The translations under genes were made by a program, and so were the position numbers. Below the pieces are notes generated by a model. It made no database searches. It was not told the origin of the DNA and was given only the letters and a program-made list of their open reading frames with translations. This document shows, one piece after another, positions 1-64,000 of a stretch of 64,000 nt of DNA (the stretch's first letter is position 1; each line of letters starts with the position of its first letter). Source of the stretch: Dehalobacterium formicoaceticum (GTDB lineage Bacteria; Bacillota; Dehalobacteriia; Dehalobacteriales; Dehalobacteriaceae); contig NZ_CP022121.1 in the NCBI RefSeq assembly GCF_002224645.1, forward strand, positions 3,378,501-3,442,500. The letters run 5' to 3'.

Positions 1-918
1 CTTGTGAAGCCCATAAGGCATGATGAAGCGGTAATATGCCATGGAGATTGCGGATAGTGTCATACCATGTGTGGCATCGGTATAAGCGCCGATAGACTGT
101 CCAATCATGTGAACCATCCAATCTGTGGATTTACCTTTATCAATAAGGGTATTAAGCGACCATGTTGCCGTCCACATAATATTGCTTCTTGCTTCGTAGT
201 CTGTGGGGTTTTTGACTGCGATCTTGGAACTATGAATCAAGGACTTCAATAACCCTTCCATAATATAATCCGAGGTATTGTCATCCTCGCCAGAGAAATA
301 CTGCTCCAGGACATGCGACATGATATCAAAGAAGCCGGCAACCATCTGATACTGGGGTACAGTATAGGTAAATACAGGATTCAAAATGGTGAATTTCGGG
401 AAAACATTATCGCCGAATATGTGACCGATTTTCAGTTTTGCGGCATGATTGGTAATAACGGAGCCGCCGTTCATTTCGGAACCTGTACCGACCATCGTCA
501 GAACGCATCCTACGGGGATAATTTTATTATCAACATCCTCCATACGCAGAAAGTATTTTTCCCAGGGGTCTTCATCACAATAGGTTGAAACCGACACAGC
601 TTTCGCATAATCACAGACCGAGCCGCCGCCTACGGCCAAAATCAAATCGACATTGTTGTCTTTGGCCCTTTTACAGCCTTCATATAGCTTTTCAACAGTG
701 GGATTGGGCATAACCCCAGCATCCTCAAATACTTCTTTGCCATTACTCTTAAGAATTTTGACAATCTTATCATATAGGCCGCTCTTCTTAATGGAACCTC
801 CGCCGTAAACCAGCAATACACCCTTACCGTATTTAGGTAGTTCCTCATTTAAGTAATTTAAAGAATCTTCTCCAAAATACAATTTAGTAGGGTTTGAATA
901 GCTGAAATTTCCTAACAT
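1..918 (-). CDS. Iron-containing alcohol dehydrogenase (BdhA/YqhD type), 3' end outside window
   Basis: This gene encodes a group III metal-dependent alcohol dehydrogenase that reduces aldehydes to alcohols with NAD(P)H in the cytosol. The 306 visible residues start at an ATG preceded by GGAGG, and the reading frame runs off the left edge. The nucleotide-binding GGGS motif is at residues 97-100. The four metal ligands expected for the family appear as Asp198, His202, His270 and His284. About 80-90 C-terminal residues are missing compared with the usual ~390. A MerR-type promoter (1095-1125) points towards it across a CMD remnant, so induction by reactive aldehydes is inferred. Exact substrate is not determinable. 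Confidence 0.93.
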   Translation of the reverse strand, partial: MLGNFSYSNPTKLYFGEDSLNYLNEELPKYGKGVLLVYGGGSIKKSGLYDKIVKILKSNGKEVFEDAGVMPNPTVEKLYEGCKRAKDNNVDLILAVGGGSVCDYAKAVSVSTYCDEDPWEKYFLRMEDVDNKIIPVGCVLTMVGTGSEMNGGSVITNHAAKLKIGHIFGDNVFPKFTILNPVFTYTVPQYQMVAGFFDIMSHVLEQYFSGEDDNTSDYIMEGLLKSLIHSSKIAVKNPTDYEARSNIMWTATWSLNTLIDKGKSTDWMVHMIGQSIGAYTDATHGMTLSAISMAYYRFIMPYGLHK

Positions 919-962
919 TTTTTATCCTCCTTGTTATTTCAAAAGACTTAATTAGCTCTTTT

Positions 963-1080
963 TCACTTCGCCGCTTCTTCATCGTATACTTCTTTCGCCA
1001 ATGCAAAGGCTGCCCATGCATTAGGCCATCATACATAGAACGCATGCTGCGTAAAACCGGCAACTTTACCAGCAACTTTA
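963..1080 (-). pseudogene. Carboxymuconolactone decarboxylase-like C-terminal remnant
   Basis: The frame reads HAFYV, stop, WPNAWAAFALAKEVYDEE, stop. This matches the C-terminal signature of CMD-family proteins and closely resembles the intact copy at 5371-5688 (HLAFYAGWPKAWAAF). Only about 35 codons remain and a TGA replaces the conserved Gly codon, so it cannot make a functional protein. It lies between a MerR-type promoter and the alcohol dehydrogenase, suggesting that a CMD gene once led this operon. Confidence 0.75.
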
Positions 1081-1094
1081 TCTGATGTAATGCT

Positions 1095-1125
1095 ATTTTA
1101 ACCCTTAAAGTTAACTCTAAGTCAA
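1095..1125 (-). promoter_or_regulatory. MerR-type promoter/operator upstream of CMD remnant and alcohol dehydrogenase
   Basis: On the minus strand there is a TTGACT -35 (1120-1125), a 19-bp spacer and a TAAAAT -10 (1095-1100). The inverted repeat CTTAAAG-TTAA-CTCTAAG (1104-1121) lies between the promoter boxes. An overlong 19-bp spacer holding a dyad is the hallmark of MerR-activated promoters. The same arrangement occurs at 8054-8084 and 8204-8234. Confidence 0.75.
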
Positions 1126-1171
1126 TACCTGAATTAAAATTTTTTTGGAGGAATTATACCGCTCCTCATTA

Positions 1172-1654
1172 TTATAAGAATTTTGGAGGTAACGATTGAT
1201 ACCCCATAGCTGTAACGGCTTGGTTTATAGACTGCAACCCTGTGGTTATCAGTTGCTTGGATGTGCCATGCGCCAAAAGCTTTCCCTGGGTATCTGTAAC
1301 CGTCGCTTCTGACAAACAAATACTTCGCCCAGCCTTTAACCGTTTCCCCTCAACTATTATTTTGCCATCTTTGATAGTAGACAGATTGTCTACTTTAAGA
1401 TCAAGAGAAATTAAACCAACATTTTCCTTAAGGTCACAATAAACCGCCCAGTAAGCGGCGGTATCAATTATGGAAGCGTAAACTCCGCCATGAAGCCCTC
1501 CAAAAGGATTAAGGTGCTTCATTTCCAAGTTTACATCAACTCTGCAATATCCAAAATCCAGTTTGCAGACTTCCATTGATAAGAGCTGAAAGTAAGGTCC
1601 TTGGTTAATTAACTCCAAAATGGCTTTTATGTGTTCAGGATTAAGCTTTTTCAT
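1172..1654 (-). CDS. PaaI-family hotdog thioesterase
   Basis: The 160-aa protein has the single hotdog-fold layout of the PaaI/YdiI acyl-CoA thioesterases, which hydrolyse acyl-CoA to free acid and CoA in the cytosol. The signature HLNPFGGLHGGV (residues 47-58), with the catalytic-loop GG-hG pattern, is followed by the long central helix IIDTAAYWAV. The length is slightly above the typical 130-150 because of a C-terminal tail. A purine-rich stretch AAAGGAAT precedes the ATG. It stands alone between the alcohol dehydrogenase promoter and the arginase-family gene. The acyl substrate cannot be inferred. Confidence 0.85.
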   Translation of the reverse strand: MKKLNPEHIKAILELINQGPYFQLLSMEVCKLDFGYCRVDVNLEMKHLNPFGGLHGGVYASIIDTAAYWAVYCDLKENVGLISLDLKVDNLSTIKDGKIIVEGKRLKAGRSICLSEATVTDTQGKLLAHGTSKQLITTGLQSINQAVTAMGYQSLPPKFL

Positions 1655-1807
1655 ATGAATTAATTATTCCTTTCTACGCTTAAATATAAGATTTGCATTA
1701 TATATCTAATCTGAAATCTAAGCCGTGCGATAAATTGAAATTTGTCAATGCCCAACAAAGTCTTATAGAATTTGTTGGCCTCTTCGCGGATATTAATTAA
1801 ACAAGAA

Positions 1808-2674
1808 TTAATCATTAAAAATATCGAGTTTAGCAAATTCCTTCCTGATGTTAATGATATCCCATGGCAAGTATTCTGCAATCGTAAGCCCTACGAGAGA
1901 GGCCTCCTTTGAGGCATCCGCAATCATGCGAACGGTATCCGCAAGTGTGAGCTGGCCTACAGCATAATCAACCGTCGGAGTATGGGGTTCATTACATAAA
2001 AGAGAATAGAAATCCTTCGGCGATAATGCATCCAGGTCAAAATGAACCGCAAAATATTTAAACTTATTTTCTTTCAGCCATTGGATCACAGGTTGGCCAC
2101 CGTCAGCCAAATCTGCAGGCGTAGCATAAGCTATTTTCATTTTCTCCAATTTCTTTGCTTCATAGTCCATAAGTTTTGATTCGATGAGTCCGGCATACAT
2201 CACCTGTTGGGGGGTAAAGGGATGCTTTACGATTTCCGCAATGGAAGGGGCTCCGCCGCCCAGGAGATTACCGAGAACCATTGCGTGCTCGTGGGAAAAA
2301 TCCTCCGGCTCCGAAATATCAGGATGCGCATCAATCCATAAAATGCCCATGTCCTTCTGATATTTCCCATGAAGATAGTCAAATGGTGCCTGTGACACGG
2401 AACAATCGCCGCCGAAGGTTAAAATCTTATCTGGCTGGCTCTTCTCCAAGATCTGATATGCTGCTTTCTGCTGAGCGAGGATGGCTATCTTGCCATAAAA
2501 ACCGTCCGTAAACTCCAGTTCCTTGTCAAAGTCTTCCGACACCGGCACCCTGAATGTTTCACACTGATTCCCCTGAGGTGCGATCAGTGCCAGAATTTCC
2601 GCACCTTTTGCATAATTGGGATTGACGCCTCCCTGCCATTCCGGAAATATTAAACGAACCGTCTTACTTGCCAT
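1808..2674 (-). CDS. Arginase/ureohydrolase-family protein
   Basis: The product has about 288 residues. I chose ATG 2674 because AAGGGGTGG lies just upstream; an upstream ATG at 2692 lacks a site. It carries the ureohydrolase metal motifs in order: GGDCS (88-92), DAHPD (115-119), His130 and DLD (213-215). The first motif normally reads GGDHS, where His is a manganese ligand; here it is Cys91, so activity or metal use may differ from true arginase. The family hydrolyses guanidino compounds to urea plus an amine. No arginine-metabolism neighbour suggests a substrate. Confidence 0.85.
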   Translation of the reverse strand: MASKTVRLIFPEWQGGVNPNYAKGAEILALIAPQGNQCETFRVPVSEDFDKELEFTDGFYGKIAILAQQKAAYQILEKSQPDKILTFGGDCSVSQAPFDYLHGKYQKDMGILWIDAHPDISEPEDFSHEHAMVLGNLLGGGAPSIAEIVKHPFTPQQVMYAGLIESKLMDYEAKKLEKMKIAYATPADLADGGQPVIQWLKENKFKYFAVHFDLDALSPKDFYSLLCNEPHTPTVDYAVGQLTLADTVRMIADASKEASLVGLTIAEYLPWDIINIRKEFAKLDIFND

Positions 2675-2785
2675 TATAACCACCCCTTCCATTTTGCTAA
2701 TACAAGCATACGACGAAACAAGGTACTCTGCAAAGTTACAACGCAGGATGTCTTGTTGTAATATTGCAGGCTAAACCCCAAAATT

Positions 2786-3118
2786 TCAGTGGGTGTAATC
2801 CAAATATTTTATATGTTCCGGTGAATCTTTCTGTATCAGTTCCTTCATTTTTTTAGCAAACGGACATGGATAACCGATAGGATTGCCCCGCTGGATGCAG
2901 GAGGCAAAAACGATTGTGTCGGCACCTCTTTTCACAAGTTCCCGAGCGCGTAAAACTGCCTTTTTACCGGGACATCCTCCGCAGTTTATAAAACCTACGA
3001 TTTCAATATCTTCTTCGATCCCCTCAAAGGCCCCTTTCTTTTCTCTAATCATTTTAAAATCGGTTGTACCGGGACAGTAGTCCTCGGTTTGCATACATCT
3101 GATTACTCCTGCTTTCAT
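2786..3118 (-). CDS. CGGC-domain protein
   Basis: This small protein of about 110 residues begins MKAGVIRCMQTEDYCPG, preceded by GAGGTG. It contains the INCGGCPGKK motif that names the CGGC (PF08821) domain, plus two further cysteine pairs (CMQTEDYC and SCIQRGNPIGYPC). The cysteine spacing suggests metal or cluster binding; no biochemical role is established for the family. An upstream in-frame GTG at 3127 is less likely as start because it overlaps the ribosome binding site. Confidence 0.82.
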   Translation of the reverse strand: MKAGVIRCMQTEDYCPGTTDFKMIREKKGAFEGIEEDIEIVGFINCGGCPGKKAVLRARELVKRGADTIVFASCIQRGNPIGYPCPFAKKMKELIQKDSPEHIKYLDYTH

Positions 3119-3171
3119 GATATTCACCTCATTTTATAAACAAAGTTAATTTAATTTCAATAGCAAAACTT

Positions 3172-3795
3172 TTAAGACCGCATTGCTTTAATAACAGCGA
3201 AAATCCCTTCTCCAAATCCGGCTTTACTTTCTTGGTATTTATTCTCTAATGTATAGATTGTTTGCTTTCTTTCGAGGATTTCAAACCCGGCGTTATTCAG
3301 TAATTCTGTCATCTCTTCTGAAGAATGGAAATTGGCATTTTTGTAACTTTTATGCAGATGCTTATTATTTTCATATAATTGACCAAGCGGCGTAGCCTTA
3401 TCAAGAAAAGCAATAATAAATACCCCACCCTTTACAAGTATTCGATGAACTTCAGAAAAAGCCTGCAAAACGTCTTCAAGGAAACAATCAACTGTCACCA
3501 TTAATACGAATTGATATGATCCATCATCCACGTGAATTTTTTCTGCTTTTCCATGTATTACATTAACACCTTTTTTTGCGGCTTTGGCAGCCATTTTATC
3601 GGATGGTTCTACTCCATCCCGGATACCTAAGCGGGAAGCAAAAATTCCAGTACCGACACCAATTTCTATCCCTTTTCCAGAGATCGGAATAAGGTGTTTT
3701 ATGGCTTCCACTTCTGAATCAAGTAACTTATCATTTGTTTGAAACCACTTTTCGTATTCTTCAACATCTGTATTAAAGAGATTATCCTCTTGCAT
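3172..3795 (-). CDS. Class I SAM-dependent methyltransferase
   Basis: The product of about 207 residues starts at ATG 3795, chosen because GTGGTGAG lies upstream; a longer frame to 3840 has no such site. SAM-binding motif I is IEIGVGTGIF (residues 43-52), followed by the acidic motif region GVEPSDKM and motif IV-like FVLMVTVDCFLEDV. The fold is of the Methyltransf_11 group, which methylates small molecules. The substrate is unknown. It is transcribed divergently from the gene at 4004, with a repeated leader element between them. Confidence 0.85.
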   Translation of the reverse strand: MQEDNLFNTDVEEYEKWFQTNDKLLDSEVEAIKHLIPISGKGIEIGVGTGIFASRLGIRDGVEPSDKMAAKAAKKGVNVIHGKAEKIHVDDGSYQFVLMVTVDCFLEDVLQAFSEVHRILVKGGVFIIAFLDKATPLGQLYENNKHLHKSYKNANFHSSEEMTELLNNAGFEILERKQTIYTLENKYQESKAGFGEGIFAVIKAMRS

Positions 3796-3859
3796 TATTT
3801 TCTCACCACTTTCAATTTTTATGGATATTCTAAGAACCAAGCCGCTGCTATTTTGAAAT

Positions 3860-3905
3860 AAGTTACTATGATTTTTATTAGCAAATCATAAATTGGTTTA
3901 TATCT
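3860..3905 (+). promoter_or_regulatory. 46-bp repeated leader element, copy A
   Basis: This AT-rich block begins AAGTTACTATG and ends TTATATCT. It recurs at 4546-4591 with 40 of 46 positions identical. Each copy lies about 80-100 bp upstream of a rightward gene (4004 and 4671), outside coding sequence. The spacing and conservation suggest a shared operator or promoter element; the binding protein is unknown. Confidence 0.55.
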
Positions 3906-4003
3906 TTAGTTCTTTTAGCAATTTGGATATAATCTACGTGTAGATATAAATCTATTTGCGCTCATTTAAGAAGCGTTATAATTGGTTTAACAAGGAGAAT
4001 AAA

Positions 4004-4471
4004 ATGCCAGTTTATTCAGAACCATTACCAAAAGATTATCTTTGCAAAAAATTAGCGGAAAATAACTCCGCAAAAATATGCATCATAGGTTGCGGTGTTT
4101 GTGCTAACATCTCTTGCAGCCTGTATCAAGGAGTAAATCAGCCGGTAATGAGTATATTTTTTAAACCGCTAGCAATGAATAAAGAAATGGATCATTTAAG
4201 CAACATCCTTCAAAACGAATATCATGTAACTGATAGTACAGTAATTATGGGTTTATGTAAATATACTAAGAAAAAAGAGAAATCAATTCAGGAAGTTTCT
4301 AATGGTGCTGATACCGTCATCGTTATGAGTTGTCCAGCAGGATTAAAAACAGTTGAAGCGGTATTACCTGACAAAAAAATTATTCATGGTATGAAACTTA
4401 AAGGTTTTAAATCTGTTGAATTTAAATTAAAAAATTCTAAATGGTACCTAACTGATAAAAGCAAAAAATAA
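4004..4471 (+). CDS. Cysteine-rich protein resembling the MTHFR C-terminal (MTHFR_C) domain
   Basis: The 155-residue product begins MPVYSEPLPKDY at an ATG preceded by AAGGAG. An N-terminal segment KICIIGCGVCANISC gives Cys30, Cys33 and Cys38. A C-terminal half reads ADTVIVMSCPAGLKTVEAVLP. This two-part layout resembles the MTHFR_C partner of clostridial methylenetetrahydrofolate reductase (GCGTC, then LACGVGVQ), but I see no reductase or other acetogenesis gene nearby. The similarity is therefore structural inference only. It shares a repeated leader with the downstream flavoprotein gene, suggesting co-regulation. Confidence 0.5.
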   Translation: MPVYSEPLPKDYLCKKLAENNSAKICIIGCGVCANISCSLYQGVNQPVMSIFFKPLAMNKEMDHLSNILQNEYHVTDSTVIMGLCKYTKKKEKSIQEVSNGADTVIVMSCPAGLKTVEAVLPDKKIIHGMKLKGFKSVEFKLKNSKWYLTDKSKK

Positions 4472-4545
4472 CTGGCTAATGGGGCTAATGGATTGTCCCG
4501 TCCGTAGAAATAAGCTATTTTACATGAGCATTACTATCTTTAAAC

Positions 4546-4591
4546 AAGTTACTATGTAATTTATTAGCATATCATAAATTTGCTTATATCT
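4546..4591 (+). promoter_or_regulatory. 46-bp repeated leader element, copy B
   Basis: This is the partner of 3860-3905, differing at six positions. It lies 80 bp upstream of the flavoprotein gene at 4671 and just ahead of an AT-rich stretch ending TATAATA (4615-4621) that could be a -10 region. Confidence 0.55.
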
Positions 4592-4670
4592 TGCAATTTT
4601 TAAGCATCCTTTCTATAATAATAATAAGCTCACATGGGGAAAACTAAAAATAAAACAATGGAGGTAATTG

Positions 4671-5066
4671 ATGATGAGCATGAATGACAATGTAGTAAAT
4701 CTTTTGAAGGAACAAATGTGGTATTTGGCAACTTATTCTGATGAACCAAATGCAGTTCCTGTTGCATTCAAAGATGTGACCGAAGACGGAAAGTTAATCG
4801 TCGGAGATGTATTCCTGGAAACCACATTAAATAACATCAAGGCTAACGGAAAAATCGCTGTATCTGCCTGCAATCCAACGACCATGGAAGGTTATCAGAT
4901 TAAAGGGACTGCTGAATATATTACCGAGGGTGCTATTGTTGATTCCTACAAAAAGCTTGTATCGGATATGTTTAACGGTGCTGCTACGGCTAAAGGAGCA
5001 CTGATTATTACTCCAAAAAAGGTTATTGTAACTACTCCTAATGCTGACAACAAAAAAGAACTTTAA
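4671..5066 (+). CDS. Pyridoxamine 5'-phosphate oxidase-like FMN-binding protein
   Basis: This split-barrel flavoprotein of about 131 residues belongs to the PNPOx-like superfamily. Features include the strand pair MWYLATYSDEPNAVPVAFK near the N-terminus, KLIVGDVFLETTLNNIKANGKIAVSA in the centre and YQIKGTAEYI later. Family members bind FMN, or sometimes haem or F420, and reduce small molecules. Several in-frame starts exist (TTG 4668, ATG 4671, 4674); GGAGG at 4660-4664 fits ATG 4671 or 4674. A hairpin follows the stop codon, so the gene is probably monocistronic. Confidence 0.85.
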   Translation: MMSMNDNVVNLLKEQMWYLATYSDEPNAVPVAFKDVTEDGKLIVGDVFLETTLNNIKANGKIAVSACNPTTMEGYQIKGTAEYITEGAIVDSYKKLVSDMFNGAATAKGALIITPKKVIVTTPNADNKKEL

Positions 5067-5071
5067 TTGTA

Positions 5072-5107
5072 AGGCCTCACAACTGAAACATATCGGTAGT
5101 GAGGCCT
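5072..5107 (+). terminator. Stem-loop after PNPOx-like gene
   Basis: A 9-bp perfect stem AGGCCTCAC/GTGAGGCCT with an 18-nt loop begins a few bases after the stop codon. There is only a weak T-rich tail, so terminator function is likely but not certain. Confidence 0.6.
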
Positions 5108-5370
5108 ATATCTTCCTATATCTTTAAAAAATGGTACTTGCACTAATTTCCCCGTGCAAATACCATTCCACAATGCAAATGCGCTATTCGAAAAGCTCTA
5201 TGAAAATGCTCAATTATATTTATGATGCCATTATGAGCGCAGCCCGTTAATGTCATCTTGGTTTTTATTATACTTCGTTTATGATATATGTCAATAATTA
5301 TTTTCGGTTTTATGAAAAAAAACCGCCAACCAAGGAAATTCCTTAAGTGACGGTTAACGCTTTGTTTTAT

Positions 5371-5688
5371 TCAATCATAAATTTCTTTTGCCATATAAAA
5401 TGCTGCCCATGCTTTTGGCCAGCCGGCATAAAAAGCAAGATGTGTCAAAATCTCAATCATTTCTTCTTTAGTAACACCATTATCTTTAGCCCTTTGAATA
5501 TGCCCTTTCAAAGAACTATCCAAAATTCCACTTGCCATTAATGCAGAAACAGTAATGAGGCTGCGGTCTCTCGGCGAAAGCTGTTCTTCTCTGGACCATA
5601 CCTGACCAAATAGAACATCATCGTTTAACTCAGCAAATTTAGGAGCAAAATCACCTAATATATCTCTCCCTGCTGTAACTTTTTTCAT
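5371..5688 (-). CDS. Carboxymuconolactone decarboxylase (CMD)-family protein
   Basis: The 105-aa protein has the all-helical CMD fold, with the typical segments FGQVWSREEQLSPRDRSLITVSALMASG and HIQRAKDNGVTKEEMIEILTHLAFYAGWPKAWAAF. No CxxC motif is present, so it is not an AhpD-type peroxidase. Clostridial relatives are often paired with a cupin and a MerR regulator, as here. It is the last gene of the leftward operon that starts with the hydrolase at 7981. Function is probably detoxification or redox, but no reaction is established. Confidence 0.88.
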   Translation of the reverse strand: MKKVTAGRDILGDFAPKFAELNDDVLFGQVWSREEQLSPRDRSLITVSALMASGILDSSLKGHIQRAKDNGVTKEEMIEILTHLAFYAGWPKAWAAFYMAKEIYD

Positions 5689-5773
5689 GCTATAATCCCC
5701 CTATTCCGAGAATTTCACCTGGCAACTTACGTCAATGTGAACAGTTTCTTTTCAGCCCAACCTTGTCCTCCCT

Positions 5774-6242
5774 CTATTTCAATTTGCTATAATCCTCGTA
5801 TGATACCGCTTCTAACCATTCATTCGATGCACCTTCCGCGGGAACCTCAACGGCAAGATGGGCAAACCAGCTATCGGGAGCTGCACCATGCCAGTGTTTC
5901 ACTTCCGGCGGAATGTTTACCACATCACCGGGATGCAGCTCCTGTGCTGTTTTACCCCATTCCTGATAATATCCACGGCCTGCGGTGGCCAGAAGAATCT
6001 GTCCGCCTTTATGATGGATATGCCAGTTGTTACGGCACCCCGGTTCAAAGGTCACATTGCCAATTACCACCTCTCGCATTACAACAAACCAGTCAACTAT
6101 TTTTTGGTTCAAAGGTCACATTGCCAATTACCACCCCGGTGGTGGTCAGCATATTCAAATAACTCTGCCCGACAAAATACTTTGCATATGCTTCATTTTT
6201 ATCGCCAATGGGAAAAATGGTCTTAATATCCTGTGTATTCAT
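5774..6242 (-). pseudogene. Cupin-domain protein, disrupted by an internal 64-bp duplication-insertion
   Basis: The N-terminal part starts at ATG 6242 (MNTQDIKTIFPIGDKNEAYA) and reaches VVIGNVTFEP, then hits a stop. The same GNVTFEP resumes in another frame at about 6072 and continues through cupin motif 1 (NNWHIHHKGGQILL), PGDVVNIPPEVKHWHGA and the C-terminus. A 30-bp direct repeat (6043-6072 and 6107-6136) flanks 34 bp of unrelated sequence. The net 64-bp gain shifts the frame. Metal-binding histidines are intact in the second fragment. Without the insertion, this would be a single ~135-aa cupin in the operon. Confidence 0.8.
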
Positions 6243-6288
6243 TGGATAATCACTCCTTCAATTTACTTCTTCACTCTAATTCATCATT

Positions 6289-7017
6289 CTATTTCTTCAT
6301 TGTATAGCGTAGCCACACACTGCCCCCATCCTTGACTTCAGCACTTTCTAATGTAAACCCGATAGGATGATCAGCAGCTAAACCACCCCGTGTTTCAAAC
6401 AATGCAGGAGTTTCCGAGGAACCGTCAGCAACCGGGGCAATTACAAGACTCAGCTCATCGCACATACCGGCCTGCATAAATGACCAGTTGAGGACACCGC
6501 CGCCGCCTAGCATCAAGGTTTCAATGCCGAATAGTGTCTTAACTTTCTCCATAGCAACTGTATAGTCCAAAGACTCCTCACCGGCAATAATGTAGGAAAT
6601 GCCTAACTTTCTGAGAAAAGCTTTGTAAGCGTTGCTTGCTTTTCCTGTAAGTACCTCCAATACATCTGCGGTGGTATCAATATAGGTTAGTATATTACTT
6701 TCCCAACCAAGCTTACCGTAAGGGTCTACCGAAACATAGTACTTGTCGGTATGGCGTTCTGCAATAAAATCCCCTTCCGGGACAGTTGGGGCATTTTCAT
6801 CTAACTCAGGCTTACGATAATTTGTGAAGTTATCATCAGTAGTCACCCGACCGGATAGCCAACCTTGATGTTTGTAATAAGGATTTTTGCCAAAGGCAAT
6901 ATTATAAAATACACCGCTAGCTTTATTTCCCTCTGTGGTTCCCATATAAGAACCCATAATCTTTCCATCAACCGAAGTCATCATATGGCAAAATATATAC
7001 GGTCTGTTCATTTTCAT
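6289..7017 (-). CDS. RibD C-terminal/dihydrofolate reductase-like protein
   Basis: This NADPH-dependent reductase of about 242 residues has the RibD_C fold. It begins MKMNRPYIFCHMMTSVDGKIMG, whose MTSVDGKI strand is diagnostic. LMLGGGGVLNWSFMQAGMCDELSLVIAPVADG near residues 165-200 is the second diagnostic block. AGAGGA precedes ATG 7017; a longer frame to 7080 overlaps the upstream gene and lacks a ribosome site. The deaminase half of RibD is absent, so it is more likely a stress-related reductase than a riboflavin enzyme. It is the second gene in the operon after the hydrolase. Confidence 0.87.
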   Translation of the reverse strand: MKMNRPYIFCHMMTSVDGKIMGSYMGTTEGNKASGVFYNIAFGKNPYYKHQGWLSGRVTTDDNFTNYRKPELDENAPTVPEGDFIAERHTDKYYVSVDPYGKLGWESNILTYIDTTADVLEVLTGKASNAYKAFLRKLGISYIIAGEESLDYTVAMEKVKTLFGIETLMLGGGGVLNWSFMQAGMCDELSLVIAPVADGSSETPALFETRGGLAADHPIGFTLESAEVKDGGSVWLRYTMKK

Positions 7018-7045
7018 TTTAATTTTCCTCTCAATAATTTCTATT

Positions 7046-7981
7046 TTATGCTGTCGTAAAGAAGGTTTCAAGCTTATCAAATGGAATTAAATCTGTCTTA
7101 TCATATAAATCCACATGATTGGCATTTGGAACAATATAAAGTTCCTTCGGCTCTAACGCTTCCTTAAGTGCATCTTCACTGAAAAAACGCGAATGGGCAT
7201 TTTCCCCTACTATAAATAAGATTGGACGGGGAGAAATTGTCTTAATATAGGTCAAAAGGGGGAAGTTCATAAAAGACATACTACTTGTTGCAGTAAACTG
7301 TGTAATAGAATTGGGATGATAACCACGTGGTGTGGAATAAAACTCTCCAAATTCTATGCCAATTGGATCTGTTGCAGCATCAAAACCAATTGGCGCCCCT
7401 CTCTGGGAAAGCACCGGGAAATCTGCTTCAAAGTCTATATATCTTTGCTCATTTAAATCATCCAGTCTTGCATTTCTTTCCTCATCTGTCATCCCATCTG
7501 AATTAACACGTGACATATCATACATACTGATTGTAGCAACCGCTTTAATACGTCTGTCTACCTGGGCTGCACTCAGGGCAAATCCGCCACTGCCGCATAT
7601 ACCGATCGCTCCTATTTTACTTCTGTCCACAAAAACCTGAGTACCAATATAGTCCACCGCCGCACTAAAATCTTCCACGAAAAAATCCGGTGATGAGACA
7701 TGTCTTGGATGTCCGCCGCTGTATCCATTAAATGACGGATCAAAGCTAAGAGCAGCAAATCCACGCTCTGCCATGTTCTGTGCGTAGATGCCAGGGCCTT
7801 GTTCCTTTACTCCGCCATATGGGGCACCAATGATAACTGCCGGGTATTTTTTATGCTCATCAAAATCTTTTTCGATATACAAATCAGCAGATATCGTAAT
7901 TCCATATCGGTTCCTATAAGAAACGGATTTCCTTATGACCTTGTCGCTTAATTCGAAAATGTAATTACCTGTTTGTGGCAT
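7046..7981 (-). CDS. Alpha/beta hydrolase (dienelactone hydrolase/YcjY-like)
   Basis: The 311-aa cytosolic hydrolase shows an oxyanion-side motif VIIGAPYGGVKEQ, the nucleophile-elbow region IGAIGICGSGGFALSAA near residue 150, and the late histidine in IVPNANHVDLY. The elbow GICGSGG departs from simple GxSxG but matches the CGxGG form common in this subgroup. It heads a leftward operon with the RibD-like, cupin and CMD genes and lies directly downstream of a MerR-type promoter. The substrate is unknown; electrophile or ester detoxification is inferred from context. Confidence 0.87.
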   Translation of the reverse strand: MPQTGNYIFELSDKVIRKSVSYRNRYGITISADLYIEKDFDEHKKYPAVIIGAPYGGVKEQGPGIYAQNMAERGFAALSFDPSFNGYSGGHPRHVSSPDFFVEDFSAAVDYIGTQVFVDRSKIGAIGICGSGGFALSAAQVDRRIKAVATISMYDMSRVNSDGMTDEERNARLDDLNEQRYIDFEADFPVLSQRGAPIGFDAATDPIGIEFGEFYSTPRGYHPNSITQFTATSSMSFMNFPLLTYIKTISPRPILFIVGENAHSRFFSEDALKEALEPKELYIVPNANHVDLYDKTDLIPFDKLETFFTTA

Positions 7982-8053
7982 AATTTATTTTCTCCTTTAC
8001 TATCCCATTGATTTTTCTAGTTCAATCAATTATCGAACTATAAGTTTAACTAA

Positions 8054-8084
8054 AGTATACAACTTAAACCTGACTTTAAGTCAA
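8054..8084 (-). promoter_or_regulatory. MerR-type promoter/operator of the hydrolase operon
   Basis: On the minus strand, TTGACT (8079-8084) and TATACT (8054-8059) are separated by 19 bp. The dyad CTTAAAC-CTGA-CTTTAAG (8063-8080) fills the spacer. The hydrolase gene starts about 70 bp downstream. This is the arrangement activated by MerR regulators through DNA untwisting. Confidence 0.8.
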
Positions 8085-8155
8085 TAGGTTTTTAATTTTT
8101 TTTCATCTTTGGTCCAAATTTAGTTTGTTTATCATTTATCTAAATATTCTTGGTA

Positions 8156-8185
8156 TTGACAGAACCATAATCTAAAATATATAAT
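8156..8185 (+). promoter_or_regulatory. Housekeeping promoter for the MerR regulator
   Basis: Consensus TTGACA (8156-8161) and TATAAT (8180-8185) are separated by 18 bp on the plus strand, 85 bp ahead of the regulator start codon. The operator at 8213-8230 lies just downstream of the predicted start site, so autorepression is plausible. Confidence 0.75.
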
Positions 8186-8203
8186 GTGTTTAACTTAATT
8201 AAC

Positions 8204-8234
8204 ATTATACGACTTAAAGCTAACTTTAAGTCAA
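8204..8234 (-). promoter_or_regulatory. Perfect MerR operator with leftward 19-bp-spacer promoter
   Basis: The perfect dyad CTTAAAG-CTAA-CTTTAAG (8213-8230) lies between a minus-strand TTGACT (8229-8234) and TATAAT (8204-8209) separated by 19 bp. From memory it matches the operator described for Bacillus subtilis AdhR. It sits in the leader of the MerR gene and fires leftward towards the hydrolase operon. Confidence 0.78.
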
Positions 8235-8269
8235 TGGTATCATAATAAAAATAATTAGAGGAGATGAAC

Positions 8270-8731
8270 ATGCTATATACAGTCGGGGAAATGGCAAAAA
8301 AATTAAATGTTGCACCTTCCACATTGCGATATTATGATAAAGAAGGTTTGCTACCTTTTGTAGAACGTTCCGGTGGCGGCATTCGAATGTTTAAAGATGA
8401 GGATTTTGAATGGTTATCTACGATCGAATGCCTAAAAAAAGCGGGAATGTCAATCAAGGATATTAAATTCTTTATAGATTGGTGTATTGAGGGGGATTCC
8501 ACTATCGAGCAGCGACTAACGTTGATTGATAAGCAGCATGAATCTGTCCTTAATCAAATTAAGCAAATGCAGGAAACTCTCAATATGTTGGAATACAAGC
8601 ACTGGTATTATGAAACCGCTAGGAAAGCCGGCACTTGTGCGGTACATGCAGCAATGGAAGAAAAGGATATTCCTAAAGAGTTTCGGAGCGCCAGAGAAAA
8701 ATCAAAAGGATTGACAAATACTAAAAAATAA
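8270..8731 (+). CDS. MerR-family regulator of the NmlR/AdhR type
   Basis: This 153-aa activator has an N-terminal winged helix (MLYTVGEMAKKLNVAPSTLR), the RYYDKEGLL wing and a coiled-coil dimer helix (about 78-115). I chose ATG 8270 because AGAGGAG lies seven bases upstream; ATG 8264 is too close. Cys54 in the segment TIECLKKAG aligns with the conserved Cys of NmlR/AdhR regulators that sense electrophiles; Cys71 and a late Cys are also present. Its operators occur in its own leader, upstream of the hydrolase operon and upstream of the alcohol dehydrogenase. It probably activates those promoters under aldehyde or quinone stress. Confidence 0.9.
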   Translation: MLYTVGEMAKKLNVAPSTLRYYDKEGLLPFVERSGGGIRMFKDEDFEWLSTIECLKKAGMSIKDIKFFIDWCIEGDSTIEQRLTLIDKQHESVLNQIKQMQETLNMLEYKHWYYETARKAGTCAVHAAMEEKDIPKEFRSAREKSKGLTNTKK

Positions 8732-8740
8732 ATATTCCGA

Positions 8741-8775
8741 AAAACAGCGGTTCAAGTCCATGGACCGCTGTTTTT
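8741..8775 (+). terminator. Rho-independent terminator of the MerR gene
   Basis: An 11-bp perfect stem AAAACAGCGGT/ACCGCTGTTTT ends in a T-run, ten bases after the stop codon. Confidence 0.9.
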
Positions 8776-8901
8776 ATTTGCGGATTTGCTATTATGGCTA
8801 ATTGTTGATCTACAATCTCCTTCCCTTGGTGTAAGAGTAAATACTTCTTGTTAAATATAGGATGATATGCTGTCTGACAGTACTGCACTTGCTGTTCTTT
8901 G

Positions 8902-9665
8902 CTATTTTGCTAAATAATTTTCCATCAGACATTGTTCAATAACTTCTTTGCCTAAAAGTGTAATAGCTTTTTGTGGGCAATTACTAATACAACGATAACA
9001 CATAGTACATTTACTATCAGCACTTGCTTTTTGATTGAATATTGACAAATTACTCATTGGACAAAGAGAAACGCATCTACTACATCCGATACACATTCTT
9101 TTATCAATTTTTAATTTGTTGGTGTAGTTTAGTGTTTTTTTGTAAAACCACAATCTTTGCCCGAATAGTCCTGCGGCATGGCATAAAATATTCAACCCGT
9201 CTTTTGTGGCCCTTCCTCGTTTTATTGAATCCACCGCATCTTTAATTTTATTATCTGCACTTTTTACAAGTTGCTTGTTTTCCTCTAAAGATTTTTTAGC
9301 AACTTTACATCACCTTTGCAATCTGGCATTTTAAGATGAAGTCCACCTACAATATTTGCTCCATATCTTTTTAATAGCCTCGCACTGCAACCTGCACCGT
9401 CACCACTAAACAATCCCATTGTGCAAATAATAAAAACATTTTTATTATTGAAATTAGCTCTGTTATGATAAATAAAATCTCTCATAATTTTAGGGATATT
9501 GCTGTAATAAATTGGATACCCCAAGACAATAGTTTCGGCTTTTCTCATTGCTTCGGTTACATCTGGATTTTCTATTGAAATTGGCTTGCTCCCGTCGTAG
9601 TAACCTAAAAATCTTTCAACACAATATTTTGTATTCCCTGTGCCACTAAAATAAATCCCTAACAT
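8902..9665 (-). pseudogene. EFR1-family flavodoxin-ferredoxin protein, frameshifted
   Basis: The first part (9665-9285) is a flavodoxin domain starting MLGIYFSGTGNTKYC, with the FMN loop SGTGNTK. It continues to MPDCKGDVKLLKNL, then stops. The second part (from about 9290 in the next frame) supplies SLEENKQ, HAAGLFGQRLWFY and two 4Fe-4S motifs (CIGCSRCVSLCP and CTMCYRCISNCP). Adding one A to the A6 run near 9291-9297 restores one ~250-aa frame. The family are soluble electron carriers. It is either a real mutation or a homopolymer sequencing error. Confidence 0.82.
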
Positions 9666-9680
9666 TTTTGGTTCCTCCCC

Positions 9681-9711
9681 GAGGGACGGGGGGACAGGTA
9701 CATCGTCCCTC
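9681..9711. repeat. REP-like palindrome
   Basis: GAGGGACG and CGTCCCTC form an 8-bp inverted repeat around GGGGACAGGTACAT. A nearly identical unit recurs at 16805-16835. Similar GGGACAGG/CTGTCCC units near RAYT transposase fragments suggest one family of REP elements. Confidence 0.65.
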
Positions 9712-9839
9712 TATCAATGCATTTTGTGAAACAACAGTATAATAGGAATTTATGCTTCAACGAAAAAAAGGACCGTGCACCGATTTTTCATTTAGTGCAA
9801 CAGCCCTACTTCTACACATCTTCACAAATATTAATGTGG

Positions 9840-10409
9840 TTATTTCATCAGCTCTGCACCACTGTTCCATGCCTGCCCAACCTTATCGCCAATTGCGTAG
9901 TAACCGCTCTGGAACGGATCAAAGACAAAGGCATTCAGTTTCACTGGGTCTACATTTCCTTTTTCGTCAAGGACTGCTTCATCCGCCAAAACATTTACAA
10001 TCTCACCTAACACTCTAAAACCGTATTTCCCATTTTGAATTTCAACAACCCTGCATTCCAAAGTTACCGGAAATTCTTCAACGACAGGTGCATCTACTTT
10101 GTTGCTCTTTACGGCATGGAGGCCGCTTCGCTCAAACTTATCGAACATTTTATTTCCGGACGCAATACCAAAAAAGTCCGCTTCTTTGATATGGTCAATA
10201 TCTGCAATGCTAAGGGTAAATGCTTTACGCTCCTTAATATTTTTTGCCGTCTTATGGGTTTCATTAATGTTCAGTGCAACCATATTCTTTGCACATATGC
10301 CGCCCCACGCCATGTTCATAACATTGACGACATCGCCCTCACTGTAAGTGGCAATCATTAAAACTGGCATAGGAAACAAGTAAGGTTTTACTCCAAGGTC
10401 TTTTTTCAT
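9840..10409 (-). CDS. Flavin reductase-family protein
   Basis: The 189-aa FMN-binding split-barrel protein has the N-terminal MPVLMIATYSEGDVVNVMNMAWGG segment and the mid-protein FGIASGNKMDKF-type strand (DFFGIASGNKMFDKF), typical of clostridial flavoredoxin-like proteins. It reduces flavin or acts as an electron carrier in the cytosol. A good site, GGAGGT, precedes the ATG. It is monocistronic; no partner oxygenase is adjacent. The physiological acceptor is unknown. Confidence 0.88.
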   Translation of the reverse strand: MKKDLGVKPYLFPMPVLMIATYSEGDVVNVMNMAWGGICAKNMVALNINETHKTAKNIKERKAFTLSIADIDHIKEADFFGIASGNKMFDKFERSGLHAVKSNKVDAPVVEEFPVTLECRVVEIQNGKYGFRVLGEIVNVLADEAVLDEKGNVDPVKLNAFVFDPFQSGYYAIGDKVGQAWNSGAELMK

Positions 10410-10658
10410 TTAAATCATACCTCCGCTTAATAAGATTTTAATTAATCCAACTGTACAAATCTTCTGTTTACCTTTATGATAATTGAGAGCCTAACAATAA
10501 TCAAGTACCGGCTTTTAAGTTAGTAGCTTTCTATAATTGATAAAGTATAGGGTCAAAAATAATAACGTAGGATGCCTTGGCTTTGTTCATCGGAGCATAC
10601 TCAGCTCATGTGATTAATCTGTCCCCTTTGACGATATAGCTATTTTCCGTCTGCAGAA

Positions 10659-11279
10659 CTACCTCCGTATTGGATGGCGGATTATCGTTTTTAATTTTTC
10701 CGGTGCGACCTTGCGTGGGTCAGAAATGTATATCTCATGATGACGGCGTGTGTCGTCAATATCGATGGCATAGCCGTTTTCTATAGCAAAACCATCAAGC
10801 TCCGCTACAGTAGCGGGTTCATCATCATAGGAACCGATGTGCATTACCTGAACGCATAAACCCTCTGTGATTGTTTTAAGCTTTGCCTTTGATGTATCAA
10901 TGTTAGGTTTTTTCTTTGCCAGTGTAGCCTTTGCGGCTTCCAAAATGTCTTCTGTTACGAAGTCAGGCTGTCGAATCATCATTGTCCACATAAACTTGTC
11001 CTTGTCGGTTATCGCCGCGCCACTGCCTCTAAAATCATCGTCTACGCTCCAGAATCCTTCGAGCGGCGGAACAACATATTCCAAGACCGATTTGTTGCCC
11101 ATCTTGATGGTATAGGATAGCCCATAAAGCAGCTCAATGGCGGCGGTATATTCCGGGCTTATGTTCGGGTCACCTTTACCGTCGACCGTAATGAAAGTCA
11201 TTTCCGGCACATTTATAATAGAAGGCGTCGTCTTTGGTTGGTATAAGTCTTTTTGGGTTTTCTTATAGTCAATCGGCAT
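10659..11279 (-). CDS. GyrI-like small-molecule-binding protein
   Basis: The 206-aa protein carries the GyrI-like (SOUL/Rob C-terminal) fold. It begins MPIDYKKTQKDLYQPK and contains MTFITVDGKGDPN, LEGFWSVDD and the late segment LCVQVMHIGSYDDEP, ending YISDPRKVAPEKLKTIIRHP. Members bind hydrophobic compounds and some hydrolyse cyclopropanoid toxins. Its start overlaps the end of the 64-aa gene by 11 bp, so the pair is translationally coupled. Confidence 0.88.
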   Translation of the reverse strand: MPIDYKKTQKDLYQPKTTPSIINVPEMTFITVDGKGDPNISPEYTAAIELLYGLSYTIKMGNKSVLEYVVPPLEGFWSVDDDFRGSGAAITDKDKFMWTMMIRQPDFVTEDILEAAKATLAKKKPNIDTSKAKLKTITEGLCVQVMHIGSYDDEPATVAELDGFAIENGYAIDIDDTRRHHEIYISDPRKVAPEKLKTIIRHPIRR

Positions 11280-11463
11280 CGCTGCACCTCACCTCTTTCT
11301 CAATAAGCGCCAGTGCAATCCGCAATGCCTTTACCCGCCTGTCGTTTAAAGTTTTCTGCGAGGACAGCAGCCTGCCGCTTTCCTGCATCTTTTCGCACTT
11401 GTGCAGAGTTGAAGCAAGGGAAATAATTGCCTCCTCCAACTCCTGTTTCGCATATTCGCTCAT
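11269..11463 (-). CDS. Small conserved hypothetical protein
   Basis: The 64-residue helical, charged protein begins MSEYAKQELEEAIISLASTL and includes LNDRRVKALRIALALIEKE. It resembles small uncharacterised clostridial proteins found with GyrI-like genes, though I recall no assigned function. The ATG is preceded by AAGGAGATAA. The 11-bp overlap with the next gene supports real translation. It has no membrane segment or signal. Confidence 0.72.
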   Translation of the reverse strand: MSEYAKQELEEAIISLASTLHKCEKMQESGRLLSSQKTLNDRRVKALRIALALIEKEVRCSDAD

Positions 11464-11473
11464 TTTATCTCCT

Positions 11474-11782
11474 TTATTCTAGCATTAGATCAATTATCCT
11501 ACCTTTAGCGTCCTTCCAAACCGTGTGCGATGTAGTTGTATACGCTTCTGTAATTTCAGCAAAGCCTTTTTATTTTGATATTTCAATAAATTTTTTGCTA
11601 TTGCTTTTTTCCACAAATAAATCAATATCGTTGTTTGCTCTTGTTTCCTCTTCTAATAGCGCATCAACGCCCCAAACGCCATCTACCCAAATGGCGATCC
11701 CATTTTCTTCGGCATATGACATTATCTCAATGGCATCTGTTTTATTTACCATGCAACACCTAACCTGACCACTTGCGAACAC
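11474..11782 (-). pseudogene. Aminoglycoside/lincosamide nucleotidyltransferase-like remnant
   Basis: The frame reads AIEIMSYAEENGIAIWVDG, then GVDALLEEETRANNDIDLFVEK, which matches the N-terminal catalytic region (NDIDLF aspartates) of LnuA/ANT-type nucleotidyltransferases. A TAG at 11570-11572 interrupts it. The same frame then continues KAFAEITEAYTTTSHTVWKDAKGRIIDLM before a final stop. About 100 of the usual 160-180 residues remain, so it is non-functional unless the stop is read through. It is a decayed antibiotic-modification-like gene. Confidence 0.72.
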
Positions 11783-11861
11783 CTGGCTTCTAACCTACTC
11801 AGTCAGCAAGACCCGATAGCTAATCTGAAACAGCTTTACGATCTGATCATAATATAGAAAC

Positions 11862-12545
11862 CTATAATACAATCATGGCATCGTACACACCATGAGCAAT
11901 AATCAACGAAAGTAGCGTACAACCTTTGATTTTCTCTCTAGATATACAATAGAGAAATCCAATAAATGCTGTCATAAAAATCTGAATGATATTTCCGTTA
12001 AATATATGAAATAGCCCAAACAGCAAAGATGATATAATGATAGCAAACAACTTAGAGTTCCTGATTACCAATAATTTATGGAATATGTAACCGCGAAAGA
12101 TTAGTTCTTCTGCAAGGGCAACTCCCAATATTGCATAGATAAATTGATAAACAAATTGCCATGTCTGCGTATAAGTTGTATTTCCGACCATGTCTTTAAA
12201 ACCAATCATAATGGGGAGAACAGTCAAAACTAATGACATAGATAAAGCAAGTAATACACCGATGCCTATTTGCTGCAGAATTTTTTCCTTTCTGAAACCG
12301 ATATCTCCGGGGGTTTCCTTATTTACAATCATTAATATCCCCGGAACGATGAATAGCAACCATTGCGTGACGATCATAAGAATCATGCGCAATGGCAAAG
12401 AAAATGACATCAGTAAATGTTGATTAAACATCCACAAACCAAACGCAGCAACAAATACACCGCAAACAGATATAACAAACTGTATCATTAAAGATTTCGC
12501 ATTTGACTTAATTGCCTCTGTATTTCTATCCATAGTTAAACCCAT
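11862..12545 (-). CDS. CPBP-family intramembrane metalloprotease
   Basis: The 227-aa integral membrane protein has about six hydrophobic helices and the CAAX-protease/bacteriocin-processing motifs: EE at 146-147 with Arg151 (ALAEELIFRGYIFH) and FGLFH ending at His180. These glutamates and histidines form the metal site. The family cleaves or protects against peptides in the membrane, including bacteriocin self-immunity. No bacteriocin gene is visible beside it, so the role is undetermined. An alternative ATG lies four codons downstream. Confidence 0.87.
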   Translation of the reverse strand: MGLTMDRNTEAIKSNAKSLMIQFVISVCGVFVAAFGLWMFNQHLLMSFSLPLRMILMIVTQWLLFIVPGILMIVNKETPGDIGFRKEKILQQIGIGVLLALSMSLVLTVLPIMIGFKDMVGNTTYTQTWQFVYQFIYAILGVALAEELIFRGYIFHKLLVIRNSKLFAIIISSLLFGLFHIFNGNIIQIFMTAFIGFLYCISREKIKGCTLLSLIIAHGVYDAMIVL

Positions 12546-12715
12546 TTCTTAAAATATTAATATAAAAATTCAATACATCTAACCTGAACACTTGACTAAT
12601 ATCAAAAACTGCCCTTTTGGACTTGTTCCCGATGAGCGATAAAATCACGCTTTCACGCAATGGGTTTCTCACCCATATGTGCTAAAAGCCTTGCATATAA
12701 GGTTTTTCCCCGCAT

Positions 12716-12850
12716 TCATTCTTTTACCCTTGACATCAATTCCACCGTCTCTATATGGCCGATTTTCAGTCTTACGTAAGTGGGAACATGTCCAAGCTTA
12801 TAGGTTGAGACGTTGATATTGATGTCTCACCACCACGGCTCGACACGACA
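12716..12850 (-). pseudogene. RlmD-like rRNA uracil methyltransferase, C-terminal remnant
   Basis: The 388-bp gap between the CPBP gene and the 404-aa gene contains only this remnant. One frame gives SQPISLDMFPLT, and the next, shifted by one base, gives HIETVELMSRVKE followed by a stop. DMFPxT-HxETVxLxSR is the C-terminal signature of the RlmD/TrmA 23S rRNA uracil-C5 methyltransferases. No catalytic core is left. The palindrome ATGGTTC-AC-GAACCAT lies upstream near 12890. Confidence 0.6.
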
Positions 12851-12933
12851 GGAAGTATGTCATATGTGTCTGTCGTTATCTGGAATATGGTTCACGAACC
12901 ATTTAACGATAGCCCCATTTTTAAACCTTTCCC

Positions 12934-14148
12934 CTAATTAGCTATTAAATATATCTTTTCTTTATCAAAGCATATCTGCGAAGTATGGTTATATATCTGA
13001 ACCATATCCTGCATTTTTTCAACAAGCATGCCTGTACCCGGATTGCCTATTGCCGCAAATGCCCCGACAGCTCTCTTTTCCATTCCGATAGCATTGCTTT
13101 TTAAATGAGCACCTTTATCTTGAAGGAACTCATCAACCGACCCCTCCTTCACAAGAGGAATATTACCAATGAACTTTCCAACAGCTTTGCCTGCGGCACC
13201 TAATCCTTTTATCACATTTGCTTCCAGCGCGGAGTTACCCATCTTTTCAAGACGAACCGAACACTTTCCAAATAAATCTCTATAGGTTTGTGACATTTCT
13301 CTTATCTCATCTTTAATGCCTGAGATGTATTCTTCTTTAAAATTACCACTTAGCATTATTTCCATAAGCGATGCCAACGAGAACGTGTAAAGTGATAATC
13401 TATAATATTTGAACTTCTTCTCTAAGTCGGCCAATGTTGAATTTACTTTACTCTGTGCGACAATGAAGTGTTTCGCTTTATGGAACTCATTAACCTTCTT
13501 CTGATATACGATCATATTCTTTCTGGCGGTTCTTTGAATATCCAATACCAGCTTATGGTTACTAGCAACGAAATGCTCATTATCCCAGTTGAGCTTATAC
13601 TTCATGACGATATTCATCAATGTTTCTACATCAGCTTCGATTTCTGATTCCTTTTCAATTTCCAGGAATGATAAAATCTGCTTTTCCATTTCTGCAATAT
13701 TACCGAGCTCTTTTTCGATCGGGAAAAGCGCTACTGCCATTAACATTATGGCTGGGTTAATTGTGGCGGCTGTTGTAGTTGTAGCAGACAATGGGCCTGC
13801 TGCCTGAAGCTGTGCAAATTTTGATGTACCATCAGCAGTCTTAAATGCTCCCCAAAAATTACCATTCTTCGCAACCTTCAGAACATCACCAACGCCAGCA
13901 TTGGCTAATTGATATAAGCCCTCTGTAGCAAATGTGGTTGTCTGTGTGACAGTGTTCAATGCTGGAATAAGTGATGACACCCCAACTCCTAAAGCCGATA
14001 ACTCTGCAATTGGTACGCTTAATGTTTTCTTACTATTTATAGTAGCACGCGCAGCCAACAGCATTCCCTCTGTAAATTCTATTAAATCGTTTTCTTTTCT
14101 AACGACCCCAAGCTCATTAGAGTTATTAATGTTTACAGTTTCCCCCAT
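12934..14148 (-). CDS. Hypothetical 404-aa helical protein
   Basis: I do not recognise this family. The start ATG is preceded by GGAGGAATAAC, and codon use is normal over 404 residues, so the gene is real. The N-terminal 150 residues are Ala/Gly/Thr-rich, with a hydrophobic stretch (NPAIMLMAVALFPIEKEL) at about 130-150. The middle (150-310) is charged and helical, probably coiled coil. The C-terminal part is Gly/Ala-rich (KGLGAAGKAVGKFIGNIP). The layout recalls membrane-inserting helical proteins, but no function can be assigned. It is flanked by debris of an rRNA methylase and a RAYT gene, so it may be an island gene. Confidence 0.75.
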   Translation of the reverse strand: MGETVNINNSNELGVVRKENDLIEFTEGMLLAARATINSKKTLSVPIAELSALGVGVSSLIPALNTVTQTTTFATEGLYQLANAGVGDVLKVAKNGNFWGAFKTADGTSKFAQLQAAGPLSATTTTAATINPAIMLMAVALFPIEKELGNIAEMEKQILSFLEIEKESEIEADVETLMNIVMKYKLNWDNEHFVASNHKLVLDIQRTARKNMIVYQKKVNEFHKAKHFIVAQSKVNSTLADLEKKFKYYRLSLYTFSLASLMEIMLSGNFKEEYISGIKDEIREMSQTYRDLFGKCSVRLEKMGNSALEANVIKGLGAAGKAVGKFIGNIPLVKEGSVDEFLQDKGAHLKSNAIGMEKRAVGAFAAIGNPGTGMLVEKMQDMVQIYNHTSQICFDKEKIYLIAN

Positions 14149-14328
14149 GTTATTCCTCCGAAATAAGATTTGATGAGGATATTAAGCACCTCATTATAAT
14201 ACTTGTAATTTTCGCGAATGTATTTTTACTCTTGCTCATCCTCGTAATCTTCAGACGTCAATAAAACCACTGAGGTATATTCGCTTTCAGTGTGCCACGG
14301 TGTGCCACGGGGACGGGGGTCTTGTCAC

Positions 14329-14519
14329 ATTATACTCTTTGGATAATCCCCCTGCAAATTCCCGTCAACCTCTCAATTTGTCTAATTGATAAGCCATAAA
14401 CTTCCTTCAGATCCTTTAAATATAAATTTCTCTTATTTGCGTCAAACCTTTGCAAATCTAGCGCATGATATACATGGCAATGATCCTTGATTATTTTTTG
14501 GGCATTTTCATCTGTTAAC
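14329..14519 (-). pseudogene. RAYT (REP-associated Y1 transposase) C-terminal fragment
   Basis: The frame contains LTDENAQKIIKDHCHVYHALD, ending LYLKDLKEVYGLSIRQIERL and TGICRGIIQRV. The C-terminal helix-turn-helix LSIRQIERLTG is typical of REP-associated tyrosine transposases. The upstream catalytic domain is absent because IS3 copy 1 begins exactly at 14520. REP-like sequence (GTGCCACGGGGACGGGGGTC) lies immediately downstream. Confidence 0.75.
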
Positions 14520-14662
14520 TGGATTTGTCAATATTGGTTCAGTAAAAAAGCGCAAGGATAAAATATTAGTTTAATTGAAAATGGAAATTTACTCTTCCTA
14601 AAATAGCACCACCATTGAAAACATGTTTAAGAATTAATGAAAACTATTAATGTTTTTTGGTG

Positions 14663-14822
14663 AGCCCAGAGATAATTACCACTTGGGCTACTTAGGTGCC
14701 GAAGGGGAGCCTTTACAGACGGGGTCCCCAAGCGTGTTAAAATAGTTTTTAGACGGGGCTTATATGAAACATTATGTTTCTCGGAGCCGCCCGTCGGTAA
14801 TTTAATAACGACACGCGTGGGG
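14663..14822. other. Structured non-coding segment inside IS3 copy 1
   Basis: Between the orfB stop and the IS end lies a stem-rich segment. It has a hairpin AGCCCA (14663-14668)/TGGGCT (14684-14689). A 13-position long-range helix, with one mismatch, joins 14726-14738 to 14810-14822. Nested inside is GACGGG (14752-14757)/CCCGTC (14790-14795), and inside that the hairpin GAAACA-TTA-TGTTTC (14766-14780). Copy 2 retains it. No open frame occupies it. It could be a regulatory RNA or a transposition-related DNA structure. Confidence 0.5.
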
Positions 14823-14881
14823 TGGATGTCAAGGCCACCGGGGTTTCATAAAACAATCGGACTATATTTTAAAAAGTCAAT

Positions 14882-15761
14882 TTAGGCTGCTATTTGATTT
14901 TGGTAATACATTCCCCTAAATATCATTGGGGGCCATCCATTGTTCGTACTATAAATACGCCTTAAATTATAGTAACAAATATACCTGTATATTACTGTTT
15001 TAACCTCTGCTGTAGTCATTTTTGTAGTATCCATCTGATATAGTTTTTCTTCTTTTAGGGTGGCAAAAAAGCTCTCCATTCTAGCTTTGTCATAACAACG
15101 GCCGACACTGCTCATGCTTTGTATTGCCCCATATTGAGTTAAGGTGTTTCTGAAGATACCGCTGGTAAATTGGCTTCCCCTGTCTGAATGCAGGATCATT
15201 CCCCTGGCCCCATCATTGCGACAGGCATGTTTAAAGGCCTCTACGCAAAGTTCGGCTTTCATATTAGTATCCATTTTAAAACCACGTATGCTGCCGTCGT
15301 AGCAGTCAAGTACTGGCGCAAGATAGAGCTTCCCGTTTTTTACAAGGTATTTCGGTAATATCCATTAACCATTTTTCATTGGGATTTTGTGCTGTAAAAT
15401 CCTGGTTTATGAGGTTCTCTGCTTTTTGTGCCTCAGAATCGGCTTTCGTTATTCCTTTTGGCCTTCTTTTACAATGGATCATTAGATTGTTTTCTTTACA
15501 TATTCTGTATATAGTGCTATAGCTACCTTCATAATTTTTTTTATTCATTAGGTATTGATATATTCTTTTAACTCCATAATTTGCGTTTTCCGGATCTTCT
15601 TTCAAGAGATCATAAATCTGTTTTAATAGATCAGCATATTTGTAGGGTTTACTTTTATTTCTAAGGTATTTATAATAGCCGGATTCGCTTACCTGAAGTA
15701 CCCGACATAATGCCGCTACGCTCCATTTTCTTTCCTGGCTGCGTAATTCAATGTACTTCAT
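14882..15761 (-). pseudogene. IS3 orfB transposase (DDE), frameshifted, copy 1
   Basis: The N-terminal half (15761-15306) has the HTH_21 region and first catalytic Asp (EKWLMDITEIP). It then leaves frame. The C-terminal half (15274-14882 plus upstream codons reading YLVKNGKLYLAPVLDCYDG) carries the second Asp (LHSDRGSQFTS) and the Glu (ARMESFFATLKEE). One base is missing near 15345 relative to a continuous frame, and copy 2 has the same lesion. Unless recoded, the transposase is inactive. Confidence 0.85.
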
Positions 15762-15775
15762 CCGCTGATCCTTTT

Positions 15776-16066
15776 TTACTTCCTCCGGCTTTTTGCGAAA
15801 AAACCTAAAGCATCCTGAAGTATTTCTATGTCTTCCCGGGCTTGTTTTAATTCCTTGCGAAGTCTGTCATTTTCTGCTTTGATTTCTTCTTCGCTCATTT
15901 GCCGGCCGTTACTATCAAATACCATTTTTTGTTTCCTGGCTCGGGCTTTCCAACCGTAAATTGTACCTTCTTTAATTCCCAATCGTTGGGCTGCTGCCGT
16001 TGCCCCTATTTCATTAGCTAGTTTTAGAGCTTCAATGCGTTCCTCTTTTGTGTAACTTTTTGCCAT
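15776..16066 (-). CDS. IS3 orfA, helix-turn-helix protein, copy 1
   Basis: The 96-aa protein begins MAKSYTKEERIEALKLANE, with an HTH (AAQRLGIKEGTIYGW) and a C-terminal leucine-zipper-like helix (AENDRLRKELKQAREDIEIL). It binds IS ends and forms OrfAB by -1 frameshifting. The slippery heptamer T TTT TTC (complement of 15797-15803) sits eight codons before the stop. The -1 frame continues as RKKPEEVKKDQR into orfB. Confidence 0.9.
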   Translation of the reverse strand: MAKSYTKEERIEALKLANEIGATAAAQRLGIKEGTIYGWKARARKQKMVFDSNGRQMSEEEIKAENDRLRKELKQAREDIEILQDALGFFAKSRRK

Positions 16067-16329
16067 CCAAAATCGCTCCTTTGTATTTTTAGTATATCAT
16101 TTCCTTGCGATTTTGGACCGCACTTTAATTATAGCACTCCAGTTTCTATATGCCAAAAACTATGTACTTTATTTTACCATTCACAGCATATCTGAACATT
16201 GAATAGAAAAAGGAAAACCACCAAACAAGAGAATTTATCTCCTGATAGGCGGTCAGTCACAAATGTTATGTCACTATGTCAATCGATTTAAATTTAACGG
16301 TGGATTTATTATCAAAAACCGTAATTTTC

Positions 16330-16746
16330 TCAACAAACCGCCTTAACAACTTGTTCTCCATATTTTTTAATGGTATAAGTTGCTGTTATTCCATAGACAA
16401 CAAAGGCAAGCAAACTTGCAATTATGGTAGAGGGACCTTGAGTCCAGGGGGCATTAATAGTACCCTGCGCAGAGTTGATTGAAACTAACGCTACCCAAAC
16501 AATAGCTCCGTAAATACTGCCAAGCAACCAAAAATTTGTTTTAGCTATACCCGTTATGCCTTGCATTATAACCATTAGCAAAAATCCGGCAGCCTGCCCA
16601 GCAAGAATATGGATAATTAGTTGCCCAAAAGTTATTTTAGCTCCAAGGGTAGAAATCCCAAAGGCTTCTGATCCCGCAATTATTGCAGCTTGAGTAAGGG
16701 ATGCGATTAAAAAACCCAAAGAATATTTCCAGTACATATATAACAC
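16330..16746 (-). CDS. Small four-helix membrane protein, unknown function
   Basis: The 138-residue protein has four predicted membrane helices, starting MLYMYWKYSLGFLIASLTQA and including GQLIIHILAGQAAGFLLMVI and IASLLAFVVYGITATYTI. A good AAGGAG site precedes the ATG. I do not recognise the family with confidence; small clostridial membrane proteins of this shape are usually unannotated. It stands alone between IS3 copy 1 and REP/RAYT debris. Confidence 0.7.
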   Translation of the reverse strand: MLYMYWKYSLGFLIASLTQAAIIAGSEAFGISTLGAKITFGQLIIHILAGQAAGFLLMVIMQGITGIAKTNFWLLGSIYGAIVWVALVSINSAQGTINAPWTQGPSTIIASLLAFVVYGITATYTIKKYGEQVVKAVC

Positions 16747-16804
16747 TCCTTTTCAGGAGATATATTGCCCTTATATAAGATTTATATTCCGTCCACCAAA
16801 AATG

Positions 16805-16980
16805 GAGGGACAGGAGGGGACAGGTACATCGTCCCTATATCCAGTCAATTACACTTTTAGATATACCGGTGATTTTGGGTAATTGCCTGAATGTTCCCTT
16901 ATCCCTCCTCTGTAACAGCTAAAAACCCTTTGTTTCAAGTGCCACGTGAACAAGTGACACGGGGACGGGGGTCCTGTCAC
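16805..16980. repeat. REP-like repeats beside RAYT tail
   Basis: The 235-bp gap after the membrane gene holds GGGGACAGGTACATCGTCCC (16816-16835, the unit also found at 9681) and, 100 bp on, GTGCCACGTG with GTGACACGGGGACGGGGGTC. The latter nearly matches the sequence beside the RAYT fragment at 14296-14328. These are probably targets of the RAYT enzyme. Confidence 0.6.
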
Positions 16981-16981
16981 A

Positions 16982-17095
16982 TTATGCTCTTTGGATAATC
17001 CCCCTGCCAATTCCCGTTAGCCTCTCAATTCGTCTAATTGATAAGCCATAAACTTCCTTCAGGTCCTTTAAATATAAATTTCTCTTATTTTGACA
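16982..17095 (-). pseudogene. RAYT transposase C-terminal fragment, second copy
   Basis: The last ~37 codons of a longer frame read QNKRNLYLKDLKEVYGLSI, then RRIERLTGIGRGIIQRA, nearly the same as the fragment at 14329-14519. The frame extends upstream to 17377, but that part (WHLVSHICWMGEEQGYLTD and beyond) is not RAYT-like and I cannot identify it. The DNA similarity with the first fragment ends abruptly at about 17095, marking a junction. Confidence 0.65.
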
Positions 17096-17348
17096 TTTGA
17101 TCATCTCTTTTCTAAAAAAAGCGTCCTTAAATTTCAATTGAAACCAAAGGGCGCTGGGTTGTGTGATGTCCGGGAAGAAATATGATACCATCACTACGTA
17201 TTGATCTTGTGACGACATGCAGGTATCCGTAAGATATCCTTGTTCTTCGCCCATCCAGCAAATATGCGAAACTAAATGCCATGTCACAGCCATAAACAGC
17301 ATGGTATTTGACCGTAGAACCGAATCATACCTGCCTGTTCCTTCCCAG

Positions 17349-17640
17349 TCATTCGAGCATATTTGAGAATTGCTCAATGATACCTCTTCCGGAGGATCTT
17401 TCAGACGGAATGGGTGGGGATATCATCCTTTCTTCTTCATCTTCATCTTCATCTTCTTCATCTTCTTTATCGTCTTCAACAAAATAGCTATATTTTTCCC
17501 ATACTGAATACAAGGACCGGTAATCGCCTTGTATTAATAGTAACTTTTCTATAATCCCTATAGCCGCTCTACGGCTATGGGGTCTGTTATGTACTTTGAC
17601 CCAAATCCTGTCGAGATCATTAATATTTACAACGCCCATA
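17349..17640 (-). pseudogene. PqqD-like protein, C-terminal part (split by IS21 copy A)
   Basis: This is the distal portion of the gene starting at 20467. Removing IS21 and one 6-bp duplication joins KNMG to VVNINDLDRIWVKVHNRPH in frame. The tail continues AIGIIEKLLLIQGDYRSLYS, then a very acidic run (EDDKEDEEDEDEDEEE) and ends IIEQFSNMLE. The reconstructed protein has about 148 residues, longer than typical PqqD (~90), because of this acidic tail. Confidence 0.65.
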
Positions 17641-17742
17641 TGTCTATGGTAATCTAATAGTAGGCCACCGTAGTCATTGAAAAACCGGCCACAATAGATT
17701 AACCTACTTGAGAGGAAATTCAACAGGTAGGGGCTGGGAGAG

Positions 17743-19332
17743 ATGATCACAATGAACATCAAGCAACAAATTTTAATGATGCATATTCATGAAGGGAAAT
17801 CGCGCCGGGAAATTGCGAAAATAACAGGGATCAATCGGGACACCGTAGGAAAGTACATTGGACAATATGAGGAAGGGAGACAGCAATTATTGTCGAGCGG
17901 GTCGGCAGATATCCAGGCACTAGTCGACACCCTCACTTCTGCCCCCAAGTATACTGTGGGCATTCGACCCAAAAGAAAAATGACTGACGAGGTTGTGAAC
18001 AGGATCCAGTTCTATCTTGACGAGAATGAAACTAAGCGAAATCAGGGGCGGCACAAGCAGCAAAAAAAAGCCATTGATATCTTTGAAGCACTGGAAGCCG
18101 AGGGTACTCAACTAAGTTACAGTACCGTTCTTCGAACCATTAGAAGCTTGGAACGGAAACCAAAGGAAGCGTTTATTAAGGCTCTGTATGAACTTGGAGA
18201 CATTTGCGAATTTGATTGGGGTGAGGTTAAACTAAAAATTAATGGAAAATTTCAAGTTTTTCAGATGGCCGTATTCACAACGGCTTACGGGAACTATCGC
18301 TTTGCTTATCTGTTCACCAAACAAACAACAGAGTGTTTTCAGGAAGCACACGCCCTGTTTTTCCAGCATATCGGCCAAGTGTATCGTACCATGGTGTACG
18401 ATAACATGAAAGTCGCGGTGAAAAGGTTTATTGGAACGGAGAAGGAGCCGACGCAAGGATTGCTTCAATTGTCGCTCTACTATGGTTTTCAGTATCGGTT
18501 TTGCAATATTCGCAAGGGCAACGAAAAAGGTCATGTGGAGCGAAGCGTCGAGGTCGTTCGCCGAAAAGCCTTCGCTTTTCGGGACGAATTTGAATCCCTG
18601 GAGGAGGCAAATCAATATTTGCAGGATGTGTGCACTAAGCGTAATCGTAAGTCCCATGATGAGTACAACGGCCAGACGGCGGAGGAACGATTGGAAGAAG
18701 AGCGCCCCGCATTGCTGCCCACCCTTCCACCATTTGATGCAGCTCGCGTGATTTATGGACGGGTGAACAAATATTCCACCATCATCGTTGATCAGAATCG
18801 TTACTCAGTACCGGATCATTTGGTAGGTGAATCGATCATGATTAAAGCATATGCGACCCGGGTGCGATGCTTCCATCAGGAATCCTTGGTAGCGGAGCAT
18901 GTGCGATTAACCGGCAACCACGAGTGGCGGCTTGATCTGAATCATTATTTGGATACGCTAAGGAAAAAACCTGGTGCATTTGCCGGTAGTGCGGCATGGC
19001 AGCAGGCTCCTAAAAGGATAAAAGAAATATACGAAACATATTATACCAAACAAGACAAGGAATTTATACAGCTATTGCAATATATTCGAGACGATGTCCC
19101 ATTTGCGGAAGTCGAGCAAGCTATTCGGGAGCTGGAGAAAATTCATCCGGCTCAAGTGACTACGGATAAAATTAAAGTGCTTTGTGCTAGGAATCGTGAC
19201 GCGATGCCTGTTGTTCAACCAAATCTCTCGAAAACGGGAAAAGAGATTGTAGAGCGGTCAGCACAGCAGCTTCGCATGTACGATGACATGTTTGATACCC
19301 ATACACCAAAAGCAAAGGAGGACGTTGCATGA
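17743..19332 (+). CDS. istA: IS21 transposase IstA, copy A
   Basis: The 529-aa integrase-type transposase has an N-terminal HTH (MIHEGKSRREIAKITG region, about 12-40). Its DDE core shows CEFDWGEVKL, YRTMVYDNMKVAVKRF and the glutamate in GNEKGHVERSVE. A Mu-type C-terminal beta domain follows. It cuts and joins IS ends together with IstB. The stop codon overlaps the istB start. Full length and uninterrupted, so potentially active. Confidence 0.96.
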   Translation: MITMNIKQQILMMHIHEGKSRREIAKITGINRDTVGKYIGQYEEGRQQLLSSGSADIQALVDTLTSAPKYTVGIRPKRKMTDEVVNRIQFYLDENETKRNQGRHKQQKKAIDIFEALEAEGTQLSYSTVLRTIRSLERKPKEAFIKALYELGDICEFDWGEVKLKINGKFQVFQMAVFTTAYGNYRFAYLFTKQTTECFQEAHALFFQHIGQVYRTMVYDNMKVAVKRFIGTEKEPTQGLLQLSLYYGFQYRFCNIRKGNEKGHVERSVEVVRRKAFAFRDEFESLEEANQYLQDVCTKRNRKSHDEYNGQTAEERLEEERPALLPTLPPFDAARVIYGRVNKYSTIIVDQNRYSVPDHLVGESIMIKAYATRVRCFHQESLVAEHVRLTGNHEWRLDLNHYLDTLRKKPGAFAGSAAWQQAPKRIKEIYETYYTKQDKEFIQLLQYIRDDVPFAEVEQAIRELEKIHPAQVTTDKIKVLCARNRDAMPVVQPNLSKTGKEIVERSAQQLRMYDDMFDTHTPKAKEDVA

Positions 19333-20108
19333 GTAACGCGCCGCGCAAGGCGTTTAAGGAAGCGATATTGGAATATAGCAAAGAACTGAGACTCCCTATG
19401 ATTCGTAAGCATTTGGATGAGCAAGTTCGGGAGTCAACGCAGCAGGATGCCAGTTATGAAGCATTTCTGGCGCAGTTACTGGAGAAGGAATGTGATGCTC
19501 GTCGGGAAGCCTCGCGGCATAATCGCATTCGTCTGGCTGAATTTACACATAAAAAGTACCTTGAAGATTTGGTCATCGCGGATTTGCCAGATGATGCCCA
19601 AAAGAAGTTAAAGCAGCTGAAAACATTAGAGTTTATTCAGGAGGGGCGCAACATTATTCTGGCGGGGAACCCGGGAACAGGCAAGACGCATGTGAGTATT
19701 GGGCTAGGCTTAAAGGCCTGCCTGGAGGGATATAAAGTATGGTTTACAACTGTTCCCCTCCTCATTAACCGGATTAAAGAATGCCGAGCAGAGCAAACTC
19801 TTCGAGCCTTCCAGAACCGCTTTGAAAAATATGATTTGGTTATTGCCGATGAAATGGGTTATATATCTTTTGATAAGGAAGGATCTGAATTATTGTTTAC
19901 CCATTTGTCGCTGAGGGCTGGTCGCAAATCGACAATCATCACAACCAACTTATCCTTCGAACGATGGGGTGAAATTTTTCAGGATCCCGTGATGACGGCG
20001 GCCATGATTGACCGGTTGACGCATCAGTCATACATCGTCAACATGAATGGAAACTCGTACCGCATGAAAGAAACGAAGGAGTGGTTACAACAACAGCAAC
20101 TGGCATGA
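19329..20108 (+). CDS. istB: IS21 ATPase IstB, copy A
   Basis: The 259-aa AAA+ helper ATPase of IS21 transposition is related to DnaC. Walker A is LAGNPGTGKTH (about residues 113-123) and Walker B is DLVIADEMGY. It loads on target DNA and recruits IstA. Translation is coupled to istA by a 4-bp overlap. It is identical in sequence to the copy B protein. Confidence 0.96.
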   Translation: MSNAPRKAFKEAILEYSKELRLPMIRKHLDEQVRESTQQDASYEAFLAQLLEKECDARREASRHNRIRLAEFTHKKYLEDLVIADLPDDAQKKLKQLKTLEFIQEGRNIILAGNPGTGKTHVSIGLGLKACLEGYKVWFTTVPLLINRIKECRAEQTLRAFQNRFEKYDLVIADEMGYISFDKEGSELLFTHLSLRAGRKSTIITTNLSFERWGEIFQDPVMTAAMIDRLTHQSYIVNMNGNSYRMKETKEWLQQQQLA

Positions 20109-20122
20109 AGAAAAAAACAATA

Positions 20123-20170
20123 ACCCTGTATAAAGGTTTATCATGTTTTTGATAAACATTTATACAGGGT
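20123..20170. terminator. Long stem-loop after istB, copy A
   Basis: ACCCTGTATAAA pairs with TTTATACAGGGT, and the inner GTTTATCA pairs with TGATAAAC, giving a ~20-bp hairpin 15 bases after the istB stop. No T-run follows. The same hairpin is at 54721-54768 in copy B. It probably blocks readthrough. Confidence 0.6.
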
Positions 20171-20312
20171 GTAACAAGCGATAGCGCGTTAGCATTCATC
20201 GTGAAACAATGCTCTTTGAAAACTAAATATGCTTATGAAACGACTAAATTTTTTTTTCTTAGTGGCCGAAAATTAAATGACTATATGGCCTAATTTTAAG
20301 TTGACAAATACA

Positions 20313-20467
20313 CCCATATTCTTGATCAGTTCTATTAATAAATATGCTTCCCTATCAACATCCATCATAGTTCCTGTGCTAATGTCGAATAGTATTCCGC
20401 CAAAGTATTCCGGTCTATAGCGAACGCTGTCTGAAAGGCTTATATAGGGTGATTTCACAGCTTTCAC
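20313..20467 (-). pseudogene. PqqD-like RiPP-recognition protein, N-terminal part (split by IS21 copy A)
   Basis: A GTG start (20467), eight bases after AGGAGG, gives KAVKSPYISLSDSVRYRPEY, then FGGILFDISTGTMMDVDREA and YLLIELIKNMG. The pattern R-x-E-x-FGG-hhF...TG...V-x-x-x-A is that of PqqD/MftB-type peptide chaperones, which present RiPP precursors to radical SAM or other enzymes. IS21 copy A interrupts the gene after Gly52. No maturase gene remains nearby. Short AT-rich frames upstream (20500-20745) might hold a decayed precursor, but none is convincing. Confidence 0.65.
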
Positions 20468-20746
20468 TGAGTCATCCTCCTCAAAGTTTTTATTTTGAAG
20501 CTTCTAACTAAACAATTATCCCAAAATTTTCGACAGCAGTTAAACCATATCCTTCAATATACGGGACTTTTATTACCAAAGGCACTACTTTTTCCCGAAT
20601 CCATCAAAACATCACGATCAGTTGCTTGTATGAAACGGGAATCTGCCCTAAACTCCGTAGAAATTGAAAATGACAACTCCAAGTAACTCTGATAGAATAA
20701 AGTTGCTAGACGATAGACAATCAGAATAACAGAAGGAGCTGTCATA

Positions 20747-20983
20747 ATGAAAGTATATCAGGAAAACAAAGAATCAGTCAATGGAAGTATCCAAATAATA
20801 AACAGTACAGTGCTGTACGAAAAGGCACGCTAGGGATTGATGGAGCTCTCGATGTCGCTGGGCCTCGATGTCATGTGGATGATGCTGGAGGAAGATGTAG
20901 TGCAGTATGCCGGCCCCAAAGGGAAGCACAATACGGAAGAGCGCAGCGGATATCGGCACGGTACCGACAAGACTACGGTGTGA
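20747..20983 (+). pseudogene. IS256 (mutator)-type transposase N-terminal remnant
   Basis: A ribosome site AGAAGGAG precedes ATG 20747. The frame has an early TAG and then reads GLMELSMSLGLDVMWMMLEE and DVVQYAGPKGKHNTEERSGY, ending RHGTDKTTV and a stop. The AGPKGKHN...YRHGT signature is that of mutator-type transposases. The catalytic domain is gone; the IS21 remnant begins 50 bp downstream. Confidence 0.7.
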
Positions 20984-21033
20984 AAGGATTATCATATCAT
21001 TTTTCAATGCTTTATGGCCTCATTAATAAACAA

Positions 21034-21716
21034 CTGTCTATGGTAACCTAATAGTAGGCCACCGTAGTCATTGAAAAACCGGCCACAATAGAGTAACCTA
21101 CTTGAGATAAACTCAACAGGTAGGGGCTGGGAGAGAATGATAACAATGAACATCAAACAACAAATTTTAATGATGCATATTCATGAAGGAAGATCACGCC
21201 GGGAAATTGCGAAAATAACAGGGATCAATCGAGACACCGTCGGAAAGTACATTGGACAATATGGGGAAGGGAGACAGCAATTATTGGCAAGCGGGTCGGC
21301 AGATATCCAGTCACTAATCGATTCTCTTACCACTGCGCCCAGTATACTGTGGGCATTCGACCCAAACGAAAATTGACTGACGGGGTTATAAAAAGGATTC
21401 AGTTCTACCTTGACGAGAATGAAACTAAGCGAAATCAGGGGCAGCGCAAACAGCAAAAAAAGCCATTGATATCTTTGAGGCGCTGGAGGCCGAGGGTGTC
21501 CAACTAAGTTACAGTACCGTTCTTCGAACCATTCACAGTTTAGAATGGAAACCAAAGGAAGCGTTTATTAAGGCTTTGTATGAGCCCGGAGATATCTGTG
21601 AATTTGATTGGGGTGAGGTTAAACTAAAAATTAATGGAAGATTGCAAATTTTTCAGATGGCCGTATTCACAACGGCTTACGGGAATTACCGCTTTGCTTA
21701 TATCTATTCACCAAAC
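21034..21716 (+). pseudogene. Decayed IS21 copy C: left end and istA fragment
   Basis: The left terminus TGTCTATGGTAACC matches copy A, and istA similarity runs from 21137 to about 21716, where it stops abruptly. At least two one-base deletions break the frame: near 21340 (CAAG to CAG) and in an A-run near 21460. Several substitutions separate it from copies A and B, so it is an older relative. The right end and istB are missing. Confidence 0.85.
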
Positions 21717-21786
21717 TTACCGCGCAAGGGCATCCCAAGGCATTTACTGTACTCAGCGCTAAAGGAAACGCTCCCAGGCTGATTGG

Positions 21787-22921
21787 TATAAATTCTGGTC
21801 CTTTTGTCAGGGAAATCAAGGAGTTTGTTGATCGAAAAAATATCAGCGGGTCGAAAATATATTTCCGAGGAGTACTGTCTAAAAGCCTTCGATAAATTTT
21901 GCGCTATGAAGGAGAATGAATTATTGACTCCCCAGCAGTTGGCAGACGCCTGGCGCTGGAAGGTTAGAGAAAAAAGCACCGCTAATATTGGGATGATCAG
22001 AGAGTTAGGCTTGTACCTCACCATGCAGGGTAGTACGAAAACTTTTGTGGTTCCTTACGCGAATGGAGATATGCCAAAACCGGCATTTACTGGGTACACA
22101 GGTTCATTTGCGGAAGAAATCGTATCGTTTCTTAAAGCGAAAAGATCTGCCGGTTTGAAGTACAGACATGAGGAGCTTCGTCTAAAGGATTTCGATAAAT
22201 TTTGCAATGAGCAATCTAATTTGAAATTGTCTCCGCAGCAACTGGCTGACGCGTTTATACATTTCCAAGAGGAACGCGGTTATTCCAAGAGCAGAAGAAG
22301 TGCCTCCATTATTAAAGCATTCGGTAACTATCTTACTGATAATGGTTGTTCAAACGCTTTTACTATCATTGATAAAAATTTCGTCGCTGGCCCATACGCG
22401 GAGGAGATATCGGATTTTGTCGCCTTCAAAAAATCTTGTGGATTTAAGTATATTAATTCCGGTTACCATCTGAGGTTTTTTGATGTGTTTTGCGCCACGA
22501 AAGAAAACGAATCTCTGACCCCTCAAAAGTTGGCTGATAAATGGGTCCTAAAAAGAGACAATGAGCATCCTAATACACGCGCTGGCCGGGTAGACCCAGT
22601 CAGAGTTTTCGGCAAATATCTTACAAGCATTGGACATCCCAAAGCTTTTATGATTGCGGTTGATGCTGCGCAAAGGAGGACTCCTAAGCCTCCATATCTG
22701 TTTTCAGAAGACGATATTGATACATTCTTTGGCGCGTGCGCTGAATTGAAGGCGGATGAAAAACAACCATCCATGCACATCGTTCTGCCGGCGGCGTTTT
22801 TGTTTATGCACTGTATGGGTGTCAGGACCTGTGAATTAAAAATATTGATGGAGAATGTGAATCTTGAAACCGGCGAAGTCATCATTATAGACGCCAAGAC
22901 CGGTGAACGGGCTGTGTATAT
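21787..22921 (+). pseudogene. Tyrosine recombinase with three N-terminal repeats, frameshifted and truncated
   Basis: Three ~95-residue SAM-like core-binding repeats share the pattern (F/Y)xEEIxxFxxxKxSxGxKY and LTPQQLADxW. They start at about 21790, 22100 and 22390. The first is out of frame because one A is missing near 21830 (CGAAAAAATATC). The catalytic domain begins at FLFMHCMGVRTCELKILM (first catalytic Arg region) but ends after AKTGERAVYM, where the IS66 element inserted. The distal H-x-x-R and Tyr are absent. Multiple N-terminal repeats are unusual for integrases. Confidence 0.75.
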
Positions 22922-23020
22922 GTAAGCGTCAAATCAAACCCACATATTCGTCCTTTTCTTACTATGAGATAATGAATTCGAAAAGAGGGACAAAACCTCC
23001 TCCATGACAATCACAAGGAA

Positions 23021-23383
23021 GTGAGTGTGGCTATGATGTTAGGCCGAGTAGACACGGTTTATCTTGCAGCCGGCGCAACGGATCTTCGCAAGTCTATCGA
23101 TGGCTTGGCTGTAATCGTGCAAGAGCATTTCCGCTTGGATCCATTCTCTAGGCATCTTTTTGTCTTTTGTAATCGCAAAAAGGACAAAGTCAAAGTCCTA
23201 GAATGGGGTGGCGATGGATTCTGGCTCCATTACAAGCGCCTCGAGAAAGGACACTTTCAGTGGCCAGATGGCAATAGCCAGTCACTTGCTGTCAGCCAGC
23301 GAGAATTTCGATGGCTGCTCGATGGTTTACCCCTTCATCAGGCAAGTGCCAATCCGGAAATAAGCGAGAGAATCATCATATAA
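23021..23383 (+). CDS. tnpB: IS66 accessory protein TnpB (Orf2)
   Basis: The 120-aa protein carries the full IS66 Orf2 signature: VYLAAGATDLRKSIDGL, LFVFCNRKKDKVKVLEW, GFWLHYKRLEKGHFQWP and FRWLLDGL. It is required for IS66 transposition, but its mechanism is unknown. AAGGAAGTGAG precedes the start region; an internal ATG lies at codon 5. Confidence 0.95.
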   Translation: MSVAMMLGRVDTVYLAAGATDLRKSIDGLAVIVQEHFRLDPFSRHLFVFCNRKKDKVKVLEWGGDGFWLHYKRLEKGHFQWPDGNSQSLAVSQREFRWLLDGLPLHQASANPEISERIII

Positions 23384-23455
23384 AAACTGCGAAAAACCTT
23401 GATTCTATGCGGTTTTTGGCTATCTTTCATTAGCGAAAAATGATATAATAAAGCC

Positions 23456-25048
23456 ATGGAAAACATAACTGAATCAGACGCAAACCATCCTCAAACGGAT
23501 GAACATATACAAAGTCTTAAGGACAAAATTTCTGTTCAAGAGCACCAAATCGAAGAGTTGTCCGCTAAGCTGAAATGGTACGAAGAACAGTTCCTTTTAA
23601 GCCAGAAGCGGCGATTCGGTGCATCCAGCGAGAAAACCAATCCAGATCAATTAAGTTTCTTCGATGAAGCGGAACAAGAAGCCGATCCTAAGGCATCTGA
23701 ACCAACGGTTGAGGAAATTACATATAAAAGACGCAAGACCAAGGGCAAGAACGACAAAATGCTTGATGATCTTCCCGTAGAGACTGTGGAATACCCCTTA
23801 TCGGATGAAGCACAAACTTGCCCACAGTGTGGTGAGCATTTACATCAGATGAGTAAAGAAATCCGAAAGGAGATCAAGGTTATTCCAGCTCAGGTTAAGG
23901 TAGTCAAACACGTGCGACACGTATATACATGCCGTAACTGTGAGAAAAATGACATCTCCACGCCGGTGATCACTGCACCCATGCCTGCCCCTGTGCTTCC
24001 GGGTAGCTTTGTCTCGCCCTCTTTAATGGCGTTTGTGATGGATCGAAAATATACTTTAGCTGTTCCGCTTTACCGGCAGGAGCAGCAATTCAAACACTTT
24101 GGTATCGATTTATCTCGCCAGACACTGGCCAACTGGATGATTCACGGTGCGAATGATTGGCTTGTTCATCTGTACAACCGCATGCATACCAAGCTAATTG
24201 GGCATGAGATTTTACATGCGGATGAAACGATATTGCAAGTGCTGCGTGAAGAAGGAAGAACAGCCGCTAACAAATCATATATGTGGCTGTATGCTACAGG
24301 TCATACGGATGTGCCGATCTATCTTTATGACTATCGTACGACCAGAGCCAGTAAGCATCCGCAAAACATGCTTGACGGTTTTAATGGATACTTGCATACT
24401 GATGGCTATATAGGGTATAACGGCATTCCAGGTGTCAAACCGGTCGGTTGCTTCGCTCATGCCAGAAGGTATTTTTCTGATGCACTCAAAGCCTTGCCAA
24501 AAGGCTCCGACCAGACATCTTCTGTTGCGAAAGAAGGGCTGGATTATTGTAACCAGCTTTTTCACCTAGAGCAAGGGTTCAAGGATCTGGATGCTGACGA
24601 GCGATACGACAAGCGTTTGGAACAAAGCAAACCGGTTCTTGATGTCTTCGAAGCCTGGTTAAGAACGAAGAAAAGACAGGTTCTTCCGAAAAGTGCTTTA
24701 GGAAAAGCCATTGATTACAGCCTGAAGCAGTGGGATAAACTGTGCGCGTTCTTGCTTGATGGTCGGCTGGAAATCAGTAATAACCGAGCAGAACGAGCCA
24801 TCAAGCCTTTCGTAATCGGAAGAAAAAACTTCCTCTTCAGTAACACTCCGAAGGGTGCTACGGCCAGTGCAATCATCTACAGCATGATTGAGACGGCAAA
24901 GGCCAACCATCTGAGCCCTTTTCATTATTTGACGTATCTATTTGAGAAGTTGCCCAACATTGACTTGGGAAATATGGCTCAACTGGATGCTTTGCTCCCA
25001 TGGTCGGACACGCTTCCGGAATCCTGCAAAGTTTCTTCAAATAACTGA
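23456..25048 (+). CDS. tnpC: IS66 transposase TnpC
   Basis: The 530-aa DDE transposase has an N-terminal leucine-zipper helix (about 17-50), a zinc-finger region (CPQCGEHLHQM and CRNCEKN), and the catalytic core ILHADETILQVL, LHTDGYIGYN and SNNRAERAIKPFVIGRKN. The family length is normal and no stop interrupts it. It ends 12 bp inside the convergent tnpA-like gene. Confidence 0.96.
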   Translation: MENITESDANHPQTDEHIQSLKDKISVQEHQIEELSAKLKWYEEQFLLSQKRRFGASSEKTNPDQLSFFDEAEQEADPKASEPTVEEITYKRRKTKGKNDKMLDDLPVETVEYPLSDEAQTCPQCGEHLHQMSKEIRKEIKVIPAQVKVVKHVRHVYTCRNCEKNDISTPVITAPMPAPVLPGSFVSPSLMAFVMDRKYTLAVPLYRQEQQFKHFGIDLSRQTLANWMIHGANDWLVHLYNRMHTKLIGHEILHADETILQVLREEGRTAANKSYMWLYATGHTDVPIYLYDYRTTRASKHPQNMLDGFNGYLHTDGYIGYNGIPGVKPVGCFAHARRYFSDALKALPKGSDQTSSVAKEGLDYCNQLFHLEQGFKDLDADERYDKRLEQSKPVLDVFEAWLRTKKRQVLPKSALGKAIDYSLKQWDKLCAFLLDGRLEISNNRAERAIKPFVIGRKNFLFSNTPKGATASAIIYSMIETAKANHLSPFHYLTYLFEKLPNIDLGNMAQLDALLPWSDTLPESCKVSSNN

Positions 25049-25354
25049 TAGCGTCTTAACGACATCAGAGAGAAGTTTGGGATTGAATCCCGGACGCACT
25101 TCAATAGTTGCTTTGCCTACACGAACGGGCAAAGCTTCTTGAGGTTCGCTTACTTCTAACCCGCCGATCTCCACGGAAAGCCACTGCATTTTCTTCTCTG
25201 CTGACTTGCTTTCTGACTTAAACTTACGCATCCAGTAGCGCAGCTGATTGATCTTCAATTCATGTGCTGTGCACCATGCTGTAGCCGTTTGGCCACTCGA
25301 TTTAAATTCATTCACCCTGGATTTCCACATTTGGCACTTTTCAACTTTGGTCAA
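25037..25354 (-). CDS. tnpA: IS66 accessory protein TnpA-like, in reverse orientation
   Basis: The 105-residue protein begins MTKVEKCQMWKSRVNEFKSS, with WCTAHELKINQLRYWMRKFK. This is the HTH-like IS66 TnpA pattern, followed by a variable tail (LPVRVGKATIEVRPGF). In most IS66 elements tnpA precedes tnpB on the same strand; here it is convergent with tnpC at the opposite end and the two stop codons overlap by 12 bp. GGAGG-type spacing before the start is good. Confidence 0.87.
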   Translation of the reverse strand: MTKVEKCQMWKSRVNEFKSSGQTATAWCTAHELKINQLRYWMRKFKSESKSAEKKMQWLSVEIGGLEVSEPQEALPVRVGKATIEVRPGFNPKLLSDVVKTLSVI

Positions 25355-25481
25355 TGAGCAGGCCTCCTTATAGTTATCATGGAGACATTATCTCATAGCT
25401 AGATTCAAAAGAATATGTGGGTAGTATTTGACGCTTACGTATAGAAGGTTCCGGGTTAGGAGTCGTGTAAGGTTATGTGGG

Positions 25482-25997
25482 TTATGGAAAAAAGATATTT
25501 GGAGTGCGTTTAATCTGCATGAATTGTCGGCTGAACGCATCAAAGCATCTTTTTACGAACTGGGAAAGAGGTGGTTTTAAAGGGATGCTTTCGGAAAGGA
25601 GCATCTGCTTCCAATGGCGGAGATACTGCCGAACGATATAGCGTATGTTGTTTTCATCGATAGATGGTGTTGAATCCATGATGGAAGAAAAACTTTTATT
25701 TTCTAAATGGCGGGAAACAATCTCAACATGAGTTGAAAGAGGAATCTGCGAATAAGGTACGAGAACAGATAAAAGCAATGCATGTGTATGACCACAGATA
25801 GCACATTTTACGCGGCAGATGCGAAGACGTTCTTTCGAATCTCCTGACATAACATGGCGGTAATAATAAGCATGGATAGTAAGACAGCCGGAATGCCCAC
25901 AGGAGCATACGAGCTGATGAAACTGAAGATTTGAAATGACTTCATCATAAGTTTTTTGAGAAATAGGATTGTAATAATTGACAGATAACGTTATCAT
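25482..25997 (-). CDS. DUF6431-type zinc-ribbon protein
   Basis: This protein of about 171 residues starts MITLSVNYYNPISQKTYDEV (an upstream ATG at 26024 is possible). It has the Cys pairs CSCGHSGC and CRVKCAICGH forming two zinc knuckles, then HTH-like helices ending in an FVKRCFDAFSRQF segment. The pattern matches proteins annotated as DUF6431, often found beside tyrosine recombinases in clostridial mobile modules. Here the interrupted recombinase converges on it from the other side of IS66, supporting one former module. Its action is unknown. Confidence 0.68.
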   Translation of the reverse strand: MITLSVNYYNPISQKTYDEVISNLQFHQLVCSCGHSGCLTIHAYYYRHVMSGDSKERLRICRVKCAICGHTHALLLSVLVPYSQIPLSTHVEIVSRHLENKSFSSIMDSTPSIDENNIRYIVRQYLRHWKQMLLSESIPLKPPLSQFVKRCFDAFSRQFMQIKRTPNIFFP

Positions 25998-26216
25998 ATA
26001 TATGTAGTGTGGATTTATCCACAATTATGTATTTGTGGCAGGAATCCCTCTTTAGTCGGTGCGGTTCCTGCTACATTAATATAGTAATACTGTTATGATA
26101 ACACAAGAAGGTATAGAGTAAAACAATCTGTCGGAAAATGCATCAGATTAATTTATTCTGTACCTTCTTTTAATTTGCTTGAAAATGAAAGATTTCGGTG
26201 CGTGTAATTTAAAAAA

Positions 26217-28435
26217 TAATAGCTACCCTATGAAATTACACCATTCTCAAACGGTTTTAGTAATGAAAAATCAACCTTCCTAGTTTTGCTACCCTATGAA
26301 ATTACACCATTCTCAAACCCTGTGAGGGCGTTTTGGAAGCGTTTTTGAGTTTTGCTACCCTATGAAATTACACCATTCTCAAACAGGGATTATGCTTTAT
26401 TCCCTCATCTTTACGTTTTGCTACCCTATGAAATTACACCATTCTCAAACTGACCTGTGCAAGATGGATGAATACATCAAGTTTTGCTACCCTATGAAAT
26501 TACACCATTCTCAAACTTTTAACAAGTTGTTATTCGCTGAATTCATAGTTTTGCTACCCTATGAAATTACACCATTCTCAAACTTTCAATTTGCGCATAA
26601 AAAGCATTTGTTTCTGTTTTGCTACCCTATGAAATTACACCATTCTCAAACGTATTACTGACGGGATGCTAAACATTGCAAGTTTTGCTACCCTATGAAA
26701 TTACACCATTCTCAAACTCAATACTTGACCTGCCGCCGGTGCTAGACGTTTTGCTACCCTATGAAATTACACCATTCTCAAACTCGCTCGAAGTGCTTGG
26801 AATCGGCGCGCTGGTTTTGCTACCCTATGAAATTACACCATTCTCAAACATCGTCTAGCCTTGCATCGTAGTCCTCTCCGTTTTGCTACCCTATGAAATT
26901 ACACCATTCTCAAACTATGAGGTGCCGGACATCAGCCCTAATGTTGTTTTGCTACCCTATGAAATTACGCCATTCTCAAACTGAACTACCGGAGGAGCCG
27001 CTTGATTTATTGTTTTGCTACCCTATGAAATTACACCATTCTCAAACAACCACGCCAACGGCAGCATGGGCCTTTAGGTTTTGCTACCCTATGAAATTAC
27101 ACCATTCTCAAACTGCACTGGTTGAATATAGAAACGGTGACGAGTTTTGCTACCCTATGAAATTACACCATTCTCAAACGCTTCCCTGGCGTAACTTCCT
27201 GCTGCCGATAGTTTTGCTACCCTATGAAATTACACCATTCTCAAACACAATACTTAGCCCCTCATTGGCCAAGAAAGTTTTGCTACCCTATGAAATTACA
27301 CCATTCTCAAACTACTCATTGATATTGATGCCATCTACAAACGTTTTGCTACCCTATGAAATTACACCATTCTCAAACCGACAATATTCTCATCACAGTG
27401 TTGCCTTTGTTTTGCTACCCTATGAAATTACACCATTCTCAAACCCTGGGGTACATCGTGCATACATCAACTACGTTTTGCTACCCTATGAAATTACACC
27501 ATTCTCAAACCAGATTGTGAGAGCGATGAAAATGACTGTGGTTTTGCTACCCTATGAAATTACACCATTCTCAAACGAGGAACCGGAGATTGCCGAGACT
27601 GAGAAGGTTTTGCTACCCTATGAAATTACACCATTCTCAAACCTGTGGACGGGCCGGGCAAGGTTGTTACATGTTTTGCTACCCTATGAAATTACACCAT
27701 TCTCAAACTAAGGACATTCACACCTAATATACAAGTAAGTTTTGCTACCCTATGAAATTACACCATTCTCAAACTACCCGGCGACATTTAGTGTGTTTAG
27801 AATAGTTTTGCTACCCTATGAAATTACACCATTCTCAAACTGCATCATAGACTGTAATTATGTCAGTATCGTTTTGCTACCCTATGAAATTACACCATTC
27901 TCAAACTATTCCAGTTGCATAGTCTTTTAACACTGAGTTTTGCTACCCTATGAAATTACACCATTCTCAAACTTTGATTAATCACCAAATCAACCCCTTT
28001 TTGTTTTGCTACCCTATGAAATTACACCATTCTCAAACGCGTTCATAATCCTCGTCACGCATGGCCGGGTTTTGCTACCCTATGAAATTACACCATTCTC
28101 AAACTTGGAGGTGAAAAATCTTGGCGATTTCCGGGTTTTGCTACCCTATGAAATTACACCATTCTCAAACGGAAGGAGTTAGTTTCGGTCTAGGTTTCGC
28201 GTTTTGCTACCCTATGAAATTACACCATTCTCAAACGGAAGGAGTTAGTTTCGGTCTAGGTTTCGCGTTTTGCTACCCTATGAAATTACACCATTCTCAA
28301 ACGGGGGATAAGGGAGGCTGGGTTGATTGGGCGTTTTGCTACCCTATGAAATTACACCATTCTCAAACGGACAGATCCAGACCAAGCCACCCCGATTTAG
28401 TTTTGCTACCCTATGAAATTACACCATTCTCAAAC
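26217..28435 (-). CRISPR. Type II-A CRISPR array, 34 repeats and 33 spacers
   Basis: The 36-bp repeat, in transcribed (minus) orientation, begins GTTTGAGAATGGTG and ends GGGTAGCAAAAC. I counted 34 repeats with spacers mostly 30 bp (a few 31-32). The leader-proximal repeat is 28400-28435. The last repeat (26217-26252) has a degenerate 3' end, marking the trailer. One internal repeat (26946) carries an A-to-G change. Two adjacent spacers, at 28171-28200 and 28237-28266, are identical. Orientation follows from the leader and the cas gene order. Confidence 0.98.
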
Positions 28436-28543
28436 CTCAAATTGAGAATTAAGTGCCACCACAACACCGTAATTTCTTGGAATAGCTATTCCCTACAATA
28501 CAATAAATTTAACATCGTAAACCAATAATATCAAATATAACCT
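28436..28543 (-). promoter_or_regulatory. CRISPR leader
   Basis: The 108 bp between csn2 and the array are AT-rich. In minus orientation they end in CAATTTGAG directly against the first repeat. ATTTGAG at the leader end is the known anchoring sequence for type II-A spacer integration. A promoter for the array should lie here, but I do not see an unambiguous one. Confidence 0.85.
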
Positions 28544-29215
28544 TTATATTTCGCATAGATCCCCATCGATAATTCGGATTTTTTCCTGCTGGAATCTTTT
28601 TTCTCTCATTGTATTTTCTAAAAGCAAAATATCATACTTATTATAAATCACAAACTGATATAACTGCTCTAAATCCTGGTCTGATAAGTAGCACTTTAAA
28701 TTTATAAAAACAAATAATTTAATTCCAATAAATTCCTGCAATAAAGTTAAGTAGTCTATTGTTTTTTCAATAATCGTTTCATAATCCGTACCTATTTTGA
28801 CATCGGCAAATTTAAATATTGCTCCGATATCCATTTCTTGATTATACTCAAGAGGGTAGTGTATTTCTTGCAGTATTTTTTCAAGATATCGCATAATCTC
28901 ACTAATTAAGCCCGTAGAATCCACATAATATTCACTTTCTACCGCAATCATTTTCAATTTGCTGTAGACCTTGTTAATGATCCTCTTCTGGTTAAAATCC
29001 AGAGAAAACAGGTCGATGACTAAGTCCATATATTTCTGCAATTCAAGGTGCGTCAAGTCCGATGACAGAACAAATTGTCCTTCTCCATCATTAATTTGTT
29101 CCATTAGCTCCCAGACGATTTCTGAAAAGGCCTTTTGGTTCTCAATTACCAACACATTTATTTTATTCTCTTCAAAAACAATTGGTCTCTCCAATAAAGG
29201 GTGGGCTAGTTTCAT
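28544..29215 (-). CDS. csn2: Csn2, type II-A adaptation protein
   Basis: The 223-aa protein begins [20 protein letters not shown]. It shows Csn2 features such as the [22 protein letters not shown] segment and the terminal IIDGDLCEI. Csn2 forms a tetrameric ring on DNA ends and works with Cas1-Cas2 and Cas9 in spacer acquisition. Its presence defines subtype II-A. The start overlaps the cas2 stop by 4 bp. Confidence 0.93.
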
Positions 29216-29532
29216 AAATCAATCAACCTTTCATCACTGTCGATAACATGTGAATTTTTCTCTCCAACAATAAATTCCATTTTCGAGAACTGTTTTTCTG
29301 TTAAAGTCAGCAACTGCACCAGACCGGCTGAAGGTTTATTTTTTCTAACATTAGACACAATGGCATCAGCAACCGTAGTATTAAGAGCCAGTTTACTATA
29401 TACTGATTCCTGCATCATAATAAAGCCAATTTTTAGCAAGAATTTGCGAAATCTGGTATATTCCTTCCTCTCGTCTGATGTAATTGTGGGCAAATCAAAA
29501 AATACTAACACTCTCATAAATCTATAACTCAT
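29212..29532 (-). CDS. cas2: Cas2
   Basis: The 106-residue ferredoxin-fold protein starts [20 protein letters not shown]. It has the family's first-strand Asp (VFFDLPT), SVYSKLALN and a C-terminal strand. It forms the central dimer of the Cas1-Cas2 integrase. It overlaps cas1 by 11 bp and csn2 by 4 bp, so the four genes form one translationally coupled operon. Confidence 0.96.
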
Positions 29533-30394
29533 TTCTATAAAACCTTATCAGCGATACATCTTCTTGATGCAAAGCATCAAAAACGCTCTTACAGTATATT
29601 TTTATCGCATTATTCAAAAAGTTCTTTTTCCCATCGATGATTACGTTTTTATTCAAAACATTTACTATCTGCATTTTTTCTTCGTGTTCAAAATTTTGAA
29701 GGGTCATTTCCACAACTTGCCTGTCAATCATTGGCCTGAACGGTTCCATTAAGTCAGATGCAAAATTAAACTGATTAAACATATTATCATGATATAAACC
29801 AATTTGCGTGATATAACCATTGGCGGCAATCTCCCGATTGAATGTCGACAAGAGTATGCTATATCCATAGTTAAGTGCTGCATTCAAAGTGTTATCTGCA
29901 GTCCTGGTAAAATTCATGCCGAACAAAGCATTGAAATATACCTTGGCTGCGTGGCCTTCCCTATTTGTTATATCTTTAAATTCAATTTGGGAGATATATT
30001 CTTCCAGCATCTCAGCTTCTGAATGTCCCCGTAATTGCAGAAGATTTTTTTGCTGCCGGATTTTTTCTGTAACAATTTCAGTCCACACCAAATCTTTTGT
30101 AGACAATTTCCAAGCCAATTGATCTTTTACCTTAGCACTGGTATCGTGGCTTCCATAGTATGGAATTAGTTCTGAACTTGGATTTCTCTTCTCATCGCAA
30201 AAGATCACTTTAATTTTGCGCTTCATTAGTTCACTCAATAGACTCACTGTAAGTGATACGGCTGTATTTTCTATCATCAATATAGAAATTTCTCCGAGAT
30301 GAATCTTTGTAACCGTATCCCCCCGCACAACCAAATAATTGAGTTTTAAATCCAATTTTGCCCGTTGGGAAATAACCACTATGCGCCAGCTCAT
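29522..30394 (-). CDS. cas1: Cas1 integrase
   Basis: The 290-aa metal-dependent integrase has the beta-domain N-terminus [20 protein letters not shown] and the catalytic helical part [41 protein letters not shown]. The conserved Glu, His and Glu/Asp of the active site are in place. It inserts spacers at the leader end. It overlaps cas9 by 4 bp. It appears intact. Confidence 0.97.
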
Positions 30395-33300
30395 AGCTTT
30401 AACAGATCCACTTCTTGGGTGAAGATGCCAGTAGGAGATTGATTGATAATTTTTGCTTGTTTATTTTTTGAAATATCCTTTGGCAGCACTATGATACCTG
30501 CATTTTTCGCTCCACCGATCAAACTTAAATCCGCCGAAACACTATTACATTGGAAGAGATATAATGCTTCAGCCAATAATTTGCATTGTTGTCCGAAAGA
30601 ACTTCCCCCAAACTTTTCCCTGCCTTTTTCAAATTTCTCGACTTGGGCGGACAACCGTACATTATATACCGTGTTCTGCAGTTTCTGCTGATAAACTTCA
30701 TAAATCCGATTGTTTTCCTCTTCAGATATTCCATCAAAAACTGTGATGGGAAGTTCGCGTTTTGCTTCTTTGGATCTATTTAGATATTTAAGGACGTTTT
30801 TAAGGTATAGTTCATCATCCCTTCCAATGCATAATTGATTAGCTCCTTTAAAAATCAGCCTGTCCCCTGTTCTTCCCGATAAATGCATCTTAAATCCATC
30901 AATATCAAAGAGAGTATTTATTTTTATCTTGGACAGTAAAATTCTTGCATTTTTCAATTTTAAATTTTCTAAACTATAGCGTAGTTTCGCCTCATTATCA
31001 CCTTCCAGCTGTTTTGCAAGATGCACAGGCACATATTCAATAGTGCGAACTTTCTTCTTTTTATGGTCGTGCTCGGCTAGCATAAAATAAGCACCCGCTA
31101 CTTTATTATAGCCGCCATATTTCCCAATATCACTTAACCGCGGGTCGCTGCTTTTTATTGGTAACTGACCAGTCCCTTTTCTGACAATCATTTGATCAAA
31201 AAGAGCACCCTTGGACTCTGTAGCATATCGGGTAAATAAAATATTATTTTTTGCCATCACCTTCTTTACATCAATTATGGTTCCGTTTTCCCCTGCTTTC
31301 CACGCAGTAAGGCCATTCCTGGCAACATCAAAATCATACATGCGGTTGAGGTTATACTGTTTCCCGTGATATTCCTTGATGAAGTTAATGGGGCTATGTG
31401 TAAACTTGGTATTGTAAACATTTCCTACAACAATATTTAAATAAGCATCTTTGGCATGATGATAATCATTGATATCACGAACTTTTATCAAATCAGCCCA
31501 CTGGCGAAAATCGGATACATTACCTGCCTTTACATAAACAATTTCTGAAGTATCAAATGTTTTTTTCAGTATATCCGCAACAGCTTTTGTCGATTGGCTC
31601 GTTTCTACAACCTGGCGGGCTATAAAGTCTGCCAACTCATCCTGAGAAAAAGGTATCGTACGCGTTAACCTGTCATACTTCTTCTGTCCAATAAAATTTT
31701 TATTATATAGACTTTTCCAAAAGTCCCGGTTCTTTTCCTGAATCTCCCTGGATAAAGGATATCTATCGGATTTATCGTGATTTATTGTCCGCTTCACCAA
31801 AACACGATTCTCAAGACTATCATCTTTGATCCTGGATCTAGGGAAAATGTGATCCACATCATATATATTTTGGTCAAACAAGTTTTCCAAATTAATGGAT
31901 TCACCGGTATACATGCAGCGTCCCATTTGCGTGTAATACAAATACAACCTATCACTTCTCAAATCTCCATCCGTTTTTCCGGCGATTTCTTCTGACCAAT
32001 TGCGTTCCTCTGTTTTACAAGCATTATAAAGCTCAACCAATTTATCTTTTCTGGATTTGGTTGGCTTCTTCTGTGCATCAGCTCGTGTCATTTCCACAAA
32101 AACCTTCTTGGGTTGAGACTGCATCACTTTCGCTATTTCTTTAACAATGAGTAAGGTTTGCCAGATACTCCTTTTTACCGCCGGTGATACATAAAGATCC
32201 TCGACCATCTCATAGGTAATCTCTGATGGAGTTCCTGTCTGAGATGCATTATATTTCTCCACCTCATCCAAATAATCAAAACGCCCGCTTAACAATTGCA
32301 TCAGATTATTGTTTGTGTTCCGCAGGGCAGAAATAATATTTAAACATACTCCGGTTCCTTTATCCTTATGTACAATATCCTCCAGAAATTCTTTTGAAAA
32401 TCGCCCCCAGCCTGAATATTTCAAAGAAGTTAAGTTATTTATTTCCTTATCTGAAAGCTCGTCACCATAATGTTTTTTAATTCGTCCTTTCAGCAGATAC
32501 GTATCATCACCAAATAAAACAATCCAGCAAATAATATCTTCAACCATGGTAACATTACTAACCTTGTCACCAATTCGCCGCTTAAAATCTAAGTAGGACG
32601 TTAAAGATGTCTTGAAATCCCCATCAATACCGCTGATCTCATCTTGCTTCCCAATAACCCCCTCTGCCTCAAGATAGTCACGTAAGCGTTTCATGGTCAC
32701 CTTAGTATATTTCATAAATAAATCAGCATATATCTTCTGTTTGAGATCAACAGAGATTCCTTCACCATTAATCTTCAAATTATTAAGCTCGTTCAAAACC
32801 ATATATTCACTATACAAAAGAGAATTCTTAGGGATCACATCAGCCCCGAAAAGATAAGTACATTTATTGGTCATACGCCTGATAAAGCCTTCTGCACTTG
32901 CCTCCAAATCCACAACCTCTTCAAAGTTCCACGGAAGAATCTTTTCCTGTGCACGTTTAATGATCCAACAGTTACTTTTGCCTTTATCTTTATGAGCATC
33001 ATTAAGCGGCCCCACATAATAAGGTATACGGAATGTCAGTATCTTGATAATTTTTTCCTTGGCGGATAATCCAGTTTCATCCACCTCATTCAAGAAATTA
33101 AGATACCGTGACGCATTATTTAATATTACCTCCAGTTCTTCCCGATGCATTTGATAAGGAATAACACCATTATCTTTTGATGTCTGTTTCGGCAGCAAAG
33201 TTTTATTTTCCAGTTCCTTCATTATATATAAATATTCCGGATCTTCCGTATCAATATTTTTTAGAAGTCCCTCCAGGTACTTGCATACTTCATCTTGCTG

Positions 33301-34416
33301 CACACATTTCTTATTAACAGCAATTTTTTTATTATTTTTCTTACACAGGCCGACGTAGGCACAATAATTGTTTTTGACTGCAGGGTCTGAGAAAACCTCA
33401 TGATATTTTTCCGACCGATAAGTTTTTACGACTTTCTTTAATAGCTTTAAATCCTTTTTGTGTTTTTCATAGACTGCTGTTTTTGTATATGATAAATATT
33501 TTTCTCCTTGACGAATATTCGCCAAAACAGACCAATCATATATAGCTTTTAATTTTTCCAGATAAAACATTCTATCATCCAGTAGAGCAGCCAATTGATC
33601 CTTGTTGGTTTCATAATCCTCATTATTAAAACACACTTTGTTAATCTCAGCCTCATTCAAAGATTGATCATTAAATAATTCACTTAATTTAGCAGGTGAC
33701 CCTAAAATCAATCCAATCATAGCTATTTTTTGTTTCGTATCCCCATCCAAAAGTTTCCCAAGCTGTTTCTTCTTATCCCGAATACCTATTTCCTTAGACT
33801 TTAATATTTCTTCCACCCGATCCAAATTTTCACATTCAAAATCTATCTGAAATTCATCATAAAGATGCACTTTCAAATCATTAAATACCTTCGGAAAAGA
33901 AGTGATGCTCTCCATGTTTTGTCCTTCAAAAAGAAAATGTCCCCGGCTTTTTATGATATGATGAACTGCCAGATAAACCAATCTGACATCAAATTCTTCT
34001 TCATTATCGATTAATGCTTTTCTTAAGTGGTATATGGTTGGGTACTTTCGATGATAATCTTTATCATTAAATCCAACATCGTTAAAAAACGCATAGGGCT
34101 GATTGACAGTTTTATCTTCTTGATAGAATTTACTTTCTTTCAATCGCAGAAAAAACCCCGGATCTACTTTACAAATTTCTTCAGCAAATATTTCCTGCAG
34201 AAGTTGTATTCTCTGGATTTTTCTTTGCTGCCGCCGACGTGCCGTCCGGTGTATTCTTCGTTCTGCCGCTGTTTTTCCCCCTTCAAACAAACGAATACCC
34301 CATAAAGCTTTACCATTCAATTTTTGTAATTTGTAATTCAGATCAGTTACAGCCCAACCAATAGAGTCGGTTCCAATATCCAGTCCTAAATAATAGTCTC
34401 CAAACTTCTTTTTCAT
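30391..34416 (-). CDS. cas9: Cas9, type II-A CRISPR effector nuclease
   Basis: The 1341-aa protein, counted from ATG 34416 (AGGGG nine bases upstream; a TTG at 34425 is less likely), has all nuclease residues. RuvC-I Asp13 is in GLDIGTDSIGW, and the Arg-rich bridge helix spans about 50-72. RuvC-II has Glu775 (VFVEMTRAD), HNH has His856 (YDVDHIFPRSR), and RuvC-III has His987 and Asp990 (HHAKDAYLN). Length and csn2 linkage fit II-A. It cleaves DNA guided by crRNA:tracrRNA. The PAM cannot be read from sequence. The tracrRNA promoter overlaps its start region on the other strand. Confidence 0.97.
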   Translation of the reverse strand: MKKKFGDYYLGLDIGTDSIGWAVTDLNYKLQKLNGKALWGIRLFEGGKTAAERRIHRTARRRQQRKIQRIQLLQEIFAEEICKVDPGFFLRLKESKFYQEDKTVNQPYAFFNDVGFNDKDYHRKYPTIYHLRKALIDNEEEFDVRLVYLAVHHIIKSRGHFLFEGQNMESITSFPKVFNDLKVHLYDEFQIDFECENLDRVEEILKSKEIGIRDKKKQLGKLLDGDTKQKIAMIGLILGSPAKLSELFNDQSLNEAEINKVCFNNEDYETNKDQLAALLDDRMFYLEKLKAIYDWSVLANIRQGEKYLSYTKTAVYEKHKKDLKLLKKVVKTYRSEKYHEVFSDPAVKNNYCAYVGLCKKNNKKIAVNKKCVQQDEVCKYLEGLLKNIDTEDPEYLYIMKELENKTLLPKQTSKDNGVIPYQMHREELEVILNNASRYLNFLNEVDETGLSAKEKIIKILTFRIPYYVGPLNDAHKDKGKSNCWIIKRAQEKILPWNFEEVVDLEASAEGFIRRMTNKCTYLFGADVIPKNSLLYSEYMVLNELNNLKINGEGISVDLKQKIYADLFMKYTKVTMKRLRDYLEAEGVIGKQDEISGIDGDFKTSLTSYLDFKRRIGDKVSNVTMVEDIICWIVLFGDDTYLLKGRIKKHYGDELSDKEINNLTSLKYSGWGRFSKEFLEDIVHKDKGTGVCLNIISALRNTNNNLMQLLSGRFDYLDEVEKYNASQTGTPSEITYEMVEDLYVSPAVKRSIWQTLLIVKEIAKVMQSQPKKVFVEMTRADAQKKPTKSRKDKLVELYNACKTEERNWSEEIAGKTDGDLRSDRLYLYYTQMGRCMYTGESINLENLFDQNIYDVDHIFPRSRIKDDSLENRVLVKRTINHDKSDRYPLSREIQEKNRDFWKSLYNKNFIGQKKYDRLTRTIPFSQDELADFIARQVVETSQSTKAVADILKKTFDTSEIVYVKAGNVSDFRQWADLIKVRDINDYHHAKDAYLNIVVGNVYNTKFTHSPINFIKEYHGKQYNLNRMYDFDVARNGLTAWKAGENGTIIDVKKVMAKNNILFTRYATESKGALFDQMIVRKGTGQLPIKSSDPRLSDIGKYGGYNKVAGAYFMLAEHDHKKKKVRTIEYVPVHLAKQLEGDNEAKLRYSLENLKLKNARILLSKIKINTLFDIDGFKMHLSGRTGDRLIFKGANQLCIGRDDELYLKNVLKYLNRSKEAKRELPITVFDGISEEENNRIYEVYQQKLQNTVYNVRLSAQVEKFEKGREKFGGSSFGQQCKLLAEALYLFQCNSVSADLSLIGGAKNAGIIVLPKDISKNKQAKIINQSPTGIFTQEVDLLKL

Positions 34417-34418
34417 AG

Positions 34419-34447
34419 TTGACAACCCCTATAACTTATATTAAAAT
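34419..34447 (+). promoter_or_regulatory. Predicted tracrRNA promoter
   Basis: Consensus TTGACA (34419-34424) and TAAAAT (34442-34447) are separated by 17 bp on the plus strand. The -35 box lies within three bases of the cas9 start codon on the opposite strand and overlaps its leader, so tracrRNA and cas9 transcription diverge from one narrow interval. Confidence 0.75.
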
Positions 34448-34453
34448 TAGTTA

Positions 34454-34568
34454 TGTCTTATAGCTACCCTATGAGATTACACCATTAGTTCAAATAAAAA
34501 TTTATTCAAATCGTCTTTGTGACTCCACAGTGTGTGGTATAAGAACTTGCTTATGCAGGTTCTTTTTA
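34454..34568 (+). ncRNA. tracrRNA
   Basis: The anti-repeat (34463-34494) reads GCTACCCTATGAGATTACAC onward and complements the crRNA repeat except for one change and a bulge. Downstream are the hairpin CCACA-GTG-TGTGG (34525-34537) and a terminator: AAGAACTTGC (34541-34550) pairs with GCAGGTTCTT, followed by Ts. The predicted start is about 34454 from the promoter, giving ~115 nt. It forms the duplex processed by RNase III and bound by Cas9. Exact ends are inferred. Confidence 0.85.
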
Positions 34569-34623
34569 TTATTTAAATACATGACTATCCGACTAGCTCA
34601 GGATAGGTATGAACGATGTGCTC

Positions 34624-34700
34624 TTGTCATCCTGAGCGTTAGCGAAAGATCTAAGCTTTTTAAAACATAAGATTCTTCACCTGCAGTTCAGAATAACAGA
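34624..34700. repeat. Palindromic intergenic repeat (TGTCATCCTGAGC type)
   Basis: The left arm TTGTCATCCTGAGCGTTAGC with GAAAGATCT is mirrored by AGATTCTTCACC and GTTCAGAATAACA on the right. This degenerate palindrome is a dispersed intergenic repeat found in many bacteria; here it lies between the tracrRNA and the next gene with no coding function seen. Confidence 0.65.
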
Positions 34701-34771
34701 AAAAGAAGATAATTCCTGGATCAAATTGATCGTCACATTTAAATAAATAAACTGCATTTCATTAGTCAATT

Positions 34772-35113
34772 CTACATAATTATGGAAAATCCTTTATTTT
34801 TCCTTGTTTTCTTTACTACGCAACAGGGGGACAGATTCATTGTCACCATTAAAATTGCAAGAACAAAAGGATCGTCCCTTTGCACCCTCCTCAAACAGGT
34901 AACCGTCCCCTGCTCTAATTTATTGTACTTTTCTTTTAATTTATTCCATTCGTTTTGGAATCTGTTCATTTCTTCTTTAAGTTCTTTATTATATGGCTCT
35001 CCATCAAGGCCAGGGGGAATAATATAATCTTTGTATTTTTCGAATAATTTTTCTCTATTTTTTAGATGTTTCTGTTTAATCTTTTCAAACTCTTTTACAT
35101 AATCTTCATTCAT
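34772..35113 (-). CDS. Hypothetical coiled-coil protein with REP-derived tail
   Basis: The first ~67 residues (MNEDYVKEFEKIKQKHLKNR onward, to NKLKEKYNKLEQG) are charged, helical and gene-like. The last ~45 residues (TVTCLRRVQRDDPFVLAILM and on) are translated from REP-like DNA (GGGGACGGTTACC...GGGACGATCC) at about 34817-34913. A REP insertion has therefore probably replaced the native C-terminus. I do not recognise the family. No clear operon partner is present. Confidence 0.5.
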   Translation of the reverse strand: MNEDYVKEFEKIKQKHLKNREKLFEKYKDYIIPPGLDGEPYNKELKEEMNRFQNEWNKLKEKYNKLEQGTVTCLRRVQRDDPFVLAILMVTMNLSPCCVVKKTRKNKGFSIIM

Positions 35114-35186
35114 TAAGTTTTATCCTTTCATATAAAAAAATATAGTCCTTAGCAAATTGTTCGACTAAAACAACTAAAACATAAAA

Positions 35187-35337
35187 CAGGGGTAAAACAG
35201 GGGACGGTTCCCTGTTCCAGCACTGATAAATCTTATTAATAGCAAAGTCGGTAAGTCTGGATATTTATGTCAAACAAAGAACCAACCCTTTTTATTATTT
35301 TAACTTTGGGCGGGACAAGGAACCTGTCCGAGACCAC
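35187..35337. repeat. REP-like units in the gap before the transposase remnant
   Basis: The 239-bp gap (35114-35352) contains AACAGGGGACGGTTCCCTGTT (35197-35217, inner palindrome) and GGGACAAGGAACCTGTCC (35312-35329). They share the GGGACrG/CTGTCC core with the repeats at 9681 and 16805. I see no gene here. Confidence 0.55.
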
Positions 35338-35352
35338 TGAAAAAGTGCCCTT

Positions 35353-35610
35353 TTAAAACAACTCTATCGGCACAAATGTTGGTTTCCCCCCAAATATTAG
35401 CCTTGACTTAAAGATATTTAAACTGAAACAGGAAAGTGAAAGAGATCCAGAGGATAGTATGGCTGCTATCCTCTTTAAATTTACCACAATAGCCGTTAAT
35501 TTAGATTGTACGGACATGCTTCGCTTACCGTACCCTCGGGCACGGTTTAATCCATGATGATTTTTCATCTCACCGTTTTTCCATTCATGTCCTGCACGGC
35601 TTTTATATTT
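35353..35610 (-). pseudogene. DDE transposase C-terminal remnant (IS1182/IS5-like)
   Basis: The frame reads KYKSRAGHEWKNGEMKNHHG and LNRARGYGKRSMSVQSKLTA, then IVVNLKRIAAIL. The pattern NGEMKxxHGLxRARxxGxxxxxxQxxLTAxxxNLKR is the final helix bundle of IS1182/IS5-group transposases. The N-terminal part is lost where IS3 copy 2 inserted at 35611. Confidence 0.7.
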
Positions 35611-35753
35611 TGGATTTGTCAATATTGGTTCAGTAAAAAAGCGCAAGGATAAAATATTAGTTTAATTGAAAATGGAAATTTACTCTTTCTAAAATAGCAC
35701 CACCATTGAAAACATGTTTAAGAATTAATGAAAACTATTAATGTTTTTTGGTT

Positions 35754-35912
35754 AGCCCAGAGATAATTACCACTTGGGCTACTTAGGTGCCGAAGGGGAG
35801 CCTTTACAGACGGGGTCCCCAAGCGTGTTAAAATAGTTTTTAGACGGGCTTAAATGAAACATTATGTTTCTCGGAGCCGCCCGTCGGTAATTTAATAACG
35901 ACACGCGTGGGG
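35754..35912. other. Structured non-coding segment inside IS3 copy 2
   Basis: This is the counterpart of 14663-14822. It keeps the nested helices, including GAAACA-TTA-TGTTTC and the long-range CCCCAAGCGTG/CGCGTGGGG pairing. One G is deleted at the GACGGGG stem, and the first hairpin is intact. Too similar to copy 1 to test covariation. Confidence 0.5.
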
Positions 35913-35971
35913 TGGATGTCAAGGCCACCGGGGTTTCATAAAACAATCGGACTATATTTTAAAAAGTCAAT

Positions 35972-36850
35972 TTAGGCTGCTATTTGATTTTGGTAATACA
36001 TTCCCCTAAATATCATTGGGGGCCATCCATTGTTCGTACTATAAATACGCCTTAAATTATAGTAACAAATATACCTGTATATTACTGTTTTAACCTCTGC
36101 TGTAGTCATTTTTGTAGTATCCATCTGATATCGTTTTTCTTTTTTAGGGTGGCAAAAAAGCTCTCCATTCTAGCATTGTCATAACAACGGCCGACACTGC
36201 TCATGCTTTGTATTGCCCCATATTGAGTTAAGGTGTTTCTGAAGATACCGCTGGTAAATTGGCTTCCCCTGTCTGAATGCAGGATCATTCCCCTGGCCCC
36301 ATCATTGCGACAGGCATGTTTAAAGGCCTCTACGCAAAGTTCGGCTTTCATATTAGTATCCATTTTAAAACCACGTATGCTGCCGTCGTAGCAGTCAAGT
36401 ACTGGCGCAAGATAGAGCTTCCCGTTTTTTACAAGGTATTTCGGTAATATCCATTAACCATTTTTCATTGGGATTTTGTGCTGTAAAATCCTGGTTTATG
36501 AGGTTCTCTGCTTTTTGTGCCTCAGAATCGGCTTTCGTTATTCCTTTTGGCCTTCTTTTACAATGGATCATTAGATTGTTTTCTTTACATATTCTGTATA
36601 TAGTGCTATAGCTACCTTCATAATTTTTATTATTCATTAGGTATTGATATATTCTTTTAACTCCATAATTTGCGTTTTCCGGATCTTCTTTCAAGAGATC
36701 ATAAATCTGTTTTAATAGATCAGCATATTTGTAGGGTTTACTTTTATTTCTAAGGTATTTATAATAGCCGGATTCGCTTACCTGAAGTACCCGACATAAT
36801 GCCGCTACGCTCCATTTTCTTTCCTGGCTGCGTAATTCAATGTACTTCAT
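35972..36850 (-). pseudogene. IS3 orfB transposase, doubly frameshifted, copy 2
   Basis: It carries the same internal lesion as copy 1 after DITEIP. A second one-base deletion near 36147 turns TLKEEKLYQMD into TLKKKNDIRW and a stop. The catalytic LHSDRGSQFTS and RCYDNARMESFF are visible. It cannot produce a full transposase. Confidence 0.87.
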
Positions 36851-36864
36851 CCGCTGATCCTTTT

Positions 36865-37155
36865 TTACTTCCTCCGGCTTTTTGCGAAAAAACCTAAAGC
36901 ATCCTGAAGTATTTCTATGTCTTCCCGGGCTTGTTTTAATTCCTTGCGAAGTCTGTCATTTTCTGCTTTGATTTCTTCTTCGCTCATTTGCCGGCCGTTA
37001 CTATCAAATACCATTTTTTGTTTCTTGGCTCGGGCTTTCCAACCGTAAATTGTACCTTCTTTAATTCCCAATCGTTGGGCTGCTGCCGCTGCCCCTATTT
37101 CATTAGCTAGTTTTAGAGCTTCAATGCGTTCCTCTTTTGTGTAACTTTTTGCCAT
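36865..37155 (-). CDS. IS3 orfA, copy 2
   Basis: The 96-aa helix-turn-helix protein differs from copy 1 at two residues (Ala for Thr near residue 23 and Lys for Arg near 44). The same T TTT TTC slippery site lies before the stop. It is intact, but its orfB partner is broken. Confidence 0.9.
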   Translation of the reverse strand: MAKSYTKEERIEALKLANEIGAAAAAQRLGIKEGTIYGWKARAKKQKMVFDSNGRQMSEEEIKAENDRLRKELKQAREDIEILQDALGFFAKSRRK

Positions 37156-37242
37156 CCAAAATCGCTCCTTTGTATTTTTAGTATATCATTTCCTTGCGAT
37201 TTTGGACTGCACTTTAATTATAGCACTCCAGTTTCCACCTTT

Positions 37243-37839
37243 CTAAAACTCTTTTAATGCGGCTACATTTATAATTTCATCTGATGTTTGGATAATATGT
37301 GCAACAGTATTTATGATTATCACTACTCCAAAAATGGTGAAAATCCAGTCGAATAAATGTTTTGCTTTTTGGTATTTTTTCCCCTCACTGATATCGCATA
37401 TAAAAACCCAATAAATACAGCAATTGGTACAATAATTATTTCTATGATTAACTCAAATGTCCAGAAGTTCAGTATAAACTCGATAATGACAATTAATGCA
37501 ATATTTTCTTTTATTAGTCGTGCAAAGAAATGGTTATCTTTAGCCTTTTCTATTGTTCTTACAAATAATGGTAACTCCACAAACAAGACCCAAAAGATTG
37601 TGTCTTTTAGTAATGAAGTATCCCAAAACCCTATTGCATATAACCCGTAAGTCACTAATCCAAAATAACTTAAAAACACAATATAAAAACACAACAAATT
37701 TGCGACTGAATAATATTGGTAATACTGATTTTAAGAATTGGCGAACGGGTTTTGTAAAAACTGAGATAGCAACAGCAAGTATAACCCATATCCCAACTGC
37801 AATCTCACGATTATTAAAAATTTCTTGCAATTCAGCCAC
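37243..37839 (-). pseudogene. Membrane protein gene with two frameshifts
   Basis: Three overlapping frames read as one protein. It starts MAELQEIFNNREIAVGIWVI, then moves to LCFYIVFLSYFGLVTYGLYA and WDTSLLKDTIFWVLFVELPL, and ends with HLFDWIFTIFGVVIIINTVA to NVAALKEF. The shifts lie near 37690 and in an A-run near 37375. The reconstructed protein has about 195 residues with four or five membrane helices. I do not recognise the family. IS3 copy 2 ends 12 bp downstream of its stop. Confidence 0.65.
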
Positions 37840-37937
37840 TATTGCTCTCCTTCACTAATATAATTGATGTTAGTCCAAATTAAACATACTCTTAACATCC
37901 TCAACTTCCCATAATAGCTATAATGTGTAATGTGTAC

Positions 37938-38272
37938 TTATTTTTTATTGTTCCCATTTAACAACTTCATTTCCATATCTTCCAAAGCCTTTATATAACC
38001 CTTCTCTGCCTGAGAAACATCCCCTAAATGCAAATCTTTATATTTATTATATTCTTCCTTTGCCTTAAGTTCAGCTGTTTTAGCACTGATCTTCCCAGCA
38101 TGGGTAAGTATTTCATGCTTGGACAATTTCAGAAATCCATCCAAAGTCTCAATCCAATCAGCCATATACATAGGTATTCTTCTGCGAGCTTGCATTTCAG
38201 CAAATTCTAGGTAAGCAGAAACTATACTGTTTAATGCAGATAACTCATCCTCTGTACAATAGTTTTTAGCTA
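37938..38272 (-). pseudogene. RhuM-family protein, C-terminal part (split by IS4-type element)
   Basis: The frame NYCTEDELSALNSIVSAYLE, FAEMQARRRIPMYMADWIET and LDGFLKLSKHEILTHAGKIS is the conserved C-terminal half of RhuM (virulence) proteins. It joins in frame (ALVA-KNYCTE) to the N-terminal part at 39797 once the insertion and one TTAGCTA copy are removed. Confidence 0.87.
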
Positions 38273-39796
38273 CTCAACTTTCGCACTAGAAAAATGTCCT
38301 CAAACCCTTGGTAAATATGAAATTTAACAACAAAAACACCCCCTCGATATGGTAAAATTGAAGTGACAAAACCCAATTATTCCATAGAAAGAAGGGTGTT
38401 CTTGTGACTTCTATATTACCAAAAAAAATAGCTTCTGAAAAGGAGTCAGCCAATTACGTTGCAAACTTTTTCAAGGAACATAAAATTGGCCAAACATTAA
38501 AGCAGTCGAACTTTTTTAAACAGAAGGGCTTTCCTTGCAAAGACCTACTACAGTTTCTTGTGACGCTGATCTTTATGGGCAAAAACCTATGGCGCTATCT
38601 GAACACCGATGCCAACAACGCCCCATTTCAAAAAGATGCTGTCTACCGATTTCTGAACAACTGCTACTACAACTGGCGTAAGTTCTTGCTGCTGCTCAGC
38701 TCCCAGATCATTCAAAACCACATCGTACCGCTCACTGACGAGAAGCGAGTCAATGTCTTTATCATCGATGACTCCCTTTTCAGTCGATCCCGAAGCAAGG
38801 CAGTAGAACTTCTGGCTAGGGTCTACGACCATGTGGAACACAAATACGTCCGAGGCTTCCGAATGCTAACCTTGGGTTGGTCAGACGGCAACACCTTTTT
38901 GCCTCTAGCCTTCTCCCTGCTTAGCTCAGAGAAGGAATCGAACCGACTACAAGGCATGAATGCTATGGACAAACGGACAAACGGCTATAAGAGACGTAAA
39001 GAGGCTATCCACAAGAGCACTGAAGTGTTGTTGGAACTGCTAAAACAAGCCAAGGCGTACATGGTTCCGGCCAGCTACCTCCTGTTTGACAGTTGGTTTT
39101 CCTTTCCCGTCGTGATCAGAAAGGTATTGGAACAGCAACTTCACACCATCTGTATGCTTAAGTCGATGCCCACAGTCAAATATGAATACCAGGGACAAAA
39201 TCTCACCCTGAACAAGCTGTATGCCGCAGTCAAAAAGAAACGGGGTCGGGCCAAAGTCCTTGCCTCTATCATTGTAGAAATTGGCCAGATGTCAAGCGGC
39301 GAACCAGTACAAGCTAAGATCGTATTTGTCAGGGACAGAAGAGCCAAGAAGAAATGGCTAGCGCTCCTCACCACCGATACTGAACTTCCGGATGAAGAGG
39401 TCATCCGCATTTATGGGAAGCGTTGGAACATCGAGGTTTTCTTCAAGATGTCCAAGTCCTATCTCGGGTTGTCCAAAGAGTTTCAGGGACGTTCTTATGA
39501 TTCCATGGTGGCGCACGTTACCATCGTGTTTATCCGATACATCATGCTGGCTTTGGAGAGCCGAAACGGTGAAGACCCGAGAACCATTGGCAACCTTTTC
39601 TACATCTGTTGCGACGAGTTACAGGATATCAGCTTAGTGGAGGCGCTACAGAGAATCTTCTTCCTAATGGAACAATTTTTACAAGAGCAACTACAACTGG
39701 CAGAGGCAGAAATCCGCAAACTGATTGACTTCTTAATCAGCAATTTACCCTCGTTTTTCAAGGAACGACTGGCTGTTTCTTTCTGCGAAAGTTGAG
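38273..39796 (+). mobile_element. IS4-family element with 7-bp target duplication
   Basis: The 1524-bp element has the 13-bp terminal inverted repeat CTCAACTTTCGCA/TGCGAAAGTTGAG and a TTAGCTA duplication at 38266-38272 and 39797-39803. It carries one intact transposase and interrupts a RhuM-family gene. Confidence 0.94.
38404..39795 (+). CDS. IS4-family transposase
   Basis: The 463-aa DDE transposase starts at a GTG with GAAAGAAGGGTG upstream. Catalytic positions are FIIDDSLFSRS (first Asp), SYLLFDSWFSFP (second Asp) and the IS4 signature Y-GK-R-WNI-E-VFFKMS-K. The TGA stop lies inside the right inverted repeat, one base before the element ends. Full length; probably active. Confidence 0.94.
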   Translation: MTSILPKKIASEKESANYVANFFKEHKIGQTLKQSNFFKQKGFPCKDLLQFLVTLIFMGKNLWRYLNTDANNAPFQKDAVYRFLNNCYYNWRKFLLLLSSQIIQNHIVPLTDEKRVNVFIIDDSLFSRSRSKAVELLARVYDHVEHKYVRGFRMLTLGWSDGNTFLPLAFSLLSSEKESNRLQGMNAMDKRTNGYKRRKEAIHKSTEVLLELLKQAKAYMVPASYLLFDSWFSFPVVIRKVLEQQLHTICMLKSMPTVKYEYQGQNLTLNKLYAAVKKKRGRAKVLASIIVEIGQMSSGEPVQAKIVFVRDRRAKKKWLALLTTDTELPDEEVIRIYGKRWNIEVFFKMSKSYLGLSKEFQGRSYDSMVAHVTIVFIRYIMLALESRNGEDPRTIGNLFYICCDELQDISLVEALQRIFFLMEQFLQEQLQLAEAEIRKLIDFLISNLPSFFKERLAVSFCES

Positions 39797-40470
39797 TTAG
39801 CTACTAATGCATCCGCTTGTTTGGGTTGTTCTCCTTTAAAATTAAGCATTCCCATATAAGGCTTGTCTGCATCTGCCGAATAATAAATCTTTTCTGCCGC
39901 AGTTTGCCCATGAGCTGCCCAGTGCATTTTATTTTGTACTGTCTTAAAAAATAAAGTTGATGTTTCTGCATTTGGATTGTAATCTACACTTGTTGCATAG
40001 ATATCAAGCACCTTCCTCCAGAATACTTTTTCTGATGAACGAATATCACGAATACGCTCCAACAATTCATCAAAATAAATTCCACCGCCATTATTTTTTA
40101 AAAGCTCATCATTCATGGCGAATCCTTTTTTCATATATTCTTTTAAAACATTGCTTGCCCAAATTCTAAACTGAGTGCCTCGTATGGATCTTACACGATA
40201 ACCAACTGAGATGATTACATCTAAGTTATAGTAGTCTACTTGATAATCCTTTCCATCAGAAGCAGTGTAGGCAAATTTTGCCCACACTGAATTTTTCTGA
40301 AGCTCGCCTTCTTTGAAAATATTTCTTATATGTTTTCCAATTACACTCCTATCACGCTGAAATAATTCTGCCATTTGGTCAATAGATAGCCAAACTGTGT
40401 CACCGTCAAAAGTAGTTTCAATTTTAGTCAAACCGTCGTCTGTTTGATACATTATAATTTCTGAACTCAT
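39797..40470 (-). pseudogene. RhuM-family protein, N-terminal part (split by IS4-type element)
   Basis: The frame MSSEIIMYQTDDGLTKIETT and LWLSIDQMAELFQRDRSVIG-type text (TVWLSIDQMAELFQRDRSVI), with YQVDYYNLDVIISVGYRVRS, marks the RhuM/DNA-binding domain; it breaks after ALVA. The family is linked to virulence loci and restriction or mobile islands, without an established biochemical role. The complete gene would encode about 335 residues. Confidence 0.9.
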
Positions 40471-40527
40471 ATTTACGCTCCTTACGCACCTTTCCTTTAT
40501 TATACATGTTTAATCAAAGTACTTCCA

Positions 40528-40687
40528 TTATGTTACTTTTTTGTTATATCTATCTTCCTCAGCTTTTCTCGCTATCTCATCAATGGGAATCTGTCCTTCC
40601 TCATCACCAAACTCTACATTTACGTTGATATGAGTGTCTGCTTTTTTGTGGGAGAGAGATACAACCGCCTCAACGTGTATTCCAAAA
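40528..40687 (-). pseudogene. RlmD-like C-terminal module fragment, leftward
   Basis: The minus strand reads HVEAVVSLSHKKADTHINVN, then VEFGDEEGQIPIDEIARKAE and ends NKKVT-stop. HVExVVxLSxKK is the RlmD-type C-terminal signature, and the following segment resembles the extension in clostridial rRNA methyltransferase annotations. No catalytic part is present. It faces a related rightward fragment starting 3 bp away. Confidence 0.5.
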
Positions 40688-40689
40688 TA

Positions 40690-41050
40690 CCACAGACCTC
40701 CAGACAGCTACATCAATATAACGGTAGCCTTCGGTAATGGCGATGGAATGATTCCATTGGATAACCTTGGCGCTTTTAGCAACAGGCTTCCTCTTACTAA
40801 TATAGCCTCAAAAGCAGAGGTATACAAGCCAAAACCCAAAACAACTTACAATATGATTAAGGACTATGTCCTAAATAAATATAGCTTCAATGTGCATACC
40901 GCATACATTGCTGAAGTCAAACGCAGTTTAGGACTTCCTATGCTCGATGCACCTAATGCAGTCGAAACACTAAAAAGCCCTCGAAAGCACCCCACTCCTA
41001 TTCAAGTCGTTGCTATTAAAGAAGCGCTTAGTCATTTTGAAGTCATTTAG
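40690..41050 (+). pseudogene. RlmD-like C-terminal extension fragment, rightward
   Basis: The plus strand reads PPDSYINITVAFGNGDGMIP (similar to the leftward HINVNVEFGDEEGQIP), then TTYNMIKDYVLNKYSFNVHT, AYIAEVKRSLGLPMLDAPNA and KHPTPIQVVAIKEALSHFEV. The second half is intact and well conserved in clostridial proteins, so a stand-alone small gene is possible; a frame from 40634 exists, but its first ~20 residues look random. It lies just outside the ParA gene and may mark the left side of the conjugative element. Confidence 0.5.
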
Positions 41051-41148
41051 ACCTGAAATCGCCTTTTGCATTTTGCAAAGGGCTATTTCTGTTTGTACAA
41101 ATAAGATAATTTCAATCTTTTAACGCTAATCACAAAGGAGGAACAAAA

Positions 41149-41970
41149 GTGAATGCTAATGTAATCGCCATCACTAACCAAAAAGGCGGTGTCGGGAAAA
41201 CAACCACCTGTGTCAATTTAGGTATAGGGCTAGCACTTGAAGGTAAAAAAGTACTGCTGATAGACACTGATCCCCAAGGCAGTTTATCTATCAGCTTAGG
41301 ATATCCGCAACCTGATAAACTCCCTATCACCCTCGCTACTGTCATGAGTAATTTACTGACGGACAAGCCCATTGATTGTAAAGATGGCATCTTAACGCAT
41401 GCTGAAGGTGTGGATTTACTCCCTGCCAATATTGAACTTTCCGGCATGGAAGTATCTCTCGTAAATGCTATGAGCCGTGAAACCGTCTTAAAACAATATA
41501 TCGACACTTTAAGAAAGCAATATGACTATGTGCTTTTAGACTGTATGCCTTCCCTTGGAATGCTGACAGTTAACGCCCTTGCTGCGGCAGACAGTGTGAT
41601 TATTCCTGTGCAGGCTCAATATCTGCCTGTTAAGGGATTGGAACAGCTCTTGCAAACTATTCATAAGGTTCGCAAACAGATTAACCCCAAATTGAAGATA
41701 GATGGTGTTCTGCTGACAATGGTGGACAACCGCACCAATTTTGCTAAGGACATCGGCTCTTTGCTCCGTGAAACTTACGGAGGCAATATGAAGGTTTTTT
41801 CGGTAGAAATCCCCCATTCTGTGCGAGCTGCTGAAACCAGTGCTGAGGGAAAGAGCATATTTGCCCATGACCCAAAGGGGAAAGTTGCTGAAAGTTATAA
41901 GGATTTGACGAAGGAGGTGTTGAAAATTGAAAAGCTCCGCCAAAAAAATAAGTCTGACATCGGTAGATGA
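41149..41970 (+). CDS. parA: ParA-family partition ATPase (ICE)
   Basis: The 273-aa Walker-type ATPase starts at GTG 41149, after AAAGGAGG. It has the deviant Walker A TNQKGGVGKTT (about residues 9-19), DTDPQGSLS and the A' motif DYVLLDCMPSLG. It partitions the element or its circular form, or regulates its operon, together with the overlapping ParB gene. It starts the conserved rightward ICE gene block. Confidence 0.95.
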   Translation: MNANVIAITNQKGGVGKTTTCVNLGIGLALEGKKVLLIDTDPQGSLSISLGYPQPDKLPITLATVMSNLLTDKPIDCKDGILTHAEGVDLLPANIELSGMEVSLVNAMSRETVLKQYIDTLRKQYDYVLLDCMPSLGMLTVNALAAADSVIIPVQAQYLPVKGLEQLLQTIHKVRKQINPKLKIDGVLLTMVDNRTNFAKDIGSLLRETYGGNMKVFSVEIPHSVRAAETSAEGKSIFAHDPKGKVAESYKDLTKEVLKIEKLRQKNKSDIGR

Positions 41971-42865
41971 TTTGTTTTCTACTGAAGAAAGCCGTGTCGA
42001 TGAACAAAGAGAAAAGATTGTTGAGATACCCCTATCAGAACTCCATCCCTTCAAAGATCATCCCTTTAAGGTAATTGATAATGAAGCAATGTTCGATACT
42101 GCTGAAAGCATCAAACAGTATGGTGTGCTTGTGCCTGCTATTGCAAGACCTAGAGAAGATGGCGGCTATGAACTTGTATCAGGACACCGACGTAAAAGAG
42201 CTTGTGAGCTTGCTTCGCTTGAAACCATGCCCGTTATTATCCGTAACCTTGACGACGATGCTGCCACTATCATTATGGTTGACAGCAATTTGCAGCGAGA
42301 AAATATACTGCCTAGTGAACGAGCTTTTGCCTACAAACTAAAACTATCTGCTATGAAAAGACAGGCAGGCAGACCGGCAAAAGAAAATGGTTCCCAATTT
42401 GGGAATAATTTATCGGGTAAAAAATCAAGCGAACTGTTAGCAGAGCAAACAGGCGAAAGCAAAAACCAAATATTTCGCTATATTCGCTTAACCGAGCTGG
42501 TCCCCGAACTCCTTTCAATGGTGGATGAAAAGAAAATTGCCTTTAACCCGGCAGTGGAACTGTCCTATCTAAAATCAGATGAGCAACTCCTTTTGATTGA
42601 TGCAATGGATACAGAACAATCTACCCCTTCTCTTTCACAGGCTCAGCGACTCAAAAAATTCAGTGCAGAAGGCAACTGCACACTTGAGGCGATGTGTGCC
42701 ATTATGAGCGAGGAAAAGAAAGGTGAACCCGATAAAGTTACACTGACTGGCGATAAAATCAAGAAGTACTTTCCTAAGAACTACACCCCGCAACAAATGG
42801 AGGCTACGATTATCAAGCTCCTAGAAGGGTGGCACAAAAAACGTACACAAGATCAAGAACGATAG
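41927..42865 (+). CDS. parB: ParB-like nuclease-fold partition protein (ICE)
   Basis: The 312-aa protein starts at TTG 41927 within the parA end (44-bp overlap), behind AAGGAGG. It shows the ParB N-terminal box LVSGHRRKRACELA and VDSNLQRENILPSERA, then an HTH region (LAEQTGESKNQIFRYIRLTE). It binds a centromere-like site, not identified here. The overlap implies translational coupling with parA. Confidence 0.93.
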   Translation: MKSSAKKISLTSVDDLFSTEESRVDEQREKIVEIPLSELHPFKDHPFKVIDNEAMFDTAESIKQYGVLVPAIARPREDGGYELVSGHRRKRACELASLETMPVIIRNLDDDAATIIMVDSNLQRENILPSERAFAYKLKLSAMKRQAGRPAKENGSQFGNNLSGKKSSELLAEQTGESKNQIFRYIRLTELVPELLSMVDEKKIAFNPAVELSYLKSDEQLLLIDAMDTEQSTPSLSQAQRLKKFSAEGNCTLEAMCAIMSEEKKGEPDKVTLTGDKIKKYFPKNYTPQQMEATIIKLLEGWHKKRTQDQER

Positions 42866-42894
42866 AAAATCCGTTGTAAAAGGAGGTGATACGA

Positions 42895-43821
42895 TTGGCA
42901 GTTTTCAGAGTAGAAAAGACAAAGGATTACACCGTGATGGCAAATCATCATTTGCGAAATGTTGCGCTTTCCCTCAAGGCAAAAGGACTGCTCTCCCTCA
43001 TGCTTTCTCTGCCGGAAAACTGGGATTACACCACTAAGGGACTTTCCTGCATTTGCAAAGATGGTATTGATAGCATCAACGCCACCATCAAAGAGCTTGA
43101 AGAACATGGGTATGTTGTCCGAAGAAGAACACGAAACGAAAAAGGGCAACTCACCAGCATAGAATATACAATTCTTGAGCAGCCTCAACTCCTTGATAAT
43201 AGCGAGCTTTCACCTAAACGGGAAAATCCAATCTTGGATAAGCCAATATTGGATAACCCAACACTGGAAAAACCTATATTGGAAAAACCTAAACTGGGTG
43301 AACCTATCTTGGTAAAACCCCACCAATTAAATACTAATACATCAAAGACTAATTCATTAAATCCTGATGTATTAAATATTGATTCATCAAATCCTTATCA
43401 ATCAAATCCTAATCCAATAAAAAACTTCCCTCAAAAACGGATTGGATATGAGGAGATAGGATGTGATACTGCCCAAGAAGTAAAAGAAATGGTCTTGGAA
43501 AACCTTGAATATGAGTGCATCAGTCAGCGCTACAATGACGATCGCCTCGATGAAATTGTTGATCTCATGGTGGAAACATTATGTTCGACCAAGCCTACAA
43601 TCAACATTGCAGGTGAAGAATATCCTGCACAGCTTGTCAAAGAAAAGCTTCTTCGGATAAATAGCTCGCATATCGAGTATGTGTTTTTCTGCCTTGATAA
43701 GAATACCACTTACATCCGCAATATTAGGCGTTACCTTCTTGCCACCCTTTTTAATGCGCCATCCACCATTGACCATTACTATACTGCACTGGTGAAACAT
43801 GATTTTGGTGGCAGGCCATAG
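42895..43821 (+). CDS. Replication-initiator-like HTH protein (DUF6017 type) of the ICE
   Basis: The product of about 308 residues starts at TTG 42895, eight bases after AGGAGG (an in-frame GTG at 42886 lies inside that site). The N-terminal part (MAVFRVEKTKDYTVMANHHL, LKAKGLLSLMLSLPENWDYT) is a winged-helix DNA-binding domain. The linker (about 112-174) is built of pentapeptide repeats. The C-terminal part (EYECISQRYNDDRLDEIVDL to the end) matches the DUF6017-like domain of ICE initiators. Possible role: initiator for autonomous replication of the circular ICE. Confidence 0.82.
   Translation: MAVFRVEKTKDYTVMANHHLRNVALSLKAKGLLSLMLSLPENWDYTTKGLSCICKDGIDSINATIKELEEHGYVVRRRTRNEKGQLTSIEYTILEQPQLLDNSELSPKRENPILDKPILDNPTLEKPILEKPKLGEPILVKPHQLNTNTSKTNSLNPDVLNIDSSNPYQSNPNPIKNFPQKRIGYEEIGCDTAQEVKEMVLENLEYECISQRYNDDRLDEIVDLMVETLCSTKPTINIAGEEYPAQLVKEKLLRINSSHIEYVFFCLDKNTTYIRNIRRYLLATLFNAPSTIDHYYTALVKHDFGGRP
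43228..43416 (+). repeat. Two blocks of six 15-bp direct repeats inside the initiator-like gene
   Basis: Block 1 (43228-43317) has six units of the form CC(A/T)-AT(A/C)-TTG-GA-AA, encoding P-x-L-x-K. Block 2 (43327-43416) has six units of the form T(T/C)A-AAT-CCT-AAT, encoding (L/S)-N-P-N-x. The constant 15-bp period resembles iterons embedded in initiator genes of some Gram-positive plasmids. Confidence 0.7.
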
Positions 43822-43856
43822 TAACATTTTTAGAAACCACGAAAGGAGGCAACCTC

Positions 43857-44342
43857 ATGCAAGAAGAAGTAGAAAATAAAACAGTGGCATTGGCTATCAA
43901 TGTTACTAAACTCACCGCTAGAGAGCTAAAGACAGCCATTCTCAAATATTTAGAATCTCAAAAAAATAGGGCCAGAAGTCGTGACAGCCCTAAAATTCCC
44001 CATGGCAAACAGAGCGTCAAATCTCTGGCCATACAAAATCAAGGCATGACAAGCATTGAGATAACGGATCAGAACATTAAGAGCTTTGAGCGCGTGGCAA
44101 GAAAATACGGTGTAGATTTTGCAGTTCAAAAAGACAAAAGTGTGATACCCCCAAAGTACATTGTGTTTTTCAAAGGGAGAGACGCCGATGCCATCACTGC
44201 TGCTTTCACTGAATTTACTGCCACAGCTGTTAAAAAGGCAGCCCGTCCGTCTGTGCTATCACAACTCAAGAAGTTCACCGAGCTTGTTAAAAACACCGTT
44301 TCAGACAGGATCAAGAACAAAGAGAAGGAGCAAAGTCGATGA
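43857..44342 (+). CDS. PcfB/DUF3801-family conjugation protein
   Basis: The 161-residue protein has the PcfB pattern: MTSIEITDQNIKSFERVARK, then YGVDFAVQKDKSVIPPKYIV and FFKGRDADAITAAFTEF. In pCF10, PcfB helps recruit substrate DNA to the coupling protein. AAAGGAGG precedes the ATG. It overlaps the VirD4 gene by ATGA, consistent with co-function. Confidence 0.9.
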   Translation: MQEEVENKTVALAINVTKLTARELKTAILKYLESQKNRARSRDSPKIPHGKQSVKSLAIQNQGMTSIEITDQNIKSFERVARKYGVDFAVQKDKSVIPPKYIVFFKGRDADAITAAFTEFTATAVKKAARPSVLSQLKKFTELVKNTVSDRIKNKEKEQSR

Positions 44343-46111
44343 ACGAAAAGACAAAAAGGCTGCTCCTTTTGAATATCCCATACCTTGTTTTAGCTTTGCT
44401 TTTTACAAAAGCATCTCAGGCATGGCGGTTTGCAGTAGGGTATGACTTTGCCAGTAAGTTTTTAAACCTGACAAGCGGTTTTGCTCTAGCCTTTGAAAAT
44501 CCCTTACCAAGTCTTCACTCCCAAGACCTGCTCATAGGCTTTCTATTCGGTGCTGTGCTTCGCCTTGTGGTTTATGTCAAAGGCAAAAACGCTAAAAAGT
44601 ATCGAAAAGGAATCGAGTACGGCTCGGCAAGATGGGGAAACACGGAGGATATCCGCCCTTTTGCAGACCCCTTATTTCACAAAAATGTAATCCTGACAAA
44701 AACAGAAAGTCTCACCATGTCGAGTCGCCCTAAAAACCCAAAACATGCAAGAAATAAAAATGTGCTGATTGTAGGCGGCTCTGGCTCAGGTAAAACACGG
44801 TTTTGGCTGAAGCCCAACTTAATGCAGTGCCATAGTTCTTATGTGGTCACTGATCCAAAGGGCAGCATTGTAGTGGAATGTGGAAAAATGTTGCTTCGAA
44901 ACGGCTATAAAATCAAAATCTTAAACACCATCAATTTCAAGAAGTCCATGCGCTATAACCCCTTCGCCTACATAAAAAGCGAAAAGGATATCTTGAAACT
45001 CGTCACAACTCTGATAGCCAACACAAAAGGTGAAGGTAAAGCGGGTGACGATTTTTGGGTCAAAGCTGAAACCCTGCTCTATACAGCACTCATTGGCTAC
45101 ATTTACTTTGAGGCTCCAGAAAATGAACAGAATTTTTCCACTCTCATCGAATTTATCAACGCCTCGGAGGTGCGTGAAGATGATGAGGATTTTCAAAATC
45201 CAGTTGACCTCATGTTTGAAACATTAGAAAAAAAAGACCCTCAGCATTTTGCTGTAAGGCAATACAAGAAGTACAAACTAGCCGCTGGCAAAACAGCAAA
45301 AAGCATACTCATCAGCTGTGGCGCAAGGCTTGCTCCATTTGATATCAAAGAGCTTCGTGAGCTGACTGCTTACGATGAACTGGAGCTTGATACCTTGGGA
45401 GACAAAAAGACCGCCCTCTTTATCATCATCAGTGATACTGACGATACCTTTAACTTCCTGGTATCTATGGCATATACGCAGCTTTTTAATCTCTTATGTG
45501 ATAAGGCTGATGATGTATATGGTGGCAGGCTGCCCATTCATGTCCGATGCCTGATTGACGAGGCAGCAAATATCGGACAGATCCCCAAACTTGAAAAACT
45601 CATGGCTACAATCCGTAGCCGTGAAATCTCTGCTTGTCTTGTATTGCAGGCACAAAGCCAGTTAAAGGCTCTCTACAAGGACAATGCCGATACCATCATC
45701 GGCAACTGCGACAGCATGATTTTTCTTGGGGGCAAGGAAAAAACTACCCTCAAGGATTTATCTGAAACCCTTGGCAAGGAAACCATTGATATGTTCAATA
45801 CTTCCGACACCAGAGGTGCACAAAGAAGCTATGGGCTTAATTATCAAAAGCTGGGAAAGGAGCTAATGAGCATGGATGAGCTTGCTGTAATGGATGGCGG
45901 CAAGTGCATTTTACAGCTACGAGGTGTTCGCCCGTTTCTCTCGGAAAAGTACGATATAACCAAGCATCCCCAGTATAAGTACCTATCCGATTTTGATAAG
46001 AGAAACACTTTCAATATTGAAAAATATCTATCTACAAAGCTAAAACCAAAGCCTGATGAGGTCTATGATGTGTATGAAATTGACCTCACAGACGAAACCG
46101 AAACCGCCTAA
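44339..46111 (+). CDS. VirD4/TraG-type conjugation coupling protein
   Basis: The 590-aa membrane ATPase has two N-terminal helices (about 7-24 and 62-80). Walker A is VGGSGSGKT (145-153), and the TraG-type motif HVRCLIDEAANIGQIPKLEK includes Walker B. It links the relaxosome to the secretion channel. The usual DUF-like C-terminal domain (EVYDVYEIDLTDE) is present. A terminator overlaps its stop codon. Confidence 0.95.
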   Translation: MNEKTKRLLLLNIPYLVLALLFTKASQAWRFAVGYDFASKFLNLTSGFALAFENPLPSLHSQDLLIGFLFGAVLRLVVYVKGKNAKKYRKGIEYGSARWGNTEDIRPFADPLFHKNVILTKTESLTMSSRPKNPKHARNKNVLIVGGSGSGKTRFWLKPNLMQCHSSYVVTDPKGSIVVECGKMLLRNGYKIKILNTINFKKSMRYNPFAYIKSEKDILKLVTTLIANTKGEGKAGDDFWVKAETLLYTALIGYIYFEAPENEQNFSTLIEFINASEVREDDEDFQNPVDLMFETLEKKDPQHFAVRQYKKYKLAAGKTAKSILISCGARLAPFDIKELRELTAYDELELDTLGDKKTALFIIISDTDDTFNFLVSMAYTQLFNLLCDKADDVYGGRLPIHVRCLIDEAANIGQIPKLEKLMATIRSREISACLVLQAQSQLKALYKDNADTIIGNCDSMIFLGGKEKTTLKDLSETLGKETIDMFNTSDTRGAQRSYGLNYQKLGKELMSMDELAVMDGGKCILQLRGVRPFLSEKYDITKHPQYKYLSDFDKRNTFNIEKYLSTKLKPKPDEVYDVYEIDLTDETETA

Positions 46112-46127
46112 TGAGCGGTTATTTTTA
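46102..46127 (+). terminator. Terminator overlapping the VirD4 stop codon
   Basis: AACCGC (46102-46107) and GCGGTT (46115-46120) flank a loop that contains the TAA stop, and a T-rich tail follows. The short stem suggests partial termination, which would lower coupling protein operon readthrough relative to downstream pilin genes or vice versa. Confidence 0.6.
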
Positions 46128-46165
46128 TTTAAAAACTATGATAAGAAATTAGGAGGATACGAATT

Positions 46166-46381
46166 ATGGCGTTTTTTAATGAAGCAGTAGAAGTTTTGCA
46201 GACACTGGTTATTGCACTTGGTGCAGGTCTTGGAATTTGGGGAGTTATCAACTTGCTCGAAGGTTACGGAAACGATAACCCCGGTGCTAAATCACAAGGG
46301 ATGAAACAGCTCATGGCAGGTGGTGGCGTAGCACTTATCGGCATGACGCTTGTTCCCCTACTCTCTGGCTTGTTCAGTTAA
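46166..46381 (+). CDS. Maff2/VirB2-like small membrane protein
   Basis: The 71-residue protein has two hydrophobic helices (TLVIALGAGLGIWGVINLLEG and QLMAGGGVALIGMTLVPLLS), separated by a short polar loop. This matches the Maff2/VirB2-like pilin-position protein of Tn1549-type elements. AGGAGG precedes the ATG. It probably forms or supports the transfer channel in the membrane. No signal peptide cleavage site is evident. Confidence 0.82.
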   Translation: MAFFNEAVEVLQTLVIALGAGLGIWGVINLLEGYGNDNPGAKSQGMKQLMAGGGVALIGMTLVPLLSGLFS

Positions 46382-46394
46382 TTGGTAATACCAT

Positions 46395-47264
46395 ATGCAA
46401 AGCATCATCGACAGCATTACCGAATGGTTAAAGGAGCTGCTTATTAGCGGTATTACATCGAATTTGTCGGGGATGTTCGATACCGTCAACAGCAAAGTTG
46501 GCGAGATTGCAGGCGAAGTGGGCAAGACACCATCGGCGTGGAACGGTGGTGTCTTTTCCATGATCCAAAGCCTATCCGATAACGTGATTATCCCCATTGC
46601 CGGTATAATTCTGACCTTTGTGATGTGCTACGAGCTGATACAAATGGTCATTGAAAAGAATAACCTTCATGATATTGAAACTTTTATGTTTTTCAAATGG
46701 ATTTTTAAAACCTTTGTGGCTGTGCTGATTATTACAAATACCTTCAACATCATCATGGGAATTTTTGATATGTCTCAGCATGTTGTATCAAATGCCGCAG
46801 GTGTAATCATTTCTGAAACTAACATCGACATCACCACTGTTATCGCCAGTATGGAGGAAAGGCTCAAGGAAATGGATCTTGGCCCTCTGTTGGGACTGTG
46901 GTTGCAAAGCACACTAATAGGCATTACGATGCACGCTCTATCTATTTGCATCTTCGTCATCATCTATGGACGAATGATCGAAATCTATTTAATGACCTCC
47001 ATGGGCGCAATCCCTTTTGCCACAATGGTTAATCGAGAATGGGGCGGCATGGGTCAAAACTATTTAAGAGCCATGTTCGCTCTTGGATTTCAGGCTTTTC
47101 TAATCATGGTTTGCGTAGGCATATATGCCGTGCTCGTCCAGTCCATTGCCATCGATGAAGATATTATCAAGGCTGTATGGACCTGTGTTGGCTATACTGT
47201 ACTGCTCTGCTTTTCCCTATTTAAAACAAGCTCAATGGCGAAAAGCCTGTTTAATGCTCATTAA
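46395..47264 (+). CDS. VirB6/TrbL-like conjugation membrane protein
   Basis: The 289-aa polytopic membrane protein has at least five membrane helices, with DNVIIPIAGIILTFVMCYEL, WIFKTFVAVLIITNTFNIIM and YLRAMFALGFQAFLIMVCVG. Its gene position after the pilin-like gene and before PrgI/VirB4 is that of the VirB6-like (CD1112-type) channel protein. The start follows the previous stop by 13 bp with a weak ribosome site, so coupling is likely. Confidence 0.85.
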   Translation: MQSIIDSITEWLKELLISGITSNLSGMFDTVNSKVGEIAGEVGKTPSAWNGGVFSMIQSLSDNVIIPIAGIILTFVMCYELIQMVIEKNNLHDIETFMFFKWIFKTFVAVLIITNTFNIIMGIFDMSQHVVSNAAGVIISETNIDITTVIASMEERLKEMDLGPLLGLWLQSTLIGITMHALSICIFVIIYGRMIEIYLMTSMGAIPFATMVNREWGGMGQNYLRAMFALGFQAFLIMVCVGIYAVLVQSIAIDEDIIKAVWTCVGYTVLLCFSLFKTSSMAKSLFNAH

Positions 47265-47282
47265 GAGCAGAAAGGAGTTTTC

Positions 47283-47696
47283 ATGGCTTATGTATCTGTA
47301 CCCAAAGATTTAAGTACCGTAAAAACAAAAGTCGTATTCAATTTGACCAAGCGACAGCTCATCTGTTTTTCTGCGGCACTTGCAGTAGGATTGCCAGTGT
47401 TCTTCCTCACAAAGGATAGCACTGGTACAAGTAGCTCAACGCTTATGATGATTTTCACTATGCTCCCTCTTTTCATGTTAGCCATATACGAGAAGCATGG
47501 GCAGCCACTGGAAGTCATCCTAAAACACTATATTGAGGTGCGTTTCTTGAAACCAAAACAGCGCCCTTACAAAACTAACAATTTCTATGCCCTACTCATA
47601 CGGCAGGATCAATTGGACAAGGAGGTAAAGCACATTGTCGAAGGCAGAAAATCAATCTCGTCCAAAGCTAACAAAGGCAGAACGACAGAAAATTAA
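47283..47696 (+). CDS. PrgI-family (VirB3-like) protein
   Basis: The 137-residue protein has two adjacent membrane helices (LICFSAALAVGLPVFFLTKD and LMMIFTMLPLFMLAIYEKHG) near residues 26-75 and the PrgI pattern VPKDLSTVKTKVVFNLTKRQ. It corresponds to VirB3 and works with VirB4. GAAAGGAG precedes the ATG. It overlaps the VirB4 gene by 62 bp. Confidence 0.9.
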   Translation: MAYVSVPKDLSTVKTKVVFNLTKRQLICFSAALAVGLPVFFLTKDSTGTSSSTLMMIFTMLPLFMLAIYEKHGQPLEVILKHYIEVRFLKPKQRPYKTNNFYALLIRQDQLDKEVKHIVEGRKSISSKANKGRTTEN

Positions 47697-50037
47697 CGCA
47701 GCCATTATAATGGCAAAAAACAAGAATAATAAAAAAGAGAAAAGCGCACAAGATACAATCCCCTTTCAAAAAATGTACCCTGATGGCATCTGTCGTGTTA
47801 CGGATAATCTCTACACCAAGACCATTCGCTTTCACGATATCAACTATCAACTTGCTCAAAACGAGGATAAAACCGCTATTTTTGAGAGCTGGTGCGATTT
47901 TCTCAATTACTTTGATAGTTCCATTTACTTTCAGCTTTCATTCCTCAATATGACCGCAAACGCAAATGACTATGAAAGCAGTATCTCGATCAATCCACAG
48001 CAGGATGACTTTGACAGCATCCGAAGCGAGTACACAGAAATGCTTTTTAATCAGCTATCTAAGGGGAATAACGGTTTGATGAAAACCAAGTATCTTACCT
48101 TTGGCATAGAAGCTGAAAACATTAAAATTGCAAAACCAAGGCTTGAGCGAATAGAAAATGATCTATGGAACGGCTTTAAGCGACTTGGTGCAAAGGTAGA
48201 CTCCCTTGACGGCAAGGAAAGACTCAAGCTCTTTCACAACATCCTGCGAATGGATGGCAACGAGCCATTTCACTTTGACTGGAAGTGGCTTGTCCCATCT
48301 GGACTATCGGTAAAGGATTTCATTGCACCCTCATCTTTCGAGTTTCGGGAAGGCAGAGTATTTAAGACCGGTGGCAAATTTGGTGCTGTATCCTTTCTAC
48401 AGATCCTTGCACCTGAACTGAATGACCGCATTTTAGCAGACTTTCTCGACATTGAAAGCAATCTCCTTGTGACCATGCACATTCAATCAGTCGATCAGAC
48501 CAAAGCAATTAAAACAATCAAACGTAAGATCACCGATTTGGATAAGATGAAGATTGAAGAACAGAAAAAAGCTGTCCGCAGTGGATACGACATGGATATT
48601 ATCCCCTCTGATCTTGCCACTTACGGAGGTGAGGCAAAAAAACTCCTAGCGGATTTACAAAGCCGAAATGAACGAATGTTTCTTGTGACCTTTCTTATAC
48701 TTAATACCGCAGATACAAAACAGCACCTTGAAAATACAGTGTTTCAGGCATCCGGTATCGCACAGAAACACAACTGCACACTGGTCAGACTTGATTATCA
48801 GCAAGAGCAGGGCCTTATGTCCTCTCTCCCACTTGGTTATAATCAAACGGTGATTCAGCGGAGCTTAACCACCTCAGCAACTGCGATATTCGTTCCCTTT
48901 ACAACACAGGAGCTTTTCCAATCCAGCGGTGAGGCGCTTTATTATGGCCTGAATGCCCTTTCCAATAACCTCATCATGGTGGATCGCAAAAAGCTCAAAA
49001 ATCCGAACGGTTTGATTTTAGGAACTCCTGGCAGCGGAAAAAGCTTTTCTGCAAAACGTGAGATTACCAACATATTTCTCATTACTACAGATGACATTAT
49101 CATTTGCGATCCGGAAGCAGAGTATTATCCCCTCGTTAATCGTCTCAATGGCCAAGTTGTAAAAATTTCGCCCACAAGCACCGACTTTGTCAATCCGATG
49201 GATATCAACTTGAATTACAGCGAGGACGATAGTCCGCTTTCCTTGAAATCCGACTTCATACTCTCCCTGTGCGAGTTGATTGTGGGTGGAAAAGAAGGCC
49301 TTATGCCTGTAGAGAAAAGTATCATCGACCGCTGTGTCCGTCTTATCTACGCTGATTATCTGTCTAACCCTGTTCCTGAGAAAATGCCAATTCTTGAAGA
49401 CTTGTACAATGCCCTTAAGGAACAGGACGAAAAAGAAGCACAGCATATCATGGCTGCTCTTGAAATCTATGTTACAGGCTCCCTCAATGTATTCAACCAC
49501 CGCACCAATGTGGATATTAATAATCGACTTGTCTGCTTTGATATTAAGGAGCTTGGTAAACAGCTAAAAAAGCTGGGGATGCTCGTGGTGCAGGATCAAG
49601 TTTGGAATAGAGTAACGGTCAATCGTTCAGAAAAACGATCCACCCGTTACTATATGGATGAGTTTCACCTTCTTTTAAAAGAAGAACAGACTGCCGCCTA
49701 TTCAGTGGAAATCTGGAAACGCTTTAGAAAATGGGGCGGCATTCCCACTGGGATTACTCAAAATGTCAAAGACCTTCTTTCCTCTCGTGAAGTTGAGAAC
49801 ATCTTTGAAAACTCTGATTTTGTGTATATGCTCAATCAGGCATCAGGCGACCGTCAAATCTTAGCAAAGCAGCTCAATATCTCTCCTCACCAGCTTTCTT
49901 ATGTGACCCATTCCGGTGAGGGCGAAGGGCTTCTCTTCTATGGAAATGTGATTCTACCCTTTGCCGATAAGTTCCCGAAGGATACTGAGCTTTATCGCAT
50001 AATGACGACAAAGCCGAATGAAACAGAAAAAACTTAG
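47635..50037 (+). CDS. VirB4-like conjugation ATPase
   Basis: The 800-aa protein starts at TTG 47635 inside the prgI end, behind AAGGAGG. Walker A is LGTPGSGKSFSAKRE near residue 460, and the VirB4 C-terminal motifs include STRYYMDEFHLLL (Walker B) and GGIPTGITQNVKDLL. It powers channel assembly and DNA export at the membrane. The 62-bp overlap means prgI and virB4 are translationally linked. Confidence 0.95.
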   Translation: MSKAENQSRPKLTKAERQKINAAIIMAKNKNNKKEKSAQDTIPFQKMYPDGICRVTDNLYTKTIRFHDINYQLAQNEDKTAIFESWCDFLNYFDSSIYFQLSFLNMTANANDYESSISINPQQDDFDSIRSEYTEMLFNQLSKGNNGLMKTKYLTFGIEAENIKIAKPRLERIENDLWNGFKRLGAKVDSLDGKERLKLFHNILRMDGNEPFHFDWKWLVPSGLSVKDFIAPSSFEFREGRVFKTGGKFGAVSFLQILAPELNDRILADFLDIESNLLVTMHIQSVDQTKAIKTIKRKITDLDKMKIEEQKKAVRSGYDMDIIPSDLATYGGEAKKLLADLQSRNERMFLVTFLILNTADTKQHLENTVFQASGIAQKHNCTLVRLDYQQEQGLMSSLPLGYNQTVIQRSLTTSATAIFVPFTTQELFQSSGEALYYGLNALSNNLIMVDRKKLKNPNGLILGTPGSGKSFSAKREITNIFLITTDDIIICDPEAEYYPLVNRLNGQVVKISPTSTDFVNPMDINLNYSEDDSPLSLKSDFILSLCELIVGGKEGLMPVEKSIIDRCVRLIYADYLSNPVPEKMPILEDLYNALKEQDEKEAQHIMAALEIYVTGSLNVFNHRTNVDINNRLVCFDIKELGKQLKKLGMLVVQDQVWNRVTVNRSEKRSTRYYMDEFHLLLKEEQTAAYSVEIWKRFRKWGGIPTGITQNVKDLLSSREVENIFENSDFVYMLNQASGDRQILAKQLNISPHQLSYVTHSGEGEGLLFYGNVILPFADKFPKDTELYRIMTTKPNETEKT

Positions 50038-50047
50038 GTGATGGACA

Positions 50048-50072
50048 ACAGGGGGACAATCTATCCCCCTGT
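50048..50072 (+). terminator. Perfect hairpin after the VirB4 gene
   Basis: ACAGGGGGA and TCCCCCTGT form a 9-bp stem with a 7-nt loop, 10 bases after the stop codon. No T-run follows. It resembles the REP-like cores seen elsewhere and separates the dinD gene from the transfer genes. Confidence 0.6.
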
Positions 50073-50147
50073 CGCTATTCAAAAGACTCACTTTTCATTT
50101 CACAATATGGGAAAAAATGATACAATGAACGAAAGGTGGTGAGAAAA

Positions 50148-51002
50148 ATGGCAACACTTATAGCAGCAGAATATAAGCAATTTGAAGATATAAAGCACGC
50201 TGATGATAACGGCGTTGAGTTTTGGTATGCCCGTGAACTTGCCAGTGTCCTTGATTACACCCAATGGCGAAATTTCACAAAGGTCATCGATAAAGCGATG
50301 TTGTCCTGTCAAAACAGCGGTTTTGAATGTGCAGACCATTTTGTCGAGGTCAGCAAAATCGTGGAGGCAGGCGCAACATCAAAACCGATAAATGATTTTG
50401 AGCTTTCACGCTATGCCTGTTATTTGATTGTTCAGAATGGCGATCCACGCAAAGAGCCTATCGCCCTTGGTCAAACCTACTTTGCTATCCAGACCCGCCG
50501 ACAAGAAATAGCCGATAGATTCAATGAGCTTGATGAGGATAATAAGCGCCTTGTTATCCGTGGCGAGGTCACAAGTTGGAATGCAATGTTAGTAGAAGCA
50601 GCACACAAAGCTGGTATCACTGACCAATTAGAATACGCTCAGTTTCAAAATGCAGGCTACATGGGATTATATGGCGGACTAACCGCCGCAGATATTCACA
50701 GACGTAAAAATCTCAAAAAAAGCGATAAAATTCTTGACCATATGGGCAGTGAAGAACTTGGTGCAAATCTGTTCCGCATTACACAGACCGAGGCAAAGCT
50801 CCGACGTGAACAACCTCAAGGTCTGGAACCAGCAAGCGGCATCCATTACCAAGTCGGACAAACTGTCCGTGAAGCAATCATAAAAAACAATGGTACAATG
50901 CCAGAGGATCTACCAACTCCCGAAAAGAGCATTGCTGAAATTGGCAAGGAACAGCTTAAAAAACTGAAAGAGAAAAAAGAACCGCCTATGCTTGATGAAT
51001 AG
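50148..51002 (+). CDS. dinD: DinD-like DNA-damage-inducible protein (ICE cargo)
   Basis: The product has about 284 residues. It has a BRO-N-like N-terminal part (FWYARELASVLDYTQWRNFT, KVIDKAM) and the DinD pattern SRYACYLIVQNGDPRKEPIA, LGQTYFAIQTRRQE and GAATAADIHRRK-like text (GGLTAADIHRRKNLKKSDKI). E. coli DinD inhibits RecA filament function. I chose ATG 50148, behind AAAGGTGG. It has its own putative promoter (TTCACA-N16-TACAAT, ~50110-50137) and is enclosed by hairpins, as expected of a separately controlled cargo gene. Confidence 0.88.
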   Translation: MATLIAAEYKQFEDIKHADDNGVEFWYARELASVLDYTQWRNFTKVIDKAMLSCQNSGFECADHFVEVSKIVEAGATSKPINDFELSRYACYLIVQNGDPRKEPIALGQTYFAIQTRRQEIADRFNELDEDNKRLVIRGEVTSWNAMLVEAAHKAGITDQLEYAQFQNAGYMGLYGGLTAADIHRRKNLKKSDKILDHMGSEELGANLFRITQTEAKLRREQPQGLEPASGIHYQVGQTVREAIIKNNGTMPEDLPTPEKSIAEIGKEQLKKLKEKKEPPMLDE

Positions 51003-51012
51003 AGCACTCTTA

Positions 51013-51038
51013 CGATTTTGCTGACCTCAGCAAAATCG
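51013..51038 (+). terminator. Perfect 11-bp hairpin after dinD
   Basis: CGATTTTGCTG and CAGCAAAATCG flank a 4-nt loop 10 bases after the dinD stop. No T-run. Together with the terminator 25 bp further on, it isolates dinD from the CHAP gene. Confidence 0.6.
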
Positions 51039-51063
51039 CAATATAGAAAAAATTGATTGTTAG

Positions 51064-51095
51064 AAAGCCGCTTGTAGAGATACAGGCGGCTTTTT
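51064..51095 (+). terminator. Rho-independent terminator after dinD
   Basis: AAAGCCGCTTGT pairs with ACAGGCGGCTTT (one G-T pair), followed by TTTTT. It lies directly ahead of the GGAGG site of the CHAP gene. Confidence 0.85.
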
Positions 51096-51116
51096 ACGTG
51101 GAAGGAGGATTATGAT

Positions 51117-52913
51117 TTGAGCAAAAGGCAAAAAAAGCCTTTCAGGCCTGCTGGAAAAGTATCTCGCCTTGCCTTTTCAGAAGAAGAACGTGCTGATCCA
51201 GCCCTCGAAATGCCCCTAAAAAAAGCAGAGAAAGCTGCTGATAAACTAGAAAAAGCCCATGCAAAAGTACCAAAAAAGAAAACCCTTGTTACAGAACGCA
51301 CCCAAGATACCAGCACAGCCAAACGCAGGGTGCGTTTATATTTTGAAGAAATTGATAAGCCAAAGCCTCCATCTAAGCTTGCCCATGTCATCAAGTCAAT
51401 TCCTCAAAAAGAGCTCAATGCTCAAATCCATAAAGAAATCCGAAAAAGCGAGCAGGACAATGTAGGCGTAGAAGCAGCACATAAAACAGAGGAAGGTGCA
51501 GAATTTGTGGCAAGTAGTATGCAAAAAGCCTATCGCAGCCACAAGCTTAAGCCTTACCTACAGCTTGCAAAAGCAGAAAAAAGCGCAGTGAAAGCCGAGA
51601 TTAACTACCTTTATCATAAGAATTTGAAAGATAATCCTCAGCTCTCCTCAAACCCGCTTTCAAGGTGGCAACAAAAACAAAGGATTAAAAAGGAATATCT
51701 CGCTACAAGGTACGGCAAAGGAGCAAAAACCACACAGCAAACAGCTACTCATACTAAAAAAGCGGCTAAGACTGTAGCAGAAACTGCTGATAAACTTATT
51801 CATTATGTTGTCAGTCACCGGAAAATGGTATTGATGCTGATTGCTATTGCTACTGTGATCATTGTTATAATGAGTACGGTTTCATCCTGTCAACTTATGC
51901 TTCAAGGCGGTTTAAACAGCATCATCGGTACTTCCTACACATCTGAGGATGCGGATATTGTCGCAACCGACAACAACTACACAGCCTTAGAGAATGCTCT
52001 TCAACAACGGATCGACAACATTGAAAACGAGTATCCTGATTATGATGAGTATCGCTATGATCTTGATACCATTGGGCATAATCCCCATGAGCTTGCAGCC
52101 TACTTAACCGCACTGCTCCAAACCTACACGCCCAACGAGGCACAAAGCGAATTACAGCGTGTCTTCGATTCCCAGTATAAGCTGATCTTAACACCTGTGG
52201 TTGAAGTCCGTTACCGTACAGAAACTAGGACGGACACTTGGACGGATGCGGAAGGTAATAGGCACAGAGACACTTATACTGTTGAAGTTCCTTATGATTA
52301 CTACATCTTAAATGTAAAACTTGATAATTTCACTGTCACGCCTATTGCAAACAGAAAACTTAATAGCGAACAACTTGAAATGTATAGCATCTACCTCGAA
52401 ACTCGAGGCAACAAGCCATTTATTTTTGGTGGTGGCACCAACAACTCTGCTCCTTCTACTGATATAAGCGGTGTAAGGTTTCAAAACGGCACACGGTTGG
52501 GCAATCAAAACACTGTGAATATCGCAAAGGATCAGGTCGGAAATGTAGGTGGCCAGCCCTATTGGTCATGGTATGGCTTTAACAACCGTGTAGAATGGTG
52601 CGCCTGCTTTGTATCATGGTGTTTAAATCAAGCCGGCTACAGTGAACCAAAGTTTGCCTCCTGCAACTCTCAAGGTGTCCCTTGGTTTCGTGACCATGGG
52701 CAGTGGGCAAATGGTAATTACAAGGACCTAGCTCCCGGCGATGTCATTTTCTTTGATTGGGAAGGTGATGGCAGCGCAGACCATGTTGGTATTGTCATCG
52801 GCACAGATGGCGAGCGCGTTTACACTGTAGAAGGCAACAGCGGTGATTCCTGCCGCATCAGGGATTATGATTTAAACAGCAATGTCATCATGGGCTATGG
52901 ATTAATGAATTGA
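51117..52913 (+). CDS. CHAP-domain peptidoglycan hydrolase, CD1108-type (VirB1/VirB8 position)
   Basis: The 598-aa protein starts at TTG 51117, behind GGAGG (a nearby ATG at 51112 is followed at once by a stop). A basic, helical cytoplasmic part (1-235) precedes a single membrane helix (MVLMLIAIATVIIVIMSTVS). Next come an NTF2-like or repetitive extracellular region and a C-terminal CHAP domain with catalytic Cys in WCACFVSWCLNQAG and His in SADHVGIVIG. It opens the cell wall for the transfer channel. The C-terminal part faces outward. Confidence 0.92.
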   Translation: MSKRQKKPFRPAGKVSRLAFSEEERADPALEMPLKKAEKAADKLEKAHAKVPKKKTLVTERTQDTSTAKRRVRLYFEEIDKPKPPSKLAHVIKSIPQKELNAQIHKEIRKSEQDNVGVEAAHKTEEGAEFVASSMQKAYRSHKLKPYLQLAKAEKSAVKAEINYLYHKNLKDNPQLSSNPLSRWQQKQRIKKEYLATRYGKGAKTTQQTATHTKKAAKTVAETADKLIHYVVSHRKMVLMLIAIATVIIVIMSTVSSCQLMLQGGLNSIIGTSYTSEDADIVATDNNYTALENALQQRIDNIENEYPDYDEYRYDLDTIGHNPHELAAYLTALLQTYTPNEAQSELQRVFDSQYKLILTPVVEVRYRTETRTDTWTDAEGNRHRDTYTVEVPYDYYILNVKLDNFTVTPIANRKLNSEQLEMYSIYLETRGNKPFIFGGGTNNSAPSTDISGVRFQNGTRLGNQNTVNIAKDQVGNVGGQPYWSWYGFNNRVEWCACFVSWCLNQAGYSEPKFASCNSQGVPWFRDHGQWANGNYKDLAPGDVIFFDWEGDGSADHVGIVIGTDGERVYTVEGNSGDSCRIRDYDLNSNVIMGYGLMN

Positions 52914-52926
52914 AAGGAGACCACCT

Positions 52927-53178
52927 ATGAACAAGCTTACCAAACTCCAAATGGAGATCGACAAGATTAAGCAAAAAATATCAGAACAGCAGACGAGGCT
53001 TCGTGAACTGGAACAGCAGAAAACAGAAATCGAGAATACTGAGATTGTAGAACTTGTCCGCAGTATGAAGATGAATACCAGCGAGCTTTCCACTTTCCTA
53101 AAGGCGTATCGAGAGAAAACCGATGCGCCTATTTTAATGCCCGCAACACAGGAGGATATGGACCATGAAAAAAATTAG
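52927..53178 (+). CDS. DUF4315-like small coiled-coil ICE protein
   Basis: The 83-residue protein is almost wholly a charged coiled coil (MEIDKIKQKISEQQTRLREL EQQ, split here for length), then a short tail ending AYREKTDAPIL. It fits the DUF4315 proteins found between the CHAP and DUF4366 genes of Tn1549-like elements. AAAGGAG precedes the ATG. It overlaps the next gene by 14 bp. Function unknown; probably a transfer complex accessory. Confidence 0.85.
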   Translation: MNKLTKLQMEIDKIKQKISEQQTRLRELEQQKTEIENTEIVELVRSMKMNTSELSTFLKAYREKTDAPILMPATQEDMDHEKN

Positions 53179-53878
53179 AGCAATGCTTTTTACCGTGCTT
53201 CTTACAGTAATGATGAGCACTATTATATTTCCAGTCGCTGCTTTTGCAGGTGGTGGCGAGAATATCGATACAACACCCAAGGTACCTGAAGAGTCTATTC
53301 CTATCACTTCACCTTTAACACCTGAAGGAAACCTGACTCTCGTGGACGATATCAAGGTGGAAGAATCCACTGAAAAGCAGTTTGTGACACTCCAATCCAA
53401 AAACGGCAACTACTTTTACTTAGTCATTGACCGTTCAGGAGATAAAGAAAACGTCTATTTTCTAAACCTTGTAGACGAAGCTGACTTAATGGCACTTATC
53501 GAAGACAATAGCAAAAAGACCGAGCCACCCAAGGTGTGTACTTGTAGCGAAAAATGCGAAATCGGGAATGTTAACAGCACTTGCCCCGTTTGCACGAACG
53601 ATCTAAACCAATGTGTCGGCAAATCATCAGCGCCTGTCGATAAAGCACCTGAGAAAAAGAGCAACACTGGCAGCCTACTTGTTATTCTGCTCCTTGTAGG
53701 CGGCTTGGGTGGCGCATTTTACTTTTTAAAAATGCTTAAAAACAAACAAAAGACCAAAGGTGATATTGACCCTCTTGATTATGATTACGATGAAGATGAG
53801 GATGAAGACGATAACAATGCCATCGAGGAAGAATACGAAAATGATGATGACGCAGAAAGCGAGGATGATGTTAAGTGA
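53165..53878 (+). CDS. DUF4366-like exported ICE protein
   Basis: The 237-residue protein has a signal peptide (MKKIRAMLFTVLLTVMMSTI to AAFAGG) and an outer domain with FVTLQSKNGNYFYLVIDRSG. A Cys-rich patch (CTCSEKCEIGNVNSTCPVC) precedes a late membrane helix (LLVILLLVGGLGGAFYFL) and a strongly acidic cytoplasmic tail rich in Asp and Glu. This is the DUF4366 architecture of Tn1549-type conjugation regions. Its role is unknown; the topology suggests a surface or channel component. It overlaps DUF4315 and the next tiny ORF. Confidence 0.87.
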   Translation: MKKIRAMLFTVLLTVMMSTIIFPVAAFAGGGENIDTTPKVPEESIPITSPLTPEGNLTLVDDIKVEESTEKQFVTLQSKNGNYFYLVIDRSGDKENVYFLNLVDEADLMALIEDNSKKTEPPKVCTCSEKCEIGNVNSTCPVCTNDLNQCVGKSSAPVDKAPEKKSNTGSLLVILLLVGGLGGAFYFLKMLKNKQKTKGDIDPLDYDYDEDEDEDDNNAIEEEYENDDDAESEDDVK

Positions 53879-54048
53879 GTCCATTTACTGAAAGCATCAA
53901 TAAAAAATCTACAAATAGAAAGCCTCAACCTGGGCAGGAAAACAAATCCCCTGCCCCTTCCACTGAAAAGTGTCCTAAAAAGGAGGACAGATCTCAGCAT
54001 TATCGTGGAATCATATTCCTCCAAAAAGAAAGGAAAAAAAGCGAATGA
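53875..54048 (+). CDS. 57-aa coupled small protein between DUF4366 and topB
   Basis: A GTG start overlaps the DUF4366 stop as GTGA. The frame reads SPFTESINKKSTNRKPQPGQ, then KSPAPSTEKCPKKEDRSQHY and ends QKERKKSE. Its TGA stop overlaps the topB start as ATGA. The double 4-bp coupling argues for real translation. The protein is basic, Pro/Ser-rich and probably disordered, with one Cys and no membrane helix. Function unknown. Confidence 0.6.
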   Translation: MSPFTESINKKSTNRKPQPGQENKSPAPSTEKCPKKEDRSQHYRGIIFLQKERKKSE

Positions 54049-54578
54049 ATTTAGTCATAGCAGAAAAACCATCTGTAGCACAAAGCATTGCTGCTGTTCT
54101 CGGTGCAAACAAAAGGCATGATGGATATATGGAGGGTAGCAACTATATTGTATCGTGGTGTATTGGACATTTGGTTGAGCTTGCCACTGCCGATACCTAT
54201 GATGAACGCTATGCGAAGTGGGATTATGCCGATTTGCCTATACTCCCTGAAAACTGGCAATATAGCATTTCTAATGGCAAAGAAAAGCAGGTAAGAATAC
54301 TAAAAGAGCTGGCAAATCGAAAGGATGTGACTGTTATCACATCCGCCACCGATGCGGGGCGTGAAGGTGAGCTGATTTTCCGGTTGGTCTATGAAAAAAT
54401 AGGCTGCAAAAAACCTGTAAAACGCTTGTGGATTTCCTCTATGGAGGAAAGCGCCATTGAGGATGGCTTTAAGAACCTCCGTGACAGCGGATATTATGAT
54501 GACCTCTATCACTCTGCACTTTGTAGAGCAAAAGCCGATTGGATTGTAGGCATCAATGCAACGAGATTGTTTTCCGTT
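54045..54578 (+). pseudogene. topB: Topoisomerase III, N-terminal part (split by IS21 copy B)
   Basis: The first 178 residues include the TOPRIM domain (MNLVIAEKPSVAQSIAAVLG and ITSATDAGREGELIFRLVYE) and DWIVGINATRLFSV. The insertion follows codon GTT 178, after which the frame runs into IS21 and ends at 54632. The gene would otherwise continue at 57257 to give about 691 residues. Confidence 0.93.
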
Positions 54579-54782
54579 TGTATTTGTCAACTTAAAATTA
54601 GGCCATATAGTCATTTAATTTTCGGCCACTAAGAAAAAAAAATTTAGTCGTTTCATAAGCATATTTAGTTTTCAAAGAGCATTGTTTCACGATGAATGCT
54701 AACGCGCTATCGCTTGTTACATCCTGTATAAATGTTTATCAAAAACATGATAAACCTTTATACAGGGTTATTGTTTTTTTCT

Positions 54783-55562
54783 TCATGCCAGTTGCTGTTG
54801 TTGTAACCACTCCTTCGTTTCTTTCATGCGGTACGAGTTTCCATTCATGTTGACGATGTATGACTGATGCGTCAACCGGTCAATCATGGCCGCCGTCATC
54901 ACGGGATCCTGAAAAATTTCACCCCATCGTTCGAAGGATAAGTTGGTTGTGATGATTGTCGATTTGCGACCAGCCCTCAGCGACAAATGGGTAAACAATA
55001 ATTCAGATCCTTCCTTATCAAAAGATATATAACCCATTTCATCGGCAATAACCAAATCATATTTTTCAAAGCGGTTCTGGAAGGCTCGAAGAGTTTGCTC
55101 TGCTCGGCATTCTTTAATCCGGTTAATGAGGAGGGGAACAGTTGTAAACCATACTTTATATCCCTCCAGGCAGGCCTTTAAGCCTAGCCCAATACTCACA
55201 TGCGTCTTGCCTGTTCCCGGGTTCCCCGCCAGAATAATGTTGCGCCCCTCCTGAATAAACTCTAATGTTTTCAGCTGCTTTAACTTCTTTTGGGCATCAT
55301 CTGGCAAATCCGCGATGACCAAATCTTCAAGGTACTTTTTATGTGTAAATTCAGCCAGACGAATGCGATTATGCCGCGAGGCTTCCCGACGAGCATCACA
55401 TTCCTTCTCCAGTAACTGCGCCAGAAATGCTTCATAACTGGCATCCTGCTGCGTTGACTCCCGAACTTGCTCATCCAAATGCTTACGAATCATAGGGAGT
55501 CTCAGTTCTTTGCTATATTCCAATATCGCTTCCTTAAACGCCTTGCGCGGCGCGTTACTCAT
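54783..55562 (-). CDS. istB: IS21 ATPase IstB, copy B
   Basis: The 259-aa AAA+ ATPase has an amino acid sequence identical to the copy at 19329-20108, with Walker A GNPGTGKT. It is transcribed against the conjugation operon. Its start overlaps the istA stop by 4 bp. Confidence 0.96.
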   Translation of the reverse strand: MSNAPRKAFKEAILEYSKELRLPMIRKHLDEQVRESTQQDASYEAFLAQLLEKECDARREASRHNRIRLAEFTHKKYLEDLVIADLPDDAQKKLKQLKTLEFIQEGRNIILAGNPGTGKTHVSIGLGLKACLEGYKVWFTTVPLLINRIKECRAEQTLRAFQNRFEKYDLVIADEMGYISFDKEGSELLFTHLSLRAGRKSTIITTNLSFERWGEIFQDPVMTAAMIDRLTHQSYIVNMNGNSYRMKETKEWLQQQQLA

Positions 55563-57148
55563 GCAACGTCCTCCTTTGCTTTTGGTGTATGGGTATCAAA
55601 CATGTCATCGTACATGCGAAGCTGCTGTGCTGACCGCTCTACAATCTCTTTTCCCGTTTTCGAGAGATTTGGTTGAACAACAGGCATCGCGTCACGATTC
55701 CTAGCACAAAGCACTTTAATTTTATCCGTAGTCACTTGAGCCGGATGAATTTTCTCCAGCTCCCGAATAGCTTGCTCGACTTCCGCAAATGGGACATCGT
55801 CTCGAATATATTGCAATAGCTGTATAAATTCCTTGTCTTGTTTGGTATAATATGTTTCGTATATTTCTTTTATCCTTTTAGGAGCCTGCTGCCATGCCGC
55901 ACTACCGGCAAATGCACCAGGTTTTTTCCTTAGCGTATCCAAATAATGATTCAGATCAAGCCGCCACTCGTGGTTGCCGGTTAATCGCACATGCTCCGCT
56001 ACCAAGGATTCCTGATGGAAGCATCGCACCCGGGTCGCATATGCTTTAATCATGATCGATTCACCTACCAAATGATCCGGTACTGAGTAACGATTCTGAT
56101 CAACGATGATGGTGGAATATTTGTTCACCCGTCCATAAATCACGCGAGCTGCATCAAATGGTGGAAGGGTGGGCAGCAATGCGGGGCGCTCTTCTTCCAA
56201 TCGTTCCTCCGCCGTCTGGCCGTTGTACTCATCATGGGACTTACGATTACGCTTAGTGCACACATCCTGCAAATATTGATTTGCCTCCTCCAGGGATTCA
56301 AATTCGTCCCGAAAAGCGAAGGCTTTTCGGCGAACGACCTCGACGCTTCGCTCCACATGACCTTTTTCGTTGCCCTTGCGAATATTGCAAAACCGATACT
56401 GAAAACCATAGTAGAGCGACAATTGAAGCAATCCTTGCGTCGGCTCCTTCTCCGTTCCAATAAACCTTTTCACCGCGACTTTCATGTTATCGTACACCAT
56501 GGTACGATACACTTGGCCGATATGCTGGAAAAACAGGGCGTGTGCTTCCTGAAAACACTCTGTTGTTTGTTTGGTGAACAGATAAGCAAAGCGATAGTTC
56601 CCGTAAGCCGTTGTGAATACGGCCATCTGAAAAACTTGAAATTTTCCATTAATTTTTAGTTTAACCTCACCCCAATCAAATTCGCAAATGTCTCCAAGTT
56701 CATACAGAGCCTTAATAAACGCTTCCTTTGGTTTCCGTTCCAAGCTTCTAATGGTTCGAAGAACGGTACTGTAACTTAGTTGAGTACCCTCGGCTTCCAG
56801 TGCTTCAAAGATATCAATGGCTTTTTTTTGCTGCTTGTGCCGCCCCTGATTTCGCTTAGTTTCATTCTCGTCAAGATAGAACTGGATCCTGTTCACAACC
56901 TCGTCAGTCATTTTTCTTTTGGGTCGAATGCCCACAGTATACTTGGGGGCAGAAGTGAGGGTGTCGACTAGTGCCTGGATATCTGCCGACCCGCTCGACA
57001 ATAATTGCTGTCTCCCTTCCTCATATTGTCCAATGTACTTTCCTACGGTGTCCCGATTGATCCCTGTTATTTTCGCAATTTCCCGGCGCGATTTCCCTTC
57101 ATGAATATGCATCATTAAAATTTGTTGCTTGATGTTCATTGTGATCAT
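55559..57148 (-). CDS. istA: IS21 transposase IstA, copy B
   Basis: The 529-aa transposase is identical in sequence to copy A, with the DDE residues intact (CEFDWGEVKL and onward). Identity between copies 37 kb apart points to recent transposition within or between the chromosome and this conjugative element. Confidence 0.96.
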   Translation of the reverse strand: MITMNIKQQILMMHIHEGKSRREIAKITGINRDTVGKYIGQYEEGRQQLLSSGSADIQALVDTLTSAPKYTVGIRPKRKMTDEVVNRIQFYLDENETKRNQGRHKQQKKAIDIFEALEAEGTQLSYSTVLRTIRSLERKPKEAFIKALYELGDICEFDWGEVKLKINGKFQVFQMAVFTTAYGNYRFAYLFTKQTTECFQEAHALFFQHIGQVYRTMVYDNMKVAVKRFIGTEKEPTQGLLQLSLYYGFQYRFCNIRKGNEKGHVERSVEVVRRKAFAFRDEFESLEEANQYLQDVCTKRNRKSHDEYNGQTAEERLEEERPALLPTLPPFDAARVIYGRVNKYSTIIVDQNRYSVPDHLVGESIMIKAYATRVRCFHQESLVAEHVRLTGNHEWRLDLNHYLDTLRKKPGAFAGSAAWQQAPKRIKEIYETYYTKQDKEFIQLLQYIRDDVPFAEVEQAIRELEKIHPAQVTTDKIKVLCARNRDAMPVVQPNLSKTGKEIVERSAQQLRMYDDMFDTHTPKAKEDVA

Positions 57149-57256
57149 CTCTCCCAGCCCCTACCTGTTGAATTTCCTCTCAAGTAGGTTAATCTATTGT
57201 GGCCGGTTTTTCAATGACTACGGTGGCCTACTATTAGATTACCATAGACATCCGTT

Positions 57257-58798
57257 CTCTATGGCCAAACCTTGAACGTGGGCAGAGTCATGTCTCCCAC
57301 ACTTGCCATGATTGTGGAGCGTGAGGCAGCAATCTCAGCATTTAAGCCTGAACCATTCTATGCCGTTCAGCTTGACTGCGGTACTTTTTCACTATCAAGC
57401 GAAAAGATTACGAATCAGCAGGCAGCAGAAACCTTACTCAAAGACTGTGATGGTCAAACTATTGCCATTTCTAGTGTGGAAAGCAAAGAAAAATGTGAAA
57501 AGCCACCCAAACTCTATGACCTCACCACTTTGCAACGAGAAGCAAACAGAAAGCTTGGCTTTACCGCTGAACAAACACTTTCTTACGCCCAAAGCCTATA
57601 TGAGAAAAAGCTTATAACCTATCCTCGTACCGACAGCCGTTATTTAACTTTAGATATGTCCGAAAGTATCCCTGCCGTGGCAAAAGCTGCAGCAGGGATT
57701 TTTATGCCCCAAAGCTTTGAGTTTTCTATATGTATTGAGCAAGTGACGGATAACAGCAAGGTATCAGACCACCATGCTATTATTCCAACCATTTGCATAC
57801 AAGACTGTGATTTTGCCTCGCTGCCCTTTGGTGAGCGTGAACTCTTACTGCTCATTTCCCTGCGTTTAGCGTGCGCCGTGAACGAGAGATGCAAATATGA
57901 AGAAACCACTGTCACAGCAATTGTCAGCGGTGTTGAGTTTACCGCAAAGGGCAAAACAATCCTTTCAGAAGGTTTTCATGACATTGAAAAGCACTATCAT
58001 GCCATGCAAAACGATAAGCAATCATTAGAAAAGGAAAAAGTGCTTCCAACCATTACGGCGGATGAATCCTTTGTAGTAAGAGCAACTATTAAAGATGGTA
58101 AGACCAGTCCACCTAAGCACTTTACTGACGATACCATTCTTGCAGCAATGGAAAATGCAAATAATGCACTGGAGGATAGCGAGCGAAAGGGTATCGGCAC
58201 ACCTGCTACCCGTGCAGGCATTTTGGAAAAGCTGATAAAAACCGAGCTTTTAGAGCGAAAAGGTGATAAAAAAGCGAAACACTTCCTACCTACCCAAAAG
58301 GGCGTTTCTCTGATTACCGTATTGCCAGAAGCAATCCAGTCTCCGCAGCTTACTGCCGAATGGGAGGAAAAATTAAAACGAATCGAACACGGTCTTCTGT
58401 CTCCCAACAGCTTTTTGGAGGATATTTCTCAAATGACTAAAATCCTCATCAAGACCTATACGCCAATAAAGGGATCTGATGTCCTGTTCCCCTCCACTCA
58501 GGAAGCAATCGGAAAATGTCCTCGCTGCAGAAATGACGTGACAGAGAATAAGAAAGGCTTTTGCTGCCTAAACAAGACCTGTGGCTTTGCTCTTTGGAAA
58601 GACAACAAGTTTTTTACCGCAAAAAAAAAGAAACTCACCAAAGCTATTGCCATTGAGCTTTTGAAAAACGGCAAAGCGAAACTCACAGGCTGTTATTCCG
58701 AAAAGACCGGCAAGACCTACGATGCAGTTGTTTTGCTCGATGATTCAGGCGGCAAGTATGTGAACTTCATTCTGGAGTTTGCATCTGACAAGGCATAA
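57257..58798 (+). pseudogene. topB: Topoisomerase III, C-terminal part (split by IS21 copy B)
   Basis: The 513-residue distal part starts LYGQTLNVGRVMSPTLAMIV (the family's QTP/RVxTPTL-like motif). It contains the active-site Tyr region LITYPRTDSRYL and IGTPATRAGILEKLIKTELL. It ends with a zinc finger (CPRCRNDVTENKKGFCCLNK) region of topoisomerase-type. Internal starts could produce a fragment lacking TOPRIM, which would not be active. Confidence 0.93.
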
Positions 58799-58850
58799 GA
58801 ACGGTACCTCCCCCCTCCCTCAAATTAAAAAACGAAAGGAGTAACGCCTT

Positions 58851-61454
58851 ATGGCAGACAACACTACAACAAAAGAACGCTTAAAAGAGATTACCGATAG
58901 CATTGAAACCGGCATAAAGGAGTTATTTGAAAGTGACAAATATATGCAATATCTTAGAACCATGTCCAGGTTTCATAGCTATTCCCTCAACAATACCCTT
59001 CTCATCTCTATGCAAAAGCCAGATGCAACCCTTGTGGCAGGCTTTAATAAGTGGCGTGACCAGTTTTCCCGCCATGTAAAAAAAGGTGAACGTGGCATTA
59101 AGATTATTGCGCCTACTCCATTTAAGATGAAAAAAGAACAAGACAAGATTGATCCCGAGACCCATGCGCCTATGCTTGATGAACACGGGAAAGTACAGAC
59201 AGAAGAAGTTGAAGTCAAGATACCTATGTTTAAAGTGGTTACTGTATTTGATCTCTCCCAAACCGAAGGTGAACCCTTGCCTGCCCTTGCAGCTGATCTG
59301 ACAGGTGATGTCAACCAGTATAAAATTTTTATGGAGGCTTTGAAACGCTCATCTCCTGTTCCCATCGCGTTTGAACCTATGGGAGCCGGACAAGATGGAT
59401 ATTTCAGCAGCCGTGAACAGCGAATTGCTCTACGCGATGGCATGAGTGAAGTACAGACCGTAGCAGCCGCTATACATGAAATCGCTCATTCAAAGCTCCA
59501 TAATTATGAGATTGAAAAGCTATCGGCAAAAGTTGATGAAAGTGCACCAATCCCAGTGCCTAAGGATCGCCGCACCGAAGAAGTTGAGGCCGAGAGTGTT
59601 GCCTATGCAGTATGCACATATTACGGTATCAAAACTGATGAAAACAGTTTTGGCTACATCGCTTCGTGGAGTAAAGGAAAAGAGCTTCCGGAACTACGTT
59701 CATCTCTTGAGCTTATCAACAAAACTGCATCTGCTCTCATTGGAGATATCGACAGGCATTTTGGCGAGATTGCAAAAGAGCAAGGCTTGGAACAAGCTCC
59801 CGAACACTTAGCCTATCAGGTAAATGAGTTGTTTTTCGCCATTCAAACAACCGAAGATGGCTATGATTATTCCATTTACGATAAATCCTATAACCTACTT
59901 GATGGCGGTGTTTATGATGATCCCACCATTTCAATCCATGAAGCCATCGACTCGATTGTCGAAGATGATTCCATAAGTGGCATTTCTGCTCTATCCGACC
60001 GTCAAAACGCAACGATCATCGACTATGAAGAGCTGACTACAAACGCTGATCAGGTGTGGCAGGAAAGCATGAGAACGACAGAAAAACCACGCTTATCAAA
60101 AGACAGTGATCATATTGAAGTTCCCGGACATATCGGCACTTGGTATGTTATTGATACTACCAATATCGATGGGAAGGATTACTTTCTATTGGAGCATGAA
60201 GAATATGGAGACGAATCATCTAATGTCATCATAAACGCACTGTCCGAGCTAATTATAGACGGTGTTTGGAATGGCTTTAGCGACTTGGAAGATCATTTTG
60301 ATAGTATTGATATATTACCTTCTGCAACAAAACATCCTTTACCGGAGCCACCTTCAGAGGAACACAGCTATCCTCTGCCTGACCCCGTTGTGAGCATTGC
60401 AGACCGCAACTCATACGGTTACCTAAACGATGAAATGCTTCCCCTCTCACAAGAACGTGCTGCTGAGTTATTCGATCAAGACTTGACCGTGTATATGCTT
60501 TTTGAAGATGATACCGAAGCAATGGCTTTTGACCGTGAGGATATCGATAACCACAGTGGACTATTTGGCATTGAAAAGAACGATTGGACCGCACTTCAAG
60601 ATTATGAGGAACTGAAGGGCGATGGTAGACGCTCCCCTGAAATACTAGAACAGCTCTTTATAGAAAGTCCAAAGGATGCCTTTGCCATTTATCAGCTTAA
60701 GAGAGGCGAAGAATATCGTGATTATCACTTTGAAGGACTAAAATACTTACAAAATGCTGGACTTGAAGTAGCACATGAAAACTATGATTTTATCTATACG
60801 GCATCCCTCTCTAATTACAATGGCGATATAAATAACACCTTGAACAAGCTATACGAGCAGTTTAATATAAACCACCCTACCGGATTCACTGGACATTCCC
60901 TGTCTGTCAGCGACATCATTGTCTTAAAGATAGATAATGTTGTATCCTCTCATTATGTAGATAGCTTTGGCTTTCAGGATTTGCCACAATTTTTAGAGTC
61001 TGCACCCCTTGTGCCAGATGATTTCCTATCGGGGGAAAAGATTGATACACCACGGGGAAGTTTTTCTTTGACCTCCATGACAAAGGAACAGATGGCGGAA
61101 GCTGGTTATGGCTTTCACCATTCTTCAGATGATGGCAAGTATCAGATTATGGGAAACGGCACCCGTGCATTTGCCATTAGACACGAGGACAACCCCCTTC
61201 GTACTGCTGAAATATCAACAGAGCAAAACTTCAACAAAATTGATGGCATAATAAACAACCAATCGACTGTATCTGAGCTTGAAGCAACCGTAAAATCAGG
61301 AGGTACAATCTCCCTATTAGACCTTGCAAACGCTGTACAGGCAGAAAAGCAGGACAAGCGTGCTTCTGTAGTTGAACAGTTAAATTCCAAGCAGTTTCAA
61401 GAGAAAGAAAAATCAAAAAAGGCACCCACTGTGAGTGCGGAAATGGAGAGATGA
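58851..61454 (+). CDS. ArdC-like ssDNA-binding/metalloprotease-fold protein with YodL/LPD-type domains
   Basis: The 867-aa protein has an ArdC N-terminal domain (MQYLRTMSRFHSYSLNNTLL, FNKWRDQFSRHVKKGERGIK). A zincin motif, AAIHEIAHSKLH, follows with the downstream Glu in RRTEEVEAESVAYAVCTYYG. Later regions (VNELFFAIQTTEDGYDYSIY; YLNDEMLPLSQERAAELFDQ, DLTVYMLFEDD) resemble the YodL and LPD-type modules of ICE proteins. ArdC-type proteins protect incoming single-stranded DNA from host restriction. AAAGGAG precedes the ATG. It overlaps the next gene by ATGA. Confidence 0.85.
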   Translation: MADNTTTKERLKEITDSIETGIKELFESDKYMQYLRTMSRFHSYSLNNTLLISMQKPDATLVAGFNKWRDQFSRHVKKGERGIKIIAPTPFKMKKEQDKIDPETHAPMLDEHGKVQTEEVEVKIPMFKVVTVFDLSQTEGEPLPALAADLTGDVNQYKIFMEALKRSSPVPIAFEPMGAGQDGYFSSREQRIALRDGMSEVQTVAAAIHEIAHSKLHNYEIEKLSAKVDESAPIPVPKDRRTEEVEAESVAYAVCTYYGIKTDENSFGYIASWSKGKELPELRSSLELINKTASALIGDIDRHFGEIAKEQGLEQAPEHLAYQVNELFFAIQTTEDGYDYSIYDKSYNLLDGGVYDDPTISIHEAIDSIVEDDSISGISALSDRQNATIIDYEELTTNADQVWQESMRTTEKPRLSKDSDHIEVPGHIGTWYVIDTTNIDGKDYFLLEHEEYGDESSNVIINALSELIIDGVWNGFSDLEDHFDSIDILPSATKHPLPEPPSEEHSYPLPDPVVSIADRNSYGYLNDEMLPLSQERAAELFDQDLTVYMLFEDDTEAMAFDREDIDNHSGLFGIEKNDWTALQDYEELKGDGRRSPEILEQLFIESPKDAFAIYQLKRGEEYRDYHFEGLKYLQNAGLEVAHENYDFIYTASLSNYNGDINNTLNKLYEQFNINHPTGFTGHSLSVSDIIVLKIDNVVSSHYVDSFGFQDLPQFLESAPLVPDDFLSGEKIDTPRGSFSLTSMTKEQMAEAGYGFHHSSDDGKYQIMGNGTRAFAIRHEDNPLRTAEISTEQNFNKIDGIINNQSTVSELEATVKSGGTISLLDLANAVQAEKQDKRASVVEQLNSKQFQEKEKSKKAPTVSAEMER

Positions 61455-61678
61455 TTATGAGTAAATTTACAGTTGAAGAAACTAATTTGATGTGTATTTA
61501 CAATATCGGTTCAAGGACAGATTTACTATCTGAGCTTTCTGCGATGCAGAAACACCTTCAAGCTGACGAAACCGAGCTTCTTGATCTAACCAAGACGGTT
61601 ATGGATAAATTATCAGCTATGAACGATGCTGAATTTGAGAACATAGTTGATGAGCTTGTGGCTGATTTTACGGAATAG
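61451..61678 (+). CDS. Transposon-transfer assisting (TTRAP/PF14203-like) small protein
   Basis: The 75-residue helical protein reads MSKFTVEETNLMCIYNIGSR, with TVMDKLSAMNDAEFENIVDE at the end. This matches the small acidic proteins annotated as transposon-transfer assisting in Tn1549-like ICEs. The start overlaps the ArdC-like stop by ATGA; an internal ATG two codons later is an alternative. Function is inferred from context only. Confidence 0.75.
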   Translation: MIMSKFTVEETNLMCIYNIGSRTDLLSELSAMQKHLQADETELLDLTKTVMDKLSAMNDAEFENIVDELVADFTE

Positions 61679-61698
61679 TGAATTCTTTCTTTACATGC

Positions 61699-61734
61699 AG
61701 GTCCCTCCATGTTATTATATTCATGTAGGGACTT
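61699..61734 (+). terminator. Imperfect stem-loop between small ICE genes
   Basis: AGGTCCCTCCATG pairs with CATGTAGGGACTT (one mismatch and a G-T pair) around a 10-nt loop, 20 bases after the preceding stop. There is no T-run. It could be a weak terminator or mRNA-stability element. Confidence 0.5.
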
Positions 61735-61762
61735 GCAAGAATGTAGTGGAAGGAGAAAGCAG

Positions 61763-62107
61763 ATGCCAACTATTAAATTTGCACTGAATGATGAACATTT
61801 GAAGCGACTGGAACAAATGGCTAAAGATGATGGGGTTAGTATTCAAGATTGTATAAGAAATCGCCTATTTAACGTGTCAACAATATTTACACCAGTAGAG
61901 GCAGTCAATAGAGCATTAAAAAAATATTCAAGTGGAGACACTTTTACATTACCAGAGCTATATGAAGATGATTGGACCATTGCCAGAGGTGTAGCAGGAG
62001 TTTTTGGTAAGCAATTTTTTAACTTTGTTGAAACTGAATGCTCGGAAAAAATTAAATTTAATAAAATGGTTGATAGTGGTCGTAGAGCACAGTATAAAAT
62101 AATATGA
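61763..62107 (+). CDS. Small DUF1413-like ICE protein
   Basis: The 114-residue protein starts at ATG 61763, behind GGAAGGAG. The N-terminal part (MPTIKFALNDEHLKRLEQMA, VSIQDCIRNRLFN) resembles a ribbon-helix-helix region. The C-terminal part (FTLPELYEDDWTIARGVAGV, FGKQFFNFVE) resembles the DUF1413 domain. An upstream ATG (61709) has no ribosome site. Possibly a transcription regulator of the ICE. Confidence 0.65.
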   Translation: MPTIKFALNDEHLKRLEQMAKDDGVSIQDCIRNRLFNVSTIFTPVEAVNRALKKYSSGDTFTLPELYEDDWTIARGVAGVFGKQFFNFVETECSEKIKFNKMVDSGRRAQYKII

Positions 62108-62122
62108 TTTTAGGAGATTTTC

Positions 62123-62344
62123 ATGAATAAACAACAATTAAACAAAAATATTAGAACAGATATAACTTTTTATGTCCAACAAAATAAAGGTATCTACAAT
62201 ACTCGAGATTTGATTTCAGTTCTTGCAACGAAACATCAGACTACCAAGCAAAGAGTTAGTGGAAATATCTCTTTCGTCGTCACAAAACTTCAACAACATC
62301 ATATTACAACAATAACCCCTAAAAAAGAAAGCTATATCCACTAA
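62123..62344 (+). CDS. Small wHTH-like hypothetical ICE protein
   Basis: The 73-residue basic protein, MNKQQLNKNIRTDITFYVQQ and LISVLATKHQTTKQRVSGNI, has a helix-turn-helix-like pattern and no membrane segment. AGGAG precedes the ATG. It lies 15 bp after the DUF1413-like gene and is probably co-transcribed. I do not recognise a family. Confidence 0.6.
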   Translation: MNKQQLNKNIRTDITFYVQQNKGIYNTRDLISVLATKHQTTKQRVSGNISFVVTKLQQHHITTITPKKESYIH

Positions 62345-62406
62345 ATTGAGCAAAGGCACTTCCATATTGGAGGTGCTTTAAATTTTGTAAAAAGGAGGTT
62401 TAACAC

Positions 62407-64000
62407 ATGCCAACAAAAGCGCAATCCTTTGCACAACTTGCAGAGTTTACCGCCGAGCACCTGACAAGCAGCCTTGCCAACTGGACTGGATTTCTTACCA
62501 CCGTAGGGCGACTATATAAATATCCATACCATGAGCAGTTAATGATTTACGCACAAAGACCTGATGCAACGGCTTGTGCTGATTATGAGCTTTGGAATAA
62601 CAAAATGAACCGATTTGTTCACCGTGGCTCCACAGGCATTGCACTTCTTGATTCCACAGGTGACAAGCCAAAGCTTAAATATGTATTTGATGTTTCCGAT
62701 ACAGGCGGCAGAGAAAATTCTCGCCGCCCTTTTCTTTGGGAGATGCAAAATCACCACACCGAGCCTGTTCTTGAAATGCTTTCAGATAAATTTGATGTAG
62801 AAGAAAGTTCTCTTTTCGAGGCGTTTGACATCATTGCACGAAATCTATCGAAGGCGTATTATGAAGACCACAGAGATGATATTCGTTATCTCACAGGAAG
62901 CAGCTTTTTAGAAGATTACGATGAGCTTAGTCTCCAAACTGCTTTTGTAGATGCGGCAACTGTCAGTACTTCTTATACCTTGATGAAACGATGCGGACTG
63001 GATACAGAGGCATATTTCACCCATGAGGATTTCCTCCCTATTTTCGATTTTAATACAGCTGATGCCGTTTGCCTTTTGGGTACAGCCGTCAGTGAACAAT
63101 CCGAAAAGATATTTAGACAAATAGCCATAACCATTGCAAAAACAGAACGTGAAAGGAGCAGCGAATATGAACAACATCACTTATCAGAAGAACGGGGATT
63201 ATCAGATACCAAACCTGAGCATAGCGCCACAGGATCAGCCTTTGGGGAAATACGGGAGGATGCGAAAAACATATCTTCAGAAGCATCGGACAGCCTTGTT
63301 CAATTCCCTACTCCTGAGCGAGAAACTCTACCCTCATCTATTGGAGATAGATCACACCGCAACCAGACGGATGGATCAAATCATGACCGATTTACAGAAA
63401 AAGCAGACACCTCCCGACAAGATGATCTATCAGATGGAATGGGTAGGATACATGAACAACTTGAAGGCGCAAGCGGAGGAACTGATACTGGCGGAACTTA
63501 TCTACAACTAAATCTTTTCCCAACAGAAGAAGAACAAATACAGCGTATAGCAGAGAGCGAAATGTCCTCTGCTTTTTCTTTGTCCTTATCAGAGATAGAG
63601 CACGAGCTTGTGCGTGGCACAGGCACACAGGATGGGAAATTCCGTGTCCAGCAGCTCTATCAGACCATGCCAGACCGCAAAACTGCCATTGATTTTTTGA
63701 AACAGGAATATGGATATTATGGGCATAGCCACACCTTTACCGATGGCACAAGTGGATTTGTTGATTATCAGCCATCAAAAGGCATGGTAATACAGCACTA
63801 TGCCTCCAGCAGTAATATTGCTTTAAAGTGGGACGATGTTGAAAAACATCTTCGTGCCATGGTCCAATCTGATCGCTATTTAACCACTATTGAAAAAGAC
63901 GAGCTTGATCACCGTGAAAGAGCTTCCATAGGAATGGATAATGCCATCCAAGAAAGTGAAATGGAACAAGCGCCACAGCCTGATCCCGTAGCACAAGAAA
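62407..64000 (+). CDS. Very large ICE helicase/methylase-type protein, N-terminal part
   Basis: The frame is open for 531 codons to the right edge. It starts at ATG 62407, behind AAAGGAGG. The N-terminal segment FTAEHLTSSLANWTGFLTTV, GRLYKYPYHEQLMIYAQRPD and FVHRGSTGIALLD matches the start of the ~2000-3000-residue SNF2 helicase/DNA methylase fusions of Tn1549-like elements. The catalytic helicase and methylase motifs must lie beyond the window, so function rests on N-terminal resemblance and position. A low-complexity linker (around residues 250-370) and a second YodL-like region (FRVQQLYQTMPDRKTAIDFL) are visible. Confidence 0.8.
   Translation, partial: MPTKAQSFAQLAEFTAEHLTSSLANWTGFLTTVGRLYKYPYHEQLMIYAQRPDATACADYELWNNKMNRFVHRGSTGIALLDSTGDKPKLKYVFDVSDTGGRENSRRPFLWEMQNHHTEPVLEMLSDKFDVEESSLFEAFDIIARNLSKAYYEDHRDDIRYLTGSSFLEDYDELSLQTAFVDAATVSTSYTLMKRCGLDTEAYFTHEDFLPIFDFNTADAVCLLGTAVSEQSEKIFRQIAITIAKTERERSSEYEQHHLSEERGLSDTKPEHSATGSAFGEIREDAKNISSEASDSLVQFPTPERETLPSSIGDRSHRNQTDGSNHDRFTEKADTSRQDDLSDGMGRIHEQLEGASGGTDTGGTYLQLNLFPTEEEQIQRIAESEMSSAFSLSLSEIEHELVRGTGTQDGKFRVQQLYQTMPDRKTAIDFLKQEYGYYGHSHTFTDGTSGFVDYQPSKGMVIQHYASSSNIALKWDDVEKHLRAMVQSDRYLTTIEKDELDHRERASIGMDNAIQESEMEQAPQPDPVAQE

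Follow-up and report, generated by a model that had tools for sequence, protein, structure and literature searches.

A DNA-constrained array of 15-bp repeats inside an initiator-like gene marks the probable replication start site of a Tn1549-like mobile element in Dehalobacterium formicoaceticum

The DNA encoding the linker of a replication-initiator-like protein of Dehalobacterium formicoaceticum contains two adjoining blocks of 15-bp repeats which are kept for their DNA sequence and, judging from sequence comparison, mark the probable replication start site of a mobile element. The gene was analyzed within a 64,000-nucleotide stretch of the chromosome (contig NZ_CP022121.1, positions 3,378,501 to 3,442,500 of the forward strand; hereafter the window, to which the coordinates below refer unless a locus is named). 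The features concerned are the following.

41149..41970, plus strand: ParA ATPase (AAA_31, E 2.7e-59)
41927..42865, plus strand: ParB (ParB_N, E 5.6e-19)
42886..43821, plus strand: replication-initiator-like gene, HTH_36 - linker - DUF6017 (311 codons from GTG 42886)
42937..43185, plus strand: predicted winged-helix DNA-binding domain, residues 18-100 (AlphaFold2; residues 21-100 with pLDDT 82-93)
43216..43320, plus strand: block A, seven 15-bp iterons with the core GGNNAANCC and partly symmetric flanks TTGG...CCAA
43324..43338, plus strand: junction CAATTAAATACTAAT, directly after the last block A iteron
43327..43416, plus strand: block B, six AT-rich 15-bp repeats, a candidate duplex-unwinding region
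43405..43806, plus strand: DUF6017 C-terminal domain (Pfam; the AlphaFold2 fold covers residues 196-307, 43471-43806)
43857..44342, plus strand: DUF3801 (PcfB-like) protein (E 2.7e-43; its pMG2200 counterpart is annotated as PcfB family)
44339..46111, plus strand: VirD4-type coupling protein (T4SS-DNA_transf, E 9.1e-54)

The initiator gene is directly preceded by ParA and ParB and directly followed by the DUF3801/PcfB-like and VirD4 genes. The claim of the sequence-only reading, that the repeats encode the linker of an HTH protein lying beside parA/parB, agrees with this arrangement, as the gene that follows ParA and ParB is HTH_36/DUF6017 by Pfam. Beyond VirD4 the window encodes VirB4-like, CHAP and CD1107-like proteins, a topoisomerase in two pieces and a polyvalent ArdC/LPD protein, and a MobA/VirD2-type relaxase (PF03432, E 3.3e-32) is encoded just past its end (L365:8204-9589). 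Because the VirD4, VirB4-like, CD1107-like and relaxase genes lie downstream of the initiator, the region is assigned by its gene content to the Tn1549-like conjugation regions. The topoisomerase gene of the ICE is split (54045-54632 and 57272-58798) by an insertion of two ORFs on the minus strand (54783-57148); a 2366-bp stretch with the same ORF pair was found at L365:13266-15631 and L366:11153-13518, 100% identical throughout. Elsewhere in the window, at 26282-28435, there is a CRISPR array with a 36-nt repeat, comprising 32 exact copies of GTTTTGCTACCCTATGAAATTACACCATTCTCAAAC.

The likelier start of the initiator-like gene appears to be TTG 42895, because it stands behind AGGAGG (42881-42886) and relatives start with MAVFRVEK. 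Pfam analysis revealed HTH_36 (PF13730) at residues 28-77 (E 7.8e-7, 29.2 bits at a curated cut-off of 25) and DUF6017 (PF19481) at residues 174-307 (E 2.8e-43, 148.1 bits at a cut-off of 27); in several relatives the HTH_36 scores fall just under the cut-off (15.9 bits in phiETA3, 19.1 in NIIg3.2, 22.3 in pMG2200, 24.0 in pSNJS102 and pAT1). Among the PHROGs families, the protein matched the replication initiation protein phrog_4707 (E 5.2e-24) and the DnaD-like helicase loader phrog_186 (E 3.2e-17). The proline-rich linker is predicted by AlphaFold2 to be disordered (residues 104-192, pLDDT below 50).

Structural comparison of the N-domain model with VIA-align gave, among its best rows, 4pql (Z 8.7, rmsd 2.8, 79 residues aligned), 4pt7 (Z 8.5, 2.9, 78), 5kbj (Z 8.2, 2.5, 79) and 4pta (Z 7.7), with which other winged helices are tied, and a Foldseek search with the same model returned no match at E 0.001 or better. 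We take 4pql and 5kbj to be RepA structures as well, the latter being a Rep-DNA complex by its title. The entries 4pt7 and 4pta are named as Staphylococcus aureus RepA in PMC7145576. For the C-domain model (mean pLDDT 86.6) nothing was obtained in Foldseek under E 1 and VIA-align Z values did not exceed 4.5, which amounts to no convincing structural match; 4pqk ('C-terminal domain of DNA binding protein') reached Z 3.1 among unrelated rows. Sequence searches of the PDB gave no useful match. In the Pfam search of the window protein, neither RepA_N (PF06970, up to E 1) nor Bac_RepA_C (PF18008) was detected, the Rep of pUSA03 matching PF06970 at E 2.5e-32 in the same library; by Pfam, the window protein is not a member of RepA_N.

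The units of block A, in register, start at 43216, 43231, 43246, 43261, 43276, 43291 and 43306, and those of block B at 43327, 43342, 43357, 43372, 43387 and 43402. Two consecutive blocks of six 15-bp repeats had been described in the sequence-only reading; both blocks, their six units each and their coordinates were recovered, and block A was found to have one more unit on its left side. Tandem Repeats Finder detected arrays with 15-bp and 30-bp periods at 43221-43320, and with a 15-bp period in each of 43329-43361 and 43359-43414. Six of the seven block A units fit GGNNAANCC, the one at 43291 being degenerate. The motif YTGGAWAANCC occurs six times in the 64-kb window, four times within block A, at 0.70 occurrences per shuffle (0/100 shuffles reach six), and TYAAATNCTNAT also six times, four of them within block B (1.05 in shuffles, 1/100 reaching six). 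The looser GGWWAAHCCNA is not in excess within the window (4 occurrences vs 1.9, 15/100 shuffles reaching 4), and all four of its occurrences fall inside block A. Far from the array, TTGGATAATCC was found twice more in the window, at 14339 and 16991, as single sites in mutually similar surroundings.

Synonymous recoding of the window linker, with codons drawn at the codon usage of the ICE genes, yielded on average 1.7 block A cores vs the 6 seen (12/5000 recodings reach 6) and about 0.1 block B motifs vs the 5 seen (0/5000 reach 5). All six leucine codons of block A are TTG or CTG, and the neighbouring ICE genes favour CTT and CTC. Both blocks are therefore under a DNA-level constraint that exceeds the demand of the peptide.

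Relatives of the gene were collected as 15 loci from genome contigs and by searches of whole genomes, plasmids, phages and viral contigs, three viral-contig searches contributing the best 80 of 481, 254 and 416 candidates, respectively. Matches in the own genome at 1.507 Mb (L003-L005) were discarded, being antisense to an unrelated repeat. The main count, made on both strands, covered 366 loci minus L123, L365 and L366 and comprised 352 genes, 10 of which had too short a linker and 184 of which were non-redundant. A plus-strand set (loci from L006 on read on that strand alone; 312 genes from 364 loci, 162 after removal of similar linkers) underlies the counts of phase classes, junctions, AT-rich tracts, lineage flanks, G-T combinations and HTH columns, as well as the comparison of divergent recognition helices and part of the symmetry statistics. 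The phase classes (97 phase-2 and 32 phase-0 genes) are selected samples with at least two in-phase cores in each gene, the phase-0 sample being mostly staphylococcal. Pentapeptide units were counted in 80 genes, that is, in 82 genes with distinct DNA minus L037 and L102, whose proline chain is under 3.

In the 184 non-redundant linkers we counted 601 GGNNAANCC cores vs 204.9 ± 8.5 after synonymous recoding, and a first pass over the 162 plus-strand genes had the same outcome (524 vs 174 ± 10). At least one core is present in 166 of the 184 genes; the remaining 18 have none, and some of them carry another repeat. The excess is also seen in the 33 genes outside the phase classes (23 cores vs 5.1 after recoding) and in an unselected, mostly staphylococcal group, the 45 genes most similar to the phiETA3 and clostridial-plasmid queries (117 vs 7.3 ± 2.6). 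The drift of the block A pentapeptide is unusual for a protein and easily described as DNA. In the 507 pentapeptide units of block A type, the residues L, T, Q, P, S, R and M predominate at position 2, where the codon, which precedes the conserved G, ends in G in 448 units vs 218 predicted by these genes' own codon usage: Gln is encoded by CAG in 73/73 cases, Thr by ACG in 71/79 and Ser by NNG in 28/32, Pro showing little excess (NNG in 31/44 vs 26.1 expected). The codon at position 3 starts with G in 446 of these units. In the 32 phase-0 genes, C is the last base of the codon following G[KENLFD] in 43 of 47 Thr (4.3 expected), 61 of 76 Ser (17.6 expected), 11 of 18 Pro (2.5 expected) and in the single Ala not at all (0/1).

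The same core is translated in different reading frames. Over the 184 genes, codon phase 2 accounts for 501 cores, phase 0 for 95 and phase 1 for 5: TTG GAA AAA CC is read as L-E-K-P in the window, GTT GGA AAA ACC as V-G-K-T in phiETA3 and GGA AAA TCC as G-K-S in pSNJS102, and the HTH domains of such distant phage and plasmid Reps are 36-42% identical to that of the window protein. The forward cores are concentrated in the linkers (407 in the 97 phase-2 genes and 94 in the 32 phase-0 genes), the HTH-coding DNA of the same two classes having 0 and 2 and the C-domain DNA 5 and 0; in reverse complement the linkers hold 37 and 15. Since the cores exceed recoding, change frame, are nearly confined to the linkers and stand mostly in one orientation, it is the DNA and not the peptide that is conserved in the linker. 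The sequence-only reading had raised, as an argument against itself, repeats that vary freely in DNA over a constant peptide; the opposite was observed, as the peptide drifts and GGNNAANCC stays, even across frames.

The commonest phase-2 13-mer, TTGGAAAATCCAA (34/424 units), has a dyad around the A-tract, and over 501 units from 137 genes the flanks are complementary in register at 0.491 of positions vs 0.17-0.30 when slid. With one unit per gene (118 genes), the inner two flank pairs reach mean z values of 6.0 and 6.4; these across-gene statistics are inflated, because the genes are related. Shuffling within genes gave z values of 1.3, 0.4, 1.9, 4.1 and 1.0; for phase-0 genes the across-gene values are 3.4, 2.5, 2.2, 1.4 and 2.9 and the within-gene ones lie between -1.9 and -0.6. 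As within-gene shuffling leaves little of the signal, flank symmetry is a property of lineages, mainly manifested between genes. Among 78 genes, the flanks TTGG..CCAA occur in 13, TCGG..CCGA in 9, ACGG..CCGT in 5 and CAGG..CCTG in 3; judged by two consensus bases on each side, 32 of these genes show full flank symmetry and 46 fall short of full complementarity. Because adjacent units have a common 6-nt spacer, either the core or this spacer may form the centre of the dyad. The columns of the HTH segment varying most with the base next to the core are L85, R77 and T86, in a comparison of 52 genes that ignores kinship and from which we draw no conclusion. By eye, genes with a divergent recognition helix (L186, L176, L197 and L200) carry other A-tract repeats in the linker, for example ATAGAAAATCA (L186) or GAAAATCAA (L197, L200); these repeats might represent a second iteron code, which we mention as a lead.

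The chromosome of D. formicoaceticum itself harbours a second copy of the gene, 61% identical to the first, which is also located behind ParA and ParB and has six linker cores. A second ICE-like region of this chromosome (L366 5518-8236, L002) shows the order ParA-ParB-HTH/DUF6017, the same core and mostly TTGG flanks. If the linker array does function as an origin, interference is to be expected between two elements that share their flanks within one cell.

At the transition from block A to the AT-rich tract, 54 of 99 phase-2 genes have CAATTAAAT no more than 25 nt away from their last core, and in all 69 junctions of these genes that fit the searched pattern the junction Gln is CAA (69/69), the Gln codon at position 2 of block A being CAG (73/73). 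In the 60 nt past the last core the AT content of the 99 phase-2 genes is 0.76 vs 0.62 expected from peptide and codon usage, and that of 35 phase-0 genes is 81% vs 74% expected. The consensus past the array reads CAAtTAAATActaAt in phase-2 genes and ACTACTAATAATAAT in phase-0 genes.

That the repeats are a DNA-constrained site follows from the statistics above; the use of the linker array as an origin is suggested by homology and by the architecture of the module. The N-domain and the core were found joined to three C-terminal Pfam domains (DUF6017, Phg_2220_C or DnaB_2) and, on a Leptospira plasmid, to a C-terminal region that matches no Pfam family; the HTH domain is the common factor that accompanies the core whatever the C-domain. 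In the record of phage 80alpha, a putative rep_origin (9674-9899) covers the homologous linker. The proposal of the sequence-only reading that the origin lies in the repeats within rep, as in some Gram-positive plasmids, is strengthened by a DNA sequence that persists through changes of the peptide and even of the reading frame, and the putative origin of 80alpha and the precedents of lambda, pSK41, TP901-1 and Tuc2009 point the same way; the array is best regarded as a candidate origin.

We consider it quite likely that the linker DNA is an intragenic iteron origin of the ICE, bound by the gene's own winged helix, with block B melting, DUF6017 taking part in loading and replication proceeding in theta mode. 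In this scheme the block A iterons, here mostly TTGG-AWAA-nCC, would be bound by dimers of the N-terminal winged helix, and block B, directly joined to block A, would be the AT-rich stretch that melts. The DUF6017 domain, tethered through the linker, would recruit the host helicase loader or primase. The linker DNA of the initiator gene would thereby act as the replication origin of the ICE, the excised circle replicating in theta mode ahead of transfer, reintegration or, given parAB, partition. Initiator binding, melting, helicase loading and ICE replication are thus presumed steps, as are extrachromosomal replication from the linker and segregation of the ICE by parA/parB, which the sequence-only reading had also envisaged; an ICE can persist without theta-mode replication.

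Intragenic iteron origins as such are already known. Rep of pSK41 binds four Rep boxes situated centrally within rep, the origin encoding the Rep linker, and pSK41 plasmids carrying the linker DNA in cis are rescued by proteins without the linker (PMC5703833); most characterized RepA_N iterons are semi-palindromic repeats converging on a poly-A tract (PMC7145576). The RepA_N replicons pSK41 and pTZ2162, with Rep boxes central in rep, resemble the window gene in encoding a winged-helix N-domain, a linker and a C-domain, the linker DNA being the origin in these replicons and a candidate origin in the window gene, and their inverted repeats around an A-tract have a counterpart in the iterons of DUF6017 genes (TTGGAAAATCCAA, flanks complementary at 0.491 in register). 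Unlike them, the window protein has no PF06970 or PF18008, and its core is GGNNAANCC and not the pUSA03-type box GTGTCAAAAGGACAC. The pUSA03 Rep (L123 101-1060) is RepA_N plus Bac_RepA_C by Pfam, and its linker repeats, spaced at 23 bp, contain GTGTCAAAAGGACAC; in contrast to this Pfam result, PMC5703833 lists pUSA03 among plasmids with the pPR9-type hybrid. According to the same source, pPR9 differs from pSK41 over a region of about 500 bp that spans the RepA_N domain and the origin, its N-domain is a pfam13730 HTH and a pPR9 mini-replicon works. The plasmid pPR9 shares with the window protein the HTH_36 (pfam13730) N-domain, whereas its C-domain is of the pSK41 type and not DUF6017.

In lambda, the ori within gene O consists of four 18-bp iterons with 38 bp of AT-rich DNA adjoining them (PMC3349717); iterons next to an AT-rich stretch inside an initiator gene are common to lambda O and the window gene, which differs in having seven 15-bp units and six 15-bp AT-rich repeats. 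The O-like families of PHROGs match the window protein weakly (best E 8.1e-4). The Rep proteins of TP901-1 and Tuc2009 bind direct repeats in their own genes which serve as ori (PMC8965321), a layout comparable to the one proposed for the window gene. The replisome organizers of the S. aureus phages 80alpha and phiETA3 have a related HTH, identical in the two phages and 37% identical to that of the window protein, and the same core, but in another codon frame, and the C-domain of phiETA3 is Phg_2220_C.

Enterococcus faecalis pMG2200, which presumably carries Tn1549, has a DUF6017 relative with a six-copy repeat family spaced at 15 bp, and this relative adjoins PcfB, VirD4, Maff2 and VirB6; unlike the window, parA/parB are not among the listed features of that stretch. 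Episomal replication of Tn1549-family ICEs was already suggested from their RepA_N and ParA genes (PMC4701971), ParA being present in all such ICEs of that study, whereas in our comparison the gene is directly preceded by ParB in 13 of 74 relatives. Four plasmid records with the module (pSNJS102, pAT1, CP026602 and OY725837) gave no RepA_N or Rep_3 match, the RepA_N half of this result being weak, as the RepA_N control matched nowhere. Among 143 plasmid records, 50 from Leptospira contain matches to the first two thirds of the window protein, which are possibly replication genes; pDO6 of Leptospira weilii (L119 2355-3572) encodes an HTH_36 protein with a few linker cores.

Other functions of the array deserve consideration. 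Iterons commonly serve autoregulation, incompatibility or handcuffing, and the array could be a binding site of the protein for these purposes, with the ICE replicating by its relaxase from oriT. The MobA/VirD2-type relaxase encoded downstream fits this idea, and intragenic binding could block transcription; yet the array begins 0.3 kb into the gene, away from the promoter, YTGGAWAANCC elsewhere in the window amounts to two distant single sites, behind the array comes an AT-rich tract that is itself constrained as DNA, and the homologous place in 80alpha is annotated as a putative origin. We regard this possibility as unlikely. Plasmid centromeres are often repeat arrays, and the position of the gene directly behind parA/parB would suit a centromere of the adjacent ParB. 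However, among 74 DUF6017 relatives with at least 1200 nt of upstream sequence, a tblastn search at E 1e-5, which a divergent ParB could escape, detected the window ParB directly upstream in 13, elsewhere in the available sequence in 2 and nowhere in 59, and 58 of these 59 keep at least one core (mean 4.05, vs 5.77 in the 13 with ParB upstream). Moreover, phage Rep genes share the core, and between 40 and 47 kb the sites closest to canonical parS carry 4 mismatches and are located outside the array. As most relatives show no ParB match upstream, a ParB centromere is very improbable, and partition looks like an optional add-on, ParB being directly upstream in just 13/74.

A constraint acting on RNA, by which small hairpins in the mRNA would control initiator synthesis or copy number, is compatible with the ability of symmetric cores to fold and with the folding of the window linker, which is better than that of shuffles (z -3.45, 0/200 shuffles as good). 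Against it, G-T combinations in the flanks are below shuffles (z -5.2, -3.7, -0.4, -2.4 and -0.1), like any mismatch, and there is thus no sign of tolerated G-U wobble pairs; within-gene compensation is little, and Rfam gave no match, which makes such hairpins hardly credible as the cause. Finally, a proline-rich linker maintained for the protein and homogenized by slippage would agree with the predicted disorder and with the variable number of repeats, but synonymous sites are constrained well past codon usage and the same DNA, read in two codon frames, gives unrelated peptides. The probability of this explanation is close to nil, the observations already contradicting it.

The preferred reading thus remains that of an origin within the initiator gene. 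In the open-licence literature searched, no paper found mentions DUF6017, and neither such origin placement in DUF6017 initiators of Tn1549-like ICEs nor one core common to ICEs, phages and plasmids across frames, with lineage-specific flanks, was found in print; replication in Tn1549-related ICEs had earlier been suggested from gene content (PMC4701971). A broader view, for and against which we see the balance as about even, is that one 15-bp iteron code on one winged helix has been distributed over Tn1549-type ICEs, phages and plasmids, combined with interchangeable C-terminal loaders. The linker peptide would be largely a by-product of the origin DNA, whose reading frame can even change, and the symmetric arms around the fixed core would be a lineage-specific address determining incompatibility; on this view Tn1549-type ICEs replicate in theta mode as phage-like replicons. 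The analysis locates a candidate origin with single-base precision in the Tn1549-related ICEs of Clostridia, which form a common group, and the plasmid-like replication of such ICEs becomes testable with a single recoded linker. It also predicts which ICEs, phages and plasmids may have a common initiator specificity. The linker provides a clear case in which an overlapping DNA function dictates part of a protein, even leaving its reading frame free to change.
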